Below the pieces are notes generated by a model that saw nothing but the letters and a program-made list of their open reading frames with translations, made no database searches and was not told where the DNA came from. Positions 1 to 64,000 of a stretch of 64,000 nucleotides of DNA are shown piece after piece. Position 1 is the stretch's first letter. Every line of letters starts with the position of its first letter. Both the position numbers and the translations under genes were made by a program. The DNA comes from Gluconobacter potus (lineage in GTDB: Bacteria; Pseudomonadota; Alphaproteobacteria; Acetobacterales; Acetobacteraceae). The stretch lies in contig NZ_JABCQF010000005.1 in the NCBI RefSeq assembly GCF_015244705.1, forward strand, positions 1 through 64,000, read 5' to 3'.

Positions 1-238
1 CAACATCAAAGAAACCAGGCTGCTTCATCTGCCATCATCCCCAATCAACGCAGGAGAGATGGAATCACAGAGGAACCCTCAAATCCAGAAGGTTTTTCGA
101 ACCCTCCAGGTCCGGGCCGGACGGCGGCTTCTGAAAACCCGTTTCTCGGCACAGGCCGTTATCGCCGCCCTCTCCCCTGTCCTGCCAGAGGTCTTTCCAG
201 CGGCCGAATCCGGCCCGCCCGTCCTGAACTGAGACGCC

Positions 239-1930
239 TCAGAAGCGGAACACGACATTGGACTGGGCGTAGCTTCCGCTTTTACCGCCCGCCGCATGCA
301 GCCCGTTCGAGGCCATGAACCGTGCGCCATAGATCTGCCAGGTCAGATGCCGGTTGAGCTGGAGCTTGAGCGACGCCTGCGGCACCACACCAATATAACC
401 ACCGTGATAGGTCTTCGAGAATGTGTACGGACCGGACGAGTTCCAGATCGCGCCATCCGCATTGTCCCGCCACATGAACGGCACCTTGAACTGGATGCTC
501 GCAAAGCCTTTCCAGGGCGTGACACTGAGGACCGGTGAAACACTGACGAGGTTGGACGGCTGGATATAGGTCGTGGTGTCCAGATAGTTCGTCTGCGGAT
601 TGAAGGGCGCCATATAGGTCTGGACCGGCCCGTTCGTTCCGTCCGCGCCGCCGGAATACAGATCCGCCTGAACGCCGATGAACGGATGCAGCGGAGACGG
701 CGTATGGCGGTATCCCACGATCGTGTTGACCGAATAGGCCTGGACAGCACTTTTGTGCTCGCTCCCGGATTTCTGGAACGTTCCGTCCTGATAGAGGCCG
801 CCGAACGAATATTCGAAAGACGCAGCGGTGCCGTACCAGCGGAAACCCACATTCCCGCGTGAGGACGTCCCCTTCAGGGAGCCGGATGCGAGCGGCACGA
901 CCGACAGACTGCCGCCATAGCGGTATCCGTAATAGAAGATGTCCAGAAACGAGTGCACCGTTTCTCCGCCAATGAAGAACTGCGGCACCAGAGCGGTGAT
1001 ATCCCCGCCATACAGGCGCGTGCCGTAATCTTCGGTGTCATGGAACATCAGGGTCGCGTCCGTCTTGGTCTGGACGAAATCGAACGCATCGACCCGGATA
1101 TTGGGCCAGATCGCATAGATGCGGCCACCATTCCAGGACAGCGGCACGTTGGGCGTCTCGCGGTTATACAGAACGTAGGACGGCGCATCGAGGAACTGCT
1201 GACGACCGAACATGAAGCCGGTCTGCGCCCCCGCCAGCTTGCCCTTGAACTCGATGAAAGCCTGCTGAAGATCCAGCCGCTTGCGGTACGTCGTGTTGTA
1301 ACCAAAACCTTTCCAGCCGCCTGCATCGGCGTTGATGAGTTGCCCAAACAGCCGGACATGCTCGCCTAAATGCAAATCCGCGCCATACAGGTTCCGCACG
1401 CCGAAACGGCCGGAATTGCTACCGCCCTTCTTTCCCAGAAAGGGCGTCTCTTCATACCAGTTTCGTAGCCGCGTCTCGCCGGAAAAGGAGAGCCAGATCG
1501 TCTTTGCATCGTTCAGGGCAATGAATTTGAGCGGATCGAACGGATCATCGCGCCGGCTTTTGTCCCGCAGGAAGCTCCAGTCTTCTGCCCAGGGCGCCAC
1601 ACCATAACGACCAACCGGCCCGAAGCCCGCTGATTCGCCGTTGCCGTAGCTGAACGCGCCCCACGGGCCCTGCCGTCCCTGCGGCGCATGGTTCTGACTG
1701 GCCACGACACGGCGCGGCTGACCCACGACACCGGCATGGGGATAGTTCTGGATGGGCGGACGTTCCGTAGACGGGACATGGATCCATTCCTCCGTCTGCG
1801 TGACTTGCGCAGGCGTCACCGGCGCTGCGGGTGATGAGGGCTGAGCTGCCACAGCCACATGCGGTGCGCAGATTTCCAGCGCCATCAGGGCCAGAAGGGA
1901 CCGGTTCCGGTATGAATGATGACGCGACAT
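239..1930 (-). CDS. Alginate-export-type outer membrane porin
   Basis: A 563-residue exported protein that looks like an outer-membrane beta-barrel of the alginate export (AlgE-like, PF13372) family. Residues 1-29 form a signal peptide (basic start, hydrophobic stretch, cleavage near AVAAQ). A Pro/Gln-rich linker follows, then a long region of alternating amphipathic strands rich in Tyr, Trp, Phe and Gly. The chain ends in VVFRF, a C-terminal aromatic typical of barrels inserted by the BAM complex. Family members pass anionic sugars or polysaccharides. In an acetic acid bacterium a sugar or sugar-acid porin role is plausible, but that is inference. It is transcribed alone; the upstream gap (1931-2029) is AT-rich and probably holds the promoter. 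Confidence 0.8.
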   Translation of the reverse strand: MSRHHSYRNRSLLALMALEICAPHVAVAAQPSSPAAPVTPAQVTQTEEWIHVPSTERPPIQNYPHAGVVGQPRRVVASQNHAPQGRQGPWGAFSYGNGESAGFGPVGRYGVAPWAEDWSFLRDKSRRDDPFDPLKFIALNDAKTIWLSFSGETRLRNWYEETPFLGKKGGSNSGRFGVRNLYGADLHLGEHVRLFGQLINADAGGWKGFGYNTTYRKRLDLQQAFIEFKGKLAGAQTGFMFGRQQFLDAPSYVLYNRETPNVPLSWNGGRIYAIWPNIRVDAFDFVQTKTDATLMFHDTEDYGTRLYGGDITALVPQFFIGGETVHSFLDIFYYGYRYGGSLSVVPLASGSLKGTSSRGNVGFRWYGTAASFEYSFGGLYQDGTFQKSGSEHKSAVQAYSVNTIVGYRHTPSPLHPFIGVQADLYSGGADGTNGPVQTYMAPFNPQTNYLDTTTYIQPSNLVSVSPVLSVTPWKGFASIQFKVPFMWRDNADGAIWNSSGPYTFSKTYHGGYIGVVPQASLKLQLNRHLTWQIYGARFMASNGLHAAGGKSGSYAQSNVVFRF

Positions 1931-2029
1931 GCCCTGAAAACTCCAGACGGGGTTCGCAGAACATTAGGCAGCGCCGCAAAAACATCAATCGTCATAGTTT
2001 TAAATAATTTATACGATTTATTTTAGTTT

Positions 2030-2617
2030 TTATTCAGGTCGCGTGATGTCCATCTGTCCCCGCGTCAGATCCCGCAGCCAGTCCGTGATGGCGTCCGCTT
2101 CTTCGACCGGCACGGCCAGCGTCATCCAGGCGCCTTCCCCATCGAAATCACATTCCAGCCGGGTCGCACGCCAGCCATCGATCTTCGATTCCACCATCGC
2201 AAAGCTGGAAAACGGACAGTGAAACCGCAGCTTCACGGTCTCGATCCGCTCGATCCGGTCCGCTTCGCGCAGACAGGCCGACGCCGCGCCGCCATAGGCC
2301 CGGACAAGCCCCCCGGCCCCGAGCTGCACGCCGCCATACCAGCGCGTAACGACGATCATGACATTGTCGAAATCCTGCCCTTCGATGGCAGACAGAATCG
2401 GCCGCCCCGCCGTGCCCCCCGGCTCTCCGTCATCGCTGCACCGGAAGCGCTGGCCCGTTTTGAAAGCCCAGCAGTTATGGGTCGCATCCAGGACGGCCAC
2501 CTCGCGAAAGAAGGCCATGGCGGCGGCTTCATCTTCCACCGGGGCGGCGGAAGCACGGAAAACACTGTTCCGAATCACACTTTCGTAAGTCGCAGGGCCG
2601 GGAAGAGTCCATGTCAT
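2030..2617 (-). CDS. YigZ/IMPACT family protein
   Basis: A 195-residue cytosolic protein of the UPF0029/IMPACT (YigZ) family. The N-terminal IMPACT domain has the signature elements GEPGGTAGRPI near residue 65 and VTRWYGGVQLGAGGLVRAYG around residues 90-110. The C-terminal third is the small DUF1949-like alpha/beta domain. Length matches the family (about 200 residues). The biochemical role is unsettled; eukaryotic IMPACT inhibits the eIF2-alpha kinase GCN2 and bacterial YigZ has been proposed to bind nucleic acid. It is divergent from the HpnN-like gene, with 80 bases between the two starts. Confidence 0.9.
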   Translation of the reverse strand: MTWTLPGPATYESVIRNSVFRASAAPVEDEAAAMAFFREVAVLDATHNCWAFKTGQRFRCSDDGEPGGTAGRPILSAIEGQDFDNVMIVVTRWYGGVQLGAGGLVRAYGGAASACLREADRIERIETVKLRFHCPFSSFAMVESKIDGWRATRLECDFDGEGAWMTLAVPVEEADAITDWLRDLTRGQMDITRPE

Positions 2618-2697
2618 GGCTTTCCTTCTGCCTCAGGATCGCTGAAATGTCAGGATGGGGTAGGGAAACGCTGCACGTTCTGTTAAGGGTAGGCCCC

Positions 2698-5286
2698 ATG
2701 TTTTCGGATCTGACCGGTCGGCTGAATGCCGTCTGCGCGCGTCGTGCGCCCCTTGTTCTGGCGCTGTTCGCACTGCTCTGTGCTGGCTGCGTTGCCCTGA
2801 GTGTCACACGGATCAGTGTAACGACTGACACGAGCAAGATGTTTGCCAACACTCTGCCGTGGAAAAAGCGGAGCATGGAGCTGACGCGCCTGTTCCCGCA
2901 GGACAGCAACCAGCTCGTCGCCATCATCGACAGCCGCATCCCCGAACAGGGACGCATGGCCGCGAGACAGCTCGCTGCGACGCTGGGTCAGGACCACACG
3001 CATTTCAAGACGGTCAGCCTGCCCGGCGACAACGCCTTCTATAACAGCCACGGCTTCCTGTTCCTCGACACGAAGGATCTGGAGCCGCTGCTGGATTCGA
3101 TCGTCTCCGCGCAGCCCTTCCTCGGCACGCTGGCGGCTGACCCGTCCGCCCGCGGCCTGTTCGGCGCGCTGGGCCTGATCGGCGAGGGTATCAAGGCCGG
3201 ACAGGGCATCCCGAGCGGCTTCAATGGCGCACTGGACGGTTTCGCCAACGCCCTGACAGCGGCGGCAAACGGCCATCCGCAGGACATGTCCTGGCAGAAC
3301 CTGCTGATCGGCAAGCTGGCAGAGCTGGGCTCGCAGTACGAATTCGTCGTCACGCAGCCGAAGCTCGACTACAGCTCTTTCCAGCCGGGCGAGGGCGCCA
3401 CGACCGCCATGCGGCAGGCGATCAACAATCTCGAATTTGTGAAGACGAAGCAGGCGTCGGGCATCATCACCGGTGAAGTGAAGCTGTCGGACGAAGAGTT
3501 CTCCACCGTCGCACACGGCATGGTGCTGGGCCTCGTCATCTCGCTCGTCCTCGTGGCGGTCTGGCTGATCCTCGCTGTCCACTCCCCGCGCGTCATCATC
3601 CCCATCCTGCTGACCCTCATCAGCGGCCTGCTCCTGACGACGGGCTTTGCGGCTCTGGCAGTGGGTGAACTGAACCTGATCTCAGTGGCCTTCGCGATCC
3701 TGTTCGTCGGTATCGCCGTCGATTTCGCCATCCAGTACAGCGTGCGCCTGCGCGGACAGCGCAATCCGGACGGCTCACACCCGTCCCTGCATGACGCCAT
3801 CATCCTGACAGGTCAGGAAAGCGGCGCACAGATCCTTGTCGCAGCCCTCGCGACAGCCGCGGGCTTCCTGGCGTTCTATCCCACGAGCTTCATCGGTGTG
3901 GCACAGCTCGGCCTGATCGCAGGCTTCGGCATGCTGATCGCCTTCTTCTGCACCATGACGCTGCTGCCAGCGCTGCTGTCCATTTTCCATGCGAAACTGG
4001 GCAATGGCACCCCGGGCTTTGCCTTCATGGCCCCCGCAGATGCATTCCTGCGCCACAAGCGGCACAAGGTCGTCGGCGTCTTCGCGCTTCTGGGAATCGT
4101 GGGGCTGGCCCTCATGCCGCTCCTGAAATTCGATGCCGATCCGCTTCACACGAAAGACCCGAACACCGAGGGCATGCGCGCCCTGCATCTGCTGGAAGCT
4201 AACCCGCTCACCACGCCCTACAGCGCGCAGGTCCTGACGCCGAACCTGACGGAAGCCGCCCGGCAGGCCGCAGCGTTCTCGAAGCTGCCGAGCGTGCATG
4301 ACGTGCTCTGGCTCGGCGCTCTGGTTCCCGATGACCAGAAGACCAAGCTGGCCATGATCGAGGACACGGCCTCCATTCTGCTGCCGACCATCACGGTGCC
4401 CAATCCTGCACCCGCGCCGGACGCCGCGGCCATCCGCGCCGCCGCCGTTACGGCCGCGCAGAAGCTCGATGCCGTAAAGGATCAGCTCCCCGCCCCGCTG
4501 GAAAAGATCCGCCAGGCCCTGCACACGCTCTCGACGGCCCAGGACAACACGCTGCTTCAGGCCAGCACGTCCCTGACGCGTTTCCTGCCGGACGAACTAT
4601 CGATGCTGCGCACGGCACTTCAGCCCACGCCGGTCACGATGGAAAGCATCCCGCAGGATGTGCGTCAGGACTATGTCCTGCCCGATGGTCGCGCCCGCCT
4701 GACGATCCACCCCAAGGGCCAGATGTCCGAAACCCCGGTGCTGCACCGCTTCGTCAAGGAGTTGCGCTCAGTGAATCCGGACGTCGCCGGCCCTGCGATG
4801 GAAATCACGGAGAGCGCCAACACGATCGTCCATGCCTTCACGGTCGCGGCCATCTGCGCGCTCATCGTGATCGCCATCATCCTGCTGGTCGTCTTGCGCC
4901 GCCTGCTGGACGCGGCCCTCGTCATGGCACCGCTGCTGATGTCCGCGCTGCTGACGGTCATTCTGGTCGTCACGGTGCCGGAGACGCTGAACTACGCCAA
5001 CATCATTGCCCTGCCCCTGCTGCTGGGCGTGGGCGTGTCGTTCAACATCTATTTCGTCATGAACTGGCGCGAGGGCGTGAAGGGTCCGCTGACATCGCCC
5101 ACGGCGCGCGCGGTGCTGTTCTCGGCCCTGACGACCGCCACGGCCTTCGGTTCGCTGGCGCGCTCCGGCCATCCGGGTACGGCCAGCATGGGTCGGCTGC
5201 TGCTGATGTCGCTTGGCTGCACGCTGCTGTGCACGATGGTCTTCGTCCCGGCCCTGCTGCCCAAGCGTCCGATCGACGAGGCCTGA
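2698..5286 (+). CDS. hpnN: Hopanoid-associated RND transporter (HpnN-like)
   Basis: An 862-residue MMPL/RND-superfamily membrane protein resembling HpnN, which moves hopanoids from the inner to the outer membrane. An N-terminal transmembrane helix (about residues 20-40) is followed by a large periplasmic loop. Next come a block of about five helices (about 300-450), a second periplasmic loop and a last block of helices (about 720-855). This is the usual two-repeat RND fold at half-pump size. The start at ATG 2698 sits behind an AGGGTAGG-like ribosome binding site; a longer in-frame reading from 2611 would overlap yigZ and lacks a site. No other hopanoid gene lies nearby, so the HpnN assignment rests on sequence character only. 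Confidence 0.85.
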   Translation: MFSDLTGRLNAVCARRAPLVLALFALLCAGCVALSVTRISVTTDTSKMFANTLPWKKRSMELTRLFPQDSNQLVAIIDSRIPEQGRMAARQLAATLGQDHTHFKTVSLPGDNAFYNSHGFLFLDTKDLEPLLDSIVSAQPFLGTLAADPSARGLFGALGLIGEGIKAGQGIPSGFNGALDGFANALTAAANGHPQDMSWQNLLIGKLAELGSQYEFVVTQPKLDYSSFQPGEGATTAMRQAINNLEFVKTKQASGIITGEVKLSDEEFSTVAHGMVLGLVISLVLVAVWLILAVHSPRVIIPILLTLISGLLLTTGFAALAVGELNLISVAFAILFVGIAVDFAIQYSVRLRGQRNPDGSHPSLHDAIILTGQESGAQILVAALATAAGFLAFYPTSFIGVAQLGLIAGFGMLIAFFCTMTLLPALLSIFHAKLGNGTPGFAFMAPADAFLRHKRHKVVGVFALLGIVGLALMPLLKFDADPLHTKDPNTEGMRALHLLEANPLTTPYSAQVLTPNLTEAARQAAAFSKLPSVHDVLWLGALVPDDQKTKLAMIEDTASILLPTITVPNPAPAPDAAAIRAAAVTAAQKLDAVKDQLPAPLEKIRQALHTLSTAQDNTLLQASTSLTRFLPDELSMLRTALQPTPVTMESIPQDVRQDYVLPDGRARLTIHPKGQMSETPVLHRFVKELRSVNPDVAGPAMEITESANTIVHAFTVAAICALIVIAIILLVVLRRLLDAALVMAPLLMSALLTVILVVTVPETLNYANIIALPLLLGVGVSFNIYFVMNWREGVKGPLTSPTARAVLFSALTTATAFGSLARSGHPGTASMGRLLLMSLGCTLLCTMVFVPALLPKRPIDEA

Positions 5287-5397
5287 CCCAGGGCACGCTC
5301 TACCGGCCTCTGACATGGTTTGCAGCAATGTGACACACATTCTGGCAACCGTGCGTTTCCTCAGGGGTTGAGATCTTCCAGAACGGAGGATCTCCCC

Positions 5398-5961
5398 TTG
5401 AGCACAGAGCATTCAGGCCTGCCGCGTGGCATCGACCATGTCGGCGTCACCGTCCCGGACATCAACGCCGCCATCCGCTTTCTTGAAGAAGCCTTTGGCG
5501 CCGTTGCCCTCTACCGCAACGTCACCCGCACCAAGCCCCAGAAAGGCCCGGAGACGGAAAAGATCCTCGGCCTGCCTCAGGGCACCGCCGTCATCGAGAT
5601 GTGCATGATGGCGCTGGGGCATGGGCCGGGAATCGAACTGTTCGAAATGAAGGGCCCAGACCAGCGCGAGGCCGCACGTCCGTGTGACTGGGGCCTTCAG
5701 CATTTCGCAGTCTATGTCGATGACATCCATGCCGCCTGTCACCGTTTCCAGGAAGCAGGCGGCACCCTCCTGACCGAACCGCAGGGTCAGCCCTCGCTCG
5801 AAGCCGCGCCGGGCAACATGTTCTGCTACGGCCGCACGCCCTGGGGCATGATCGTGGAACTGATCAGCACTCCCCATCAGGAACGCTTCAACGACATCGC
5901 CCCTATGGACCGTTACCAACCGCCCCCGCGTGCCACCCCGCATAAAGGATCAGACGCATGA
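5398..5961 (+). CDS. VOC family (glyoxalase/dioxygenase-like) protein
   Basis: A 188-residue protein of the vicinal-oxygen-chelate superfamily. Two beta-alpha-beta-beta-beta units are visible, starting at GIDHVGVTVPDINAAIRF (about residue 10) and at LQHFAVYVDDIHAACHRF (about residue 100). The metal-ligand pattern is His in DHV, Glu in IELFE, His in QHF and Glu in MIVELIS. Family members include glyoxalase I, ring-cleavage dioxygenases and fosfomycin-resistance enzymes; the substrate cannot be told. The best start is TTG 5398, because GGAGGA lies seven bases upstream; there is no in-frame ATG with a site. The stop overlaps the next start in an ATGA, so the two genes are co-translated. Confidence 0.82.
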   Translation: MSTEHSGLPRGIDHVGVTVPDINAAIRFLEEAFGAVALYRNVTRTKPQKGPETEKILGLPQGTAVIEMCMMALGHGPGIELFEMKGPDQREAARPCDWGLQHFAVYVDDIHAACHRFQEAGGTLLTEPQGQPSLEAAPGNMFCYGRTPWGMIVELISTPHQERFNDIAPMDRYQPPPRATPHKGSDA

Positions 5962-6473
5962 CCCGCTTCATTCCTCTGGCCGCGGCCCTGCTGGCCGCTT
6001 CCGTTTTTGGGAACGCGCATGCTGCCGATCCCACTCCGCCAACAGCCTGGTACTGGCACAACTGGACCGATCATGACGGTGTCAGCCACATGACCCGCTG
6101 CCCGTTCCATGATTACGATCTGAAAACCATGTCCAAACCTGCCGGCCCGCAATGGCAGGATCATGTGCATGAAGGCAACGCGCACATCATTTCCACCGTG
6201 CAACCTGCCCATTGGGATGGAAGCTGGCACCCCGATCCGAAAGTCCAGTGGATCATTCCGCTGAAGGGGTCCTGGTACGTTACGGCCATGGACGGAAAGA
6301 AAGTCGTCATGGGGCCTGGCGACGTCTCTCTTGGCGAGGACCAGATGAGCCGCCGGGACGCAAAGGGACATATCGGTCATTTCGCCGGGAATATCGGCGA
6401 CGGCCCCGTCACACTGATGGTCATCCAGACCGACGAACAGCCGACCGTGGATAAGCCCTGCCGCTTTCATTAA
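5958..6473 (+). CDS. Secreted cupin-domain protein
   Basis: A 171-residue protein with a clear signal peptide (residues 1-22, cleavage after AHA) and a single cupin fold, so it should act in the periplasm. The cupin core runs from about residue 60 (DHVHEGNAHI) to about residue 155, with the hallmark PGD turn in VVMGPGDVSLGED. His and Glu residues around HVHEGN and the later HIGHF could bind a metal. It overlaps the upstream VOC gene by four bases, so the two probably act on related small molecules. Substrate unknown. Confidence 0.75.
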   Translation: MTRFIPLAAALLAASVFGNAHAADPTPPTAWYWHNWTDHDGVSHMTRCPFHDYDLKTMSKPAGPQWQDHVHEGNAHIISTVQPAHWDGSWHPDPKVQWIIPLKGSWYVTAMDGKKVVMGPGDVSLGEDQMSRRDAKGHIGHFAGNIGDGPVTLMVIQTDEQPTVDKPCRFH

Positions 6474-7113
6474 AACTTCAGAACAAACTGCTGTTCAGTT
6501 CAGATCCGAACTGGCCCACCCGTTCGCGCACCCCTGTTATGGGAACCGCAACAGGATATAGAATCGGGTAACAACACTCCGTTCTTGTTAAGAGTTCGCA
6601 AAAGAGCTGAACAAACCGATTTTTCCTTGGTTTTCAAACAATCACGCCATGAAAGATCCCTCGCAAAGACACCATGACAAACCGTGACTAAGTAACATTG
6701 CCAAAAATACAGAATGACAACCCAAGAACTTCACGAGAGTTTAAATTGAAATAAAAATCCAGAAAAATCGGACAATAAATACGATTAAAATAAATTATGA
6801 AACAAACATTATAAATAAAAAAATAAACCAAAATAGCAATTTGATTACATATTTTCATATATAGTTTACTTACAAAATAACAACAGAACAAAAACATCTC
6901 TTATTATATATTTAGATTTTCTTTCTGTATTTTTTTGACACATACTTCAAGAAAAACGGAATGTGACATAAGCGCAACGCCTTTCATGACATGTGACAGG
7001 CATGTTGCATTCTTGTAGCAAAAGGATTGCACACCGTTTCGATTTCCGATGAAAATGTGGCCAGAGATACAAAACTTTCTTGCGACCTTATTCGAGAAGG
7101 GACCACGGCCGCG
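6474..7113. other. AT-rich intergenic leader upstream of the TonB receptor
   Basis: 640 bases without a credible gene. Positions about 6690-6960 are strikingly AT-rich, with many A- and T-tracts, in a GC-rich chromosome. The short open frames here have no ribosome binding site and no protein-like composition. The stretch probably holds the receptor promoter and bound nucleoid proteins; no recognisable -35/-10 pair, Fur box or riboswitch was found by eye. Confidence 0.6.
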
Positions 7114-10100
7114 ATGACCACCTCTGTGCAACATTCACTGAAAAGACGCACACCTGCACCCCGGACGGTTGTCCGGATGTTCCTGATGGCGGGTATTTCC
7201 TACAGTGTCCTGCCAAGTGTCAGTGCGCACGCCCAGACCACCACGACCGCACCCGCAAAACATGTTTCCGCTCACAAGAGCGCAGCCAGGAAAAAGGCTC
7301 CGGCAAAGGCTGCCACGACAGCCAGAACTGCACCCGTCGCCGCTCCGGCAGCCACTGCCGCAACCCCGGTTGCAACCGCGACGGCGACTGCTCCGGTAAC
7401 CCAGTCGAACAGCAAGGTGTTGCAGCAGGGAACGGAAGCTTCAGACACAGCTGAAGTCGTCACGGTCACCGGTACACGTCTGTCCCAGACGCGCCTGACA
7501 AATGTCATGGCCGGAACCTCGCTCAGCGCCGACCAGATCAAGAAGCGCGGCTACACCGATATCGGCATCGCGCTGATACGTGAAAACCCGGCTTTCGGTA
7601 TCGGCGACAACTCTCCGATCGGCACCCAGGGCAGCTTTGGTGCTGGCCAGTCCTACACCTCACTTCTGAACCTCGGCAGCCAGCGCACGCTGACGCTGAT
7701 AGACGGCATGCGTATGGTCGGCGGCGAGACAGCCTCGCTCTACGGCGCAGGTTCGGGCTCGCAGGTTGATATCAGTGCCATTCCGACATCCCTGCTGAAG
7801 GGCGTGGACACCAAGCTGGGCGGCGCAGGCGCGGCCTATGGTGCGGATGCCGTCGCAGGTGTGGTCAACTACCAGCTGGACGATCACTTCACCGGCGTGG
7901 ACTTCAATGCCCAGGGCAACTGGAGCCAGAGGCTTGATGCGCCCGGCGAGAAAATCACCTTCAAGGTCGGCCATGACTTCGACCACGGCAAAGGTGGCAT
8001 GGTATTCGACGTCGAATACCGCAATCAAGGCGGTATGCTCGACAATGACCGGATCAACCTGACCGGCCGGAATGCCACGACCTATGTCCGTGAGCCCATT
8101 GGTTCAACGTCGCCCTACACCTATGATTTTGCCCGCGGCGCCCGTAACGTCATCGCATCCGTCACCGGTGTTCCGCAGCTGACCGGCGATAGCCCACCAG
8201 TCTACGGCGGCCAGGTCCTGAGCGGCATTTCCAATGCTGCTGGCCAGCCCCTGATGTTCAGCAGCAATGGCCAGTCCCTCGTCCCGATGACGTGGAACTA
8301 CGCCACCAAGAGCCCGACAACGGTCGTGGGCGGTAACGCAACGGCACTTCAGGATTACGGCCAGCTCTATGCCCCGACCCAGAAGCTGAACCTGACCCTG
8401 CTCGGCCATTACGACATCACCGACCACATCCACGCGACGTGGCAGGGCTGGTACGCACGTGGCACCGCATCCAGCGAAGTGGCGCAGGGCACCTGGAATA
8501 CGCCGCTCTTCGCCGATCCGCTGACGATGGACAACTACCATAACTATGGTGAAGTGAACGGTGCCTACGCACTGAGCACCAACAATCCGTATCTGTCCTC
8601 GGCCGCACGCACGTCGATCGTGAACGCCCTGTCCGCAGCTGGCCTGCCGACCGATACATTCTACATGTCGCGTCTGAACCAGGATCTGGATGCGGGCATG
8701 TATCAGACGACGATGCAGATGTACCGCTTCCAGGGCGGGCTGAACGGTGACTTCGACGCCGTCGGCCGTCACTTCGACTGGAAAGTCCGGGGTGAATACA
8801 GCCGCTATCTGAACGATACGTGGCAGCCTTCCATCGTCACGCAGAACCTCATCAACGCGCTCGACGCCACGACGGACGCCAGCGGCAACATCGTCTGCGC
8901 ACCCGGCTACACCAGCGCCCCCATCAAGACCCGCAGTTCCACCTGCGCCCCGTTCAATCCGTTCGGCAACGGCCAGTCCACACCGGCAGCACGGGATTAC
9001 ATCATCGCCGACGCGCACCAGAAGAACGCCAACGCACAGCGTGACCTTCAGGCCGAAATCTCCAGCACGGTCATGCGGCTCCCCGCCGGCGACGTGCGCT
9101 GGGATATCGGTTACGAGCACCGCCGCGAAGGCTATCGCTTCAACCCGGGTGCCTTCTCCCGCGGCTGGGAACAGGACGACGGTTCGTACCTGCAGTACGG
9201 CAACTCGACCTCGCTTCCGCCCACGGGTGGCGCGTACCACACGCATGAAGTCTTCGGCGAACTTGATGTTCCGCTGGTCTCGCCCAACATGCACGTTCCT
9301 GGTGTCTACAGCCTGTCCGCCACAGCGAACGGCCGTTACATCAACAACAGCATGACCGGCGGCTACTGGACCTACATGTTCGGTGGAGCCTGGTGGCCGA
9401 CGCAGGACATCGGCCTGAGCGGCAACTATGCCCGCTCCGTCCGTAACCCGTCCGTTACCGAACTGTTCGCGCCGCAGAGCACGGACTACGAAGACGGTAT
9501 CGATCCCTGCTCGTCCGCTGGCCTCAATGCCGGCCCGAACCCCGCCGTGCGTGCAGCCAACTGCGCCAAGGCCGGAATCAAGCAGCCGTTCGAGTCCAAC
9601 TTCAACAACTTCACCGTGCAGGGAACTGCGGGTGGTAACAGCAAGCTGAAGAACGAAGTCTCCACCAGCTACACCGGCACCCTGGAACTTCGTCCGCACT
9701 TCATCCGTGGTTTCGACTTCCGCGGCTCCTTCGTGGACGTGAAGATCAACAACGCGATCACGTATCTTGGTGCCCAGGACATCATGGACGGCTGCTACGA
9801 CTCGACGTCCTATGGTCCGGGCAACGCCTATTGCGCCGCCTTCACACGCGGAGCGGATGGCCAGCTCGAGAACTTCACGGCCGGCTATTACAACATCGCC
9901 AACTACGAGACGCAGGCTCTGCAGGCCAATATCGAATACAACACTCCGCTGTCACGCTTTGGCCTGCCGTCCTCGGCTGGTGAAATCGGCCTGACCGGAA
10001 ACTATGTCCACTATCTCAAGAGCCAGCAGAGCTATCTGGGCAACACCTATCTGCTGACCGGCACGACGGGCTCGCCTAACGACAACTTCACGCTTAACGC

Positions 10101-10389
10101 GAACTATATCCGTGGTCCGTTCACCCTTCAGTGGCAGACCCTCTGGTATGGTCCGTCCCACTACGCGGTCCAGGTCCCTGCGACCCAGTACTTTGCCAAC
10201 AAACGTCCGTCTTTCGCCATGTTCAACCTGACGGTTGGCTACGAAATCACCCGGAACTTCAGCGCAAACTTCATGGTGAACAACATCACGAACGCGCTGC
10301 CGAAGTACCCCGGCGCAGTCAGCCTGACGCGTTACTACGATGCGATCATCGGCCGTTCCTTCCAGATGAACCTCGGCGTTCATTTCTGA
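7114..10389 (+). CDS. TonB-dependent outer membrane receptor
   Basis: A very large (1091-residue) TonB-dependent receptor. After a signal peptide (residues 1-41, cleavage near AHAQ) comes an Ala/Pro/Thr-rich tract of about 65 residues. A TonB-box-like EVVTVTGTR follows, then the plug domain (with TLIDGMRM and the GAAYGADAVAGVVNY element). The 22-strand barrel ends in FQMNLGVHF with terminal Phe. The Ala-rich spacer is longer than usual and would let the TonB box reach across the periplasm. Start ATG 7114 is preferred over an in-frame TTG at 7027 because GAGAAGGGA lies upstream. Ligand unknown; no siderophore gene is adjacent. A TonB gene lies at 32 kb. Confidence 0.9.
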   Translation: MTTSVQHSLKRRTPAPRTVVRMFLMAGISYSVLPSVSAHAQTTTTAPAKHVSAHKSAARKKAPAKAATTARTAPVAAPAATAATPVATATATAPVTQSNSKVLQQGTEASDTAEVVTVTGTRLSQTRLTNVMAGTSLSADQIKKRGYTDIGIALIRENPAFGIGDNSPIGTQGSFGAGQSYTSLLNLGSQRTLTLIDGMRMVGGETASLYGAGSGSQVDISAIPTSLLKGVDTKLGGAGAAYGADAVAGVVNYQLDDHFTGVDFNAQGNWSQRLDAPGEKITFKVGHDFDHGKGGMVFDVEYRNQGGMLDNDRINLTGRNATTYVREPIGSTSPYTYDFARGARNVIASVTGVPQLTGDSPPVYGGQVLSGISNAAGQPLMFSSNGQSLVPMTWNYATKSPTTVVGGNATALQDYGQLYAPTQKLNLTLLGHYDITDHIHATWQGWYARGTASSEVAQGTWNTPLFADPLTMDNYHNYGEVNGAYALSTNNPYLSSAARTSIVNALSAAGLPTDTFYMSRLNQDLDAGMYQTTMQMYRFQGGLNGDFDAVGRHFDWKVRGEYSRYLNDTWQPSIVTQNLINALDATTDASGNIVCAPGYTSAPIKTRSSTCAPFNPFGNGQSTPAARDYIIADAHQKNANAQRDLQAEISSTVMRLPAGDVRWDIGYEHRREGYRFNPGAFSRGWEQDDGSYLQYGNSTSLPPTGGAYHTHEVFGELDVPLVSPNMHVPGVYSLSATANGRYINNSMTGGYWTYMFGGAWWPTQDIGLSGNYARSVRNPSVTELFAPQSTDYEDGIDPCSSAGLNAGPNPAVRAANCAKAGIKQPFESNFNNFTVQGTAGGNSKLKNEVSTSYTGTLELRPHFIRGFDFRGSFVDVKINNAITYLGAQDIMDGCYDSTSYGPGNAYCAAFTRGADGQLENFTAGYYNIANYETQALQANIEYNTPLSRFGLPSSAGEIGLTGNYVHYLKSQQSYLGNTYLLTGTTGSPNDNFTLNANYIRGPFTLQWQTLWYGPSHYAVQVPATQYFANKRPSFAMFNLTVGYEITRNFSANFMVNNITNALPKYPGAVSLTRYYDAIIGRSFQMNLGVHF

Positions 10390-10413
10390 TCCTCCGGTCA
10401 GACGGAACACTGG

Positions 10414-10442
10414 AAAAGAGGGGCTTCGGCCCCTCTTTTTTT
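10414..10442 (+). terminator. Rho-independent terminator of the TonB receptor gene
   Basis: A GC-rich stem AAGAGGGGC-TTCG-GCCCCTCTT followed by a run of T, 25 bases after the receptor stop codon. The TTCG tetraloop makes this a strong intrinsic terminator. Confidence 0.92.
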
Positions 10443-10466
10443 GTCTGTCGTCCCAAACGCAGGCAC

Positions 10467-10500
10467 AAAAAAACGGGACGGATTTTCATCCGCCCCGTTT
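10467..10500 (-). terminator. Rho-independent terminator of the sulfide:quinone oxidoreductase gene
   Basis: Read on the minus strand: an 11-base-pair stem (ACGGGGCGGAT with ATCCGTCCCGT, one G-U pair), a GAAA loop, then a run of T. It lies 30 bases past the stop at 10530 and back to back with the opposing terminator at 10414. Confidence 0.88.
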
Positions 10501-10529
10501 CCCGTTCCAGCTCCCGGTAAGGGAAAAGG

Positions 10530-11765
10530 TCAGCCCGTCTCTTTGGGCGTGTGCTTGACCTTGATGTTGTAGCCTTTGAGCATTCCGTACCAGTACAGAC
10601 GGGGAAAGACTTCCGTCTTGAGGAACCAGGCGAAGCGGCTGGGCTTGCGCTGGTCATAGGGAAAGCTCGGCGCAACCTTGCCGCCATACAGAAACTCGGC
10701 CAGCACGACCTTGCCGTAAGACACCGTCAGCGGGCAGGCGCCATAACCGTCATAGCTACCCATCTGCGGGCGGCCATCGAGCGAAGCCAGCAGGTTTTCC
10801 ACAACGACCGGAGCCTGTTCGCGGGCAGCAGCGGCCGTTTTGGCATTGCTGGTTCCCAGAACGTCACCGGCGCCGAAGATGTTGTCATAGGTCTTGTGGC
10901 GCAGGACGGTCGGATCAACGTCCAGCCAGCCGGCTTCATTGGCGAGCGGGCTTTTCTTGACGAAATCCGGAGCGCTCTGCGGCGGCACGACATGCAGCAT
11001 GTCGAACTGGCGCACCACGGTCTGGTCCGTTCCGACGATCTGGAACGTGGCCTCGCGCTTCTCACCGTCCACCTTGATCAGGTTTTCCTTCAGATGAAGG
11101 TTCACGCCGTAATAGTCGATCTCGCGCTGAAGCGAAGGGACGAAATACGGCACACCGAACAGCGCGTTTCCGGCCAGCGAGAAATCGACCTCCGTGCGAT
11201 GCAGCGAACCTTCCCGACGCCAGTGATCACACGCCAGATAGACAATCTTTTGCGGCGCACCGGCGCATTTGATTGGCATGGGCGGCTGCGTGAACAGAGC
11301 CTTGCCACCATCCAGATGTCGGATGCATTCCCAAGTATAAGCAGCCGTCTCGCGCGAATAGTTGGACGTCACACCATTGCGGCCCAGCGTTTCGGGCAAG
11401 CCTTCGATCTTGTCCCAGTCGAGCTGAAGGCCGGGGCAGACAACCAGACGGCGATACTCGACAACGCGGCCACTTTTCAGCGTCACGGTATTGGCTTCGG
11501 GCTGAAAGCTCTCAACGCTGTCGCGCAGCCACGTGACATTGCGCGGAATCAGGCCGCCTTCCTGCCGCAGCGTTTCGGGCAGCGTCATCACGCCCGCGCC
11601 CACAAGGGTCCAGCCCGGCTGGTAAGCGTGAGTCGTGGACGGTTCGATGATGGCTATCGACAGATTGGCGCGCTCGCGCCTGAGCTGGGCTGCGATGGTG
11701 ATGCCGGCGGCACCGCCACCAACGATGACGACTGAGAAGCGATCCTGCTGGGTCGGGTCTGCCAT
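10530..11765 (-). CDS. Sulfide:quinone oxidoreductase, type II
   Basis: A 411-residue flavoprotein that oxidises sulfide at the membrane and passes electrons to quinone. It has an N-terminal FAD-binding Rossmann motif (VVIVGGGAAGITIAAQL, residues 12-28) and HAYQPGWTLVGAG near residue 46, typical of SQR. Both redox-active cysteines of the type II (mitochondrial SQOR-like) group are present: Cys167 in CAGAPQK and Cys344 in GACPLTVSYGK. The C-terminal amphipathic segment should anchor it to the membrane. It is monocistronic with its own terminator; no persulfide dioxygenase or rhodanese gene is adjacent. The start ATG has GGAG nine bases upstream. Confidence 0.9.
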   Translation of the reverse strand: MADPTQQDRFSVVIVGGGAAGITIAAQLRRERANLSIAIIEPSTTHAYQPGWTLVGAGVMTLPETLRQEGGLIPRNVTWLRDSVESFQPEANTVTLKSGRVVEYRRLVVCPGLQLDWDKIEGLPETLGRNGVTSNYSRETAAYTWECIRHLDGGKALFTQPPMPIKCAGAPQKIVYLACDHWRREGSLHRTEVDFSLAGNALFGVPYFVPSLQREIDYYGVNLHLKENLIKVDGEKREATFQIVGTDQTVVRQFDMLHVVPPQSAPDFVKKSPLANEAGWLDVDPTVLRHKTYDNIFGAGDVLGTSNAKTAAAAREQAPVVVENLLASLDGRPQMGSYDGYGACPLTVSYGKVVLAEFLYGGKVAPSFPYDQRKPSRFAWFLKTEVFPRLYWYGMLKGYNIKVKHTPKETG

Positions 11766-11803
11766 GTTCGGTTACTCCAACGTCATTGTACGACGGAAAG
11801 AGT

Positions 11804-12772
11804 CTAGTCCAGAAGGGCAAGTCTTTCCGTCAGAAGGGAATAGAAGGCGTCTGAATCAACGTCATTGATCCATAACGCATTCGGAACGCGATCGGTTACG
11901 TTCCACAGGTCAACAACACTCTGACCCACACACAGCGGCGCGTCGACCTCGATTTCCACATTGCAGTCGCGCCCCGAGAACAGTTCCGGCTTCAGAAGCC
12001 AGCCGATGGTGAGCGGATCATGCAGCGCACCGCCCTCCCAGCCGTATTTCAGCTTCTCGAAGCGGTCTTCCGCGCCCAGCATCCGCACCACCATGTTCGT
12101 CACCGGCGTGCCGACCGCGGCAATCGGCGCCAGACGTGCTGGGGTCGCAATGGCGCGATGCGTCACATCCAGCGGCAGGAGCGTGATGGGGATGCCGGAA
12201 TGCATGACGATCCGGGCCGCATGAGGGTCCACGAAAAAATTGAATTCTGCGGTCGGCGTGATGTTGCCGCCTTCGCGCTGGGCCCCGCCCATGGCCACGA
12301 CTCCCGCGATCCGGGACGCGATATCCGGCGCATGGGTCAACGCCAGAGCCAGGTTCGTCATCGGGCCGAGGCAGACGAGCGTGATCGCGCCCTCGGGTTC
12401 ACGACGCAGCATGTCCACGAGCCAGGTCGCGGCATCAATCGCCTGCGGCCGCAGAGTCGGCTCGGGAAGATCGGCGCCGGCCATGCCCGTTTCGCCATGA
12501 ACGTGCTCGGCGCTGATGGGCGCGCGATGCAGGGGACGAGCCGCACCTGCAAAAACAGGAATATCGGTGCGGCCTGCCAGTTCGAGCAGGGCACAGGCAT
12601 TCTTCGTCGTCAGGGCAACGGGCACATTGCCGGCAACGGTCGTGATGGCCTCGACCATCAGTTCCGGCGAGGCCAGCGCCAGCAGGATGGCAACCGCATC
12701 GTCCTGACCCGGATCGGTGTCGATGACGATGCGGCGGGGTGCGATCGGTGCGGAGCCGGCCTGTGTCATCAT
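11804..12772 (-). CDS. Nucleoside hydrolase (IunH family)
   Basis: A 322-residue enzyme expected to cleave the N-glycosidic bond of ribonucleosides to free base and ribose. The calcium-binding DTDPGQDDA motif lies at about residues 18-26, and the later family elements NFFVDPHA (about residue 178) and HDPLTIGWLL (about residue 265) supply further metal and substrate ligands. Length is typical. The start overlaps the stop of the DUF3297 gene by four bases (ATGA), so the pair is one transcription unit. Purine or pyrimidine preference cannot be read from sequence. Confidence 0.9.
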   Translation of the reverse strand: MMTQAGSAPIAPRRIVIDTDPGQDDAVAILLALASPELMVEAITTVAGNVPVALTTKNACALLELAGRTDIPVFAGAARPLHRAPISAEHVHGETGMAGADLPEPTLRPQAIDAATWLVDMLRREPEGAITLVCLGPMTNLALALTHAPDIASRIAGVVAMGGAQREGGNITPTAEFNFFVDPHAARIVMHSGIPITLLPLDVTHRAIATPARLAPIAAVGTPVTNMVVRMLGAEDRFEKLKYGWEGGALHDPLTIGWLLKPELFSGRDCNVEIEVDAPLCVGQSVVDLWNVTDRVPNALWINDVDSDAFYSLLTERLALLD

Positions 12773-13020
12773 GCTTCTTCTTCGGAGTCCTTGATCCAGA
12801 CCTCAACCGGTCCCGTAACCTTGATCGTCATCGGGCGGCCACGACGATCCAGCGTCTTGCCAACGGCCAGACGGACCCAGCCTTCGCTGATGCAGTATTC
12901 CTCGACAGTGGTGCGCTCTTCGCCCTTGAAACGGACACCGATGCCGCGCGAGAGCAGCTCTTCGTTGTAATACGGGCTGTCCGGGCTGGCGGAGAGACGA
13001 TCGGGAATGGTGTCGGTCAT
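12769..13020 (-). CDS. DUF3297 family protein
   Basis: An 83-residue soluble protein recognised as DUF3297. It has an N-terminal SPDSPYYNEE segment, a basic middle (GIGVRFKGEERTTVEEYC) and an acidic C-terminus ending in DSEEEA. The function of the family is unknown. It is the first gene of a two-gene unit with the nucleoside hydrolase, which suggests but does not prove a link to nucleoside or RNA metabolism. Confidence 0.88.
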   Translation of the reverse strand: MTDTIPDRLSASPDSPYYNEELLSRGIGVRFKGEERTTVEEYCISEGWVRLAVGKTLDRRGRPMTIKVTGPVEVWIKDSEEEA

Positions 13021-13201
13021 GGCGGGGATATCCTCGTTGTATCAGATCCGATCGTGTCGGACCGGCTCGTCAGAGGTCTTCTCTGTAGCGCCGGATGCGC
13101 GGCTCTCCAAGTCCGTCCCCGTTCCGGAACAGGACATGGCCGCTCCCACAGGACGCAGAGCGCTGCTATGAGAGACGCTCCCCGTCGGAGACAGACCTCT
13201 C

Positions 13202-14407
13202 ATGCCGTACCGCTCTTTTCGCCGCAAACCGGAGCGCCGCCTTCCCGGACTGACCGCTCTCGCATCGCTTCTGATGCTGCTGACGGCAGGAGCCGCCCTC
13301 TCCGGCTGCGCCTCGGATGACGATGGCGACAACTGGTCCGTCAGCGCTCCGGTTTCGGCCGGTCAGGCCATCCGGCTGGACTCCGTGCCGTCCCATGAGC
13401 CGGCCTCGGTCTATCGCCTGACCTATCGCAGTACGGATGCGCGCAATCCGCAGCAGCTCGTCCGCGTCTCCGCTCAGGTTCTGGTGCCGCGCGGTCGTGC
13501 GCCGGCAGGCGGCTGGCCTGTTCTGGCCTGGGCGCATGGGGAAAGCGGCCTGCACCTGACCTGCGCACCGTCCGTCATGGGGATCGGCACCGTGCAGGCG
13601 CATTTCTATGACGGCTGGCTGCGTCAGGGCTTTGCAATCGTCGCAACCGACTATCCCGGCATGGGCGAGCCCGGCGCGCCACTTCTTCTGAATGCACGCT
13701 CGGAAGGCATGAGCATGCTCGATTCCGTCCGCGCCGCCCGCGAGCGCCTGCCGGACCTGTCGGAGAACGTGGTCCTGAACGGTCATGCACAGGGTGGGCA
13801 GGCTGCCCTCGCCGCCGCCGCGATGGCCTCCACCTATGCGCCGCATTTGCGGATTCTGGGCACAATCGCCGCTGCCCCGCCCTATCTTGACGAGCAGACG
13901 GTGCAGGAGCTTCTGCACCCCAGCAATCCGCGCAGCTTCTCGCCCGCCGTGCCGGAACTGCTGACCCTGGGGCAGTCGCTGGTCGAAGCCGATCCGTCCA
14001 CGGATATCAACGAGGCCTTTACGCCCCGGGGACAGCGCCTTTTGCATGAGGCCGGGTCCATGTGCGCGTCGGATTTCTTCCCAATCGCCAAACGCTCAGG
14101 CCTGACGCCCGCAACACTGCTCGAACCCGAAGCCAGCCGTGTGCTGGCGCCGGTTTTTGACTGGGCGAAATATCCCGGCTTCTCCCTGCCCTCGCCCGTG
14201 CTCATCGAGTCCGGCGCGCAGGATCTGCACACCTCCACCAGCCAGCAGAAACGCCTCGTCACCCGTCTCTGCACCGCCGGAACCGCCGTGACGCACCGAA
14301 TTCATGACGCCAGCCATAACGGCACCCTCGCCGCCATGATTACGGAGGCCCACAGCTTTGCAGGGCAGCTTCTGCAAGGCACGAAACCCCGTTCGGACTG
14401 CAATTAA
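13202..14407 (+). CDS. Lipoprotein alpha/beta hydrolase (secretory-lipase-like) lacking the Ser nucleophile
   Basis: A 401-residue protein with a hydrophobic leader and lipobox LSGC (lipidated Cys near residue 36), followed by an alpha/beta-hydrolase domain like that of secretory lipases and esterases. The oxyanion region (VLAWAHGESG), the Asp region (ESGAQDLHTST) and the His region (HDASHNGTL) are present. The nucleophile elbow reads NGHAQGGQAAL, with Ala196 (GCA, 13787-13789) where the family has Ser. Either this is a catalytically dead, perhaps binding, protein, or it has recently lost activity. The frame is otherwise intact. Monocistronic, divergent from the DUF3297 gene. Confidence 0.8.
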   Translation: MPYRSFRRKPERRLPGLTALASLLMLLTAGAALSGCASDDDGDNWSVSAPVSAGQAIRLDSVPSHEPASVYRLTYRSTDARNPQQLVRVSAQVLVPRGRAPAGGWPVLAWAHGESGLHLTCAPSVMGIGTVQAHFYDGWLRQGFAIVATDYPGMGEPGAPLLLNARSEGMSMLDSVRAARERLPDLSENVVLNGHAQGGQAALAAAAMASTYAPHLRILGTIAAAPPYLDEQTVQELLHPSNPRSFSPAVPELLTLGQSLVEADPSTDINEAFTPRGQRLLHEAGSMCASDFFPIAKRSGLTPATLLEPEASRVLAPVFDWAKYPGFSLPSPVLIESGAQDLHTSTSQQKRLVTRLCTAGTAVTHRIHDASHNGTLAAMITEAHSFAGQLLQGTKPRSDCN

Positions 14408-14487
14408 CCAGACCAAGCACAGGGGCAGAAGATGTTTTCACCCCGGCGGGGGTCGCATCCCGGAAACACTCTGTTAGACTCTGCCGG

Positions 14488-15291
14488 ATGAATATCCTGA
14501 TTACAGGGGCCGCATCCGGCATCGGACGCGGTCTTGCCCTGAAGCTGGCCCGCCCCGGCGTTTCCCTGCACCTTTGCGATCATGCGGCAGACGGCCTGAT
14601 GGAAACGGCCTGGCAATGCGACAAACAGGGCGCCAGAGCAGTCCCAGCCGTTCTGGACACACGAAACCGGCAGGGCATGGCGGACTGGATCGCAACCGCT
14701 TCCGGCGAGCGGCTCGACATGGCGTTCCTCTGCGCAGGCATCACGGGGGGTTTGCCTCCTGAAGCCGATGACGGTCTGGTGCTGGAACGTGAAGAGCGCG
14801 TGTGGGAGATGCTCGACACCAACCTGACAGGAACGCTCAACACGTTCTTTCCGGTCGTGGCGGCCATGCACAGGCAGCAGCGGAATGGCGAGAACCTTCG
14901 GGGGCGGATCTGCGTGATGGCGTCCGTCGCGGGATTCGTCTGCTATCCCGGCACCCCCTCCTATTCCGCGTCCAAGGCCGCGCTGGACCGTTTCATCGTG
15001 GCCAATGCCGCCCATCTGCAGCGCTTTGGCATCAGCCTGACCAGCGTGTGCTGCGGATTTGTCGATACGGCCATGGTAAAGCAGAACCGTTTTCCGATGC
15101 CGGGTCTGGTGCCCACGGAAGAAGCCGTCCGCCGGATCCTGCGCGGCACGCTGCGCCAGACGCGACGGGTAATCTTCCCATCCTGGCTGGTCATGGGCTC
15201 CCGACTGATGGACCTGCTACCACCCCGGCTGGCCGAGCGGTATTATATGACCCAGCCCTCTGCCCAGCCGGCGGGAATGCCCGATTTCTGA
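14488..15291 (+). CDS. SDR family oxidoreductase
   Basis: A 267-residue classical short-chain dehydrogenase/reductase. The cofactor motif TGAASGIGRG is at residues 6-15 and CAGITGG corresponds to the NNAG-type element. The catalytic Ser lies in VMASVAGF and the Tyr/Lys pair in PSYSASKAALD (about residues 156-166). An acidic residue (CDH) at the end of the second strand hints at NAD rather than NADP, but weakly. Substrate unknown. The 80-base gap from the upstream hydrolase holds no visible terminator. Confidence 0.9.
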   Translation: MNILITGAASGIGRGLALKLARPGVSLHLCDHAADGLMETAWQCDKQGARAVPAVLDTRNRQGMADWIATASGERLDMAFLCAGITGGLPPEADDGLVLEREERVWEMLDTNLTGTLNTFFPVVAAMHRQQRNGENLRGRICVMASVAGFVCYPGTPSYSASKAALDRFIVANAAHLQRFGISLTSVCCGFVDTAMVKQNRFPMPGLVPTEEAVRRILRGTLRQTRRVIFPSWLVMGSRLMDLLPPRLAERYYMTQPSAQPAGMPDF

Positions 15292-15371
15292 CTCCCTGCA
15301 CGGCGGATAACTGACATTTTGTGTCCTATCAGTAATGACCTTCGGCGCGGTTTTATGGATAAACTGGCCGC

Positions 15372-18300
15372 ATGAATTTCTGCCGCCTGTTCATAGACCG
15401 CCCGGTCGCGACGACACTGATGTCCATTGCCATCTTCATGGCGGGCTTCATCTGCTATCCGCTCCTGCCTGTCGCCACGATGCCGGACATGACCACAACG
15501 TCCATCATGGTCGTGGCCACCCAGCCGGGCGCGGACCCGCAGCAGATGGCGACATCCGTCACCACACCTCTGGAGCGCAGGCTCGGATCGATTGCGGATC
15601 TGGAAAGTATTGAATCCGATACCAGTGCCGGACAGGCCCAGATTTTCCTTGAATTCTCGTCGTCGCGGAACATCGACGGCGCTCTGCGTGACACGCAGGC
15701 CGCCCTGCGCGCCGCGAGAGCCGACCTGCCGACCGGGACGATGGATGCCGATCCGCAGGCCTTCAAGATGGATGGTGGCGGCTTCCCGGTCTATCTGATG
15801 AGTCTGACCGGCGACCAGAAAACCCAGGCCGAGCTCTACGATATCGCCAATATCCGCATCAAACCGCTTCTGGCCGAGGTCAAGGGCGTGGGCCGTGTGG
15901 AGGTCGTGGGATCGACGAACCCCGCCGTCCGTGTCGAGCTCAATCCAGGTCCGCTCTACAAATGGGGCATCGGCTTTGAGGACGTCCGCACCGCCCTTGC
16001 CTCGGCCAATGCCTTCACGCCCAAAGGCTTCATCGACAGCAACGGGCAGCGGATGATGCTGTCCACCAACGACCAGGCCATCAACGCGTCCCAGTACCGG
16101 GACCTGATCGTTGGCTATCGCAACAATTTCTATCCGGTCCGGCTAAGCGACATCGCCACCATCACCAACAGCGTTCAGGACGTCTACCAGACCAGCTACA
16201 TCAACGGGCATCGCGCCGTTACCCTGGTCGTGACCGCCCAGCCGCATGCCAATACCGTGGCCATCGTGGACGGCATCAACGCCAACCTGACGCATCTGCG
16301 CGACGCCCTCCCCGCGGACGTCAATCTGGTCGTGGGCCTCGACACGTCGCGCTCCATCCGGGCATCCCTCGCGGATGCACGCCTGACGCTGATCCTGTCC
16401 GTCGTGCTGGTCGTACTCGTGATCCTGCTGTTCTTCCGCAAGCTGATCACAACGCTCATTCCGGCTGTAACGGTCCCCATCGCCCTCTCCGGGACACTGG
16501 CCGCCATGGCTGCGTTCAACTTCACGCTCGATGTCCTGTCACTCATGTCCCTGACCATCGCAGTGGGTTTCGTGGTCGATGACGCCATCGTCGTGCTGGA
16601 AAACATTGCCCGCCACATGGAAGAAGGGAAAGACCGCTACGAGGCCAGCCTGATCGGCGCTTCAGAAATCGGCTTCACGGTCCTGTCCATCAGCGCCTCA
16701 CTGGTCGCGGTATTCATCCCGCTGCTGTTCCTGCCCGGCAGCGCTGGCTCGATCATGTTCGAATTCTGCATGACGATGATTTCCGCCATCGTGATCTCGA
16801 TGTGGCTCTCCCTGACGCTGACGCCGATGATGTGCGCGCATCTGCTGGAAATCGACCACGGTGAGGAATCCCGGAAAGGCATCCTCGGCCACATCGCTTT
16901 CGTCACGGAAACCTCGCTGGGCTGGACGCTGAAACAGTATGGCCGGTCCATGCACTGGTGCCTGCGCCATCCGGTCCTGATGGGTCTGACCCTGCCGCTC
17001 AGCTTCGTGGTGCTGGTGGGTTCGGTCGTGCTGATGCCCAAGGAATTCATCCCCTCGCAGGACATGTCGCTGCTGGCCGGACGCATCAAGGGCGATGCCA
17101 CCATGTCATTCCAGGAAATCGACCGGCGCCTGCGGGAAATCGGCGCCATTACCCAGACGGACCCGGACGTTACATCGACAACCATCTTCAGCGACGACAA
17201 GAACAGCGGTGAACTCTACATCCACCTGAAGGAAAAGGAGGAGCGCGCGTCTGCCGAGGTCATTCTGGACCGTATCCGCAAGCGCCTGCCCGATGAGCCT
17301 GGGGCCGACATCTCGTTCTGGAGCGTTGGCGGCAGCAGCCAGGGCGGCAGCAGTTCCAAGAATACCGGCAGCTACCGCTACGTCCTGCGTGGAGACAACG
17401 TCGCCGACCTGTTCGGATATCTCCCGACCCTGCTGAGCGCCCTGCGCGCCTCGGGCAAGCTGGTCAATGTGTCTTCCACGACCGAGGGACAGTCGGTTGC
17501 GGCCTACATCACCGTTCACCGCGACACGGAAGCACGCTATGGCATCACGCCGCAGCTGATCCAAAACGTGCTGTATGATTCCTACGGCCAAGCCATCGTT
17601 TCCACGATCCACCTGCCTACGACCGAGCACCGCGTCGTCATGGTGCTGGCTCCGCAATACCGCATGGACCCCGAAATGCTCCGGCAGGTCTGGATTTCCA
17701 CGTCCGCAGGCACGGCAGCCGGTGGCGTGGCCTCCAACCTGATCCGGGTCCGCAGCGACGCCAGCACGTCCGCGAACAGCTTCACGTCCCTGGCCACGGC
17801 CTCCATCCAGAACTCGCTGGCCAACCAGATTTCGGGCAATTCCTCCAGCGGCGCCGCAGTCTCCTCCTCGACCGAGACCATGATCCCGCTGATCAACGTG
17901 GCTTCCGTCCTGTGGAAGCCACAGCCCCTCGATATCACCCATCGCGGCAGCTATTATTCCGCCAATATCTCCTTCGATCTGGCGACCGGCGTGAGCTATA
18001 ATGATGCGGTCGAACTGATCAAGCAGACCATGCAGGACACCCACGCTCCGGACGGCGTTCTGGGCGACTTCACCGGGACGGCCGGCGATACCCGCAAGCT
18101 CATGATCAATGGCGGTCTGGCGTTCCTTGCCGCGATTGCCGTGATGTATATCGTGCTGGGCATTCTCTATGAGAGCCTGATCCATCCCATCACGATTCTT
18201 TCCACCCTGCCCTCCGCCGGGATCGGCGCGGTTCTGGGGCTGTGGATCGCGGGAGAGTCTTTCAGCATCATCGCCATGATCGGCATCATCCTGCTAACGG

Positions 18301-18677
18301 GCATCGTCAAGAAGAACGCCATTCTCGTCATCGATTTTGCAATCCACGCTGAACGTATCGAAAAACTGTCCCCGAAAGATGCCATCTTCAAGGCGTCCAT
18401 TACCCGCTTCCGCCCCATTCTGATGACGTCCCTTGCCGCCGCTCTGGGCGCGGTCCCCCTCATCATCAGTAACGGGTATGGCGCGGAAATGCGCCGGCCG
18501 CTGGGCGTTTCGATCCTGGGCGGCATGGTCGTCAGCCAGCTTCTGACACTGTACACCACGCCGATCGTCTATCTATGGATGGATGCCATCGGCATGAGAA
18601 GTAAACGTCTTTGCCACTGGTTGCTCGGCCTTGTGCGTCGGCACAGCGGCACCGAGCCCTCCGCCAGACAGATCTGA
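15372..18677 (+). CDS. RND multidrug efflux permease (HAE family, MdtB/C-like)
   Basis: A 1101-residue inner-membrane proton/drug antiporter. The first helix begins at residue 12, then a large periplasmic loop, a block of helices (about 335-545), a second loop and a final block (about 910-1075). The proton relay VGFVVDDAIVVLENI with its Asp pair in helix 4 marks the HAE (organic substrate) branch rather than heavy-metal pumps. A Ser/Gly-rich insert near residues 650-660 is notable. No periplasmic adaptor or outer-membrane channel gene is adjacent, so partners must be encoded elsewhere. The stop is 20 bases before the S9 peptidase start. Confidence 0.9.
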   Translation: MNFCRLFIDRPVATTLMSIAIFMAGFICYPLLPVATMPDMTTTSIMVVATQPGADPQQMATSVTTPLERRLGSIADLESIESDTSAGQAQIFLEFSSSRNIDGALRDTQAALRAARADLPTGTMDADPQAFKMDGGGFPVYLMSLTGDQKTQAELYDIANIRIKPLLAEVKGVGRVEVVGSTNPAVRVELNPGPLYKWGIGFEDVRTALASANAFTPKGFIDSNGQRMMLSTNDQAINASQYRDLIVGYRNNFYPVRLSDIATITNSVQDVYQTSYINGHRAVTLVVTAQPHANTVAIVDGINANLTHLRDALPADVNLVVGLDTSRSIRASLADARLTLILSVVLVVLVILLFFRKLITTLIPAVTVPIALSGTLAAMAAFNFTLDVLSLMSLTIAVGFVVDDAIVVLENIARHMEEGKDRYEASLIGASEIGFTVLSISASLVAVFIPLLFLPGSAGSIMFEFCMTMISAIVISMWLSLTLTPMMCAHLLEIDHGEESRKGILGHIAFVTETSLGWTLKQYGRSMHWCLRHPVLMGLTLPLSFVVLVGSVVLMPKEFIPSQDMSLLAGRIKGDATMSFQEIDRRLREIGAITQTDPDVTSTTIFSDDKNSGELYIHLKEKEERASAEVILDRIRKRLPDEPGADISFWSVGGSSQGGSSSKNTGSYRYVLRGDNVADLFGYLPTLLSALRASGKLVNVSSTTEGQSVAAYITVHRDTEARYGITPQLIQNVLYDSYGQAIVSTIHLPTTEHRVVMVLAPQYRMDPEMLRQVWISTSAGTAAGGVASNLIRVRSDASTSANSFTSLATASIQNSLANQISGNSSSGAAVSSSTETMIPLINVASVLWKPQPLDITHRGSYYSANISFDLATGVSYNDAVELIKQTMQDTHAPDGVLGDFTGTAGDTRKLMINGGLAFLAAIAVMYIVLGILYESLIHPITILSTLPSAGIGAVLGLWIAGESFSIIAMIGIILLTGIVKKNAILVIDFAIHAERIEKLSPKDAIFKASITRFRPILMTSLAAALGAVPLIISNGYGAEMRRPLGVSILGGMVVSQLLTLYTTPIVYLWMDAIGMRSKRLCHWLLGLVRRHSGTEPSARQI

Positions 18678-18697
18678 ACCCGGACGACAAACGACCC

Positions 18698-20623
18698 ATG
18701 ACCCTATCCCGTCGCATTGCCTTGTTGGCAGCCATGTTCCCCATGACGGCACTGGCCACCCCCGTCCAGCTTTTTGACCATATTTCCATTTCCCCGGATG
18801 GAAGCCGGCTGCTTTCTCTGGAGGAGCCGACCGGAGACACCGCACAGCCCGACAGTTCACGGCCCGTGCTGTACACGCTTCCGTCCGGCACCCGCAGCGA
18901 TCTGGCTCTGTGTCATGGTTGTGAAGCAAGTTCGTTTGCCTGGCGCCGGGACGGGCAGGCGCTGGCCTATGTCCTGAAAGATCCTTCGGTCAAAACCCTG
19001 TCGGTCTGGCAGGCGGACCGGGACGGTCACCATGCGGTGCAGCTCTTGACTTTCAAGGGAACGCTTCAGTCCCTGTCCTACGGACCAAAAGGCCAGCTTG
19101 GTGTTCTGGCGATCGAAAACGCACATCGCCAGCCCGGCGCGATGGAAGCAGGAGCGCCTCCATCCGGAGAAATCAATGCGCAGATCGATGAACAGCGGAT
19201 CGCCACGATTGAGAACGGTCACCTGAACTGGCAGTCGCCAGCGGATTTGTATGTCTACGAATATGACTGGCGGCCGGACGGACAGAGCTTTGTCGCCACG
19301 GCAGCCCCGGGCAACGGGGATGATCACTGGTGGGTCGCAAAGCTCCACGCCATTGAAAACGGCCACGACACCGTCCTTTACACGCCACCCCAGCAACAGC
19401 AGCTCAACCTGCCACGGGTCTCCCCCGACGGAACAAAGGTCTCCTTCATCGGTGGCCTGATGAGTGATTACGGGGCGATTGGCGGCGATGCCTATAGTCT
19501 GGACCTGACGAAGCCCGGCGCCCAGCCGGTCAATCTGACACCGGGTCTGAAAGCGACTGTCACCGACCTGTCCTGGGACTGCGGACCAGGCCTCATCGCC
19601 ACGGGCCTCAAGGGAGATCGCAGCGTCATCTGGTCCTTGCAGGGTGGACTGAGGCCGCTATGGGAAGAGGCCATGATGCTGTCCAACGGCCGATCCGAAC
19701 CCAGTCTTTCCTGTGCCGGACAGCACACGGCCATCATCCGGCAGAGCTTTGAGAAAGCCCCGGAAACCGCCGCCGGTCCTATCGGGCAGTGGAAGCCTGT
19801 CAATCGCGATAATGCCGCCCTGCCACCCCATCTCAAGGCACGCAGCCTGACGTGGAAAAGCGATGGCTATTCTGTACAGGGCTGGCTTCTGGAACCTCTG
19901 AAGCGCAAGTCGGGCGTGGAACAGAACGGCAAGGTTCCGATGATCGTGTACGTTCACGGTGGCCCGTCCAGCGCTTCAAACCCGCGCTATTTCCGCGACA
20001 ATAGCAAGCTAGCGATGGCACTCTTGAATGCGGGGTATGACGTCTTCATGCCCAACCCGCGGGGCAGCTATGGACAGGGCGAGGCCTTCACCGCAGCAAA
20101 CCGCCGGGACTTCGGGCATGGAGATCTGCGGGACATCCTGCGCGGCGTCGATATGGCAGAAAAGGTCGCGCCCATTGATGACCACCGCCTTGGCCTGACC
20201 GGTTTTTCCTATGGTGGCTACATGACAATGTGGAGCGTCACCCAGACAGACCGTTTCCGCGCTGCTGCTGCAGGTGCTGGCATTGCGAACTGGCTATCCT
20301 ATTATGGCGAGAACAACATCGACAGCTGGATGCTGCCGTTTTTTGGGAAATCCGTTTACGACGATCCGGACATCTATGCCCATTCCTCGCCCATTCTCTA
20401 TATCCGGCAGGCGCATACGCCGACCTTCATTTACGTTGGTTCAGCGGATGAGGAATGCCCGATGCCACAGAGCCAGGAATTCTTCCACGCGCTCCAGACG
20501 CTGCATGTTCCAAGCTCACTCGTCATCTATCCCGGGCAAGGGCATGGCATGAGCAACCCACAGGCTTGGGAAGATGCGGTCCAGCGCACCATTCACTGGT
20601 TTGATCGTTATCTGGTGAAATAA
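18698..20623 (+). CDS. S9 family (prolyl oligopeptidase) peptidase
   Basis: A 641-residue exported serine peptidase. Residues 1-20 form a signal peptide (LLAAMFPMTALAT). An N-terminal beta-propeller of about 350 residues with WD40/PD40-like repeats (SPDGSRLLSL, SPDGTKVSFIGG) precedes the C-terminal catalytic alpha/beta-hydrolase domain. The nucleophile is Ser504 in GFSYGGYMTMW; the His is in YPGQGHGMSNP near the end. These are dipeptidyl- or oligopeptidyl-peptidase features; exact specificity is unknown. Start ATG 18698 is chosen because the signal peptide begins there. It may be transcribed with the RND permease. Confidence 0.88.
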   Translation: MTLSRRIALLAAMFPMTALATPVQLFDHISISPDGSRLLSLEEPTGDTAQPDSSRPVLYTLPSGTRSDLALCHGCEASSFAWRRDGQALAYVLKDPSVKTLSVWQADRDGHHAVQLLTFKGTLQSLSYGPKGQLGVLAIENAHRQPGAMEAGAPPSGEINAQIDEQRIATIENGHLNWQSPADLYVYEYDWRPDGQSFVATAAPGNGDDHWWVAKLHAIENGHDTVLYTPPQQQQLNLPRVSPDGTKVSFIGGLMSDYGAIGGDAYSLDLTKPGAQPVNLTPGLKATVTDLSWDCGPGLIATGLKGDRSVIWSLQGGLRPLWEEAMMLSNGRSEPSLSCAGQHTAIIRQSFEKAPETAAGPIGQWKPVNRDNAALPPHLKARSLTWKSDGYSVQGWLLEPLKRKSGVEQNGKVPMIVYVHGGPSSASNPRYFRDNSKLAMALLNAGYDVFMPNPRGSYGQGEAFTAANRRDFGHGDLRDILRGVDMAEKVAPIDDHRLGLTGFSYGGYMTMWSVTQTDRFRAAAAGAGIANWLSYYGENNIDSWMLPFFGKSVYDDPDIYAHSSPILYIRQAHTPTFIYVGSADEECPMPQSQEFFHALQTLHVPSSLVIYPGQGHGMSNPQAWEDAVQRTIHWFDRYLVK

Positions 20624-20657
20624 CAGCCAGAGCCTGGACCTTCCTCTTTCTGAAAGC

Positions 20658-21650
20658 TCAGAGAGAGGGAAGCGCTGTGGTCTGCTGATGCGTCCGGTTG
20701 TCGGTGGAAAGCGGCATGATGCCGGGGATGACTTCCACTTCCGTCCGATCCACAACACGCCCCGTCAGGACCATGCGGCTGCTGGCATTGTAGACATGCA
20801 CGGTGTCACCTTTGCCGCCTGCTTCCAGAACGGTTCCTGAAACCGTTAGATGAAGGCTCGGGCCGGAAAATGCCGCGACCACCGGCGATCCGCGATGCAC
20901 GAGTTGCGGATGCGCGAGTTCGGACACGCTGAGGACCTGACCGGCGGCGAGCACACCCCGCGCCTCAAGACCGACAGCATCTTCGGGAGACTGAAGGGCA
21001 TCATCCGGAATCAGGCCGATGCGAACAAAGGTCATGGTGACGTCTTCTGGCAGAATGGGCTGTCCCAGATGCATGGCGTGACGCAGGGTCACGGCCCGGA
21101 CTTCCATGGTCGCCGTTCCGCTCACATTGAAGGCCGTCCCCTGTCCGCCGCTTGCAGAGGCAACTTCAAGGCGCGCGGTAAAATGCTCGCTGCCATGAGG
21201 GGGACGATCGATATGCAGGATCGTCGGTGCCGCCTGATCCGCGACGGGAACCGCAACAGGCTTGAACCCGGTCAGGGCCACCTCAACCCGGGCCTCGGAC
21301 GGAAGCTCCAGACCTTGCCGGATGACGGGAAGCACATCATCAACCGTGATCATGCGCGCCGCATGCGTCACGGTCACAGAAACTAGCGGAGAAGCATCGG
21401 GCCAGTCCACGCCGAACTGGGCGGCGATGGCTGTCAGCTGCGGACCACCGACCACATAGCTTGCCCCCAATGCCGGGGCGTCGCCGATCTCGGTGTCCTG
21501 TCCCTTGCCCAGATCGGCGAACAGGTCGGACAGACGCACGCGGGGATGATCGACATTGACGTTTGTCCGCAGGGTTGCGGCAGAGGCGGACGACAGTGCT
21601 GTGCATCCTGCCAGCAGCAGGATGCCACCTTTCAGCAGGATACGGCTCAT
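20658..21650 (-). CDS. flgA: Flagellar P-ring formation chaperone FlgA
   Basis: A 330-residue periplasmic chaperone needed to assemble the FlgI P-ring around the flagellar rod. It has a signal peptide (residues 1-24), a long N-terminal part and a C-terminal SAF-type domain. That domain is recognisable from LRHAMHLGQPILPEDVTMT (about residue 190), EARGVLAAGQVLSVSEL and the closing GKGDTVHVYNASSRMVLTGRV. It is longer than enterobacterial FlgA (about 220 residues), as in many alphaproteobacteria. It lies two bases after flgG in the same operon. FlgH, which often follows, is absent; a convergent peptidase gene is next. Confidence 0.9.
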   Translation of the reverse strand: MSRILLKGGILLLAGCTALSSASAATLRTNVNVDHPRVRLSDLFADLGKGQDTEIGDAPALGASYVVGGPQLTAIAAQFGVDWPDASPLVSVTVTHAARMITVDDVLPVIRQGLELPSEARVEVALTGFKPVAVPVADQAAPTILHIDRPPHGSEHFTARLEVASASGGQGTAFNVSGTATMEVRAVTLRHAMHLGQPILPEDVTMTFVRIGLIPDDALQSPEDAVGLEARGVLAAGQVLSVSELAHPQLVHRGSPVVAAFSGPSLHLTVSGTVLEAGGKGDTVHVYNASSRMVLTGRVVDRTEVEVIPGIMPLSTDNRTHQQTTALPSL

Positions 21651-21652
21651 GC

Positions 21653-22444
21653 TTAGCCACCACCCAGATTGGTCACGGTCTTCATCATGTCGTCCGACGC
21701 GGTGATGACCTTGCTGTTCATCTCATAGGCGCGCTGGGCAGTGATAAGATCGGTGATTTCCGTCACGACATTGACGTTCGAGTTTTCGACGTAACCCTGC
21801 ATGATGCTGCCGTAACCGACAGCTTCAGGATTGCCCATCATGGCGTCGCCCGATGCTGTCGTCTGGGTGAACAGGTTCTGTCCCATCGCAGCCAGACCGT
21901 TCTCATTGGTGAAAATACCAAGCTGAAGCTGCCCGACAAGCGTCGTGTTGTTCTGCCCGGCAATCTGCACACTGACCTGACCGGACTGATCGACGGAGAT
22001 GCTCTGGGCATTGTTGGGGATCGTAATGGTCGGGCTGATGAGATAGCCGTCCGCCGTCACGAGAGAGCCGTTATTGTCCATCGAGAACGTGCCGTCACGG
22101 GTATAGGCAAGCTGCCCGGACGGAAGCTGGACCTGGAAATAGCCTCGTCCCTGTACAGCCAGATCCAGGGAATTGCTGGTCTGTTCGAGACTACCCTGAT
22201 CGTTGATGCGGTAAATCGCGGCCGTCTTCACACCAAGGCCAACCTGAGCACCCGCCGGAATGGTTGTACCCGTATCAGACGAACTGGCGCCGACACGGCG
22301 GATGTTCTGGTAGATCAGATCCTGGAACTCGGCACGGGAGCGTTTATAGCCCGTCGTGCTCATGTTCGCGATGTTGTTGGAAATGGTTTCGACGTTGGTC
22401 TGCTGGGCCTGCATGCCCGTTCCGGCGATGTCGAGTGCGCGCAT
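21653..22444 (-). CDS. flgG: Flagellar distal rod protein FlgG
   Basis: A 263-residue rod protein. The flagellar rod N-terminal motif is complete (GMQAQQTNVETISNNIANMS, TTGYKRSRAEFQDL). The C-terminal motif (GYVENSNVNVVTEITDLITA, then QRAYEMNSKVITASDDMM) forms the coiled-coil core. It builds the distal rod that passes through the P and L rings. Start at 22444, 34 bases after flgF. Confidence 0.96.
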   Translation of the reverse strand: MRALDIAGTGMQAQQTNVETISNNIANMSTTGYKRSRAEFQDLIYQNIRRVGASSSDTGTTIPAGAQVGLGVKTAAIYRINDQGSLEQTSNSLDLAVQGRGYFQVQLPSGQLAYTRDGTFSMDNNGSLVTADGYLISPTITIPNNAQSISVDQSGQVSVQIAGQNNTTLVGQLQLGIFTNENGLAAMGQNLFTQTTASGDAMMGNPEAVGYGSIMQGYVENSNVNVVTEITDLITAQRAYEMNSKVITASDDMMKTVTNLGGG

Positions 22445-22478
22445 GGAGCGTTATCCTTGTCCCGTAAGGGTCGGTAAA

Positions 22479-23219
22479 TCAGGCCGAGACCTGAACGATC
22501 TTGTCGATGGCGTTTTTCTGGCGCGTTGCTTCGGCGTCCACGAACTGCGCCATGAAGTCGAAGTTCCGCTGGATTTCCATCATCTGCGTGACTTCGGTCA
22601 TCATCTGGACGTTGCTGCCTTCCACCATGCCCTGCACGATGTTGGGCCGCTCGACAGCGGTGGTCGGCTGGTCGGAACGCAGCAGCCTGCTGCCTTCGGC
22701 CTGGAGCCTGTTGTTATCCTGCGCCGTCACGATCCCGATCTGGCCCTGCTCGCCCGTTTCAGTCGAGATCACGCCATCTGCGGAAATGGTGATACGATGG
22801 TCGGTCTGGGGCAGTTCGATCGGCTGTCCGTCACGATCCAGCAGGGCATTTCCGTTTTCATCGACAATGGCGCCATCCTGCTGTTCCTCGAAACGACCGG
22901 CCCGTGTCAGACGGACGCCATTGGCAGTGCGCACCTGAAAATAGCCCTCGCCACCCAGTGCGAGATCAAGGGGATTGCCGGTCGACTGCATGTCGCCCTG
23001 CTGGAAGTCCCGATATGTCGCACGGTCCTGCGTATAGGATTCCGTATCCGCACCTTCGGCCTGTTTTGAGCCGTGCTGGTGGGACAGGAAGTCACTGAAG
23101 AGGACATTTTCGCGTTTGTAGCCCACAGTCGAGGCGTTCGACATATTAGCCGCGACCACGGACATGGCGCGCTGCTGGGCATCCATGCGCGAAAGCGCGA
23201 TATAGGTACTGTTCTCCAT
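22479..23219 (-). CDS. flgF: Flagellar proximal rod protein FlgF
   Basis: A 246-residue flagellar rod protein. The N-terminus carries SRMDAQQRAMSVVAANMSNA and STVGYKRENV, and the C-terminus carries the matching QGMVEGSNVQMMTEVTQMME helix. Its position before flgG and its shorter N-terminal motif identify FlgF. First gene of the flgF-flgG-flgA unit; the promoter should lie in the 82-base gap upstream. Confidence 0.93.
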   Translation of the reverse strand: MENSTYIALSRMDAQQRAMSVVAANMSNASTVGYKRENVLFSDFLSHQHGSKQAEGADTESYTQDRATYRDFQQGDMQSTGNPLDLALGGEGYFQVRTANGVRLTRAGRFEEQQDGAIVDENGNALLDRDGQPIELPQTDHRITISADGVISTETGEQGQIGIVTAQDNNRLQAEGSRLLRSDQPTTAVERPNIVQGMVEGSNVQMMTEVTQMMEIQRNFDFMAQFVDAEATRQKNAIDKIVQVSA

Positions 23220-23301
23220 GGGCTTTACAGGCTCCGGTCAATCCCGATTTCGGAGCACAGCGTAGCGGCAAAAAGCTTTCCCAATCGTTAAACGAACGGT
23301 C

Positions 23302-24483
23302 TTAACTCGACTCGTCGTGACGATATGGTGAAAGAGTCAGCAGTTCCGCCGCCTCTGCCTGCATGGCGGTCCGCTCGTCGTCCACAAAGGCTGCGACAGC
23401 CTGACGCAGGCCAGGATCGAGAATGGCATGGGCGGAATGGGTGAAGGTCGGGAGGTAGCCGCGCTGGATCTTGTGTTCGCCCTGCGCCCCGGCTTCGACA
23501 CGGGACAGGCCGTGCGCGATGGCAAATTCGATCGCACGATAGTAACACAGCTCGAAATGCAGGAAGGGCCAGTCCCCTTCGCAGCCCCAGTTGCGGCCGA
23601 ACAGCGCGTTCGTGCCCATGAGATTCAGGGCCCCGGCAACCGCTTTTCCATCATGATGGGCCATCATCAGGACCACACGGTCTCCGAGCCGTTCGGACAG
23701 CATGGGAAAGAAGCGCTCGGTCAGATAGGCGCTGCCCCATTTCCGGTCGATCGTGGACTGATAGAAGCGGTAGAACGCTTTCCAGTCCTCCGGGGTGATC
23801 TGGTCTCCACGGAGCGTGCTGAAGGTCAGACCGCAGGATTGCGCGGCGCTGCGTTCCTTGCGGATGGATTTGCGCTTGCGGGAGGCTAAAGCGCCCAGAA
23901 AATCATCGAACGTGGCGTAACCGTTGTTCTGCCAGTGATACTGGATGCCCGTGCGCAGCAGGTAACCCGCTTCGGTAAAGGCCTCCATCGAAGCCGCATC
24001 GCAGAAATTGGCGTGCAGGGAGGACAGGCCGAGCTGCGCCGTGGCCTGAATGAGGGCGGAGGCCAGAGCCTGCGCCACGCCTTTCGGATCGGGCAGATCA
24101 GGCCGCAGCAGCAGCCGTGGGCCGGGAACCGGCGAGAACGGGACGGCGCAGACGAATTTCGGATAATAGCGACCGCCCGCAGCTTCGTAAGCGCGGGCCC
24201 AGCTCTGGTCGAAGACATACTCGCCCCAGGAATGGGACTTTCCGTAAAGCGGAGCGAGAGCCGCAATTGTTCCGTCCGGCGCCCGCAGCACGGCATGGCG
24301 CACCAGCCAGCCGGTACGGTCCGCGACGGAACCGCTGTCCTCAAGAGCGGACAGGAAGCCGAAAGAAACGAACGGATTATCCGCGCCCGCGCAGGTGTCC
24401 CAGGCGTCGGCCCCGATCTCGTGGATCGAGGCGTGGAGGCTCAGGCTCCAGTCAGGGGACGGGACGGTCTCCGGTTCTCCCAT
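23302..24483 (-). CDS. FemAB-like/GNAT acyltransferase (DUF482, PF04339 family)
   Basis: A 393-residue cytosolic protein of the PF04339 (peptidoglycan-biosynthesis-like, GNAT-fold) family. Characteristic elements are NPFVSFGFLSALEDSGSV near the N-terminus, SWGEYVFDQSWARAYE, LHANFCDAASMEAFTEAGY, the basic LASRKRKSIRKERSAA and the C-terminal EAGAQGEHKIQRGY. FemAB relatives add amino acids to peptidoglycan; the substrate of this branch is not established. Start 24483 avoids overlap with the RidA-family gene; an upstream in-frame codon at 24540 would lie inside it. Probably co-transcribed with the RidA-family gene, 25 bases apart. Confidence 0.85.
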   Translation of the reverse strand: MGEPETVPSPDWSLSLHASIHEIGADAWDTCAGADNPFVSFGFLSALEDSGSVADRTGWLVRHAVLRAPDGTIAALAPLYGKSHSWGEYVFDQSWARAYEAAGGRYYPKFVCAVPFSPVPGPRLLLRPDLPDPKGVAQALASALIQATAQLGLSSLHANFCDAASMEAFTEAGYLLRTGIQYHWQNNGYATFDDFLGALASRKRKSIRKERSAAQSCGLTFSTLRGDQITPEDWKAFYRFYQSTIDRKWGSAYLTERFFPMLSERLGDRVVLMMAHHDGKAVAGALNLMGTNALFGRNWGCEGDWPFLHFELCYYRAIEFAIAHGLSRVEAGAQGEHKIQRGYLPTFTHSAHAILDPGLRQAVAAFVDDERTAMQAEAAELLTLSPYRHDESS

Positions 24484-24508
24484 TCGGTCTCTCCCATCCC
24501 CAGGGTGA

Positions 24509-24976
24509 TCAGACGATTTCGAACAGCGCCTCGACTTCAACCGGGGCGTTCACGGGCAGGCTCGGCACACCGATGGTGGAGCGGGCGTGACGGCCGGCAT
24601 CACCAAAAACCTCGACGGCCAGATCGGACGCGCCGTTCATGACGGTGGCCTGATCGGTGAACTCGGGCGTGCAGGCAATGAAGCCGCCCAGACGGACAAC
24701 GCGGGTAATGCGGGAAAGATCACCGTCCAGCGCCGCCTTGGCCTGGGCCAGAACATTGATCAGGCAGGCGCGGGCACAGGCCACACCGGCATGGACCGAA
24801 ACCTCGTCCCCGAGCTTGCCGGTGATCAGCAGCTTGCCATCCACCAGCGGAAGCTGGCCGGAGACGATGAGCTGGTTTCCGGTACGGACGGTCGTGACGT
24901 AGTTCGCAACCGGAGCGGCTGCGACCGGCAGCGTGATCTCAAGGTCGGCGAGGCGGGATTCGGGGGTTGCGGTCAT
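24509..24976 (-). CDS. RidA/YjgF family protein (YjgF-like endoribonuclease subgroup)
   Basis: A 155-residue protein of the RidA/YER057c/UK114 superfamily, in the slightly longer group (PF14588-like). The core has VRTGNQLIVSGQLPL, GKLGDEVSVHAGVACARACL and the C-terminal GRHARSTIGVPSLPVNAPVE with the conserved Arg. Archetypal RidA hydrolyses reactive enamine/imine intermediates; this subgroup is not well characterised. Start ATG 24976 has GGAGA six bases upstream and gives the family length. It lies upstream of and close to the FemAB-like gene on the same strand. Confidence 0.9.
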   Translation of the reverse strand: MTATPESRLADLEITLPVAAAPVANYVTTVRTGNQLIVSGQLPLVDGKLLITGKLGDEVSVHAGVACARACLINVLAQAKAALDGDLSRITRVVRLGGFIACTPEFTDQATVMNGASDLAVEVFGDAGRHARSTIGVPSLPVNAPVEVEALFEIV

Positions 24977-25075
24977 GGCAGGTCTCCGGTTGGGGCGCCC
25001 GAAGCGGGCATCTGATGGGACCGCATGTTGAAACGGGAACGCCGTAATGCCAAGGGGCAAGACCGCATCGGCGGA

Positions 25076-26941
25076 TCAGGTCGGGAGGCTTTCGTCCCCC
25101 GCCAGACTCCGGCGGCTGCGTTCGAGTTCCTCGGCATAGCGGCGCAGGGCGTGCTGTTCGGTCAGGGTTCCGATTACCTGCCGGGACTGTGGGTCCTCGA
25201 CCACGACCAGCGCGTCGGCCTCGGCTTTTTCGAACAGTTCGATCGCCTCGCGGATGTTCATCTGTGGCGTGAGCATAGCGTTGCGGAACAGCGCCAGCGT
25301 TGCGATCGGCATCTGCGAAGCCGGAACGGCGTGCAGCTCCGCCAGATGAACGATGCCATCATAATACCCCTCGCCATCAAGCAGGACAATCCGCTGGGCC
25401 GAGCCGAGCGGGAACAGGGCCTGCGCGCGGTTTACAGGCGTTTCCGCCGGGAGTGTGCGGACCTGTCCGCGCATCATCCGGCGCACATTGAGCGATCGCA
25501 TCCAGCCGATATCGACGGCGGAGCGGATCGACTCACCGCGCAGATGGAAGCGCCAGGTCGCGAAGCTGTAGCCGAACAGCCGCCGCACGGTCAGGAGCGA
25601 CAGCACCGCAGCCACAAGTGTCGCGCCGCTCATGGACACGCTGCCGGTCAGTTCCAGCATCAGGCAGATCATGGTCATGGGGCTGCCGATCACGGCGACA
25701 GCCATCGCGCTCATGCCGACCAGCGCACAGGCCGTGACGGAATCCGGCGCAACACCCAGCGGTTCCAGAAGCGTGCCGTAGATCGTGCCCGCCAGAGACC
25801 CAAGATAGAGCGATGCGAAGAACAGACCCCCGCGAAACCCGGACCCGATACACAGGCAGGACGCCAGAGCCTTCAGGAGTAGCAGGACAACGGCCATCTG
25901 CGCGGTGACGTTTCCGGCGAAAACAGCGCGCATGGCTTCGTGCCCGGCGGACAGGACGGACGGATGCAGCGTCGCCAGCCCACCCACGATCAGCCCGCCA
26001 ACCGCAGGCCGCAGCCAGACAGGTCCGGGCATCTTACGGAACAGCGCCTCGGTCTGGGTGACGCAGAACATCAGGCCGATCGCCGTCAGGGCTGTCAGCA
26101 CACTGATGATGACCGCCCCGGCCGTCCCTTCCCAGGACAGAGTGCCCGGAGATGGAATGACGATCCCCGGCGGCACACTCCCGAGCGAGCGTGTCACGCC
26201 TACACCCGCAAGCGCGGCAACCGCCACAGGAGATAGGCTCCCCAGAGAATAGGAACCGATCACCAGCTCGAACGCATAGAACGCGCCGGCCACGGGGGCA
26301 TCGAATGCCGCCCCGATCGCAGCGCCTGCTCCAGCCCCCACCAGCACGCGCAGATCCTCTCGCCGCACCCGGAAGGAGCGCCCGATGCGGGAGCCGAAAG
26401 CCGCGGCAATCTGGGTAAATCCGGCTTCAAGCCCGATGGAGCCGCCCACCCCGTTGGACAGAATCGTCTGACAGACAATGACCAGACTGTCCCGCACCGA
26501 CATGCGGCCGCCATGTAGCGCGTTGGCTTCAATGGGATCCACGGGACTGCGGGGCATGATTTTCGCGACCATGACGCCGAACAGCCCGATCGCCAGGCCG
26601 CCGCCGGTCAGCACGGCTACCGTTCGAAGCGGTGGCAGGGCGGTCAGGCCGGACAGATGGCCGCCGGAGACTCCCGAGACCCCGAACAGCATCCTGTGCA
26701 TGAAGAACGTGAGATGGGTCATGACGACCACGCACAGACCCGACAGAACCCCGACACATCCCGCCAGAACGCTCAGCCAGATCTCATTTCCACGCACCAG
26801 GGTTCGCAGATTCGACGGCGCATGGGGAAACAGACGCGCCTGAAAGCGGTTCATCCGTTGACGCAGGACGCGGGACCTGTCCTGAAAACGGCCGGAAGAG
26901 CCGTCAGGAGATGCGGGCGAAGGGGCGGGACTGGTGGACAA
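25076..26941 (-). CDS. ClC-family chloride channel/antiporter with CBS domains
   Basis: An about 621-residue membrane protein: a ClC core of many helices (about residues 50-440) followed by a CBS pair (about 470-600) that probably senses nucleotides. The gating Glu is present in GGSIGLEAGFTQ, replacing the usual GREGP element, and the second ion-binding loop reads GSGFRGGLFFAS. The family moves chloride or exchanges it for protons, useful in an acid-forming bacterium; that role is inference. The start is uncertain. TTG 26941 follows a GGGAG site; an ATG at 26854 has no clear site; a TTG at 26998 gives the longest reading. Confidence 0.85.
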   Translation of the reverse strand: MSTSPAPSPASPDGSSGRFQDRSRVLRQRMNRFQARLFPHAPSNLRTLVRGNEIWLSVLAGCVGVLSGLCVVVMTHLTFFMHRMLFGVSGVSGGHLSGLTALPPLRTVAVLTGGGLAIGLFGVMVAKIMPRSPVDPIEANALHGGRMSVRDSLVIVCQTILSNGVGGSIGLEAGFTQIAAAFGSRIGRSFRVRREDLRVLVGAGAGAAIGAAFDAPVAGAFYAFELVIGSYSLGSLSPVAVAALAGVGVTRSLGSVPPGIVIPSPGTLSWEGTAGAVIISVLTALTAIGLMFCVTQTEALFRKMPGPVWLRPAVGGLIVGGLATLHPSVLSAGHEAMRAVFAGNVTAQMAVVLLLLKALASCLCIGSGFRGGLFFASLYLGSLAGTIYGTLLEPLGVAPDSVTACALVGMSAMAVAVIGSPMTMICLMLELTGSVSMSGATLVAAVLSLLTVRRLFGYSFATWRFHLRGESIRSAVDIGWMRSLNVRRMMRGQVRTLPAETPVNRAQALFPLGSAQRIVLLDGEGYYDGIVHLAELHAVPASQMPIATLALFRNAMLTPQMNIREAIELFEKAEADALVVVEDPQSRQVIGTLTEQHALRRYAEELERSRRSLAGDESLPT

Positions 26942-27021
26942 GCGAGCTCCCGAGCGGCAGGTGTGATCCTGTTTGACGGCAAGCGCGTCGCTGATCAACA
27001 GCTGTCATGGAAGGATCATTG

Positions 27022-27789
27022 ATGAAACTGCATGTCATCGAACGTGGCGAAGGCCCGGAAACGGTCGTCTTCCTGCACGGGCTGTTCGGACGGGCCCGGA
27101 ACCTCGGCTTCCTCCAGCGCGGCGCGGCTGCCGATTTCCGGACCCTTGCGCTGGATCTGCGCAATCATGGCCTCAGCCCGCATGGCCCCGTCAGCTATGC
27201 ACTCATGGCGCAGGACGTTCTGGAAACGCTGGATGATCTGGGGATCGAGCGTTTTGCCGTCGTGGGTCACTCCATGGGCGGGAAGGTCGGGATGATGCTC
27301 GCCCTGGCAGCCCCCGAGCGCGTCACGAAACTGCTCGTCGCGGATATCGCACCGGCCCGGACGGGGCATGGACATGGCGAGATGATCGCCCGGCTGGGTG
27401 CCATCACATTTCCCGCATCGCTCGAACGGCAGGAAGGACTGGATCTTCTGGAACCCGTGGCAGGCAGCCGACCCGTTGCCGAACTCCTGCTGCAGAACAT
27501 CCGGCTCGGCGATTCGCCGGGGTGGAGCATCGGTTTTGACGATCTCGCCCGTGATATTCACGAAATCGAAAACTGGCCCGATCTGCAGATTGCGCCCTAC
27601 GAAGGGTCTGTTCTTTTCCTGCGTGGCGGGGCGTCCCCCTATGTCCGCCCCGAGCATCACGATCAGATCCGGGCTCTTTTCCCCCATGCGCTGATCCACT
27701 CCCTGCCCGACGCCGGACATTGGCTGCATGCTGAACAGCCGCGCCCATTCCTCAGGGAAATGATGGAATTCCTGCGCACGCCGACCTGA
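27022..27789 (+). CDS. Alpha/beta hydrolase (YbfF-like esterase)
   Basis: A 255-residue soluble hydrolase. It has the oxyanion motif FLHGLFGRARN (about residue 18), DLRNHGLSPH and the nucleophile elbow VVGHSMGGKVG with Ser84. The catalytic His is in LPDAGHWLHAEQP near the C-terminus, and an Asp/Glu after the sixth strand completes the triad. The pattern RNHG...GHSMGGK resembles bacterial YbfF esterases and ABHD11. ATG 27022 is preferred because GAAGGA lies six bases upstream; the ATG at 27007 has none. Divergent from the ClC gene. Confidence 0.88.
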   Translation: MKLHVIERGEGPETVVFLHGLFGRARNLGFLQRGAAADFRTLALDLRNHGLSPHGPVSYALMAQDVLETLDDLGIERFAVVGHSMGGKVGMMLALAAPERVTKLLVADIAPARTGHGHGEMIARLGAITFPASLERQEGLDLLEPVAGSRPVAELLLQNIRLGDSPGWSIGFDDLARDIHEIENWPDLQIAPYEGSVLFLRGGASPYVRPEHHDQIRALFPHALIHSLPDAGHWLHAEQPRPFLREMMEFLRTPT

Positions 27790-28010
27790 GACAGGACGTT
27801 ACGACATCAAACCGGATAACAGGATGGCAGTTTTGCGGGAATTATTTTGTTTCGATTAAGCAACATAAATAAAATCTAATATATTAATTTTTTGCTATTT
27901 TAATAAAACTCAATTAAAATTAAAGTAAAAAACTTACTTTTCTGAAAAATTAACGACTAAAACATCAAAGCCGGAACGGCGCATGCAATAACTTCATCAG
28001 GATTACGCGG
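27790..28010. other. AT-rich intergenic region
   Basis: 221 bases without a gene. About 27840-27960 is mostly A and T with homopolymer runs, similar in character to the leader at 6690-6960. Probably carries the promoter of the following gene; no specific motif recognised. Confidence 0.55.
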
Positions 28011-28739
28011 ATGTACGCTCTACTGTTCTCCGAGCCTTTGGTAAATCGTGCCGAAATGCGTGTCTTTACACGGGAGAAAATCTATTCTTCCGCGCTGGCC
28101 CGGGGCGCGGCCCATGGCGATAAAGAGACTATTCGGGCCATGATGATCGGATGGTGGCCTTTTATTCAGGCTTTTGAGCGCGCTATTGACGTGCGCGTCG
28201 GTCATCTTCCCATCAAGCCGCTCGTCCAGCGTTTCGGTCAGACCCGGATCAAGACGTTCTTTTCAGAAGCCCGCGAAGCTGTCCGGGAAATGAAGGAAGA
28301 GGAAGGCTCGCACGCCATCCTGTGGGCTGATGGCGCAAAGGAATTCGGCCTCGACCTGTTCGGCACCCATTACGACACGCTTCCCACCGTCCAGAAGCTG
28401 ATCGCCAATGCCGACAGTGAAGATCCCGTGATCTTCTTCTCCTGGCTGGCCGCCGTGGAGTACATCGCCGAAGAACTGGCCGCCTATCTCTGCCATGCGC
28501 CGAAATTCACCAGCCTGTTCGCCAAGAAGCACTGGACCTGGGGTCTGGCCCATGACGAGCATGAGCATGACGGACCGTCCCATCTGGAAATCGACGAGGA
28601 TCTGGCCCGCGCCTACTACCCGTCCAACGATCCGGACATCACGCGCGCAGCCCTGACCGCCAACATGCGCGAATGCATTGAAATGTTTGAAAAAGCGAGC
28701 TTCGAGATTTACGCCACGACGCCTGAAATGGCTCATTAA
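28011..28739 (+). CDS. Heme-oxygenase-like putative diiron protein (HDO/UndA-like)
   Basis: A 242-residue all-helical soluble protein with no signal peptide. The spacing of acidic and His residues matches heme-oxygenase-like diiron oxidases such as UndA. Candidate iron ligands are Glu56 in an early helix, Glu98-x2-His101, Glu150 or Glu154 in AAVEYIAEEL, and Asp187-x3-His191 in a His/Asp-rich loop. Known members split fatty acids or modify amino acids with O2; the substrate here is unknown. PqqC in this window shares the overall fold. Start ATG 28011 has AGGA eight bases upstream. The gene stands alone behind an AT-rich region. Assignment is by ligand pattern only. Confidence 0.6.
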   Translation: MYALLFSEPLVNRAEMRVFTREKIYSSALARGAAHGDKETIRAMMIGWWPFIQAFERAIDVRVGHLPIKPLVQRFGQTRIKTFFSEAREAVREMKEEEGSHAILWADGAKEFGLDLFGTHYDTLPTVQKLIANADSEDPVIFFSWLAAVEYIAEELAAYLCHAPKFTSLFAKKHWTWGLAHDEHEHDGPSHLEIDEDLARAYYPSNDPDITRAALTANMRECIEMFEKASFEIYATTPEMAH

Positions 28740-28948
28740 CGAAATCTTAAGCCCTTATCGGCTATCTCCGTGCCCGGTGTGCCATAACCGAAGTGCGGAG
28801 ATGTTGCCATCGACAGATTCGTCCGCCGCAAAGAAAAACTTCATAAATCCCTGTCATCGTGGCACCCTCCTCCTCTATTGGGAAGGTTCATGATGCTCCT
28901 GCCTGTCTCATTGGATCTTGCTGTCTCGTCCCGGTCAGGCGCAGCACA

Positions 28949-31312
28949 ATGACCACCCTGCTGACTCTGATGAAACAGGTGCGGCTTGCCCGGCTTTTCT
29001 CTTTCCGGACAGAAATTCCGGAGGGAGCGGAAGAAGATATCCGACTGTCACGCTGCCGGGTTCTGCGAGGGCTGAACTTCTTTCATTTCGTCCCCCAGAT
29101 CAGCTGCGGCCCTATCGCCGGCCTCTGCCTGATGCGGAACTACCCGACCTACGGCATGATCCTCTGCGGGGCCGTCCTGTTCCTGCTGGTGGTCTACAAT
29201 ATCTGCTTCTATGCGATCCCCACCGAGAAGCTGGTCGATACCAGGCAGTCCTGGATTCTCAAGGGGCTCAATTTCGCATTCGCGCTCTGCTGGATCACGC
29301 TTCCGCCCGTCGTATTTCCCTATGGCGACGCCAATGACAGGGTTCTGGTCGCCGGCATCATGGTTGGCCTGACGGCGACGACCATCACGCTGATGCCCCT
29401 GGCCGGCATGGGGGAGATCATTGCGCTCATGCTGGTCCTGTCCTGCTGCACCGCCCTGTTACAGTCATGGGAAATCGATCACAGCTCGTTCTATTTCTAT
29501 ATCGCCCTCGAACTGGGGATCTACCTGTTCTTTGTCCTGTCCCTGACCATGGCGGTCCGGACCCTGTTCGCGGCGTTTCTGGTCAGCCGGTATTCGCTGG
29601 AGCAGCGGAACAGCATCGTCCAGCTCCTGCTGCGGAATGCGGATGATGATACCGGCGACTGGCTGTGGGAGACCTGCGCGTCCGGGACCCTGCACAATGT
29701 CTCGGCCAGCCTGGCCTCCGCGTTCGGCAACAGCCGGGAATGGCTGGAAAACCGGAACTTCTTTGACATCCTGTCCGATCTGGCGGGCCCGTCAGCTTTC
29801 GACGGCGACGAACGGACAGGCCTGGGCCGTCTGCGACAATGCCTCGACAACCGCATCTTTTTCCGGGACATCGTGGTGTCGGGGACTCTCCATGGCCAGC
29901 AGCGCTTCTGGTCGCTGAGTGGCCGCCCCATTTTCCAGGACCGGAATTTCATCGGATATCGCGGCGTCGGAACGGACGTGACCCAGACGTACTGGGCCCA
30001 GGAAAGCGCCTCTTTCCGGGCAAGGCATGATCTGCTGACCGGTCTGCCCAATCGCGGCGCCTTCCTCGATGACATGGAAACCTATCTCATCGAGGCCGAA
30101 CGCACGGGGGAAGCCTTCGCGCTACTCAATCTCGATCTGGATGGCTTCAAGCAGATCAACGACCGGTATGGCCACTCCGCGGGCGACGAGATGCTCCGGA
30201 AAGTCACGGTCGTGCTGAGCCGGACGCTCAGCGAGCGCCACAGGCTCTACCGGTTTGGCGGCGACGAGTTCATGTTGCTGGAACGTCAGACAACACCAGC
30301 CCAGGCGGCCACTACGGCCACGGGACTGATCCACGCGCTGACGAATGTTCCCATCCGCATCGGGGAAGGCGTGCGCTGCGCAGTCGGGCTCAGTGTGGGA
30401 ATCGTTCTGTCTATCGGCGGTTCGGAACGGGTGGGAAGCCTGCTGGAGGCCAGCGACCTTGCGCTCTACGAAGCCAAGAGTCTGGGCGGCCACACGCACC
30501 GTTTCTACAATCCCGAACTGCGCACCGTGGCCAAGCGCAACCGCGACCTGATCCGTGCGCTCCCCGAGGCACTGGATGAGGGGACGCTGGGCATTGTCTA
30601 CCAGCCTTTCTTCAACACGCAGAGCCAGAAACTCTGTGGATTCGAGGCGCTGATTCGCTGGTCCCATCCCGAATATGGCCGTGTCCCGCCCGAACGGATC
30701 ATCCAGCTCGCGGAAGAAGCCGGGCTGATTCATCGCCTTGGCGTCTACGTCATGGAGAAAGCCTGCGTCTTTGCCCGCGAATGGGATGAGGGGCTGGTGC
30801 TATCGATCAATGTTTCGGTCGGCCAGCTCGAGGCCCCGGCTTTCCTGAAGGATACGTTTCGGGTTCTTGAAAAGACCGGATTCCCGCCCCGCTGCCTTCA
30901 GATCGAGATGACCGAAAACATCTTCATGGAGCCGGATGCCGCAACATTCACCCTGCTGAGCCGCCTTCAGAACGCCGGGATTTCCATCGCGCTCGATGAT
31001 TTCGGCAAGGGGTTCTCGTCGCTCGGATATCTGCGGTTCTTCCCGTTCTCGAAAATCAAGCTGGATGGTCTTTTCGTCAGGGACATGCTGCGCGAATCCC
31101 GTGCGGCTTCCATCGTGCGCGCCGTGGTCGATCTGTCCATCGATCTGGGCGTGGCGGTCACGGCGGAAGGGGTGGAAAGCCAGGAACAGCTGTCCTATCT
31201 CAGGCGCCTCGGCTGCACGGAAGTCCAGGGATATCTGCTGTCACGCCCGCTCTCCCCGGAAGATACCAAGCAGTTCATGGCCACGACCCCGGCCATGATG
31301 GAATCCTCGTAA
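28949..31312 (+). CDS. Membrane-anchored GGDEF-EAL cyclic-di-GMP protein
   Basis: A 787-residue signalling protein. About five transmembrane helices (residues 40-220) are followed by a PAS-like segment (about 230-355, with VSGTLHGQQRFWSLSGRPIF), a GGDEF domain and an EAL domain. GGDEF is intact at residues 437-441. In the EAL domain the motif is intact at 566-568 (FEALIRWSHP), and QIEMTEN, ALDDFGKGFSS and VTAEGVESQ keep the catalytic residues. So both diguanylate cyclase and phosphodiesterase activities are possible. Targets are probably motility or polysaccharide. ATG 28949 is preferred over a GTG at 28859, which would add a non-helical leader. Confidence 0.9.
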   Translation: MTTLLTLMKQVRLARLFSFRTEIPEGAEEDIRLSRCRVLRGLNFFHFVPQISCGPIAGLCLMRNYPTYGMILCGAVLFLLVVYNICFYAIPTEKLVDTRQSWILKGLNFAFALCWITLPPVVFPYGDANDRVLVAGIMVGLTATTITLMPLAGMGEIIALMLVLSCCTALLQSWEIDHSSFYFYIALELGIYLFFVLSLTMAVRTLFAAFLVSRYSLEQRNSIVQLLLRNADDDTGDWLWETCASGTLHNVSASLASAFGNSREWLENRNFFDILSDLAGPSAFDGDERTGLGRLRQCLDNRIFFRDIVVSGTLHGQQRFWSLSGRPIFQDRNFIGYRGVGTDVTQTYWAQESASFRARHDLLTGLPNRGAFLDDMETYLIEAERTGEAFALLNLDLDGFKQINDRYGHSAGDEMLRKVTVVLSRTLSERHRLYRFGGDEFMLLERQTTPAQAATTATGLIHALTNVPIRIGEGVRCAVGLSVGIVLSIGGSERVGSLLEASDLALYEAKSLGGHTHRFYNPELRTVAKRNRDLIRALPEALDEGTLGIVYQPFFNTQSQKLCGFEALIRWSHPEYGRVPPERIIQLAEEAGLIHRLGVYVMEKACVFAREWDEGLVLSINVSVGQLEAPAFLKDTFRVLEKTGFPPRCLQIEMTENIFMEPDAATFTLLSRLQNAGISIALDDFGKGFSSLGYLRFFPFSKIKLDGLFVRDMLRESRAASIVRAVVDLSIDLGVAVTAEGVESQEQLSYLRRLGCTEVQGYLLSRPLSPEDTKQFMATTPAMMESS

Positions 31313-31327
31313 CCCCGAAGGCGGGAC

Positions 31328-31978
31328 TTACGAGGTCAGCGGATTAGGCGCTGTTTTCTTCCCTTCCTCGGCCACACGCCAGCAATACCAGGCCAGCGTC
31401 GAGCGATGGGGGGCGAAACGTTCCGTTTCCTCTTTCAGCGCTTTCGGTTTGGGGGGCAGGTCCATTTTCCGGATGCGTCTCCACCCTTCCCGCACGCCGA
31501 AATCATCGACCGGCATCACGTCGGGCCGGTTGAGCGTGAACATCAGGAGCATCTCGACCGTCCATCGCCCGATGCCACGCAGGGTGACGAGACGCGCGAT
31601 CAGCTCTTCATCCGTCATGACGGCTGCCTCGGCGCGACTGGGGACGAGACCATCCAGCCGGGCCTGCGCGAGGCCTTTCATGGCCAGAAGCTTGTTGCCC
31701 GAAAGACCGCAGGACCGCAGGCTTTCTTCGGAAAGGGACAGAATCCGCCCGGGCGTCGGAGGTGGTCCGTCAACGCTCTCCTGAGCACCCAGAAGACAGA
31801 GGCGGCCGAATATTTTCCGGGCCGCCGCGCCATGCAGCTGCTGCCCGGCGATGGCTCGCAGAAGCGCATCATAGGGTTCCTGCCCGTCATCCCCGCGCAG
31901 CGTGCATGGCCCGATACGGGCGATGACGGCTGCAAGATCGGGATCCGCGCCCAGAAACAGCGTGGCAGAATCAGCCAT
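31328..31978 (-). CDS. DNA-3-methyladenine glycosylase II (AlkA-type HhH-GPD)
   Basis: A 216-residue base-excision repair glycosylase that removes alkylated purines. It contains the helix-hairpin-helix LRGIGRWTVEMLLMFTLNRP (about residues 135-155) followed by the catalytic Asp in MPVDDFGVREG, and an N-terminal RAIAGQQLHGAAARKI segment. It lacks the N-terminal AlkA_N domain of E. coli AlkA, as do many AlkA-like proteins of this size. Start at 31978 with GGAAAGG ten bases upstream; ATG 31987 is a close alternative. The much longer frame extending to 33382 is an artefact antisense to tonB. Confidence 0.9.
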   Translation of the reverse strand: MADSATLFLGADPDLAAVIARIGPCTLRGDDGQEPYDALLRAIAGQQLHGAAARKIFGRLCLLGAQESVDGPPPTPGRILSLSEESLRSCGLSGNKLLAMKGLAQARLDGLVPSRAEAAVMTDEELIARLVTLRGIGRWTVEMLLMFTLNRPDVMPVDDFGVREGWRRIRKMDLPPKPKALKEETERFAPHRSTLAWYCWRVAEEGKKTAPNPLTS

Positions 31979-32215
31979 CAGGAGCATGCCTTTCCGGAAG
32001 TTAAGGTTTGCGTGACTCTTTGTGTCTTTCTTGGGTCTCGCATTACTGCCATGATACGCAAATACAGACGCCCACCCCCAGCCCCGGATAACCAGCCTGC
32101 CGGATGACAACCCCGACCGCCCTGGTGCAAAAGGTCTGGCGATGATGCGACGCCACCTTCTCTTCGCCGACCGGCTGTTTTCTGCCAGGTCCTTTCCAGA
32201 CAGGCTGTGCCGCGT

Positions 32216-33334
32216 ATGAGCGGAACGGTTACCGTCACGTCTGGAAAGCCGCAGAAGCGCGAACCCCAGCTCTTCGCCCCCTCGGCGCGGACCGCTCCTG
32301 CACGCCCGCAGCATGCCCCCGCCGGAACCCGGGAGCGGCTGAGGGATTACGTTCCGCCATCGGTTCCGGTCCGCCCGGTCCTGACGCCGATGATGCGGCC
32401 GCAGACCATCGTCGAGAACGGCCCGACGGTTCCGTTCATTTTCTCGGCGGGACTGCACGCGGCCGTCCTGGCGTTCCTCCTGATGCAGCATCACGGCATG
32501 CATGGCTCGCCGGCCGGGCAGGAAGAGCCGCAGGTCGAAATGGTCTTCGATACGCCGCCGTCGAAAAGCAGCATGCGTGGACCTCGCGCGCGGGACGAGG
32601 GCGGTGCTCCGCCTCCGCCTTCCGCACAGAGCCCGGAAGAGACACAGGAAAACCAGCAGCAGCCGCAGAAGGAACAGTCCACGCCCACGCCGGCCGTCCC
32701 GACCCCCGAGACGCCGTCCGCGCCTGACGTCCCGCAGGAACCCTCGGCTGAACTGCCCAAGACAGCGCCGACCCCGGCCCCCGTCACGCCGGGCGCGGCC
32801 CCGAGCCAGCGCAGCCAGCAGACATCGCCGCATGCCCATCGCTCGCAGCGTTCCGTCCGCTCCGACCGGAACAACCCGTTCGCGCATCCGATGGATCTGT
32901 CGTTCGGTGAGCAGCCCTCGCCCTATCGCCGCCGCCGTGGGCGTGCGTCCGGTTCCGGCGGCCCGATCGACATGTCCCTCGGCCCGCTCAGCATGAACGG
33001 CGCCATCAACGCGCCGTATCAGACCCGCACGAGCGTCAAGGGCGTCAGCGAGGATTACGGCGGGGAAATCGACCGCTGGATCCGGGCTCACATGTACTAT
33101 CCGGAAGAAGCCGCCCGCGCCGGCGAGGACGGTCCGTCTTCGGTGCATGTCGTGCTGGACCGTTCGGGCCATGTGAAGTCTGTCCGGCTGATGAGCCAGT
33201 CCGGCTCGTATTCGCTGGATGCCGCGACGACCGGCATGTTCCAAGGCGCGCATCTGCCGCCGGTTCCGCCGGACATGAAGGGCGACCATTTCGACATCGA
33301 CGTGACGATCAACTACATCCTGATCCGCCGCTAA
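32216..33334 (+). CDS. TonB-family energy transducer with extended cytoplasmic N-terminus
   Basis: A 372-residue protein with a single transmembrane helix at about residues 73-91. A Pro/Thr/Glu-rich periplasmic spacer (about 110-230) follows, then a C-terminal TonB domain (about 285-372: WIRAHMYYPEEA, VHVVLDRSGHV, SLDAATTGMFQ). It should couple the proton gradient to outer-membrane receptors such as the one at 7 kb. Unlike classical TonB, whose helix starts near residue 10, it has about 70 residues before the helix. No exbB or exbD is adjacent. The start may instead be GTG 32207. Confidence 0.85.
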   Translation: MSGTVTVTSGKPQKREPQLFAPSARTAPARPQHAPAGTRERLRDYVPPSVPVRPVLTPMMRPQTIVENGPTVPFIFSAGLHAAVLAFLLMQHHGMHGSPAGQEEPQVEMVFDTPPSKSSMRGPRARDEGGAPPPPSAQSPEETQENQQQPQKEQSTPTPAVPTPETPSAPDVPQEPSAELPKTAPTPAPVTPGAAPSQRSQQTSPHAHRSQRSVRSDRNNPFAHPMDLSFGEQPSPYRRRRGRASGSGGPIDMSLGPLSMNGAINAPYQTRTSVKGVSEDYGGEIDRWIRAHMYYPEEAARAGEDGPSSVHVVLDRSGHVKSVRLMSQSGSYSLDAATTGMFQGAHLPPVPPDMKGDHFDIDVTINYILIRR

Positions 33335-33411
33335 GGAGGGCACGCGGCTTCGACAACGGAGCCGCAATCCCATACAGTCCACCGGGTCACTGCCCTGTTA
33401 CCGGAGCCCCG

Positions 33412-34347
33412 ATGCGCCGCCTCTGTCCTGTTCTGCTGCCTCTCTGCTTTCCCCTTGTCCTGGGGGGATGCTTCAGCCTTTCGCGGCCTTTCGCCGATCC
33501 CGGGCAGCAGGCCAGATATCTGACGGCGGCCAATCTGCCCCCGGCCCGGCTGGCCGTTCCAACGCCCGCGGAGTCCCTGCTGTCTGACGATGCCGCCGCG
33601 CTCTGGGCCCATGACATGGCGCAGGCGATGGTTGGCCAGTCCGTCCCGGCCATCGCACAGCCTCGCAAAAAGGGAGACTGGTGGCTGAAAATGAGCGCGG
33701 CCACACGGAACGGCGCCGTCGTGCCCCATTACGTCATCATGACACCGGAGGGAAAAATCCGGGCGGAAACGGATGGCCCTGCCGTGGATATGGCGGGATG
33801 GAGCGCTGGCGACAGGCTGGCACTTCAGGGCGCCGCGGTTCAGGAAGCTCCGCAACTGGCGAACCTGCTGACGGGCATCCAGGCCAACATGATGCAGCAG
33901 GACCCGCACAGCCTCATGAACCGGCCGGCAAAGATCTGCTTCAAGGGTGTCACCGGTGCCCCCGGAGACGGAAACATCGCCCTGGCCCGCGCCTTCTATG
34001 CGTCACTGCCGGACAAGACCAACACGGTGACAACGACTGAAAAGGGCGCGGATTTCATCGTTCGCGGAACGGTTGATCTCAAGACAGGCGCAGCAGGTAA
34101 CACCGGACATCCAGTCGATCACATCGAGATCGCCTGGCATGTCCTGACACCGGATGGAAAGGAAGCCGGGGCCGCGACCCAGCTTCACGACATCGCCCCC
34201 CATTCACTGGACGGGGCCTGGGGCGATACCGCCGACATGGCTGCCGACGAAGCCGCAGAGGGCGTACGCACCATCGTCACCAACTATTCAGGCCGTAACC
34301 ACGCCCCCCTGCCCGAAACAAAACCCGCACCGAAAAAAGCGGCCTGA
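33412..34347 (+). CDS. Uncharacterised lipoprotein
   Basis: A 311-residue lipoprotein: basic start, hydrophobic leader and lipobox LGGC (Cys near residue 20). I do not recognise the family. The mature part holds two similar alpha/beta stretches (WWLKMSAATRNGAVVPHYVIMTPEGKI and FIVRGTVDLKTG then IEIAWHVLTPDGKEAGAA), suggesting an internal repeat, and a Lys/Pro/Ala-rich tail. No Asp-at-+2 retention signal is seen, so outer-membrane placement is likely. It lies between the TonB gene and a beta-barrel gene on the same strand. Confidence 0.7.
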   Translation: MRRLCPVLLPLCFPLVLGGCFSLSRPFADPGQQARYLTAANLPPARLAVPTPAESLLSDDAAALWAHDMAQAMVGQSVPAIAQPRKKGDWWLKMSAATRNGAVVPHYVIMTPEGKIRAETDGPAVDMAGWSAGDRLALQGAAVQEAPQLANLLTGIQANMMQQDPHSLMNRPAKICFKGVTGAPGDGNIALARAFYASLPDKTNTVTTTEKGADFIVRGTVDLKTGAAGNTGHPVDHIEIAWHVLTPDGKEAGAATQLHDIAPHSLDGAWGDTADMAADEAAEGVRTIVTNYSGRNHAPLPETKPAPKKAA

Positions 34348-34416
34348 GACTGGCAGAAACAGATTTCTACCGGCTAAATGTAACTCTTGGTATCGTTAAG
34401 TAATATTTCTTGTTAT

Positions 34417-34444
34417 GGGACTCCGGCCTTTTTACCGGAGTTCC
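34417..34444 (+). promoter_or_regulatory. Hairpin that buries the ribosome binding site of the next gene
   Basis: A ten-base-pair stem GGGACTCCGG / CCGGAGTTCC (one G-T pair) with an eight-base CCTTTTTA loop. The right arm contains the GGAG ribosome binding site, and the start codon ATG 34447 follows two bases after the arm. There is no T-run after the stem, so it is not a normal terminator. It could limit translation unless melted by heat, a protein or an RNA. Confidence 0.6.
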
Positions 34445-34446
34445 TG

Positions 34447-35337
34447 ATGCGTCCCTCATGCCGTCTACTGCTTTCCAGTCTAGCCCTTTGCGCCGCTTCT
34501 GTGCCTGTCATGTCCGCCTTTGCGGACCCGGCACCTGTCATCGCCGTAAACCGTGAGATCGGCCTTTCGATGACAGGCACGTTCCGTAACAGCGTCAGCG
34601 GTTACAATTCCCATATGACGGAGCAGGACACATCCAGCCATTCCGGTTTCACCGAGGAATCCGCAAGCTCTTCGCGCTACCGCACCATTGGCTGGACCCC
34701 AGGATTTCAAGTTGATGCATCGATCATGTTCAATGCTTTCGGAATGGAGAACCTTTACGGTGCCCTGCATTTCTCGCTTGAAGATGGCCAGAGGAACTAC
34801 AAGTCACGCTATCGCGCTTACTCAAACCTTTCTGCTCCGTATGGATTTTCGGCCGGTGGAAACGACAGTTCCAACGGCACCGACAATCGTGGAGAAATCG
34901 GCAAAGGTTTCCTCCTGCTCTCCAACAGTTTTCTCCTGACGCCTTTCATCCAAGGCGGGTATACCACCAGCAGCAGTAACGGCGATTTCGGATACGGATA
35001 CGGACTTTACTTTGCCGGCGCAGGTTTGAAGACCGATTATGCCCTCACATCCCGCCTCGTCCTTCGTGGGCGCTTCGGATGGGCTGAGGTCCTCAATTCC
35101 GGTATCTCGTATAACAAACAACCCCGGCCCCTTTGGGAAGGTGGTCTCGGCGTGGATTGCCGCATGACCCGACGGCTTCATCTGACGGCAGGTGGCGATT
35201 ATTCGTATATTTCCTATGGCCGCAACCGGAATGCCGAAACCAGCATGGGATTAGAGCATTCCTACTCCTATTCAGACATCTCCAGCGGCCTGACAAACGG
35301 TCTGAAGCTGCATGCCGGACTGGCCTGGCAATTCTGA
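34447..35337 (+). CDS. Outer-membrane beta-barrel protein, family unknown
   Basis: A 296-residue exported protein: signal peptide (residues 1-27, cleavage near AFADP), then alternating aromatic/polar strands rich in Ser, Tyr and Gly, ending in LAWQF with the terminal Phe typical of BAM substrates. About ten strands can be counted, in the range of small barrels. I do not recognise the family. Start ATG 34447 fits the signal peptide; GGAG lies just upstream but is buried in a hairpin (34417-34444). Confidence 0.72.
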   Translation: MRPSCRLLLSSLALCAASVPVMSAFADPAPVIAVNREIGLSMTGTFRNSVSGYNSHMTEQDTSSHSGFTEESASSSRYRTIGWTPGFQVDASIMFNAFGMENLYGALHFSLEDGQRNYKSRYRAYSNLSAPYGFSAGGNDSSNGTDNRGEIGKGFLLLSNSFLLTPFIQGGYTTSSSNGDFGYGYGLYFAGAGLKTDYALTSRLVLRGRFGWAEVLNSGISYNKQPRPLWEGGLGVDCRMTRRLHLTAGGDYSYISYGRNRNAETSMGLEHSYSYSDISSGLTNGLKLHAGLAWQF

Positions 35338-35489
35338 GGTCACCAGAGGAAGTGTACCCGGTCGGCACGTCATGCAGACGCCGACCGACAGGTACGCATA
35401 AAGAATAAGTCTGGATGGATGACAGGGCGGCCCTGCACTGTTAGAAGGCCAGCAACTTCCCTGTCGGACACCGGACGAGGCCGTTTTTT

Positions 35490-36422
35490 ATGAAGATCGT
35501 AGCCTGCAACAGTAACCTGCCGCTGGCCCGTGCGGTCGCACATGAACTGCGGATGCCGCTGTGCAAGACCGTGGTGAAACGTTTCGCCGATGGCGAAGTG
35601 TTCGTCGAGATCCAGGAAAACGTCCGCGGTGAGGACGTCTTCGTCGTGCAGAGCACCTGCATGCCGACCAACGACCATCTCATGGAACTGCTGGTCATGC
35701 TGGATGCGCTGCGCCGCGGGTCGGCCAAGCGTGTCACGGCTGTCATGCCGTATTTCGGCTATGCCCGGCAGGATCGTAAATCCGGCCCCCGCACACCAAT
35801 CAGCGCCAAGCTGGTGGCGAACCTGCTGACGGAAGCCGGCGCCAACCGCATCCTGACGATGGACCTGCACGCCATGCAGATCCAGGGCTTCTTCGACATT
35901 CCGACCGACAATCTCTACGCCGCGCCACTCTTCGTGCGTGATCTGAAGACCCGCCTGCCGGACCGCGAACTCATCATCGTCTCGCCAGACGTCGGTGGTG
36001 TGGTCCGTGCCCGTCAGCTCGCGCAGCGCCTGAACGTGGACCTGGCGATCATTGACAAGCGTCGCGAACGTGCAGGCGTGTCGGAAGTCATGAATGTCAT
36101 CGGCGACGTCGCCGGCCGCTACTGCGTGCTGGTAGACGACATCATCGACAGTGGCGGATCACTGTGCAACGCCGCCAACGCCCTCATGAGCCGTGGCGCG
36201 GAAGGCGTTGAAGCCTATGTCACTCACGGCGTTCTGACTGGTAATGCCTGCCAGCGCGTGAAAGACAGTCCGCTGAACATGCTGACGCTGACTGACAGTA
36301 TTCCGGCAACCGAGGCCCTTCTCGAGACCCCGAACATCCGTCAGATCACCACAGCCAACCTGCTGGCCCGGGCCATGAGCGCCGTTGCCGATGAAAGCTC
36401 GGTCTCTTCTCTCTTCGACTGA
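35490..36422 (+). CDS. prs: Ribose-phosphate pyrophosphokinase
   Basis: A 310-residue enzyme that makes PRPP from ribose 5-phosphate and ATP, feeding nucleotide, His and Trp synthesis. It has the [20 protein letters not shown] segment, the ATP loop [13 protein letters not shown], the [11 protein letters not shown] element, the flexible-loop [17 protein letters not shown] and the PRPP-binding [14 protein letters not shown]. Length is standard. Essential housekeeping gene, monocistronic or read into the downstream phosphatase 50 bases on. Confidence 0.97.
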
Positions 36423-36472
36423 TTTTTTCACCGGCCCGTTTCACGGTCCAGCTTTCGTGAACGGACTTCCCC

Positions 36473-37132
36473 ATGTCACAGATTGCCCCCAAACCCTACT
36501 GGTATCTCCGTCACGGTGAGACCGACTGGAACCGTCAGGGACTGGCGCAGGGAAGGACCGACATTCCGCTCAACGAAACCGGCCGACAACAAGCCTTACA
36601 GGCTGGCAGGATACTCGCCAGCCTTTTCGAAAATGGACAAAAGCCTTTCGCACGCATCGTGTCCTCTCCTCTGACACGCGCTTTCGTGACTGCAGAAACT
36701 GTTCAGAAAACAATTCAGGACTGCACTGGGATCGCCATACCTCTGCATGTGGATGATAATTTAAAGGAAGTCTGCTTCGGGATTCAGGAAGGCACCCCCA
36801 TGGGGGACTGGTACAGACCTTGGATTGAAGACGGTCTTACTCCCGAAGATGCCGAAAGCTTTAGAGCATTGACAGACAGAGCCCGCCTGGCCGTCAATCA
36901 TGCGTTGGAAAACCCCGATATTCCCCTGATTGTTGCACATGGTGCCCTGTTCAGGGGATTGCGACATGCAATGAATCTTCCGGTCGACATACGCCTTCCC
37001 AATGCAGTTCCAGTCGCGTTGAAATTCACGCGAACGGGTTGGCAGACCGAGATGCTGGACCCATCAATCCCCGCGACAAACTACACTCACACACATTCCA
37101 GAGACCCTCTTGAATATAAAAGTGAACAATGA
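36473..37132 (+). CDS. Histidine phosphatase family protein (phosphoglycerate mutase-like)
   Basis: A 219-residue member of the histidine phosphatase superfamily. The phosphorylated His lies in YLRHGETDWN (about residue 14). The second Arg is in VSSPLTRAFVTAE, the catalytic acid in EVCFGIQEG and the second His in IVAHGALFRGL (about 155). The short length and sequence fit a cofactor-dependent phosphatase (GpmB/CobC-like) rather than a true mutase. Substrate unknown. Its C-terminal codons run into the leader of the next, much more AT-rich gene. Confidence 0.88.
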   Translation: MSQIAPKPYWYLRHGETDWNRQGLAQGRTDIPLNETGRQQALQAGRILASLFENGQKPFARIVSSPLTRAFVTAETVQKTIQDCTGIAIPLHVDDNLKEVCFGIQEGTPMGDWYRPWIEDGLTPEDAESFRALTDRARLAVNHALENPDIPLIVAHGALFRGLRHAMNLPVDIRLPNAVPVALKFTRTGWQTEMLDPSIPATNYTHTHSRDPLEYKSEQ

Positions 37133-37166
37133 TCTTATGAAAGATATTATAGAGGAGAATAATGGA

Positions 37167-39026
37167 ATGGAATTCTTCCATTTAAAAACCTTTCATGGGA
37201 CCACTCTATTTTTCTGCTCAAAAGAGCGTACCTTAAAACATTCACATGAGAAGCAGGCGTCATATATCGACGTCGTTATTGCCCAATCCCCGAAAAATCC
37301 AGCTTTCTTCATTATTGCACCCGTCAATATCGGGGAGGACGTGGAAAAAATCCGTCCTGAAGAAAACATCCTTTTCAAGGACAGATTTTTCGTTTTTGAA
37401 ACCGGCTTCCACAGCAATAACAAGCTGTCCCTACTTTCTCTTGAAGAAAAAAAGTTTTTTTCAGCGGACCCTTTTGGAAACCTTGCCTTTAATCGAGATG
37501 AAAGCCGGGATTGGGAGGTCTTTTCCTTGTTCCCGTATCAGACTGCATTAGACGAAAAATCCATAAAAATATTTGACGACATAAATCGGTTTATTTCAAA
37601 TAAAAATAACATTGAAAAAACGATTCATGAAATAAGCCTGTCGAACAAAAATATCAGGGTTGAGCTTTTTAACCTGTTTTCTCGATCTCTGGACTCAACA
37701 CGACGCAAAATTTTTTCCAAAGTTCTCACAAATGCCTTCTTAAATCTCCCTGATGAAAATTATTTCAATATCCTTGAAATAATCAACCATATCCCTCACG
37801 CAGAATGGGTCCACAGAGCACTTTTGGAACTGGCACAATGGAATGTGCGTAGAAACAGCTGTTTTATCAGAAAATCTGCACAAGAATTTGACTTCTTGGG
37901 ATATGGACACATCAGAGATCGTGGAAACGGGATTTACTGGGGATCTGTAATCCTTGGTATTGCCCGGGAATCGATTAAAAGCAGAAAAGATATTGCGCTT
38001 CTGGCAACAGCCCGGGATGAAGGGATTTACTTCCTGGAGTGGATAGCACACCACCGCGTCATCGGAATAAAAGATTTCTTTATTTATACCAATGACAATA
38101 CGGATGGTTCTGATGCCCTACTGAAAGTTCTTGCGGAAAATGGAGAAATTACCTGGATCAACAATACCGGGAACCATGTTCCGGGTATCAACATGCAATA
38201 CAAAGCCTACAATCATGCTTTGACAACGCTTCCTGAAATTCTTGATTTCCGCTGGTGCGCGGTTGTCGATATCGACGAAGCCATTCTTCCATCAGAAGGA
38301 AGTAAAAATAGCATATTTCCCATTATTTCCGCCCGAGACGAGCAGGGCGTAGACTGCTTTTCTCTGAACTGGAGAGTGTATTATCCTAATAATCATTTGA
38401 CATGGTCAAATGAATTGTCTGCAGAACGCTTCATAGAAGGCGACAAGCATCCCCTTGTTAAGTCCATTTTTAAAACGAATCTGTTTAACTATTCCTACGC
38501 ACACCATCCGGAATGCTCATACTCTGGAAGAATATACGCGACCGTAGATGGAAATATTTATTCCCAGAATCAGACGACAAACGAAGATCTGAACTTTACG
38601 CAAACCCCGACGGAATGGGCTCATATCTGTCACTACCACCTGCGCTCCTTAGAAGAATATGTCTGGAAATTTTCTCGCGGAGAAAATGACGGCAAAGGGG
38701 TCATTAAAAACAAACATTTCAGATACAATAACCCTGCCATTTTTGCTTTATTCGCGCAGACTTTCAAAGTTGAAGGGACTTCTGCTGCTTCCCGACTTGC
38801 TGAAGATATCCGTGCAGAGATGCATCGTCTGTTAGGAATTCCTGGCGTCTCAGAGGCAATGCAGGACATTATTTCCAAATATCATAAAGCATCTGCAATT
38901 TTCGTTGAAGAAAGTCTTCAAACCATGTCGATTGATGACCGCATTGACTCGAACACCAAACAGACATGGGAAAATTTATGTTCGTCCTGGAGACAGGAAA
39001 GAACGCAAAAGGGAACTCATATTTAA
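37167..39026 (+). CDS. Glycosyltransferase family 2-like protein (PF13704 type)
   Basis: An about 619-residue protein. The N-terminal 260 residues are unrecognised. The middle holds a GT-A glycosyltransferase domain of the Glyco_tranf_2_4/GT92 kind (LLATARDEGIYFLEWIAHHR, FFIYTNDNTDGSD). Its DxD metal motif is Asp368/Asp370 in VVDIDEAILPSE. No signal peptide or membrane helix, so it probably acts in the cytosol on a surface glycan. Base composition is clearly lower in GC than the neighbours, which suggests transfer. ATG 37167 follows the strong site AGAGGAG; ATG 37137 or TTG 37110, overlapping the phosphatase gene, are alternatives. Confidence 0.8.
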   Translation: MEFFHLKTFHGTTLFFCSKERTLKHSHEKQASYIDVVIAQSPKNPAFFIIAPVNIGEDVEKIRPEENILFKDRFFVFETGFHSNNKLSLLSLEEKKFFSADPFGNLAFNRDESRDWEVFSLFPYQTALDEKSIKIFDDINRFISNKNNIEKTIHEISLSNKNIRVELFNLFSRSLDSTRRKIFSKVLTNAFLNLPDENYFNILEIINHIPHAEWVHRALLELAQWNVRRNSCFIRKSAQEFDFLGYGHIRDRGNGIYWGSVILGIARESIKSRKDIALLATARDEGIYFLEWIAHHRVIGIKDFFIYTNDNTDGSDALLKVLAENGEITWINNTGNHVPGINMQYKAYNHALTTLPEILDFRWCAVVDIDEAILPSEGSKNSIFPIISARDEQGVDCFSLNWRVYYPNNHLTWSNELSAERFIEGDKHPLVKSIFKTNLFNYSYAHHPECSYSGRIYATVDGNIYSQNQTTNEDLNFTQTPTEWAHICHYHLRSLEEYVWKFSRGENDGKGVIKNKHFRYNNPAIFALFAQTFKVEGTSAASRLAEDIRAEMHRLLGIPGVSEAMQDIISKYHKASAIFVEESLQTMSIDDRIDSNTKQTWENLCSSWRQERTQKGTHI

Positions 39027-39429
39027 GAAGAAATAGAGCCCGTTGCGCCTACATGTTTTTGAAAGCCATGTAGCACTGATATCTACAGTCTTATCTGCAT
39101 ATTCCAGCACAATAGACATCAAAATCCTTCCGGGTCTGGTGCTTCGGATGGCTTCAGAATAAACGAACAGGATATCCACTCCATGATCCCTTATCTTGCT
39201 CGTATTTTCTCGATTGGAGGTTATACGGTCCGAACCTTGGAAATGCGGACAATTAAGAGCATCCAGTTTTCTTGGTTTCGATCAGATTCTGTTCTTTGGA
39301 GAAAAGGCTTCATAGGGAACCAGCGGTCCGAGCCGGCAAATAAGACCAGTCTTTCAAGCTTCCCTCTTGTGAAGGTCCGCATGGCCGGTTAGGGCTTGAA
39401 GTAATTTGATTTACAAGCGGAATATCCTC
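39027..39429. other. Intergenic region without a recognised gene
   Basis: 403 bases of intermediate base composition. Short frames (for example 39183-39392) have no ribosome binding site and no recognisable protein character. It may include the edge of the acquired glycosyltransferase segment and the promoter of the M61 peptidase gene. No repeat or terminator seen. Confidence 0.5.
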
Positions 39430-41370
39430 ATGTCCTCTCTGCGTCTTCTGGCCGCTCTGACGGCTTTCAGCGGTCTGGTCTCTCCTGCGCTTGCCCAGAG
39501 CCAGCCCATGCCGCTGCCCATGCCGGCTCCCATTCCGGAACCGCAGGACCGTCCTTTCCCGGGCAACCTGATGGTTTCGGTTGATGCGACCGATACTGTC
39601 CATCACGTCATGTCGATCCATGAAACGGTTCCGGTGCCGAAAGAGGCGCAGCAGAAGGGTGAGATGATCCTTCTGTATCCGATGTGGATCCCAGGCGACC
39701 ATTCCCCGACGGGCGTGCTCGAACAGTTCGCCAGCCTGCACGTACAGAGCGGTGGCCGCACGCTGGACTGGAAGCGCGATACGGTCAACGTCGCCGCCTT
39801 CCACATCCCGGTCTCCAGCAGCACGCCGACTCTGGATCTGCATTTCCAGCTTCTGACACCGATTGCGCCAGGCCAGGGCCGGATGGTCATGACGCCGTCC
39901 ATCGTCAACGTGCAGTGGGATCAGGTCTCGCTCTACCCGGCCGGATACTTCACCCGCGGCATTACGGTGCAGCCTTCCATACGCGTGCCCCATGGCTGGC
40001 AGATCGGCTCGGCCCTCCGCGCCGCCACCTATGGTGACGAAACGCATTTCAACGCCACGACCTACAACACGCTCGTGGATTCGCCGATCTATGCCGGGCG
40101 CTATTTCCGCAAATTCGACCTGACCGGCCCGGACCATGTTCCGGTCTCGCTGGATGTCGTGGCGGATGATCCGGATTCACTGGACGCCACGCCACAGCAG
40201 GTTGCCGCCCATCAGAACCTCGTGCGTCAGGCCACGTCCCTGTTCGGATCGCACCACTATGACCATTACGACTTCCTGCTCGCCCTGACGGAAGAACTTG
40301 GCGGCATTGGCCTCGAGCATCATCAGTCCAGCGAGAACAGCGCAGCTCCGGGCTATTTCACGGAATGGGACAAGACGTTCCCCACACGTGACCTGCTGGC
40401 CCACGAATACACCCATTCGTGGAACGGCAAGTATCGCCGTCCGGCTGATCTGTGGGCGCCGAACTTCAACACGCCACAGCGTGGCTCGATGCTCTGGGTC
40501 TATGAAGGGCAGACGCAGTACTGGGGCAATGTCCTCGCCGCGCGCTCGGGCCTGGTGACGAAGGATCAGGGCTTCGAAGCCCTGGCCTATATGGCGGCGT
40601 CCTATGACAACCAGACGGGCCGTCAGTGGCGCCCGCTGGAAGACACGACGAACGATCCGGTCATCGCCCAGCGCGCGCCGCTCTCATGGCGCGACTGGCA
40701 GCGTTCGGAGGACTATTACGTCGAAGGCCAGCTCGTCTGGCTGGATGCCGATACGCTGATCCGCAAGCTGTCAGACGGTCACAAGTCGCTGGATGATTTT
40801 GCCAAGGCCTTCTTCGGCACGAACAGCGGCAGCTTCGTTGTGAGCCCCTATCAGTTCGACGATGTGGTTGCGACGCTCAACAGCGTGCAGCCCTATGACT
40901 GGGCCAAATTCCTGCATGACCGTCTGGACACGATCCAGCTTCACGCTCCCCTCAACGGCCTGACCAATGGCGGATACAAGCTGGTCTACACGTCCAAGCC
41001 GACCTCCTTCATCAAGGCCAGCGAAGCCGCGCGCCACACCACGGACCTGTCCTTCTCCCTCGGCCTGACAGTGAATGGCGCGGGACATGTGGGACGTGAG
41101 CACTGGATGAGCCCGGCCTTCAAGGCAGGTGTGGTTCCGGGCATGACGATCCTGGCCGTCAACGACATGAGCTTCACGCCGCAGCGTCTGCTCCATGCCG
41201 TCACGGACGCGCAGAAGGACCCGAAGCAGGATATCCACCTGATCGTGAAGTCCGGCGACCATGTCAGCACGGTCTCCATCCCCTATCACGACGGTCTGCG
41301 TTACCCGCATCTGGAGCGCATCGAAGGCACGCCAGATCGGCTGAGCGCGATTTACGCACCGCGTCCGTAA
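39430..41370 (+). CDS. M61 family (glycyl aminopeptidase-like) metallopeptidase with PDZ domain
   Basis: A 646-residue exported zinc peptidase. The signal peptide spans residues 1-22 (cleavage near ALAQ). The N-terminal beta domain is followed by the gluzincin active site HEYTH (residues 325-329) in LAHEYTHSWNGK, with the third zinc ligand Glu in VYEGQTQYWG. A C-terminal PDZ domain follows (about 555-635, PAFKAGVVPGMTILAVND). Homologues cleave N-terminal Gly or Ala. Start ATG 39430 begins the signal peptide; an upstream frame from 39406 adds eight residues. It ends just before a palindromic repeat cluster. Confidence 0.92.
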   Translation: MSSLRLLAALTAFSGLVSPALAQSQPMPLPMPAPIPEPQDRPFPGNLMVSVDATDTVHHVMSIHETVPVPKEAQQKGEMILLYPMWIPGDHSPTGVLEQFASLHVQSGGRTLDWKRDTVNVAAFHIPVSSSTPTLDLHFQLLTPIAPGQGRMVMTPSIVNVQWDQVSLYPAGYFTRGITVQPSIRVPHGWQIGSALRAATYGDETHFNATTYNTLVDSPIYAGRYFRKFDLTGPDHVPVSLDVVADDPDSLDATPQQVAAHQNLVRQATSLFGSHHYDHYDFLLALTEELGGIGLEHHQSSENSAAPGYFTEWDKTFPTRDLLAHEYTHSWNGKYRRPADLWAPNFNTPQRGSMLWVYEGQTQYWGNVLAARSGLVTKDQGFEALAYMAASYDNQTGRQWRPLEDTTNDPVIAQRAPLSWRDWQRSEDYYVEGQLVWLDADTLIRKLSDGHKSLDDFAKAFFGTNSGSFVVSPYQFDDVVATLNSVQPYDWAKFLHDRLDTIQLHAPLNGLTNGGYKLVYTSKPTSFIKASEAARHTTDLSFSLGLTVNGAGHVGREHWMSPAFKAGVVPGMTILAVNDMSFTPQRLLHAVTDAQKDPKQDIHLIVKSGDHVSTVSIPYHDGLRYPHLERIEGTPDRLSAIYAPRP

Positions 41371-41379
41371 GGGCGTGTT

Positions 41380-41495
41380 TTCCGGGGCTCTGCCCCGGAA
41401 CCCCGCAAAGGGACTCAGTCCCTTTGATCCCGATTCCAACTAAGCGGTTTCCAAAGGCCCTCGGCCTTTGGCGGGTTTCAGGGCAGAGCCCTGAA
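41380..41495. repeat. Cluster of four perfect palindromes between convergent genes
   Basis: Four hairpins in 116 bases: 41380-41400 (TTCCGGGGC/GCCCCGGAA), 41406-41426 (CAAAGGGAC/GTCCCTTTG), 41451-41471 (CCAAAGGCC/GGCCTTTGG) and 41477-41495 (TTCAGGGC/GCCCTGAA). The block sits between the stops of the M61 peptidase and the efflux channel. A shorter related copy lies at 63841-63889, so this is a dispersed intergenic element (REP/BIME-like). It may also serve as a two-way terminator. Confidence 0.8.
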
Positions 41496-41497
41496 CA

Positions 41498-43018
41498 TCA
41501 CCAGGGAACCAACGACTTGCCGAGCGCCTTCTGAGCCGCTGGCGTCATGCCCATGTCATTGCGGTTCCACCAGCCGCCACCCAAAGCCTGAAACAGCCCC
41601 ACGCTGTCGGAGAAACGCGCGCCTTCGGCCTGTACGTAAGCCAGACGGGCCTGCGCATTGGTCTGCTGGGCCTGAAGCATGACCAGTTCGCTGACATCGC
41701 CAAGACGAAGCTGCCCCTGGGCAATTTTCAGGCTCTGGGACGTTGCCTTCAGCGTATTCTCATTAGCCGTCAGGGCATCGGCGTCGAACGTGACGGCATG
41801 CAGACTGTCCGCCACGTCCTGGATCGCAGACAGGACCGTGGCCTTGTAGGTTTCATTGGCCTGAAGCAGGTTATCGCGCGCCTGACGCTCGGCATGGAGC
41901 AGCGAACCACCCTGGAAGATTGGCTGCATGACGGTCGCGGCGATCGTCCAGTTGCCATAACCAGGCTTGAAGAAATCACTCATGACCCCGACCGCCTGCG
42001 CCGGCGTGGCGCTGAGCTGCACGTTCGGCAGACGGTTGGCGATGGCCACGCCGATCTGCGCACTGGCAGACTGGATCTGGGCCTGCGCGGCGCGGATGTC
42101 AGGCCGCTGGTTCAGCAGGTCCGAGGGCAGCGAGACCGGCAGCGTCTTCGGCAGGGTGAACTGCTCAAGCCGGAACTCCGGCAGCGGAGAATTGGGCGTC
42201 ACGCCAACCAGCACGGCCATCTGATCCCGCGTCTGGGCCAGTTGCAGGTTCAGACCCGGCAGCGTCGCCTCAAGCTGGGCCACGGATGCCAGCTGCTGGG
42301 CCATGTCCTGCCGCGACGCATTGCCGAGACCCTGCTCGGCCGTCACGGTTTTCAGCACGGCGCGCTGGCTGCGGATGAGCTCGTTCGTGGCGTCAATTTC
42401 GGCGCGGATCGTGGCTTCCTCGATCGTCGCATTCACGAGATCGGAAATCATGGTCAGCGCGGTCGCTTCAAGCTGGAACTTCTGCAGATCCGCCTGGGCC
42501 CCGGCCGCCTCGATCGCCCTGCGCGTGCCTCCCCACAGATCCGGCACATAGCCGATATTCAGCTGCGCGGTATGGACGTTGTACAGCCAGACATTGGCGT
42601 TCGGGATCGGCGAGTAGACGCGCGATGTCTTGTTGCGTGTCGGGTTGAACGAGGCGGAGAGCGTCGGATACAGCCCTGCGCCCTCGATCCGACGCTGTTC
42701 CCAAGCGGATTTCAGCCCCTGCTGCATGGCACGCAGGGACTGGTTGTTCGCCAGCGCCTGATCGACGAGCGCATTCAGGTTCGGATTGCCGAACACCGTC
42801 CACCACTGGCCCGGAATATCCAGACCCGCCCGGAACTGCTGCTGCACGGTCGCACCAACTACGCCATGCCCGGCCGTGACTGTCAGGGGCGCGCCCTGAT
42901 AGGCCATGTTCTTCGGGAGATCCGGGCGATGGAAATCCGGGCCGACCGCGCACGCGGAAAGCGCCGTCAGGCCCAGCAGGACCGCAGCCCGGCGGAAAGA
43001 AACAGAGCGCAGCATCAT
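41498..43018 (-). CDS. Outer-membrane efflux lipoprotein (NodT family)
   Basis: A 506-residue outer-membrane factor that forms the exit duct of a tripartite pump. Signal and lipobox LSAC (Cys near residue 22) are followed by AVGPDFHRPDLP, the NodT-family opening. Two long helical repeats then follow, with QWWTVFGNPNLNALVDQALANN and LPSDLLNQRPDIRAAQAQI. Its start overlaps the stop of the heavy-metal RND pump gene by four bases, so it is the third gene of the operon. Confidence 0.92.
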   Translation of the reverse strand: MMLRSVSFRRAAVLLGLTALSACAVGPDFHRPDLPKNMAYQGAPLTVTAGHGVVGATVQQQFRAGLDIPGQWWTVFGNPNLNALVDQALANNQSLRAMQQGLKSAWEQRRIEGAGLYPTLSASFNPTRNKTSRVYSPIPNANVWLYNVHTAQLNIGYVPDLWGGTRRAIEAAGAQADLQKFQLEATALTMISDLVNATIEEATIRAEIDATNELIRSQRAVLKTVTAEQGLGNASRQDMAQQLASVAQLEATLPGLNLQLAQTRDQMAVLVGVTPNSPLPEFRLEQFTLPKTLPVSLPSDLLNQRPDIRAAQAQIQSASAQIGVAIANRLPNVQLSATPAQAVGVMSDFFKPGYGNWTIAATVMQPIFQGGSLLHAERQARDNLLQANETYKATVLSAIQDVADSLHAVTFDADALTANENTLKATSQSLKIAQGQLRLGDVSELVMLQAQQTNAQARLAYVQAEGARFSDSVGLFQALGGGWWNRNDMGMTPAAQKALGKSLVPW

Positions 43019-46000
43019 GATCCGGATCCGTCTGCGGCAGGTTTCGGACGCTTCTTCGCATCCCGGCGTTCAACCCACATTTCAAGCTCGCTGAAATAGA
43101 CCGGCAGAGCGAACAGCGTCAGCAGCGTGGCAATACCCAGACCACCGACCACGACCGTCGCCAGTCCCCGCTGCACATCCGTGCCCACACCTGTGGCGAG
43201 CGCTGCGGGGAACATGCCTGCTGTTGCGACCGTGGCGGTCATGAGGACCGGGCGGAAGCGTTCGGCCGCACCGGCGATGGTCGCATCGCGCACGCCCAGA
43301 CCTTCAACACGATGACGGTTGATGCTGGCGATCATGATAATGCCGTTCTGCACCGCCACACCGAACAGCGCGATGAAGCCCACGGCGGTCGCAATATTCA
43401 GCGTCTCACCCCGGACATGCAGCGCAATCAGGCCACCCAGCGTTGCTAGCGGCACGACGCTGAGGATCAGCAGGGCCTGACGGATCTTGCGGAACTCGGC
43501 GAACAGCAGCACCAGCATGACGGCGAACATCACGCCCAGCGCAATCATCAGGCGCTTCTGCGCCCGTTCTTCCTGCTGGAAGGAGCCCGCCCATTCGAGC
43601 GTGTATTTTTCCTTGTCGTAATGCAGCTGCTGGTCGATGCGCCCCTGCGCATCCGCCAGATACTGCGAGAGCGGTCGCTTGCCGTTGTCCACGCGGATGG
43701 TGATCTGGCGATGGCTCATTTCATGGGCGATGTTGCTCTCGCCCATATGCAGCCCGACATGCGCAACCTGTGACAGCGGGATATAGGCTCCTTCCGCATC
43801 CAGAAGCGGAATCTGCGACAGGGCCTGCATATCCTGCAGATCCTTGCGGCGGATATGCAGCGTCGCGTTGTAGAAACGGTCGTCCACATAGACGGTCGTG
43901 ATGGGCGCATCGCCGATGGCGTTCGACACCACATCGGAAATATCCGAGATGTTGATACCGTAACGGGCCGCGGCCAGACGGTCGGCCACCACGTCAATCT
44001 GCGGAATGCGCGGCTCCTGGAAGATCGACGCCTCGGCCGTTCCCGGAACCTGATGGAGAATGTCCACGATCTGCTGGCCGATACGGCGCAGTTCCTGGAA
44101 ATCATTGCCATAGACGCGCAGGACGAGCGGGCTGTGCGCACCGCCGACCAGATCGCTCATATTATCCTGGATCGGCTGGCTGATGCCGAAATCGATCCCC
44201 GGAATCCTGGACAGACGGGCGCGCAGACGCTCGACGAACTGCGACTTCGTCTCGCCGGAGGGCCACTGGTCATAGGGCTTCAGCCCGACCGGCATTTCGA
44301 TATGCGACGGCGTCCAGGGATCGGTGCCGTCATCCGAGCGGCCAAGCTGCGTGATGGCGTAGGATGTCTCGGGGAACTCACGAACGGCATGCCGCAGTTC
44401 GTTGGCAATGGACTCGCCTTTTTCCAGCGAAATCCCCGTCGGCATCTGCACCTGAAGCCAGAGCGACCCCTCGTCCAGATCCGGCAGGAACTCACGTCCG
44501 ATCGTCGCGCCCAGGATCACGACTGCGACCATGGCCGCAACACCGGCACCATAGGCAATCAGCGGACGGTCAATGAAGTGCCCAAGCCAGTGCGTATAAC
44601 GCGCATGCAGCCATTCCAGCGGACGGTTGTGCCAGATGTGCCTCGGCTTGTGCAGGGCCAGATAGGTCAGGGACGGAATGAGCGTCAGGGCGCAGAGCAG
44701 CGCACCGAGCAGCGCGAAACTGACGGTATAGGCCATCGGACGAAACAGCTTGCCCTCGCTGCCCTCGAAGGCGAAGAGCGGGCTGTAGGCCACGATGATG
44801 ACGAGCGTGGACGAGAAGATCGCCCGCCCCGCGCGCTGGGCGACGGGCAGGACTTCAGACGGAACGAGCGCCTCGGTCGGGCGCTCCTCGCGGATGCGGA
44901 GGATCGTCTCGGTGATGACGATGGCACCATCCACAATCACGCCGAAATCGATGGCGCCGAGCGAAAACAGGTTCGCCGACATGCCGAAGCTGTGCATCAA
45001 CACAAACACGACCGACAGCGCGAGCGGGATCGTCACGGCCGTGACGATGGCGCTGCGGGGACTGCCGAGGAACAGGGTCAGGATCACGCCGACAAGGAGG
45101 ATGCCCTCGATCATCGTTTCCGTGACCTTGTGGGTCGTGGACAGGACCAGATGGTCACGGTCCATATACGGCACGATGCGAACATGGCTCGGCGCGAGCT
45201 GCTGCTGGAGCTTGGCCACCGTACTATGAAGCCCGTCGAGCACGAGCGAGGGGTTTTCCCCGCTCAGCATCGTCACCACGCCTTCGATGGTATCCGGATT
45301 CTTGTCCTTGCCCAGAATGCCCTGACGGACCTGATGCCCGAACTGGACCTGCCCCAGATCCCTGACGAAGACCGGCACGCCGCCGTGGCTGGCGACGACG
45401 ATATTGCCCATGTCGTCCAGCGTATGGATCATGCCGATCCCGCGGATGATGTAGGACTGCTCACCCCGGCTGACACGGCCGCCGCCGGCATTGGCGTTGC
45501 TGTTGCGGATGGCTGTCAGCACGTCCTCAAGCCCAACGTGGTAGCGCATCAGGGAGGCCGGATCGAGAACGAGCTGGTACTCGCGCGTCAGGCCGCCGAA
45601 ATTGTCCACACTGACGACGCCGGGCACATGCTGGATCGCCGGGATGATGGTCCAGCGCTGGAGATCGGACAGTTCCAGCAGGTTCTTGTCGTCGGATTCC
45701 AGCGTGTAGCGGTAGATCTCACCGCTCGGGCCGGAAATCGGACCAAGTGCCGGCATGGCGCCGTTGCTCAGCGGGTTGTTGGCAAGCTGCGTCTCGACGA
45801 GCTGGCGCGCCGCGTAGACATTCGTGCCCTCACGGAAGATCAGCGTGATGAGCGACAGGCCGAAGGTACTGGTGGAGCGGCTGTCCGTCACGCCCGGAAC
45901 ACTGGCCAGCGTCCGCTCGAGCGGGATCGTGACCTGCTGTTCCATTTCCTCGGCGGCCAGACCCTCCTGCTGCGTCGTGATCGACACGCTGACCGCACCC

Positions 46001-46125
46001 AGATCCGGATAGGCCTCGACCGGCAGGATCTTCCAGGAAAGACCACCGAGAAGCGCCAGGATCAGGGCGGAAAAGAAAACGATGTTCCGGTGATTGAAGC
46101 ACCAGGAGATGAAACGTTCGATCAT
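43015..46125 (-). CDS. Heavy-metal RND efflux pump (CusA/CzcA family)
   Basis: A 1036-residue inner-membrane RND pump. The helix 4 motif AIDFGVIVDGAIVITE, with its Asp, Asp and Glu, marks the heavy-metal (HME) branch rather than drug pumps. The first helix starts near residue 14 and two large periplasmic loops are present. The methionine cluster of CusA is not evident, so a divalent cation such as Co, Zn, Cd or Ni is likelier than Cu or Ag, but this is inference. It is the middle gene between adaptor (19 bases upstream) and outer-membrane channel (overlapping). Confidence 0.92.
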   Translation of the reverse strand: MIERFISWCFNHRNIVFFSALILALLGGLSWKILPVEAYPDLGAVSVSITTQQEGLAAEEMEQQVTIPLERTLASVPGVTDSRSTSTFGLSLITLIFREGTNVYAARQLVETQLANNPLSNGAMPALGPISGPSGEIYRYTLESDDKNLLELSDLQRWTIIPAIQHVPGVVSVDNFGGLTREYQLVLDPASLMRYHVGLEDVLTAIRNSNANAGGGRVSRGEQSYIIRGIGMIHTLDDMGNIVVASHGGVPVFVRDLGQVQFGHQVRQGILGKDKNPDTIEGVVTMLSGENPSLVLDGLHSTVAKLQQQLAPSHVRIVPYMDRDHLVLSTTHKVTETMIEGILLVGVILTLFLGSPRSAIVTAVTIPLALSVVFVLMHSFGMSANLFSLGAIDFGVIVDGAIVITETILRIREERPTEALVPSEVLPVAQRAGRAIFSSTLVIIVAYSPLFAFEGSEGKLFRPMAYTVSFALLGALLCALTLIPSLTYLALHKPRHIWHNRPLEWLHARYTHWLGHFIDRPLIAYGAGVAAMVAVVILGATIGREFLPDLDEGSLWLQVQMPTGISLEKGESIANELRHAVREFPETSYAITQLGRSDDGTDPWTPSHIEMPVGLKPYDQWPSGETKSQFVERLRARLSRIPGIDFGISQPIQDNMSDLVGGAHSPLVLRVYGNDFQELRRIGQQIVDILHQVPGTAEASIFQEPRIPQIDVVADRLAAARYGINISDISDVVSNAIGDAPITTVYVDDRFYNATLHIRRKDLQDMQALSQIPLLDAEGAYIPLSQVAHVGLHMGESNIAHEMSHRQITIRVDNGKRPLSQYLADAQGRIDQQLHYDKEKYTLEWAGSFQQEERAQKRLMIALGVMFAVMLVLLFAEFRKIRQALLILSVVPLATLGGLIALHVRGETLNIATAVGFIALFGVAVQNGIIMIASINRHRVEGLGVRDATIAGAAERFRPVLMTATVATAGMFPAALATGVGTDVQRGLATVVVGGLGIATLLTLFALPVYFSELEMWVERRDAKKRPKPAADGSGS

Positions 46126-46143
46126 CAGCTCAGGGCCACCGGA

Positions 46144-47280
46144 TCAGTCATCATTCAGAAGAATGGCACCGCTCGTCACGATGCGTTCACCGGCGGAAAG
46201 CCCCTTGAGCACACGGACACTGTCGCCCTCGTCATAGCTGATGACGATGTCGCGCCGCTGGAATGTCCGCGGTGCAACCTCGACGAAAACGGACACCTGA
46301 TCGTTGTTCATCAGGAGTGCGGTCTTGGGGATGATGACGTCACTGCCCTGCGGAACATTCAGCGTCGCATCCACGAACATGCCCGGGCGCAGGGCGCCAT
46401 CGGTGTTCGGGCAGGCGATATAGGCGTTGACCCGGCGCGTATCGGGATGAAGCGCCGGATCGAAGCTGACGACACGGCCGGAGCAGGTCCGCCCCGGGAA
46501 TTCATCAAAGCTGACCGAGAGCACATTGCCGTCGCTGATCTGCGCCAGACTGTCCTGCGGAATGGCAGCCGCGACCCACACTTCCGACAGGTCCAGAACC
46601 GTCATCTGAATCGCGGTCGGGTCGGTGATGTTCTCGCCCGGCGCCATGGTCGTCATGGACACGACACCGTCCACCGGAGAGACGAGTGGGGCCTGTCCCT
46701 GCGCCGAATAGCCCGGACGCGCCCCCAGAACCTGAAGCCTGCGTTGCGTCCGCTCGGCTTCCGCCTGGGCCTGGGCCAGATCATTGCGGGCGGATTCCAG
46801 ATCCTTGACCGCATTGCCGCCGATTGCCTGAACGCCCTGGGCGCGGGCATAGGCCCGGCGCGCGAAATCGAGCGCCGCGCGGGCACGGGTATCGTCAGCC
46901 CAGGCCTGATCCAGATCGCCGGCGGCAATCGTGGCGAGGACCTGTCCGCGATGGACCTTCTGGCCCAGATGGACCGAGACGCCAGTAATCCGCCCGGTGA
47001 CGGGCGCGTAGACATTCACCTGCCGGTCGGGTTCCGTCATGACCTGTGCGGGCAGCATGAGACCATGCCCGCGAGAAACGCTGGCAACCTCCTGGATGAT
47101 CAGGCGTTTCTCAAGCGGACTGCCTTCGCGCACGACAAGATGGCCCTGCGACTGCGTCACCATGGGGGACTCGGCCGTTGCAACGGGCGAATGCGGGGTT
47201 CGGAACCGCAGGACGACAACGAGAAGAATGGCCAGGCATAGCAGGCCTATGGCCAGCGCGCCGACGCGTGAAACGCGCAT
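46144..47280 (-). CDS. Efflux RND periplasmic adaptor subunit
   Basis: A 378-residue membrane-fusion protein. One N-terminal helix (LAIGLLCLAILLVVVLRF) is followed by the lipoyl half-motif VYAPVTGRITGVSVHLGQKVHRGQVLATI (about residues 93-120), given here only by its ends VYAPVTGR and GQVLATI. A coiled-coil hairpin (about 125-185), the second lipoyl half (PLVSPVDGVVSMTTM) and beta-barrel domains come next. First gene of the adaptor-pump-channel operon. The upstream 215 bases contain the promoter; no metal-regulator gene is adjacent. Confidence 0.92.
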   Translation of the reverse strand: MRVSRVGALAIGLLCLAILLVVVLRFRTPHSPVATAESPMVTQSQGHLVVREGSPLEKRLIIQEVASVSRGHGLMLPAQVMTEPDRQVNVYAPVTGRITGVSVHLGQKVHRGQVLATIAAGDLDQAWADDTRARAALDFARRAYARAQGVQAIGGNAVKDLESARNDLAQAQAEAERTQRRLQVLGARPGYSAQGQAPLVSPVDGVVSMTTMAPGENITDPTAIQMTVLDLSEVWVAAAIPQDSLAQISDGNVLSVSFDEFPGRTCSGRVVSFDPALHPDTRRVNAYIACPNTDGALRPGMFVDATLNVPQGSDVIIPKTALLMNNDQVSVFVEVAPRTFQRRDIVISYDEGDSVRVLKGLSAGERIVTSGAILLNDD

Positions 47281-47495
47281 GCTGATAGAAAACCCCGTAA
47301 CTCTGTCAGGACAGACGTCCCGTTTCGTCCGAAACGTCTGGAAAATGATATATCTGCCATCAGTCGGACGTTTTCATGGCAGACGGTCTTACCATGCCCA
47401 TGGCAGGGCGCCAGATGTCACATAAGGAAACGAAGGGACTTTTGCACTTCCCGAATGATCGAATTGCAAAAGTTTTATGAGATTGCCACAAAAAT

Positions 47496-47531
47496 GCAAA
47501 AAAAGCGGCCCTTCCGGAGAAGAGCCGCTTT
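47496..47531 (-). terminator. Rho-independent terminator of ompW
   Basis: Read on the minus strand, an AAGCGGCTC / GGGCCGCTT stem with a loop of about ten bases is followed by a T-run. It starts 28 bases after the ompW stop at 47559. Confidence 0.85.
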
Positions 47532-47558
47532 CCTGACGTCCGGGTCCTGATCGGAAGA

Positions 47559-48362
47559 TCAGAAACGGTATTCGATACCTGCGCCGACGACGGTCGGATC
47601 GAGGGAGTCGTGCGCCGTGATCTTCGTCGTCTCGGCACTGTCCTGGGCCCATGCGTGGACACGCATGAACATCTGCTTCACGTCGAAGTTGAAGAACCAG
47701 TTGCCAACGACCTGATAGTCGAAGCCGACATTGACGGACGGGCCACCGGTCACACCGATGTTCACCTTCTGCGTCAGGCCATTGTTGGCCGGAGAGATAT
47801 TGTGGAACCATGCCAGCGTCGCGCCAACACCCACATACGGGTTGAAGCGCTTGTGCGGGCGGAAGTGCCAGGCGAACGTAACCGTCGGCGGCAGGACCCA
47901 GGCGCTGCCGACATCGACCTTACCCAGACCCGGAACGCCTTCAGCGGCGATTTCGTGACGGGTGCTGGCGGCGATCAGGTCAACCGACAGATTGTCCGTG
48001 AAAAAGTATTCAAACGTCAGTTCCGGCATGACCTGACGCGTCGTCTTCACGCGGCCACCAAGATGGGCGCCGTTCAGGGACAGGCTGCTGTCACGGTCTT
48101 CCGGCAGGACGCCGAGGGCGGACAAACGGACGATGAAGTCGCCCTTGCCGAGCCCGATGCGCGTATTGGCGCAGGTCTGGAACAGACCGCAGTGCCCTGA
48201 AGCCGGCGCATGGATGTTCACCGAAGGCACCGGAGCTGCCGTCATGGGCGCGCTGACCATGACCTGAGGCGCGGCAGGAGCGGCGGCCGGGGCCGTCTGG
48301 GCAAACGCCGGAGTGGCAACGGCACCGACTGCGGCAGCCAGCGCGAAAGCGTTAAATTTCAT
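47559..48362 (-). CDS. ompW: OmpW family outer-membrane protein
   Basis: A 267-residue small (eight-strand) outer-membrane barrel. Signal peptide residues 1-21 (AAVGAVATPAFAQ) and an Ala/Pro-rich linker precede the family elements GDFIVRLSALGVLPED, LPPTVTFAWHFRPHKRFNPYVGVG and the terminal GIEYRF. OmpW forms a hydrophobic channel and in enterobacteria is induced under low oxygen by FNR. The same logic is likely here because a near-perfect FNR box lies about 60 bases upstream of the start and an FNR-type regulator gene is divergent. Confidence 0.93.
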   Translation of the reverse strand: MKFNAFALAAAVGAVATPAFAQTAPAAAPAAPQVMVSAPMTAAPVPSVNIHAPASGHCGLFQTCANTRIGLGKGDFIVRLSALGVLPEDRDSSLSLNGAHLGGRVKTTRQVMPELTFEYFFTDNLSVDLIAASTRHEIAAEGVPGLGKVDVGSAWVLPPTVTFAWHFRPHKRFNPYVGVGATLAWFHNISPANNGLTQKVNIGVTGGPSVNVGFDYQVVGNWFFNFDVKQMFMRVHAWAQDSAETTKITAHDSLDPTVVGAGIEYRF

Positions 48363-48420
48363 CTGGATGTTCCATCAACATTTGTTGAGCCTCACAAAGC
48401 ACTCCTCCCCACCCATCACC

Positions 48421-48434
48421 TTGACCTGAATCAA
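48421..48434. promoter_or_regulatory. FNR-type binding site
   Basis: TTGACCTGAATCAA: it matches the FNR/ANR palindrome TTGAT-N4-ATCAA at nine of ten positions. It is centred about 65 bases from the ompW start and 80 from the regulator start, so it could activate ompW, autoregulate the regulator gene, or both. Confidence 0.85.
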
Positions 48435-48507
48435 GTCTGGTAAATTATGTGGTAGTGTGGCTGAAAGTCTTCAGGCTGAGGTCAGCGCAACGCAAACGGG
48501 GTTCATC

Positions 48508-49230
48508 ATGTCAGCGTCACATAGTCCAGAGGATGTCCATGATCGATGCGCCCATTGCGTGGGGCGGCGTCTGAGTATCTGTAGCAGCATTGACGACTGT
48601 GACCTGGCCATCCTGGCCAGTGAATCTTCCCGCATGACAGTCGCGGATGGCCGCTCCTTTATCGAGGAAGGCGCGCCAGCCAATGATTTCTTTGTCGTGA
48701 CCGGCGGGCGGGTCAAGCTCTTCACCCTTCTTCCGGATGGCCGGCGCCAGATCACCGGCTTTGCGGAAGGCGGGGACTTCCTGGGACTTGCCGCCTCGAC
48801 CAGCTATGCTTTCGGCGCCGAGGCTCTCGGCGGTGCCACACTCTGCCGCTTCCCCCATGCCGGCATGCAGCGCCTGACCGAACGTTTCCCCAGCCTCGAA
48901 CACCGCCTGCGCGAGGAAGCCTCCCGCGAGCTGGCCCTGATGCAGGCCCGCATGACGCTTCTGGGACGCAAGACGGCCCGTGAACGCGTGGCCACATTCC
49001 TGATCGAACGCTGCTCCCATCTGGACAGGCCGGACCCGGCCCACCCGATCGAACTCGATCTGCCGATGCCCCGCACCGATATCGCGGATTATCTCGGACT
49101 CACTATTGAGACAGTCAGCCGGATCCTCAGCGCATTCAAAAAAGAGAAACTTATCAATATCAGAAGCATTACCCATATCACGTTACTGGCGCCCGAACGG
49201 ATATCGATGATTGCCGAGGGCATGGAATAG
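48508..49230 (+). CDS. fnrG: Crp/Fnr family oxygen-sensing regulator
   Basis: A 240-residue FNR-type transcription factor. Cysteines for an oxygen-labile [4Fe-4S] cluster are all present: Cys14-x2-Cys17-x7-Cys25 and Cys113 in GGATLCRF, the spacing of alphaproteobacterial FnrN/FnrL proteins. The cyclic-nucleotide-like barrel (about 30-130) and dimer helix are followed by a helix-turn-helix, MPRTDIADYLGLTIETVSRI. There the E-x2-S-R recognition residues specify TTGAT half-sites, matching the box at 48421. Gluconobacter oxydans has a regulator called FnrG; the symbol is given on that resemblance. ATG 48508 is preferred over GTG 48457 on length. Confidence 0.9.
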   Translation: MSASHSPEDVHDRCAHCVGRRLSICSSIDDCDLAILASESSRMTVADGRSFIEEGAPANDFFVVTGGRVKLFTLLPDGRRQITGFAEGGDFLGLAASTSYAFGAEALGGATLCRFPHAGMQRLTERFPSLEHRLREEASRELALMQARMTLLGRKTARERVATFLIERCSHLDRPDPAHPIELDLPMPRTDIADYLGLTIETVSRILSAFKKEKLINIRSITHITLLAPERISMIAEGME

Positions 49231-49303
49231 GCATTTTCAGAAGAGGCCACATTCCCGCCATCAGGGCGTGCTCTGTTTTACTGATCCGTTTACAGGAGAT
49301 TTT

Positions 49304-49759
49304 ATGAACTTCACCCTCTTTTCCCGTTCGATGCTTGCCGCAGGATTGATTGCCGGGGCGGTTTCCCTTGCGCCGCAGGCCCATGCAGCGGACAGCACGA
49401 CCTCGAGCACCTGCCAGCAGAGTGGTCAGACCGGTGTCCTCGGTCGTCTGGCACAGCGGGAAGACTGCCTGAACAACCGGGTTCAGAACTATCAGAAGCA
49501 GTCCCAGGACGCGCAGGCTGCCCGTGAAAAGCGGCTCCAGGACCTGAAGGACAAGTACACGAACGCCCCCGCCAACCAGAAGGCACGCCTGCAGAAGCAG
49601 ATCACCAGCGAGCAGTCCAAGCTGACCAGCATGCGTGATCAGCAGACCCAGCGCCTGCAGCAGCTCAAGAATGCACCGCAGGAACAGCGCGATCGCGTCA
49701 ACGCCCTGGGCACCAAGACGCGCGGCGACGTGAACAACTTCCTCAACGGCGGTCTCTGA
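49304..49759 (+). CDS. Small exported coiled-coil protein, unknown function
   Basis: A 151-residue periplasmic protein. Signal peptide residues 1-28 (cleavage at AHAAD), then a short segment with two Cys (STCQQS and REDCLNN) that may form a disulfide. A long Gln/Lys/Arg-rich coiled coil (about residues 55-125) and an Asn-rich tail follow. The start ATG has CAGGAG seven bases upstream. No known family recognised. Its place just after the FNR gene could put it in the same regulon, but a separate promoter is equally possible. Confidence 0.75.
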   Translation: MNFTLFSRSMLAAGLIAGAVSLAPQAHAADSTTSSTCQQSGQTGVLGRLAQREDCLNNRVQNYQKQSQDAQAAREKRLQDLKDKYTNAPANQKARLQKQITSEQSKLTSMRDQQTQRLQQLKNAPQEQRDRVNALGTKTRGDVNNFLNGGL

Positions 49760-49769
49760 TCCGCTCGCC

Positions 49770-49791
49770 CCGGCCCCTCTGACGGGGCCGG
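49770..49791. terminator. Two-way terminator-like hairpin
   Basis: A perfect nine-base-pair stem CCGGCCCC...GGGGCCGG with a short loop between the convergent coiled-coil gene and photolyase gene. AATTT follows on the plus side; no long T-run. Confidence 0.6.
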
Positions 49792-49803
49792 AATTTCAGG
49801 GTC

Positions 49804-51243
49804 TCAAAGGGCCCTGAACGCCTGAAGGGCGCGGTCCCGCCCGTCCTTCAGATCGACGATGGGGCGAGGATAGGTGCTGCCCAGCACGACACCTGCTTTG
49901 CGCAGATCCTCGTCTCCTGCCGCCCATGGCTCGAACAGGGCCTTGCCGGAAAGACGGCGCAGTTCGGGAACCCACTGGCGGATATAGTCGCCCTCCGGAT
50001 CGAACTTCTCGGCCTGACGCGTGGGATTGAAAATCCGGAAGAACGGCGCCGCCTCGATGCCCGTTCCCGCGACCCACTGCCAGTTCATGGCATTGTTGGC
50101 GAAATCCGCATCTACCAGTGTGTCGCGGAACCAGGCCTCTCCCTCCTTCCAGTCGATCAGCAGATGCTTCGTCAGGAAAGACCCCACGATCATGCGGGCC
50201 CTGTTGTGCATCCAGCCGGTCTGCCAGAGCTGACGCATCCCGGCATCCACGATCGGCACCCCCGTCTGCCCGCGCTGCCAGGCTTTCAGATCAGACGCGC
50301 TTTTCCGCCATTGCATTCCAGAAAATTTGGGGCTGAGATTTTCAAACGGCAGTTTCGGCAGGTGATACAGCGTGTAGCGGGCGAACTCCCGCCAGCCGAG
50401 TTCCGACAGAAAGATCCGCGGACCCTCCGTATGTGCGCCATGCTTCTGAAGCGCGGCCCAGACCTGCCGGGGCGATACCGCGCCGGAGGCGAGATAGGGC
50501 GACAGGCGGGACGTTCCTTCCTCCGCCACCCGGTCCCGGCCTCTGGGATAGCCTGCGACAGAATCTTTTAGAAAATCCTCAAGATGCTCCTGCCCTTCGG
50601 CCTCGCCCGGCTCCCAGGTTTTGCGAAAACCCGCCGCCCAGTCCGGCGCCTGCGGACAGAGGCTGTCCTCGTTCAGCCGGGCATCGGACAGGACAGAGGC
50701 GGGGACGGCGTGGAACGACAGGCTGGACGGCGCTTCGAGCGGTTCGGGAACGGCATGCGTCTGAAGCGCTTTCCAGAACGACCCGCAGACCTTGTAAAAT
50801 CCGCCCTGTTTCGTCTGCACGGTGTCCGGATCGACCAGAACCGTGCCCCAATGCGCGTGGACCTCACATCCCTGCTCTTCCAGCGTGCGCCGGATGCGGT
50901 CATCCTGTACCCGCTCCCGTTCATGCAACCGGTGATGCCAGTGGACAGAGGCCGCATCCGTCTGTTTCGCGAGCTGCGGAAGCAGCTTTTCAGCCGAGCC
51001 GGAAAGCGTCAGCAGCGTCCCGCCCTGCTTTTCCAGGTTCCGTCGCAGATCGGCCAGCGCCCCATGAAGCCACCAGCGTGCGGCGGCTCCGAGAGGGTGG
51101 AGAGCCGGCGTGACATCATCAAGAATGTAGAGACAGATCACCGGTCGGCCGGAAGCAGCGGCTTCATGCAGGGCAGGATGGTCTGCCATGCGCAGATCGT
51201 CTCGAAACCAGACGATGGCAGGGCGGTTCTGGAAGCTGGACAT
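49804..51243 (-). CDS. phrB: Deoxyribodipyrimidine photolyase
   Basis: A 479-residue class I CPD photolyase that repairs cyclobutane pyrimidine dimers with blue light. The N-terminal antenna domain (IVWFRDDLRMADHPAL) is followed by the FAD domain: TSRLSPYLASGAVSPRQ, the LGWREFARY element and GMRQLWQTGWMHNRARM. DADFANNAMNWQWVAGTG precedes the APFFRIFNP motif. Trp residues for electron transfer to FAD are present. The start ATG is followed by RPAIVWF. Monocistronic. Confidence 0.95.
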   Translation of the reverse strand: MSSFQNRPAIVWFRDDLRMADHPALHEAAASGRPVICLYILDDVTPALHPLGAAARWWLHGALADLRRNLEKQGGTLLTLSGSAEKLLPQLAKQTDAASVHWHHRLHERERVQDDRIRRTLEEQGCEVHAHWGTVLVDPDTVQTKQGGFYKVCGSFWKALQTHAVPEPLEAPSSLSFHAVPASVLSDARLNEDSLCPQAPDWAAGFRKTWEPGEAEGQEHLEDFLKDSVAGYPRGRDRVAEEGTSRLSPYLASGAVSPRQVWAALQKHGAHTEGPRIFLSELGWREFARYTLYHLPKLPFENLSPKFSGMQWRKSASDLKAWQRGQTGVPIVDAGMRQLWQTGWMHNRARMIVGSFLTKHLLIDWKEGEAWFRDTLVDADFANNAMNWQWVAGTGIEAAPFFRIFNPTRQAEKFDPEGDYIRQWVPELRRLSGKALFEPWAAGDEDLRKAGVVLGSTYPRPIVDLKDGRDRALQAFRAL

Positions 51244-51443
51244 GGATCCTCACAGCAGGGGAAAACATTTCATAAAGCGCGTGACGGCGCAGGTCGTTCA
51301 GAATGAGCCCCGTCAGAACGATATCAAGTCATTTTCCTGGTCCAAGTGGCTCATTACCTGAGAAAAAATTTCTCTTCCTGTTGTGAACCATTGTCATCGG
51401 ATGTCGTTTACAAGGCAAAACGCTCTTTAGAGGATTTTTACCT

Positions 51444-51635
51444 ATGTCCACCAAATCCATCGCACGCATTGCCCTGTCCCTGGCTCTTCTGTCCGGTGCC
51501 GGTGTTTCGCTTTCGGCCTGCAATACCGTTCATGGCGCCGGTCAGGACGTGAGCTCGGTCGGGCATGACGTTTCCCGCGGGGCCAATGCAACGCAGAACG
51601 CCATTCAGCGTAACACCCCGGCTTCCCGGAACTGA
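51444..51635 (+). CDS. Entericidin-like small lipoprotein
   Basis: A 63-residue lipoprotein of the entericidin A/B (EcnA/EcnB) family. Lipobox LSAC (Cys near residue 26) is followed by NTVHGAGQDVSSVGHDVSR, the signature of the mature peptide. In E. coli these form a toxin-antidote lipoprotein pair involved in stationary-phase lysis; many bacteria carry single copies of unclear role. AGAGGA lies upstream of the start and a strong terminator follows, so it is an independent unit. Confidence 0.9.
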   Translation: MSTKSIARIALSLALLSGAGVSLSACNTVHGAGQDVSSVGHDVSRGANATQNAIQRNTPASRN

Positions 51636-51669
51636 GCCTCTTTTCCGGGCTATCGGGTCTATCGGACAG

Positions 51670-51700
51670 GCCGCCAGATCTTCGGATCTGGCGGCTTTTT
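51670..51700 (+). terminator. Rho-independent terminator of the entericidin-like gene
   Basis: An eleven-base-pair stem GCCGCCAGATC-TTCG-GATCTGGCGGC followed by TTTTT, 35 bases after the stop codon. Confidence 0.95.
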
Positions 51701-51802
51701 CGTATCTGCCCGGCAGACCGGATCTGTCCTCACTGGAATGCGAACGCATTTTTGCTTGTCATTCACTACAGGACAGTCCCATAGTTTCTTTTGAACAAAG
51801 AC

Positions 51803-51953
51803 GTTCTCAGGGCGGGGTGAAACTCCCCACCGGCGGTATTGGCGGATTTCTCCGCCTCAGCCCGCGAGCGCCTTCCGGATTTCGGTCCGGAAGGGACAAG
51901 CAGATCCGGTGAGACTCCGGAGCCGACGGTTAGAGTCCGGATGGAAGAGAACG
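51803..51953 (+). ncRNA. FMN riboswitch (RFN element)
   Basis: The conserved RFN core is clear. The 5' strand GTTCTCAGGGCGGGGTGAAA leads into ACTCCCCACCGGCGGTA. A variable stem (CGCCTTCCGGA...TCCGGAAGG region) follows. The 3' part is GTGAGACTCCGGAGCCGACGG, TTAGAGTCCGGATG and closing GAGAACG, which pairs with the CGTTCTC at the start. It should bind FMN and shut down the downstream rib operon when flavin is sufficient. About 120 bases of expression platform separate it from ribD; the ribD start is a TTG with a weak ribosome site, so translational control is possible. Confidence 0.97.
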
Positions 51954-52073
51954 CAGCACTTGTCCGGTGACGGATGGGTTAGGGTGCTCTTTGCCCTGCC
52001 TGTATTCCGTATCGGCTGAGGGCGGCGTGCGCCTTGCGGGCGTCCCGACTGTAACGGGACCAGAAGACGCAAC

Positions 52074-53123
52074 TTGGCTGACCAGACTACCCTTTCCGAC
52101 ACAGTTTCGCTGACCGCGATCCGCCAGGGCTTTCGTTCGGCCATCGCGCAGGCTGTCGAGACTTTCGGCGCTACGGCACCCAACCCGTCTGTGGGCTGTG
52201 CGCTGCTGGATGCGGAGGGCCGTATCCTCACGGTCGGCGTCCACCCGCGCGTCGGGCAGCCCCATGCTGAAGCCATGGCTCTGGCGCAGGCCCGGGCGGC
52301 AGGTGTGCTGGATCAGGCGCGCGTGGCCCTCGTGACGCTGGAGCCCTGCAACCATACTGGGCGCACGCCGCCATGCAGCGAAGCCCTGCGCAACAGCCCG
52401 GTTCATGAAGTCTGGATCGGTGCGGCCGATCCGAACCCGCAGGCTGCCGGCGGAGCCGCGCGACTGCGCGAAATGCCGGGCGGAAAGCGTGTGGTTATGC
52501 TGGCCGATCGGCCGGACATGGCGGATCTGGCACGGGACTGCCGGGCCCTTCTGGCCCCTTTCGCAAGCCGCGTGGTGCGCCACCGCCCGTGGATCAGCGT
52601 CAAGCAGGCGCTGGACGAACACGGCTCCATGGTGCCGCCCCCGGGACAGAAAACTTTCACATCTCCGGACTCGCTCACCCTTGCGCACCGCCTGCGCCGC
52701 GCGACGGATGCGATCATCACCGGCGTCGGCACCGTTCTGGCGGACCGCCCTCGCTTCACGGTCCGGCATGTCGCGGATCATGAGGAGCGTTCGCCACGCC
52801 TGCTCGTCGTCTGCGACCGCCACGGCCGCCTTCCGGCAGACTGGGTTGCCGAAATGACGGAAGCCGGGTTCGAGGTTCTCCCCAGTTCCGATCTGCTCTC
52901 CGTCCCCGCCATGCTGGCGGAGCGGGGCGTGAACTGGGCGATGATCGAGGCCGGTCCGGCCCTGCTGGCATCCGTGGCCGATGCCGGGCTGTGGGACGAC
53001 TGGCTCACCATTCACAAGACCCCGGGCCACAACATTGCGGGCGCTGACCGCATCGACCTGAAATCGCGGGACGAGAGCCCGCTGCGACTGCTGAGGGAAA
53101 ACGCATGTTCTCTGGAATCATAG
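52074..53123 (+). CDS. ribD: Bifunctional pyrimidine deaminase/reductase RibD
   Basis: A 349-residue enzyme for the second and third steps of riboflavin synthesis. The N-terminal deaminase has the zinc site: His in QPHAEAMAL and the two Cys in LEPCNHTGRTPPCSEAL. The C-terminal reductase (from about residue 170, RPWISVKQALDEHGS) is recognisable from ATDAIITGVGTVLADRPRFT but diverges from the usual RP-x-V-T-x-K-x-A-x-S-x-DG opening. Start is TTG 52074. First gene of the FMN-riboswitch operon; its end overlaps ribE by 19 bases. Confidence 0.93.
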   Translation: MADQTTLSDTVSLTAIRQGFRSAIAQAVETFGATAPNPSVGCALLDAEGRILTVGVHPRVGQPHAEAMALAQARAAGVLDQARVALVTLEPCNHTGRTPPCSEALRNSPVHEVWIGAADPNPQAAGGAARLREMPGGKRVVMLADRPDMADLARDCRALLAPFASRVVRHRPWISVKQALDEHGSMVPPPGQKTFTSPDSLTLAHRLRRATDAIITGVGTVLADRPRFTVRHVADHEERSPRLLVVCDRHGRLPADWVAEMTEAGFEVLPSSDLLSVPAMLAERGVNWAMIEAGPALLASVADAGLWDDWLTIHKTPGHNIAGADRIDLKSRDESPLRLLRENACSLES

Positions 53124-53743
53124 AGCGTCTGGGAACCGTCCGCTCCGCTTCCGTCCGTGACAAAGCGATGGACCTGACCGTGGAAACCGGATTCCCCGAT
53201 CTGGAACTCGGCGAGAGCGTGGCCGTGAACGGCGTGTGTCTGACGGTCGAGACCTTCGATGCAGCAGGCGTGGCGACGTTCCATCTCAGCGGCGAAACCC
53301 TGTCCCGCACCCCGCTGGACCAGCTCAAGGCCGGATCACGCGTCAATCTGGAACGCGCCGTTGCCGCCAGCACGCGCCTTTCGGGCCATATCGTGCAGGG
53401 CCATGTGGATGGCGTGGCGACCCTCGCCAGCGTCGAAAAGGCGGGCGACTCCTATGCCCTGCGCGTGTTCGTCCCGCAGGCGCTGCGTCAGTATGTCGTG
53501 GAAAAGGGCTCCATCACCTTCGACGGCATCAGCCTGACGGTGAACGAGCTGCATGACGACATCACCCGCGGCAATCAGGCCGGTTTCGAAGTCGGCCTGA
53601 CGATCATCCCGCACACCTGGGAACACACCAACCTCTCCACGCTGTCGGTCGGGGACCGGATGGATGTGGAAGTCGACGTGCTCTCCAAATATGTCGAGAA
53701 CCTGCTGCGGTTCTCGCCCAGTCTTGCAAAGGCCGCATCATGA
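53105..53743 (+). CDS. ribE: Riboflavin synthase alpha subunit
   Basis: A 212-residue enzyme made of two lumazine-binding beta-barrel repeats. It joins two 6,7-dimethyl-8-ribityllumazine molecules to give riboflavin. The start MFSGIIERLGTV is diagnostic; GESVAVNGVCLTVE in the first repeat and KGSITFDGISLTVNEL in the second mark the duplication, with SGHIVQGHVDG between. Its start lies inside the end of ribD and its stop overlaps ribBA in ATGA, so translation is coupled. Confidence 0.96.
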   Translation: MFSGIIERLGTVRSASVRDKAMDLTVETGFPDLELGESVAVNGVCLTVETFDAAGVATFHLSGETLSRTPLDQLKAGSRVNLERAVAASTRLSGHIVQGHVDGVATLASVEKAGDSYALRVFVPQALRQYVVEKGSITFDGISLTVNELHDDITRGNQAGFEVGLTIIPHTWEHTNLSTLSVGDRMDVEVDVLSKYVENLLRFSPSLAKAAS

Positions 53744-54993
53744 AGCCGTCCCTGAAAGCGGCCATCGAGGCCATCCGCGCTGGCGGCATGGTCGTCATGG
53801 TCGATGATGAAAACCGTGAGAACGAAGGCGATCTGGTCATGGCGGCGCAGTTCGCCACGCCAGAAGCCATCAACTTCATGGTCCGCGAGGCGCGCGGGCT
53901 GGTCTGCCTGCCGCTGGAAGCCGAACAGGTGGACCGCCTTGGCCTGCCGCCCATGGTCACGCGCAACCGCGACCCGCGCGGCACGGCCTTCACGGTCTCG
54001 ATCGAAGCAGCAACGGGGGTGACGACCGGCATTTCCGCCGCCGACCGTGCACGCACGATCGTCGTTGCGGCCAATCCGGCGGCCACGCCGGACGACGTCG
54101 TCTCGCCCGGCCACATCTTCCCGCTCCGCGCCCATCCGGAAGGCGTGCTGGGCCGCAACGGCCATACCGAAGGCTCCATTGACATCGCGCGTCTGGCCGG
54201 GCTGGAACCGGCAGCCGTGATCTGCGAAATCATGGCCGATGACGGCAGCATGATGCGCCTGCCTGAACTGCGGAAATATGCGGCGAAGCACAACATGCCC
54301 GTGGTCAGCATCGCAGACCTTCAGGACTGGTGCCGCGAGCATGGCCGTGGCCCTGTCGCAGGTCATGACCTGATCTGCACGCCTGTCCCGGCCGCTGGCG
54401 AAATGGTTGCTGAATCCGCCCTGCCGAGCATCTTTGGCGGCCATGACCTGCGGATCCATGCCTTCCGTGCCGTCGATGGCGTGGAGCATGTCGCGCTGGT
54501 GAAGGGCGATCCATCCAGGGGCGTACCGCTGATCCGGCTGCATTCGGAATGTGTGACGGGCGATGCGCTTGGCTCCCTACGCTGCGACTGCGGCGCGCAG
54601 CTCCGCGAGGCGCTGGAGCGGATTTCGGCGTCGGAATCCGGCGTGCTGGTCTATCTGCGGGGCCATGAAGGACGCGGGATCGGACTCGCCAACAAGATCC
54701 GCGCCTACGAGCTTCAGGATCACGGCATGGATACGGTGGAGGCCAACGAGGCTCTCGGCCTGCCCGCCGATGCCCGCGAATGGGATGCGGCGGCCGACCT
54801 TCTGCGCCATCTGGGCGTGAGCTCGCTCCGCCTTCTGACGAACAATCCGGACAAGGAATCCAACCTCGTCCGCTTCGGCTTTGACGTAAAATCCAGCGAG
54901 CGTCTGGAAATCGAAGCCAATCCTTTCAACCGCGCCTATCTTGCGACCAAACGCACGCGGATGGGCCATTTCCTTCAGGAACAGCCGGCATGA
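53740..54993 (+). CDS. ribBA: Bifunctional DHBP synthase / GTP cyclohydrolase II
   Basis: A 417-residue fusion. Residues 1-205 are 3,4-dihydroxy-2-butanone 4-phosphate synthase with the metal/substrate loop VDDENRENEGDLVMAA and GHIFPLRAHPEGVLGRNGHTE. Residues 210-417 are GTP cyclohydrolase II. In the second half the zinc Cys residues (HSECVTGDALGSLRCDCGAQL, given as Cys-x10-Cys-x-Cys) and RGHEGRGIGLANKI are intact. Many alphaproteobacteria have a degenerate second domain, so here both activities look real. It supplies both branches of the pathway. Overlaps ribE and ribH by four bases each. Confidence 0.95.
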   Translation: MKPSLKAAIEAIRAGGMVVMVDDENRENEGDLVMAAQFATPEAINFMVREARGLVCLPLEAEQVDRLGLPPMVTRNRDPRGTAFTVSIEAATGVTTGISAADRARTIVVAANPAATPDDVVSPGHIFPLRAHPEGVLGRNGHTEGSIDIARLAGLEPAAVICEIMADDGSMMRLPELRKYAAKHNMPVVSIADLQDWCREHGRGPVAGHDLICTPVPAAGEMVAESALPSIFGGHDLRIHAFRAVDGVEHVALVKGDPSRGVPLIRLHSECVTGDALGSLRCDCGAQLREALERISASESGVLVYLRGHEGRGIGLANKIRAYELQDHGMDTVEANEALGLPADAREWDAAADLLRHLGVSSLRLLTNNPDKESNLVRFGFDVKSSERLEIEANPFNRAYLATKRTRMGHFLQEQPA

Positions 54994-55469
54994 GCAAGCA
55001 CATCCCCGTAGCCCCCGATCTGCGTCTCTCGCCCGCGCCGAAAATGGCCATCGTGGTCAGCCGCTTCAACACGAACATCACGGGCGGCCTGAAAAACGGT
55101 TCGCTCGAATGGCTGGAAGAACGCGGCATCACGGATGTGGACGTCTATGACGCGCCCGGCGCTTTCGAACTGCCGCTGCTGGCCCAGCGTCTGGCGAAGT
55201 CCGGCAAGTATGAAGGCGTGATCTGCCTCGGCTGCGTCATCAAGGGTGACACCGCGCATTTCGAGTTCATCTCGCTCGGCGCCACCATCGGCATCATGCA
55301 GGCCCAGCTTGCGACCGAAGTGCCGATCGCCTTCGGAATCCTCACGACCTACACCGAACAGCAGGCCGTGGATCGCTCCCGCAAGGATGCCGAGAACAAG
55401 GGCCGCGAAGCGGCGGCGGCCTGCGTCGAGAGCGTAGCCTTTCTGCGGACCGTGCCCGCACTCTCCTGA
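54990..55469 (+). CDS. ribH: 6,7-dimethyl-8-ribityllumazine synthase
   Basis: A 159-residue lumazine synthase, condensing 5-amino-6-ribitylaminouracil with dihydroxybutanone phosphate. Key parts are VVSRFNTNITGGLKNG (about residue 25), VYDAPGAFELPLLAQRL, LGCVIKGDTAHFEFIS with the catalytic His, and FGILTTYTEQQAVDRS. Last gene of the rib operon; starts within the ribBA stop (ATGA). Confidence 0.96.
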   Translation: MSKHIPVAPDLRLSPAPKMAIVVSRFNTNITGGLKNGSLEWLEERGITDVDVYDAPGAFELPLLAQRLAKSGKYEGVICLGCVIKGDTAHFEFISLGATIGIMQAQLATEVPIAFGILTTYTEQQAVDRSRKDAENKGREAAAACVESVAFLRTVPALS

Positions 55470-55483
55470 TCATGTCACGATCC

Positions 55484-55519
55484 CTGATGGTTTACGGAAT
55501 ATTCTCCGTGACCATCAGG
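55484..55519 (+). terminator. Hairpin after the rib operon
   Basis: A long inverted repeat CTGATGGT..ACGGA / TCCGT.ACCATCAG just after ribH. Stable stem but no T-run, so terminator function is likely but unproven; it could also protect the mRNA end. Confidence 0.5.
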
Positions 55520-55738
55520 AGTGGTCCTCATCTGCTCTGGATGCGCTCTCAGACGCTACTGGAATACTCGGAAAATATAACAGACTTGCAATTGAGCGCA
55601 GTTTTTGCTATACATTTACCAATGTAGAAGGGTTTTATTTTCCTTCACAAAACAATCATAAAATACCCTAAATGTTCCTTCCCGATGCTTCCGGGCTAAG
55701 GTCGATTACATCGTCTTCCTGAAAAATTGAGGAATTTA

Positions 55739-57853
55739 ATGTTGAAGAAATTATTTTTCTTTTGCGTACTGCTGTCCAGTCCAGCTCTGGCATCGGATGT
55801 GATTCCGCAAGCCTATCGGGCAGCTGATAACCAATACCATCCCGTCATGATTACGTCTGGCCTTGATGCAACGGGAAAGCCTGTTGTCGGCGCCTATCAG
55901 GATCTGAAAGGACAATGGCATGATGCAACTGTCTCTGTTCAGGCCTGTGGGGTGGACGCAAATAATCATCCCATTCTTTGCCCTGTCAGTGTCACCGAAA
56001 ATACTCTGCAGGACTATGTTCAGAAGTCTCTCATCAATACTGCCAACGGTATTGCATCGCTTGACAGCAACAATGATCTCACGAATCCACTGACATCCGG
56101 GGCCGACTGGTTGGGCGCATGGCAGAAAAACGCCACCAGCGTGGATGTATTTGCGCAGGGTTATGAAAGCGCGCTGTTCGGCGGCCAGACTGCGACGGGA
56201 GAAGGCAACAACACCTTCAATCCGCGATCGCTTCTCGTGCAGAGCGACCCCTACGGCCCTTACTCTGCGGGCTGCGCCACTGGCGTCGCCATGACTGGAT
56301 CTGTCTACAATTCGCAGTTTCCAATTTCTCAGCAGGATCCTCATAATGGCGCCTCTGCCGTCGTAGGGGTCGGAGGCTATGATACGGTTGCAAACTGCGT
56401 TCTGGTCGCCGACACCCCTGCGCGGCTCATTCTGACAGCAACGGGCTATACCGCGACTTCCGTACAGCTCGCGACCCCGCTGACAGCGGCCCAGGCCGCC
56501 CAGATCCACCCGAACATGTACATCACTACCAACAGCCCCAATCCGGCACTGTCTCTCACGAATACCAGCGGCGCTCTTCCGAAGCGGAACCTCTATGCAG
56601 GCTTCGTAAGCACCTCCCCCTCGGCAGGTGATACATCCATCAGCGTTTATGCCTGGGACGTGCCAGGCTACGGGACAAAGGCAAGTGACCAGATCCCGCA
56701 GACAGATACCCTTGATACCGTATGGAGCGCCTATACCTCTCCGACAGTGTTTCTCGGCGGCGGTGCGGCTTCCAGCGCATTTGGGAATAACTGGTTTTTC
56801 AACCTTGATGCCAGCAACCTCACACCCTCAACATCCAATAAGTCACTGATCCATCAGATCACCCCCCTTGAGGTTGACCTGAATATCGTCAATGGCACCG
56901 CTCCGAACAACTCTGTCGACTGGCAGGGAATCAGCATGAATGCAGGAAACCAGCCAGCAGCGCTGACAACCGACAGCCGGCAGATCTTCCTGGGCGGGAA
57001 CATAACCCAGCACCTTCTTTTCGACGGGGGTGAGGGAAACTGGCTCATCAACGGTGACAATATCTATGTCCCTTCTCTCAAAAACCAGTCACTGACCGCT
57101 CAGAACACAGCACAGCTCTATCAGGAGTGGGACCAGTGGATCGGCGGCGCCAACCGGATGCGCTTTCTTCTCTGGAATTCTTTCGACAACCCGACCGCGC
57201 CTCAGGGCTGGGAACAGGCTGTTTCGCATTTTGGTCCGACAATAGACGGAGACCCCGTCACTGAAGGCGATCCGGGCGGCTCCAAGCAGGCCGACATTGA
57301 ATGGAACCGTGCAGAAAATTATGGTGGGCTTGATCTATGCGGGTACGGACATAATTGTGGCTTTACCCTGACAGGCGACGGAAATATTTCCGTTAGTGGC
57401 ACGAGCACATTCAGCTCCAGCTTCTCCATCACCGGGGGCAATACACTCTATATCCAACCTTCAACACTCGACAACAACCTGTTTTCAGGATGGTGCGCTC
57501 CTGACAGCTACAGTATATCGCTATGTTCCAACATTGGTGCGTGGGTGTCCATTCAGTCAAAAGGAGATCTCCGTTCTACAGCAGGCGGAACAACTTCATC
57601 GTCGGCCTGGCACCCTGATGGTTACGGGAACTGGTATGCTTCCAACTCAAGTAATGATGGCGGAATTTCCGGCGGCGGGTCTATAGCATCATCCTCGTAT
57701 ACATTAGAAACACTCCCCACAAAAAATGAATTAGATGGTGCACGACTATGGTGTTCGGATTGCAAACTGAATGGCATCAGCGGAGTCGTTGTGTACTGGC
57801 ATGCATCCATATCCAAATGGACTGACAGCCAAAATAATACCCCAGTTAACTGA
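55739..57853 (+). CDS. Secreted tail-fibre-like protein, function unknown
   Basis: A 704-residue exported protein with a signal peptide (residues 1-18, LLSSPALASD). The rest is rich in Asn, Ser, Thr and Gly with many short beta segments, as in phage tail fibres and beta-helix proteins. The C-terminus (NELDGARLWCSDCKL, GVVVYWHASISKWTD) strongly recalls the last domain of tail or host-range proteins of acetic acid bacterial phages. A signal peptide is not expected in a phage fibre, so this may be a domesticated glycan-binding surface protein. Less GC-rich than the rib and pqq neighbours. ATG 55739 has GAGGAA upstream. No phage structural genes are adjacent. Confidence 0.55.
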   Translation: MLKKLFFFCVLLSSPALASDVIPQAYRAADNQYHPVMITSGLDATGKPVVGAYQDLKGQWHDATVSVQACGVDANNHPILCPVSVTENTLQDYVQKSLINTANGIASLDSNNDLTNPLTSGADWLGAWQKNATSVDVFAQGYESALFGGQTATGEGNNTFNPRSLLVQSDPYGPYSAGCATGVAMTGSVYNSQFPISQQDPHNGASAVVGVGGYDTVANCVLVADTPARLILTATGYTATSVQLATPLTAAQAAQIHPNMYITTNSPNPALSLTNTSGALPKRNLYAGFVSTSPSAGDTSISVYAWDVPGYGTKASDQIPQTDTLDTVWSAYTSPTVFLGGGAASSAFGNNWFFNLDASNLTPSTSNKSLIHQITPLEVDLNIVNGTAPNNSVDWQGISMNAGNQPAALTTDSRQIFLGGNITQHLLFDGGEGNWLINGDNIYVPSLKNQSLTAQNTAQLYQEWDQWIGGANRMRFLLWNSFDNPTAPQGWEQAVSHFGPTIDGDPVTEGDPGGSKQADIEWNRAENYGGLDLCGYGHNCGFTLTGDGNISVSGTSTFSSSFSITGGNTLYIQPSTLDNNLFSGWCAPDSYSISLCSNIGAWVSIQSKGDLRSTAGGTTSSSAWHPDGYGNWYASNSSNDGGISGGGSIASSSYTLETLPTKNELDGARLWCSDCKLNGISGVVVYWHASISKWTDSQNNTPVN

Positions 57854-57977
57854 TTCTCCAATTTTTGTTCCAAAAATAGGATACTTTATAATTCCAAAAG
57901 GATCATAATTTATCAAAATCCTGATAGACCCCTCTTGAGAAATATGGTTAATTCAAAAACTCTGAGAGGATTATAAT

Positions 57978-59192
57978 ATGTCAGAAATTATACTCAACAA
58001 CGACAACTATGAAGTCTCCTATTGGAACAGGAAATCGAATACTGTTACGGTTGTGTTTTCAAGCGCAGGAGCTCTGGCACTTGCTCAGCCCGTTGAAGAA
58101 TTTCGAAATACAATAAAGAACTTTGATACATCTTATATTTTCGTTAGATCCAAACATCTGGATTGGTATAATAACTCAAATTCAGTAAAGATGTTTCGGT
58201 TTGTTAGTGATTTTTGTCTGAAATATCAGTACATTTTTTCCATGGGAGAGAGCCTAGGAGGATCTGGTTCTCTCCTTTTTTCAAAATATTGCGATAGAAT
58301 CACCAGAATTTTGGCTTTTAGCCCTCAATATTCGGCGTTGCCTTCCTTCTGCAAATGGTTTGGGCCTTTGACGCCCTTAGATGGAGCAATCGGCACCTTT
58401 GCCTTCTCAGATTATGCTCCAGAAAATGCCACTTCAAAAGCCATACTAATTTATCCCACCCAGTCTTACGAAGACAATCTTCATGCAAAATTTTACAAAT
58501 CTGAAAACTTCAATGTTGTTTTCATAAAAACACATCATCATGATATAGCAAGACATCTCAAAAAGGATTATGAGACAAACTATTTAAATATCGTTTTGAA
58601 CGCCTTCTACGATAGAAAAATTGAAATATCAACTAAATCATTTACTGATTTATTATCAAACATATCAGAAAGAAATCCTAAAACTTATACAAAATGGATT
58701 GGGCAGCAGACATTCAGATATGATGTCTTTATTGAAATTCCAGATTTTCCTCTAATTTCCGAAGAAGGAAAAGCTGACCAGAGTAGTGTTTGCGAATATT
58801 CTTTTCATAGACATAGTACAGAGGAGGAAGCACAGAGAGCTCTCACAGAGCCACTAAGGATGATTCCTGCATTTCACACGAATATCGAAAAAAATCCTTG
58901 GTGGAGTATAGAACTTAAAAGCCGCGCCCATATAAAACAGATTATTATCTTTAACCGTTGCGATAATGAAGAATACAACCGACGCTTAAGTAAATTTTCG
59001 CTTTTAAAATCCGATGATGGCATCTATTGGGAAGAATTTTTTGAAAAAACCGACACGAGATATATAGGAGGTGAGTTTGGAGAACCTCTTCAGATAGAAA
59101 CAGATTTTTTGGCACGTTATATTAAGATAGTACTCAAAGAAACATCTTTTCTTCATTTGAGTAAGTTTAATATTTATGGAAATTATGTTTGA
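57978..59192 (+). CDS. Alpha/beta-hydrolase-like protein with C-terminal discoidin-like domain
   Basis: A 404-residue cytosolic protein with no signal peptide. Residues 1-215 look like an alpha/beta hydrolase: VTVVFSSAG at the first strand, a nucleophile elbow SMGESLGGSGSLLF (Ser92), AILIYPTQSYEDN as acid region and KTHHHDIARHL for the His. Residues 285-404 resemble a discoidin/F5-8C-type carbohydrate-binding fold (WWSIELKSRAHIKQIIIF, SKFSLLKSDDGIYWEEF, ARYIKIVLKE). Very AT-rich for this chromosome, so probably acquired. GAGAGGA precedes the ATG. Domain calls are by eye; a role in surface-glycan metabolism is inference. Confidence 0.55.
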   Translation: MSEIILNNDNYEVSYWNRKSNTVTVVFSSAGALALAQPVEEFRNTIKNFDTSYIFVRSKHLDWYNNSNSVKMFRFVSDFCLKYQYIFSMGESLGGSGSLLFSKYCDRITRILAFSPQYSALPSFCKWFGPLTPLDGAIGTFAFSDYAPENATSKAILIYPTQSYEDNLHAKFYKSENFNVVFIKTHHHDIARHLKKDYETNYLNIVLNAFYDRKIEISTKSFTDLLSNISERNPKTYTKWIGQQTFRYDVFIEIPDFPLISEEGKADQSSVCEYSFHRHSTEEEAQRALTEPLRMIPAFHTNIEKNPWWSIELKSRAHIKQIIIFNRCDNEEYNRRLSKFSLLKSDDGIYWEEFFEKTDTRYIGGEFGEPLQIETDFLARYIKIVLKETSFLHLSKFNIYGNYV

Positions 59193-59201
59193 TAAGATTT
59201 T

Positions 59202-60281
59202 TTAGTTTTTAAACCGTCTGTATATGAAATTTTTTCTTGCCTGGGTGTCGTTTCTGACTGCCTGTTCCACAAGGTTGTGAAACGGTGACAGGCTACAGAC
59301 TGGATCGGTGTTTGCCGCATTTCCCGTCAGCGCAAGCGCCTGACAGCGGCATCCGCCCCAGTCCCTTTCCTTGCGTTCGCAGGAGCGGCAGGGCTCGGGC
59401 ATCCAGTCCGTCCCGCGGAACATGTTGAACAGGGGCGAGATGTTCCAGATCTCGGACAGGGTCACGTCTTTCACGTTCGGGAACGCGACATCCGGAATGA
59501 TCTCGGCCGCATGGCACGGCAGCACCCGTCCCGAGGGCGTGACATTCACGAAACGCTGCCCCCATCCCCCCATGCAGGGCTTGGGGCGATCTGCATGATA
59601 GTCCGGCGTCACGTAATCGATGGAAAGGCCGCCCTTCGCGCGTTCAGCTTCCACGGCACGGGTGGATTCCTCTAGCTGGTCCCTGCTGGGGAGAAGCGCA
59701 TCGCGATTTTTCAGCCCCCAGCCATAATACTGGGTATGCGCGATCTCCACCCGCCCGGCTCCGAGTTCCCGCGCCAGCGCGAACATCTCGGGGATACGGG
59801 CAACATTTTCCCTGTGCACCACAAAATTGAGCGTCATCGGAATGCCGGATGCGCGGATCAGCCGCGCCGCCGCGATCTTGCGGGCCTGCGCCCCCTTGAG
59901 ACCGCCAATACGCTCGGCTCCCGCTTCCGTCACGTCCTGGAAGGAGAGCTGGATGTGGTCCAGTCCCGCCTTGTCCAGAGCTTCCAGTTTCGGTTCGTCC
60001 AGTAGGACGCCGGACGTGATCAGGTTGGAATACAGGTTAAGTCTCCGCGCGACGGAGACCAGTTCGACCAGATCGGGCCGGGCCATGGGCTCGCCGCCGG
60101 AGAAATGAACCTGCAGGACTCCAAGCTCGGCCGCCTGCTCCAGTACGGCAGTCCAGGTGGCCGTATCGAGTTCTGCCGCCTTGCGTTCGAGTTCAAGAGG
60201 ATTGGAGCAGTAGGGGCAGGCAAGCGGGCATCGATGCGTCAGTTCAGCCAGAAGGCTCATCGGCGGCGAAGGGAGTGTCAT
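59202..60281 (-). CDS. pqqE: PQQ biosynthesis radical SAM enzyme PqqE
   Basis: A 359-residue radical S-adenosylmethionine enzyme that joins the Glu and Tyr side chains of PqqA with a carbon-carbon bond. The radical SAM cluster motif is CPLACPYCSNP (Cys-x3-Cys-x2-Cys, about residues 18-25). The C-terminal SPASM domain carries the auxiliary-cluster cysteines in CMGGWGQR, VLPCHAAE, PCRSCERKERDWGGCRCQ and DPVCSLSPFH. Overlaps pqqD by four bases; last gene of the operon. Confidence 0.96.
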   Translation of the reverse strand: MTLPSPPMSLLAELTHRCPLACPYCSNPLELERKAAELDTATWTAVLEQAAELGVLQVHFSGGEPMARPDLVELVSVARRLNLYSNLITSGVLLDEPKLEALDKAGLDHIQLSFQDVTEAGAERIGGLKGAQARKIAAARLIRASGIPMTLNFVVHRENVARIPEMFALARELGAGRVEIAHTQYYGWGLKNRDALLPSRDQLEESTRAVEAERAKGGLSIDYVTPDYHADRPKPCMGGWGQRFVNVTPSGRVLPCHAAEIIPDVAFPNVKDVTLSEIWNISPLFNMFRGTDWMPEPCRSCERKERDWGGCRCQALALTGNAANTDPVCSLSPFHNLVEQAVRNDTQARKNFIYRRFKN

Positions 60282-60568
60282 GTGTGCAGGACGTTCTTTT
60301 CTGTCAGTTCAGAAAGAAGCGTGAGGACATCCTTCGCAATGACCTCACGCGGGGCGGAAAACTCTTGGGCAAGCTGCTGGATGATATCGCCGACGCTGCG
60401 TTTCCCATCCAGCAGCCGCAGAATATGCGGCGCGGCGCCCTCAATCACAAATGCTTTTTCAGGGGCCTGCACGATCCACACATCCCGCACGCGATCGTGC
60501 TGGAGCCGGTGGCCACGGGCGAAAGAGAGCACCATCTCTTCCACGATACCCCGGGGGACTTCCATCAT
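60278..60568 (-). CDS. pqqD: PQQ biosynthesis peptide chaperone PqqD
   Basis: A 96-residue RiPP-recognition protein that binds PqqA and presents it to PqqE. The family pattern is clear: GHRLQHDRVRDVWIVQAPEK, then GAAPHILRLLDGKRSVGDII and LLSELTEKNVL at the end. The start is one of two consecutive ATG codons (60568 or 60565) overlapping the pqqC stop; longer readings run into pqqC. Confidence 0.94.
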   Translation of the reverse strand: MMEVPRGIVEEMVLSFARGHRLQHDRVRDVWIVQAPEKAFVIEGAAPHILRLLDGKRSVGDIIQQLAQEFSAPREVIAKDVLTLLSELTEKNVLHT

Positions 60569-61284
60569 GGAACGAAAGCGCCCGGCGGAATGTGACCCTC
60601 CACATAGGCGTAATCGAGCGCATCCAGCATCGTCCACAGCACGGAACACTTGAACTCCAGCGCTCCCAGGACCTCTTTCTGCTGCTTCGGCGTGCGGGCG
60701 TTTTCGCGCACATAGGCCAGAGCGAAATCGGAATCCCGTGGGGCCTGCGTGAGGCGGGGCGTGAAATAAGCCAGCGTCTTTTCCGACACGAAGTCGTAGT
60801 GACGCAGCATCCCCGACACACGCTCGCTGATAATCGTAGGCGAAAACAATTCCGTCAGCGACGACGCAATGGCCGCCAGAATCGACTGGTCCCGCACGAA
60901 ATTTACATAGGCATCGACCGAGAAGCGCGTGGCCGGAAGCAGGCCGTCGAGGCTTTCAACATACTCGCGATCCAATCCCAGACCGTCCGTCAGCATCAGC
61001 CAGCGCGCGACACCACCCGTTCCGGGCTCCGTGCCGTCATGATCCTCAATCCGGCGGCGCCATTCCCGACGCAGTTCGGCCGTGGGCAGGCGGGCAAGCA
61101 GGGTCGCATCCTTGGCCGGGATGCGCGCCTGATAATAATAGCGGTTCAGTGCCCAGGCCTGAACCTGTGCCTTGTCGAGCTTGCCGTCATGCAGTTTGCG
61201 ATGGAACGGGTGCCGGTTGTGGTACCGCTCGGCACCGATCTGACGAAGCTGTGCTTCAAGCTGGTCAGGCGTAAGGAGCGTCAT
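60565..61284 (-). CDS. pqqC: Pyrroloquinoline-quinone synthase PqqC
   Basis: A 239-residue cofactorless oxidase that carries out the final ring closure and eight-electron oxidation to PQQ. All-helical heme-oxygenase-like fold with active-site elements RYHNRHPFHRKLHDG, ALNRYYYQARIPAKDA, EDHDGTEPGTGGVARWL and YDFVSEKTLAYF. Start at 61284 overlaps the pqqB stop by four bases. Confidence 0.96.
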   Translation of the reverse strand: MTLLTPDQLEAQLRQIGAERYHNRHPFHRKLHDGKLDKAQVQAWALNRYYYQARIPAKDATLLARLPTAELRREWRRRIEDHDGTEPGTGGVARWLMLTDGLGLDREYVESLDGLLPATRFSVDAYVNFVRDQSILAAIASSLTELFSPTIISERVSGMLRHYDFVSEKTLAYFTPRLTQAPRDSDFALAYVRENARTPKQQKEVLGALEFKCSVLWTMLDALDYAYVEGHIPPGAFVP

Positions 61285-62195
61285 GGTGTGTCCAGTCTGA
61301 AAGTCATGCCATCTTCCGCAACCGTCCATCCGGCGCGTTCAACGTCTTTGCGTTCGGGGCTGTCTTCGAACAGAATTGGATTGGAGTTGTTGATATGAAT
61401 CAACACCTTGCGAGGTTTTTCGCATGTGGTGAAACATTCTACCGGCCCACCGGCATCATTCACGGACACATGCCCCATGCGCTGCCCGCTCTTCGGGCTC
61501 AGCCCGGCGCGGATCATTTCATCATCCCGCCACAGCGTCCCGTCAAAGAACACGAGATCGGCCGCGGCCACCCGTTCCACGATTTCCGACGTAATCTGCG
61601 CACAGCCGGGAATGAAGAGCATCGTCTTGCATCCATCCGTAATGGACAGGCCCAGCGTTTCGTCCGGGCGTGAGCCTGCGGCTTCCGCGTAAAGCGGCGC
61701 CTTGCCGGGAACGGCGAAGGCCGTGAGCAGAAGACCGGACGGAATCCCGTCCTTGTTCATCAGGGACGTGGCTTCATCGAGAATAAGCGGGACACGCGGG
61801 ACGATTTCCGGATCGAGCGCACCGAAGATCGGATTGTCCGCAAGCTGCTGAAGGGTCGAGTCGCTGCCCATCAGCGTGAAAGGTTCACGCTCGCGCAGGG
61901 TCAGAAGACCGGTTATGGCGTCGATCTCGCCGCAGGTCAGGACGACGCCCTGAATGGGAGTTCCGCGCAGGCTGCCCTGATGATGCAGGGCTGGCGTGTC
62001 GATGATCTGCTGCCGCAGATCGGGCGAGGCGTTGAGAATGAACCAGCGCTTTCCGTCGGCACTGACGGCAAGAGAAGCCTGGGTCCGGGCTTTCGCGCCC
62101 TGTCGCGTGCGGGCAGCCACACAGCCGGGTGCTGCGGAGTTCCACTGCGGGAAACCGCCCCCTGCCGCCGCGCCGAGCACGATGACATCAATCAT
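61281..62195 (-). CDS. pqqB: PQQ biosynthesis protein PqqB
   Basis: A 304-residue metallo-beta-lactamase-fold protein, thought to be a hydroxylase acting on the cross-linked Glu-Tyr intermediate. The start MIDVIVLGAAAGGGFPQWN is diagnostic, followed by SLAVSADG, GVVLTCGEIDAITGLLTLRE and the later FFDGTLWRDDE and GQRMGHVSVNDAGG. The segment EIDAITG has Ala where a metal-binding His might be expected in other beta-lactamase-fold proteins. ATG 62195 is chosen because a longer frame to 62258 starts after, and lacks a site beyond, the hairpin downstream of pqqA. Confidence 0.95.
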   Translation of the reverse strand: MIDVIVLGAAAGGGFPQWNSAAPGCVAARTRQGAKARTQASLAVSADGKRWFILNASPDLRQQIIDTPALHHQGSLRGTPIQGVVLTCGEIDAITGLLTLREREPFTLMGSDSTLQQLADNPIFGALDPEIVPRVPLILDEATSLMNKDGIPSGLLLTAFAVPGKAPLYAEAAGSRPDETLGLSITDGCKTMLFIPGCAQITSEIVERVAAADLVFFDGTLWRDDEMIRAGLSPKSGQRMGHVSVNDAGGPVECFTTCEKPRKVLIHINNSNPILFEDSPERKDVERAGWTVAEDGMTFRLDTP

Positions 62196-62245
62196 TTTTT
62201 CACAAACCGTCTGACTGGGGCACCACAGGGCACCCATGAATGAAA

Positions 62246-62272
62246 ACGGCCGCTCCATGGGGGAGCGGCCGT
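62246..62272 (-). terminator. Hairpin/attenuator between pqqA and pqqB
   Basis: On the minus strand a stem ACGGCCGCTCC / GGAGCGGCCGT with a short loop and TTTTC after it, 38 bases past the pqqA stop and about 50 before pqqB. It would end most transcripts after pqqA, or stabilise the short message, giving an excess of the precursor peptide over the enzymes. Confidence 0.8.
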
Positions 62273-62310
62273 GCCATTATTCCTCAAGGACAGGTCCCCG
62301 GGGAAGCGGC

Positions 62311-62391
62311 TTATTTCTTCTCGCCGCAGACATACGAATTGATTTCTGCGCCCAGCGGGATTTCGGTAACTTTGGGGGTGTTCCAGGCCAT
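62311..62391 (-). CDS. pqqA: PQQ precursor peptide PqqA
   Basis: A 26-residue peptide that is the substrate for PQQ synthesis. The sequence begins MAWNTPKVTEIPLG and contains the Glu16-x3-Tyr20 pair that is cross-linked and cut out to form PQQ. AAGGAG lies six bases before the ATG, a very strong ribosome binding site suited to high expression. First gene of pqqABCDE; the promoter should lie in 62392-62576, shared with the divergent AI-2E permease gene. Confidence 0.96.
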   Translation of the reverse strand: MAWNTPKVTEIPLGAEINSYVCGEKK

Positions 62392-62576
62392 AATGTTTCT
62401 CCTTAGTCTGCGATAACCGGCGAATGCGACAGACCACGCATCCACAGGCGCTCCTCATGATTTAGTGACCGGATGGCACTGGAGTTCAAGGGGGTTTTTG
62501 GGCAGAACACGCAACTGTGTCCTTTCGCGGATCGTTCTGGTCCGTAAGCTCCGTCTCCGTTGCAGGCAAAGAAAAC

Positions 62577-63836
62577 ATGTCCGGCCGTCCCATCGCGTCT
62601 TCCGCCGACCCTGCCTGTAACGACAGCCCCTCTCCCTCCGGAAAACCGGGCGAAAGACTGTTGCCCGACGGCGATTTTCCGGACCCGACCCTCGACCGCA
62701 ATCTCCTGCGCGAACACCTGAACATCCGCGACATGTGCGTCCTGATCCTGACGATTCTGGCCGTATTCTATTCGCTGTATTTCACCGCGCCCATTCTGCT
62801 GCCCTTCGTCTTCGCGCTCGTCCTGAACCTGCTCATGATCGCGCCCATGCGATTCCTGACACAGCGCCTGCACCTGCCCCGGCATCTGGCAGGCCTCATG
62901 CTGATCGTCATGATGTTCGGAATCGTGGGCGGAATCGCCACGACCATTTCCGTCCCGGCCGCCGGCTGGATCACACGCGCCCCTCAGACGCTTCCCGCCC
63001 TGCAAAGCAAGCTGGCCCTGCTCAGCGGGCCAATCGACGTGGTCCAGCGCGACTATATGCGCCTTTCCGCCATGTTCAGCGGCCATTCGGGCAGCACACA
63101 CACCACCCATGGCGTGAGCGGGACGATCGGGGGAGAAACGGCCCTCTCGCGCCTCGGCTCCTCCGTCCTGGCCGGAACACGCGAACTGGCCGGCGGCTTC
63201 TTCTCGATGCTGCTGATGCTGTTCTTCCTCATGACGGAAGGCGACACGCTCCTGCGCCGCTGCGTCGAGATCATGCCGACCTACGCCAAGAAACGCCGCC
63301 TCGTGGAAATGGCGACCCAGATCGAGCAGAACGTCTCGCTCTATCTCGTGACGATCACGATGATGAATCTGGGTGTCGGGCTGGTGAACATGATCCAGTG
63401 CTGGGCCACCGGCATGCCCAACCCGCTTCTGTGGGGCGTGCTCGCTTTCCTGCTGAACTACATTCCCATCATCGGCCCACTGACGGGTGTGGTGGTCTAT
63501 TTCGTGGTCGGGCTGTTCAGTTTCCCGTCCCTGCTTTACGCACTCCTGCCGCCGTCGATCTACCTGCTGATCCATGTTCTGGAAGGCGAGACCATTACAC
63601 CCATGCTGCTGGCCCGGCGTTTCACGCTCAATCCCGTCTTCGTCATGGGATCGCTGCTGTTCTGGGACTGGATGTGGGGCATTTCGGGCGCGTTCCTGTC
63701 CGTCCCGATGCTCGCGGTCTTCAAGATCGTCTGTGACCATATCGAAGTGCTCGCCCCGCTCGGCCATGTGCTGGGCGGCCCGACACGGCGGACGATCAGC
63801 CGCGCCATCGTCGCGCAGCTTCAGTCCGAGCCGTGA
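62577..63836 (+). CDS. AI-2E family transporter (DUF20-type permease)
   Basis: A 419-residue inner-membrane protein with about eight helices, of the AI-2E/YdiK/PerM family. A hydrophilic N-terminal tail of about 50 residues precedes LTILAVFYSLYFTAPILLPF. A periplasmic loop (about 140-215) is followed by GVGLVNMIQCWATGMPNPLLWG, LLNYIPIIGPLTG and HVLEGETITPMLLARRFTLNP, the conserved family tail. Members export small molecules or act as Na+/H+ antiporters; AI-2 itself is an unproven substrate here. ATG 62577 is favoured over GTG 62517. Divergent from pqqA. Confidence 0.88.
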   Translation: MSGRPIASSADPACNDSPSPSGKPGERLLPDGDFPDPTLDRNLLREHLNIRDMCVLILTILAVFYSLYFTAPILLPFVFALVLNLLMIAPMRFLTQRLHLPRHLAGLMLIVMMFGIVGGIATTISVPAAGWITRAPQTLPALQSKLALLSGPIDVVQRDYMRLSAMFSGHSGSTHTTHGVSGTIGGETALSRLGSSVLAGTRELAGGFFSMLLMLFFLMTEGDTLLRRCVEIMPTYAKKRRLVEMATQIEQNVSLYLVTITMMNLGVGLVNMIQCWATGMPNPLLWGVLAFLLNYIPIIGPLTGVVVYFVVGLFSFPSLLYALLPPSIYLLIHVLEGETITPMLLARRFTLNPVFVMGSLLFWDWMWGISGAFLSVPMLAVFKIVCDHIEVLAPLGHVLGGPTRRTISRAIVAQLQSEP

Positions 63837-63840
63837 GGAT

Positions 63841-63889
63841 CGGGGCTTTGCCCCGCGTCCCTTTGCGGGTTTCAAGGCAGCGCCCTGAA
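63841..63889. repeat. Partial copy of the palindromic intergenic element
   Basis: CGGGGCTTTGCCCCG is a hairpin, followed by CCCTTTGCGGGTTTCAAGG and CAGCGCCCTGAA. These match parts of the block at 41380-41495, including GCGGGTTTCA followed by GCCCTGAA. It lies directly after the AI-2E permease stop. Confidence 0.7.
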
Positions 63890-63969
63890 TATCTGGCCAA
63901 AACCGCCCCTTTCACGCTAGACGCTTCGGCAGAACACTTCCCATCCGGCTCATAATGCAAGGAGACCCC

Positions 63970-64000
63970 ATGACCCAACTGCCCCGCCGCGGCGTCTGTC
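63970..64000 (+). CDS. Start of a further gene, cut by the window edge
   Basis: ATG preceded by AAGGAGA at six bases, opening with MTQLPRRGVC. Only ten codons are visible, too few to name a product. The clear ribosome binding site is the reason for calling it. Confidence 0.6.
   Translation, partial: MTQLPRRGVC

What the first reader, a model, noticed from the sequence alone, without database searches (positions are those of the whole stretch)
28011..28739. Lone UndA-like diiron oxidase candidate
Seen: a helical 242-residue protein with Glu56, Glu98-x2-His101, Glu150/154 and Asp187-x3-His191. Established: heme-oxygenase-like diiron oxidases such as UndA use a Glu, Glu-x2-His, Glu, Asp-x3-His set in that order with similar spacing. 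Inference: this is an uncharacterised O2-dependent oxidase, possibly of a lipid or amino acid, in an organism whose physiology is incomplete oxidation. It is preceded by an unusual AT-rich promoter region.
Basis: partly seen in the sequence, partly recalled or inferred. Interest (0 to 1): 0.72.

Follow-up and report, generated by a model that had tools for sequence, protein, structure and literature searches.

The report
Helical protein paired with c-di-GMP enzyme
An unnamed acetic-acid-bacterial protein with the predicted fold of iron-dependent oxidases, but without their standard metal-binding signature, was found next to a membrane enzyme for the signal molecule c-di-GMP in every genome examined that has it, which suggests a new kind of partner or sensor for that signal.

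Summary
The ORF at 28011-28739 is real, 242 aa, in a Gluconobacter. Two AlphaFold models (pLDDT 89.6, 86.8) match the heme-oxygenase-like fold (3OQL, UndA, CADD), so the fold call holds. The ligand call is half right: Glu98, His101, Glu150, Glu154 and His191 are invariant in 28 of 28 distinct homologues, but Asp187 is not (18 Asp, 7 His, 3 Glu). The helix-3 signature of these oxidases, H-x3-[DE]-x2-H, is in 0 of 28, against 27 of 30 PF14518 and 9 of 9 DUF3050 proteins fetched. In its place are invariant His181, His186, His191 and Asp195. "Lone" is wrong: in 29 of 29 genomes that hold it (395 of the order searched) a membrane GGDEF protein, with EAL in 13 of 14 checked, lies beside it. Eight gene contexts share only these two genes, one with the pair divergent. 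Best reading: an atypical, probably iron-binding, HO-fold protein that regulates, or makes a signal for, its c-di-GMP partner, as H-NOX proteins do. Pairing is shown; metal, ligand, contact and direction of regulation are inferred. Searches of open PMC papers listed none that pairs this fold with c-di-GMP.

The parts
28011..28739 (+). HO-fold protein gene, 242 aa, start ATG (MYALL at the N-terminus is invariant), stop TAA
   Evidence: alignments; models; Foldseek
28299..28313 (+). codons 97-101: Glu97, Glu98, Gly, Ser, His101; candidate ligands 1 and 2 on core helix 1
   Evidence: Glu97, Glu98, His101 invariant in 28 of 28; profile alignment to PF14518 puts Glu97/98 beside its conserved Glu and His101 on its His
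28458..28472 (+). codons 150-154: Glu150 (candidate ligand 3, core helix 2) and Glu154 one turn on
   Evidence: both Glu invariant in 28 of 28; Glu150 aligns with the PF14518 Glu
28551..28604 (+). codons 181-198: remodelled core-helix-3 region with invariant His181, His186, His191, Asp195 and Leu198; residue 187 varies
   Evidence: model confidence is low for residues 181-190 (mean pLDDT 64)
28859..31312 (+). Partner gene: 5 hydrophobic segments, weak PAS-like stretch (below cut-off), GGDEF, EAL (817 aa from the first possible start; true start may lie further in)
   Evidence: Pfam GGDEF and EAL; motifs and hydropathy; adjacency in 29 of 29 genomes
27790..28010 (+). Intergenic region, strongly AT-rich, presumed promoter and leader
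   Evidence: only a chance-level sigma-70 match; no Rfam match at E up to 1
27903..27928 (+). 26-nt conserved block within the AT-rich region, about 80-108 bp before the start codon
   Evidence: matches the degenerate form in 11 of 11 Gluconobacter sequences aligned; single copy in the genome; best match has 8 or more mismatches upstream in 15 of 15 loci of other genera (13 genomes)

Best explanation
The gene encodes a soluble heme-oxygenase-fold protein that works together with the membrane GGDEF-EAL protein next door. I think it binds non-heme iron at an atypical site built from Glu97/98, His101, Glu150/154 and His/Asp residues of a remodelled helix 3 (His181, His186, His191, Asp195). The state of that site (iron, O2 or redox level, or a bound small molecule) would be passed to the partner by direct contact, shifting its balance between making and breaking c-di-GMP. 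Shown: the fold (predicted), residue conservation, absence of the canonical motif, and adjacency to the partner in every genome examined that has the protein. Inferred: metal binding, what is sensed, physical contact, and direction of regulation.
For: HO-like fold from two models on two sequences. Partner adjacent in 29 of 29 genomes with the protein, of 395 searched, and in 19 of 19 named loci; the two sets overlap. Eleven loci fall into 8 gene contexts that share only these two genes among ORFs of 120 aa or more. In the most distant homologue (50% identity, G190) the pair is divergently oriented yet still adjacent. Of 366 searched genomes without the protein 7 match the partner's membrane part. 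In the genus the protein is in 16 of 26 genomes; of the other 10, 7 have no match to the partner's membrane part and 3 only a 24-26% match, whereas a flagellar gene about 5 kb away is in 26 of 26. Precedents: H-NOX proteins that regulate partner cyclases (PMC8846402 passages) and a diiron hemerythrin domain that controls a cyclase (PMC9388753 passages).
Against: No coordinates were available, so clustering of the proposed ligands is untested. The remodelled helix 3 may mean metal binding was lost. Conserved adjacency does not prove contact or co-transcription: the genes are about 90-300 bp apart (to the first possible start), and divergent in one lineage. Outside Gluconobacter the partner's membrane part has diverged so far that 6 adjacent partners score worse (E 4.8e-14 to 3.2e-8) than the best match in a genome without the protein (G396, 9.2e-18), so membership of the partner family is not sharp by that region. 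The partner's GGDEF motif is altered in L017, L018, L101 (GGDEM, GGDEL) and L020 (GGDQF), and the EAL domain is missing in G190, so the output is not uniform.
Confidence: 0.5

Rival explanations
1. It is an O2-dependent enzyme of the HDO type that oxidises a small molecule (fatty or amino acid), and the product is the signal read by the partner's membrane or PAS-like domain.
For: Fold neighbours UndA, PolF and BesC are HDOs, and characterised HDOs act mostly on fatty or amino acids (review PMC13108848 section 4). The partner has 5 hydrophobic segments in the window (4-6 in 14 partners checked) and a weak PAS-like stretch that could bind a ligand. FlcD shows that HDOs with an altered helix 3 can still be oxygenases (PMC11363339 passages).
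Against: The canonical helix-3 motif is absent in 28 of 28. No neighbour other than the partner recurs across the 8 contexts.
Confidence: 0.22
2. It is a metal-free HO-fold adaptor or ligand-binding protein, as PqqC is metal-free, that regulates the partner through contact alone.
For: Canonical metal motif lost. Invariant residues extend far beyond any metal site, for example MYALL at the N-terminus and the stretch 188-200. PqqC is among the fold matches of the second model; it is described as having no metal cofactor (PMC11363339 passages).
Against: Four His (101, 181, 186, 191), Asp195 and four Glu (97, 98, 150, 154) that could bind metal are invariant in 28 of 28, more than an adaptor needs.
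Confidence: 0.15
3. An oxidase with no functional link to the c-di-GMP protein; the neighbourhood is inherited synteny.
For: All homologues found lie in one family, Acetobacteraceae.
Against: Eight contexts share nothing but this pair; the pair is divergently oriented in G190; in Gluconobacter the 10 genomes without the protein lack a close partner too, while a neighbouring gene stays.
Confidence: 0.08

Closest known systems
Heme-oxygenase-like dimetal oxidases (HDOs: UndA, CADD, AetD, SznF, FlcD; Pfam PF14518)
   Same: Predicted fold; acid and His at the end of one core helix and a Glu on the next align with PF14518 (hhalign local P 8.7e-5, against 0.32 for the reversed control)
   Different: H-x3-[DE]-x2-H of core helix 3 in 0 of 28 (27 of 30 PF14518 proteins have it); no Pfam or NCBIfam match over cut-off; pairs with a c-di-GMP enzyme
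DUF3050 (PF11251), a CADD-like HO-fold family of unknown function (PMC4520260, passages)
   Same: EEE..SH..L pattern and a His-rich stretch ending in Gly-Pro; C-terminal profile match P 0.0057 (reversed control 0.039), whole-length P 0.02 (reversed control 0.061)
   Different: Both matches are weak against their controls. DUF3050 keeps H-x3-D-x2-H in 9 of 9; the window family does not
FlcD, a mononuclear-iron HDO
   Same: Has lost canonical helix-3 ligands (V278 and R281 replace the last two; PMC11363339 passages)
   Different: FlcD lies in a biosynthetic pathway; the positions altered and the extra invariant His of the window family differ
H-NOX proteins with a partner cyclase (SwH-NOX/SwDGC, Hnox1/Lpg1057) and hemerythrin cyclase Bhr-DGC
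   Same: A separate gas sensor protein acting on a DGC or DGC-PDE, or a non-heme iron sensor of c-di-GMP output (PMC8846402, PMC9388753 passages; that H-NOX genes lie beside their cyclases is recalled)
   Different: Different folds; H-NOX uses heme, the hemerythrin domain is fused to its output; here sensing is not shown

Membership tests
HDO (heme-oxygenase-like dimetal oxidase) | Heme-oxygenase-like helical fold | tested here: met
   Foldseek on two models: 3OQL E 1.8e-4 and 9.4e-4, UndA 6.4e-4 and 1.7e-3, CADD TM-score (by target length) up to 0.69 and 0.68
HDO (heme-oxygenase-like dimetal oxidase) | Core helix 3 motif His-x3-Asp/Glu-x2-His | tested here: not met
   0 of 28 distinct homologues; 27 of 30 PF14518 and 9 of 9 DUF3050 proteins have it
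HDO (heme-oxygenase-like dimetal oxidase) | Acid and His on core helix 1 and Glu on core helix 2 | tested here: met
   Glu97, Glu98, His101, Glu150 in 28 of 28, aligned with PF14518 equivalents; by sequence only, geometry untested
HDO (heme-oxygenase-like dimetal oxidase) | Bound dimetal centre and O2-dependent chemistry | not testable with these tools
   needs purified protein
PF14518 Haem_oxygenas_2 | Score over the curated cut-off | tested here: not met
   not among matches at E up to 1
DUF3050 (PF11251) | Score over the curated cut-off | tested here: not met
   not among matches at E up to 1; no DUF3050 match in the window's genome; profile comparison weak
True heme oxygenase | Conserved proximal His near the N-terminus (criterion recalled) | tested here: not met
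   The only His before residue 64, His35, is not conserved
TenA / thiaminase II (PF03070) | Pfam match | tested here: not met
   not among matches at E up to 1, although TenA structures are among the fold neighbours
Sensor plus c-di-GMP enzyme pair (H-NOX type arrangement) | Dedicated adjacent c-di-GMP enzyme | tested here: met
   29 of 29 genomes
Sensor plus c-di-GMP enzyme pair (H-NOX type arrangement) | Ligand-dependent control of the partner's activity | not testable with these tools
   needs in vitro assay

The most novel reading that the evidence does not exclude
A new class of c-di-GMP sensor: a stand-alone heme-oxygenase-fold protein with a non-heme iron site of new composition (His-rich helix 3 in place of the diiron oxidase motif) that reports oxygen, redox or a metabolite to a membrane GGDEF-EAL partner in acetic acid bacteria.
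Probability: 0.35. Interest if true: 0.78.

Novelty: new variant of a known kind. Interest (0 to 1): 0.58.

Why it matters
HO-fold non-heme iron proteins characterised so far are described mostly as enzymes of small-molecule biosynthesis (review PMC13108848, section 4); one from Acinetobacter has been tied to desiccation and oxidative stress (PMC13232832, passages). A member locked to a c-di-GMP enzyme would move the fold into signalling, much as hemerythrin is both O2 carrier and sensor. Acetic acid bacteria are strict aerobes that form surface films (recalled), so an oxygen- or redox-tuned c-di-GMP switch would matter for fermentation. It also gives a direct test: delete one gene of an isolated pair and measure c-di-GMP.

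Tried and rejected
Rejected: Asp187-x3-His191 as a ligand pair, because Asp187 is not conserved. Left undecided: the register of helix 3. Three registers were weighed: His181-x3-Glu/Asp185, where Glu150 to His181 is 31 residues, as I count in DUF3050 (sequences), and where the forced global alignment to PF14518 puts His181 on the first helix-3 His; His191-x3-Asp195-x2-Leu198, which resembles H-x-E-x-D-x2-H; and a DUF3050-based one placing His186 on the last ligand. A position-specific matrix from 27 PF14518 proteins did not discriminate, scoring sites 181 and 191 at -15.8 and -13.7, both below unrelated positions (best -3.8), and profile alignments of the C-terminal part were weak (PF14518 P 0.11; DUF3050 P 0.0057 with reversed control 0.039). 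Rejected: a link of the pair to the nearby flagellar gene, which is present in 26 of 26 Gluconobacter genomes while the protein is in 16. Tried without result: plasmids, PDB by sequence, more distant homologues by profile (class: only the window's own genome of 385; order: the same 29 genomes of 395 strongly, further matches only at E 0.06-0.8), Rfam, sigma-70 and terminator scan (chance level). Pfam PSD2 at E 0.00087 is below its cut-off and treated as chance. Partner-like genes in G396, G141 and G062, which lack the HO-fold protein, were inspected: no homologue within the 6.5-8 kb taken; G111, G004, G013 and G020 were not inspected. The DUF3050 resemblance was a recalled lead that led. Six listed papers with 'oxygenase-like' and 'diguanylate cyclase': two opened by passage concern dioxygenase-like signal-synthesis proteins, the rest seen as listing only.

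Full report
What is there. The ORF at 28011-28739 on the + strand encodes 242 aa. The window lies in a Gluconobacter genome: 15 of the 19 named homologous loci are Gluconobacter (13 at 95-99% protein identity, G. morbifer 89%, G. wancherniae 84%), and the window's gene order is kept in 4 of the 5 Gluconobacter loci compared, all but G. wancherniae. Homologues occur in 29 of 395 genomes searched in the order, 6 of 84 genera, all in the same family, and only in the window's own genome among 385 drawn from the class, few of which belong to the family. A profile search of 395 genomes of the order found the same 29 strongly and added only weak matches at E 0.06 or worse. No Pfam or NCBIfam family is over its cut-off, and there is no convincing PDB relative by sequence (none; best E 0.12, unrelated chains).

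Fold. AlphaFold2 with 12 sequences gave mean pLDDT 89.6 and pTM 0.88; a second run headed by the Endobacter homologue (60% identical, same 12 sequences) gave 86.8 and 0.84 with nearly the same helices. Foldseek against the PDB places both in the heme-oxygenase-like fold. The best matches are 3OQL (E 1.8e-4 and 9.4e-4), UndA (6.4e-4 and 1.7e-3) and CADD (TM-scores by target length up to 0.69 and 0.68), then TenA and true heme oxygenases. Only 4 and 1 chains are at E up to 0.001, so the fold is recognised but distant.

Ligands. The 28 distinct homologues compared come from the window, 14 named Gluconobacter loci (one of the 15 is identical to another) and 13 loci of other genera. Glu56, Glu93, Glu97, Glu98, His101, Glu150, Glu154, His181, His186, His191, Asp195 and Leu198 are invariant, while residue 187 is Asp in 18, His in 7 and Glu in 3. 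The published ligand order of HDOs is an acid and a His on core helix 1, a Glu on helix 2 and His-x3-acid-x2-His on helix 3; in AetD it is D76, H79, E140, H172, E176, H179 (PMC10654658, passages). The first half is present here: a profile alignment to PF14518 (local P 8.7e-5; reversed control 0.32) matches Glu97/98, His101 and Glu150. The helix-3 motif is absent in 28 of 28, against 27 of 30 PF14518 and 9 of 9 DUF3050 proteins fetched. Instead, residues 181-198 hold three invariant His and an invariant Asp around a Gly-Pro break, and residues 181-190 have low model confidence. Helix 3 is also the mobile, sometimes disordered helix of characterised HDOs (PMC13108848 section 4). FlcD shows that a changed helix 3 can go with a single iron (PMC11363339, passages). 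Which of the invariant residues bind metal, if any, could not be decided without coordinates.

The partner. The next gene (28859-31312, +) encodes GGDEF and EAL domains behind 5 hydrophobic segments (4-6 in 14 partners checked); GGDEF and EAL motifs are intact in the window. It is adjacent in 19 of 19 named loci. A search of 395 genomes of the order with the partner's membrane part (window 28979-29668, E up to 1e-6) matched all 29 genomes that have the HO-fold protein, and in each the best match is the neighbouring gene; it matched 7 of the other 366. Against a sharp reading, the best of those seven (G396, 9.2e-18) scores better than the adjacent partners of six genomes (4.8e-14 to 3.2e-8). 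I inspected three of the seven places and found no HO-fold gene there. Eleven loci fall into eight gene contexts (L002 with L014; L016; L017 with L018 and L101; L019; L020; L097; L098; L100), and among ORFs of 120 aa or more within about 4-6 kb the only genes shared between contexts are these two (in L020 the HO-fold ORF was displaced by an antisense ORF in that script, but it lies at 6001). In the most distant homologue (L048/L097, genome G190) the two genes are divergent and the partner ends after GGDEF. In Gluconobacter, 16 of 26 genomes have the HO-fold protein; of the 10 without, 7 have no match to the partner's membrane part and 3 only a 24-26% match, like second copies of 22-26% seen in five genomes that also have the true partner. 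A flagellar gene about 5 kb away is present in 26 of 26. Adjacency therefore outlasts rearrangement and inversion, and in the genus the two are lost or gained together. The genomes are related, so these counts are not independent events; the eight contexts are the better measure.

Partner variation. The GGDEF motif reads GGDEM or GGDEL in L017, L018 and L101 (Acetobacter or its genus code), but is intact in L100, which bears the same genus code; it reads GGDQF in Endobacter (L020). The EAL motif (EVL in L016) is present in 13 of 14 partners checked. The module's output may therefore differ between lineages.

Upstream. The 220-bp intergenic region is AT-rich. AT-richness recurs upstream in most other genera: GC of the 300 bp before the start is 0.22-0.33 in 12 of 15 loci outside Gluconobacter (10 of 13 genomes, since two loci repeat others) and 0.46-0.51 in the other three. 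The 26-nt block is a Gluconobacter feature, single copy in the genome. It looks like a dedicated regulatory element; its regulator is unknown.

Interpretation. The simplest account is a two-part module: a soluble HO-fold protein with an atypical, probably iron-binding, site, and a membrane c-di-GMP enzyme that it regulates. This resembles H-NOX proteins with their partner cyclases and the hemerythrin-cyclase fusion (PMC8846402 and PMC9388753, passages). In the census of c-di-GMP sensors PMC8846402 the single 'heme oxygenase' hit is a reference title; I read passages, not the whole census. Four PMC searches touching this fold with c-di-GMP or signalling terms (0 papers; 2; 2; 6) listed no such pair by title or abstract; two of them opened by passage were off topic. 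Subscription papers are not held. Rivals are an HDO enzyme that makes the partner's ligand, a metal-free adaptor, and passive synteny, in that order.

Novelty. As a protein it fails the motif test for HDOs, so I do not file it as an HDO; it has the fold and half the ligand set. As an arrangement (accessory protein plus c-di-GMP enzyme) it is a known kind with a new accessory fold.

Noticed in passing
G000:C9:2950-3477 (locus L050), outside the window: The same genome encodes a canonical PF14518 protein (open frame of 398 codons, E 1.5e-40) with the motif HVEVDALH, a true HDO candidate.
   Followed up: partly
window 27903-27928: A 26-nt AT-rich block upstream of the gene is kept across the Gluconobacter sequences aligned, occurs once in the genome and was not found upstream in other genera; possible site of an unknown regulator.
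   Followed up: partly
L017, L018, L101 and L020, partner genes: The partner's GGDEF motif is altered (GGDEM, GGDEL, GGDQF) while EAL is kept; in L097 EAL is missing altogether.
   Followed up: partly
window 21653-23219 (-): Two flagellar rod or hook proteins (FlgE/F/G family) lie about 5 kb upstream in Gluconobacter; no window gene other than the partner is near the protein in L016-L020.
   Followed up: yes
window 32207-33334 (+): A TonB C-terminal domain protein.
   Followed up: no
G396 and G141 (loci L095, L096): Small-genome relatives have a partner-like membrane GGDEF protein without the HO-fold gene, beside genes with repeated TQEGPEGIRYDF-like segments.
   Followed up: no
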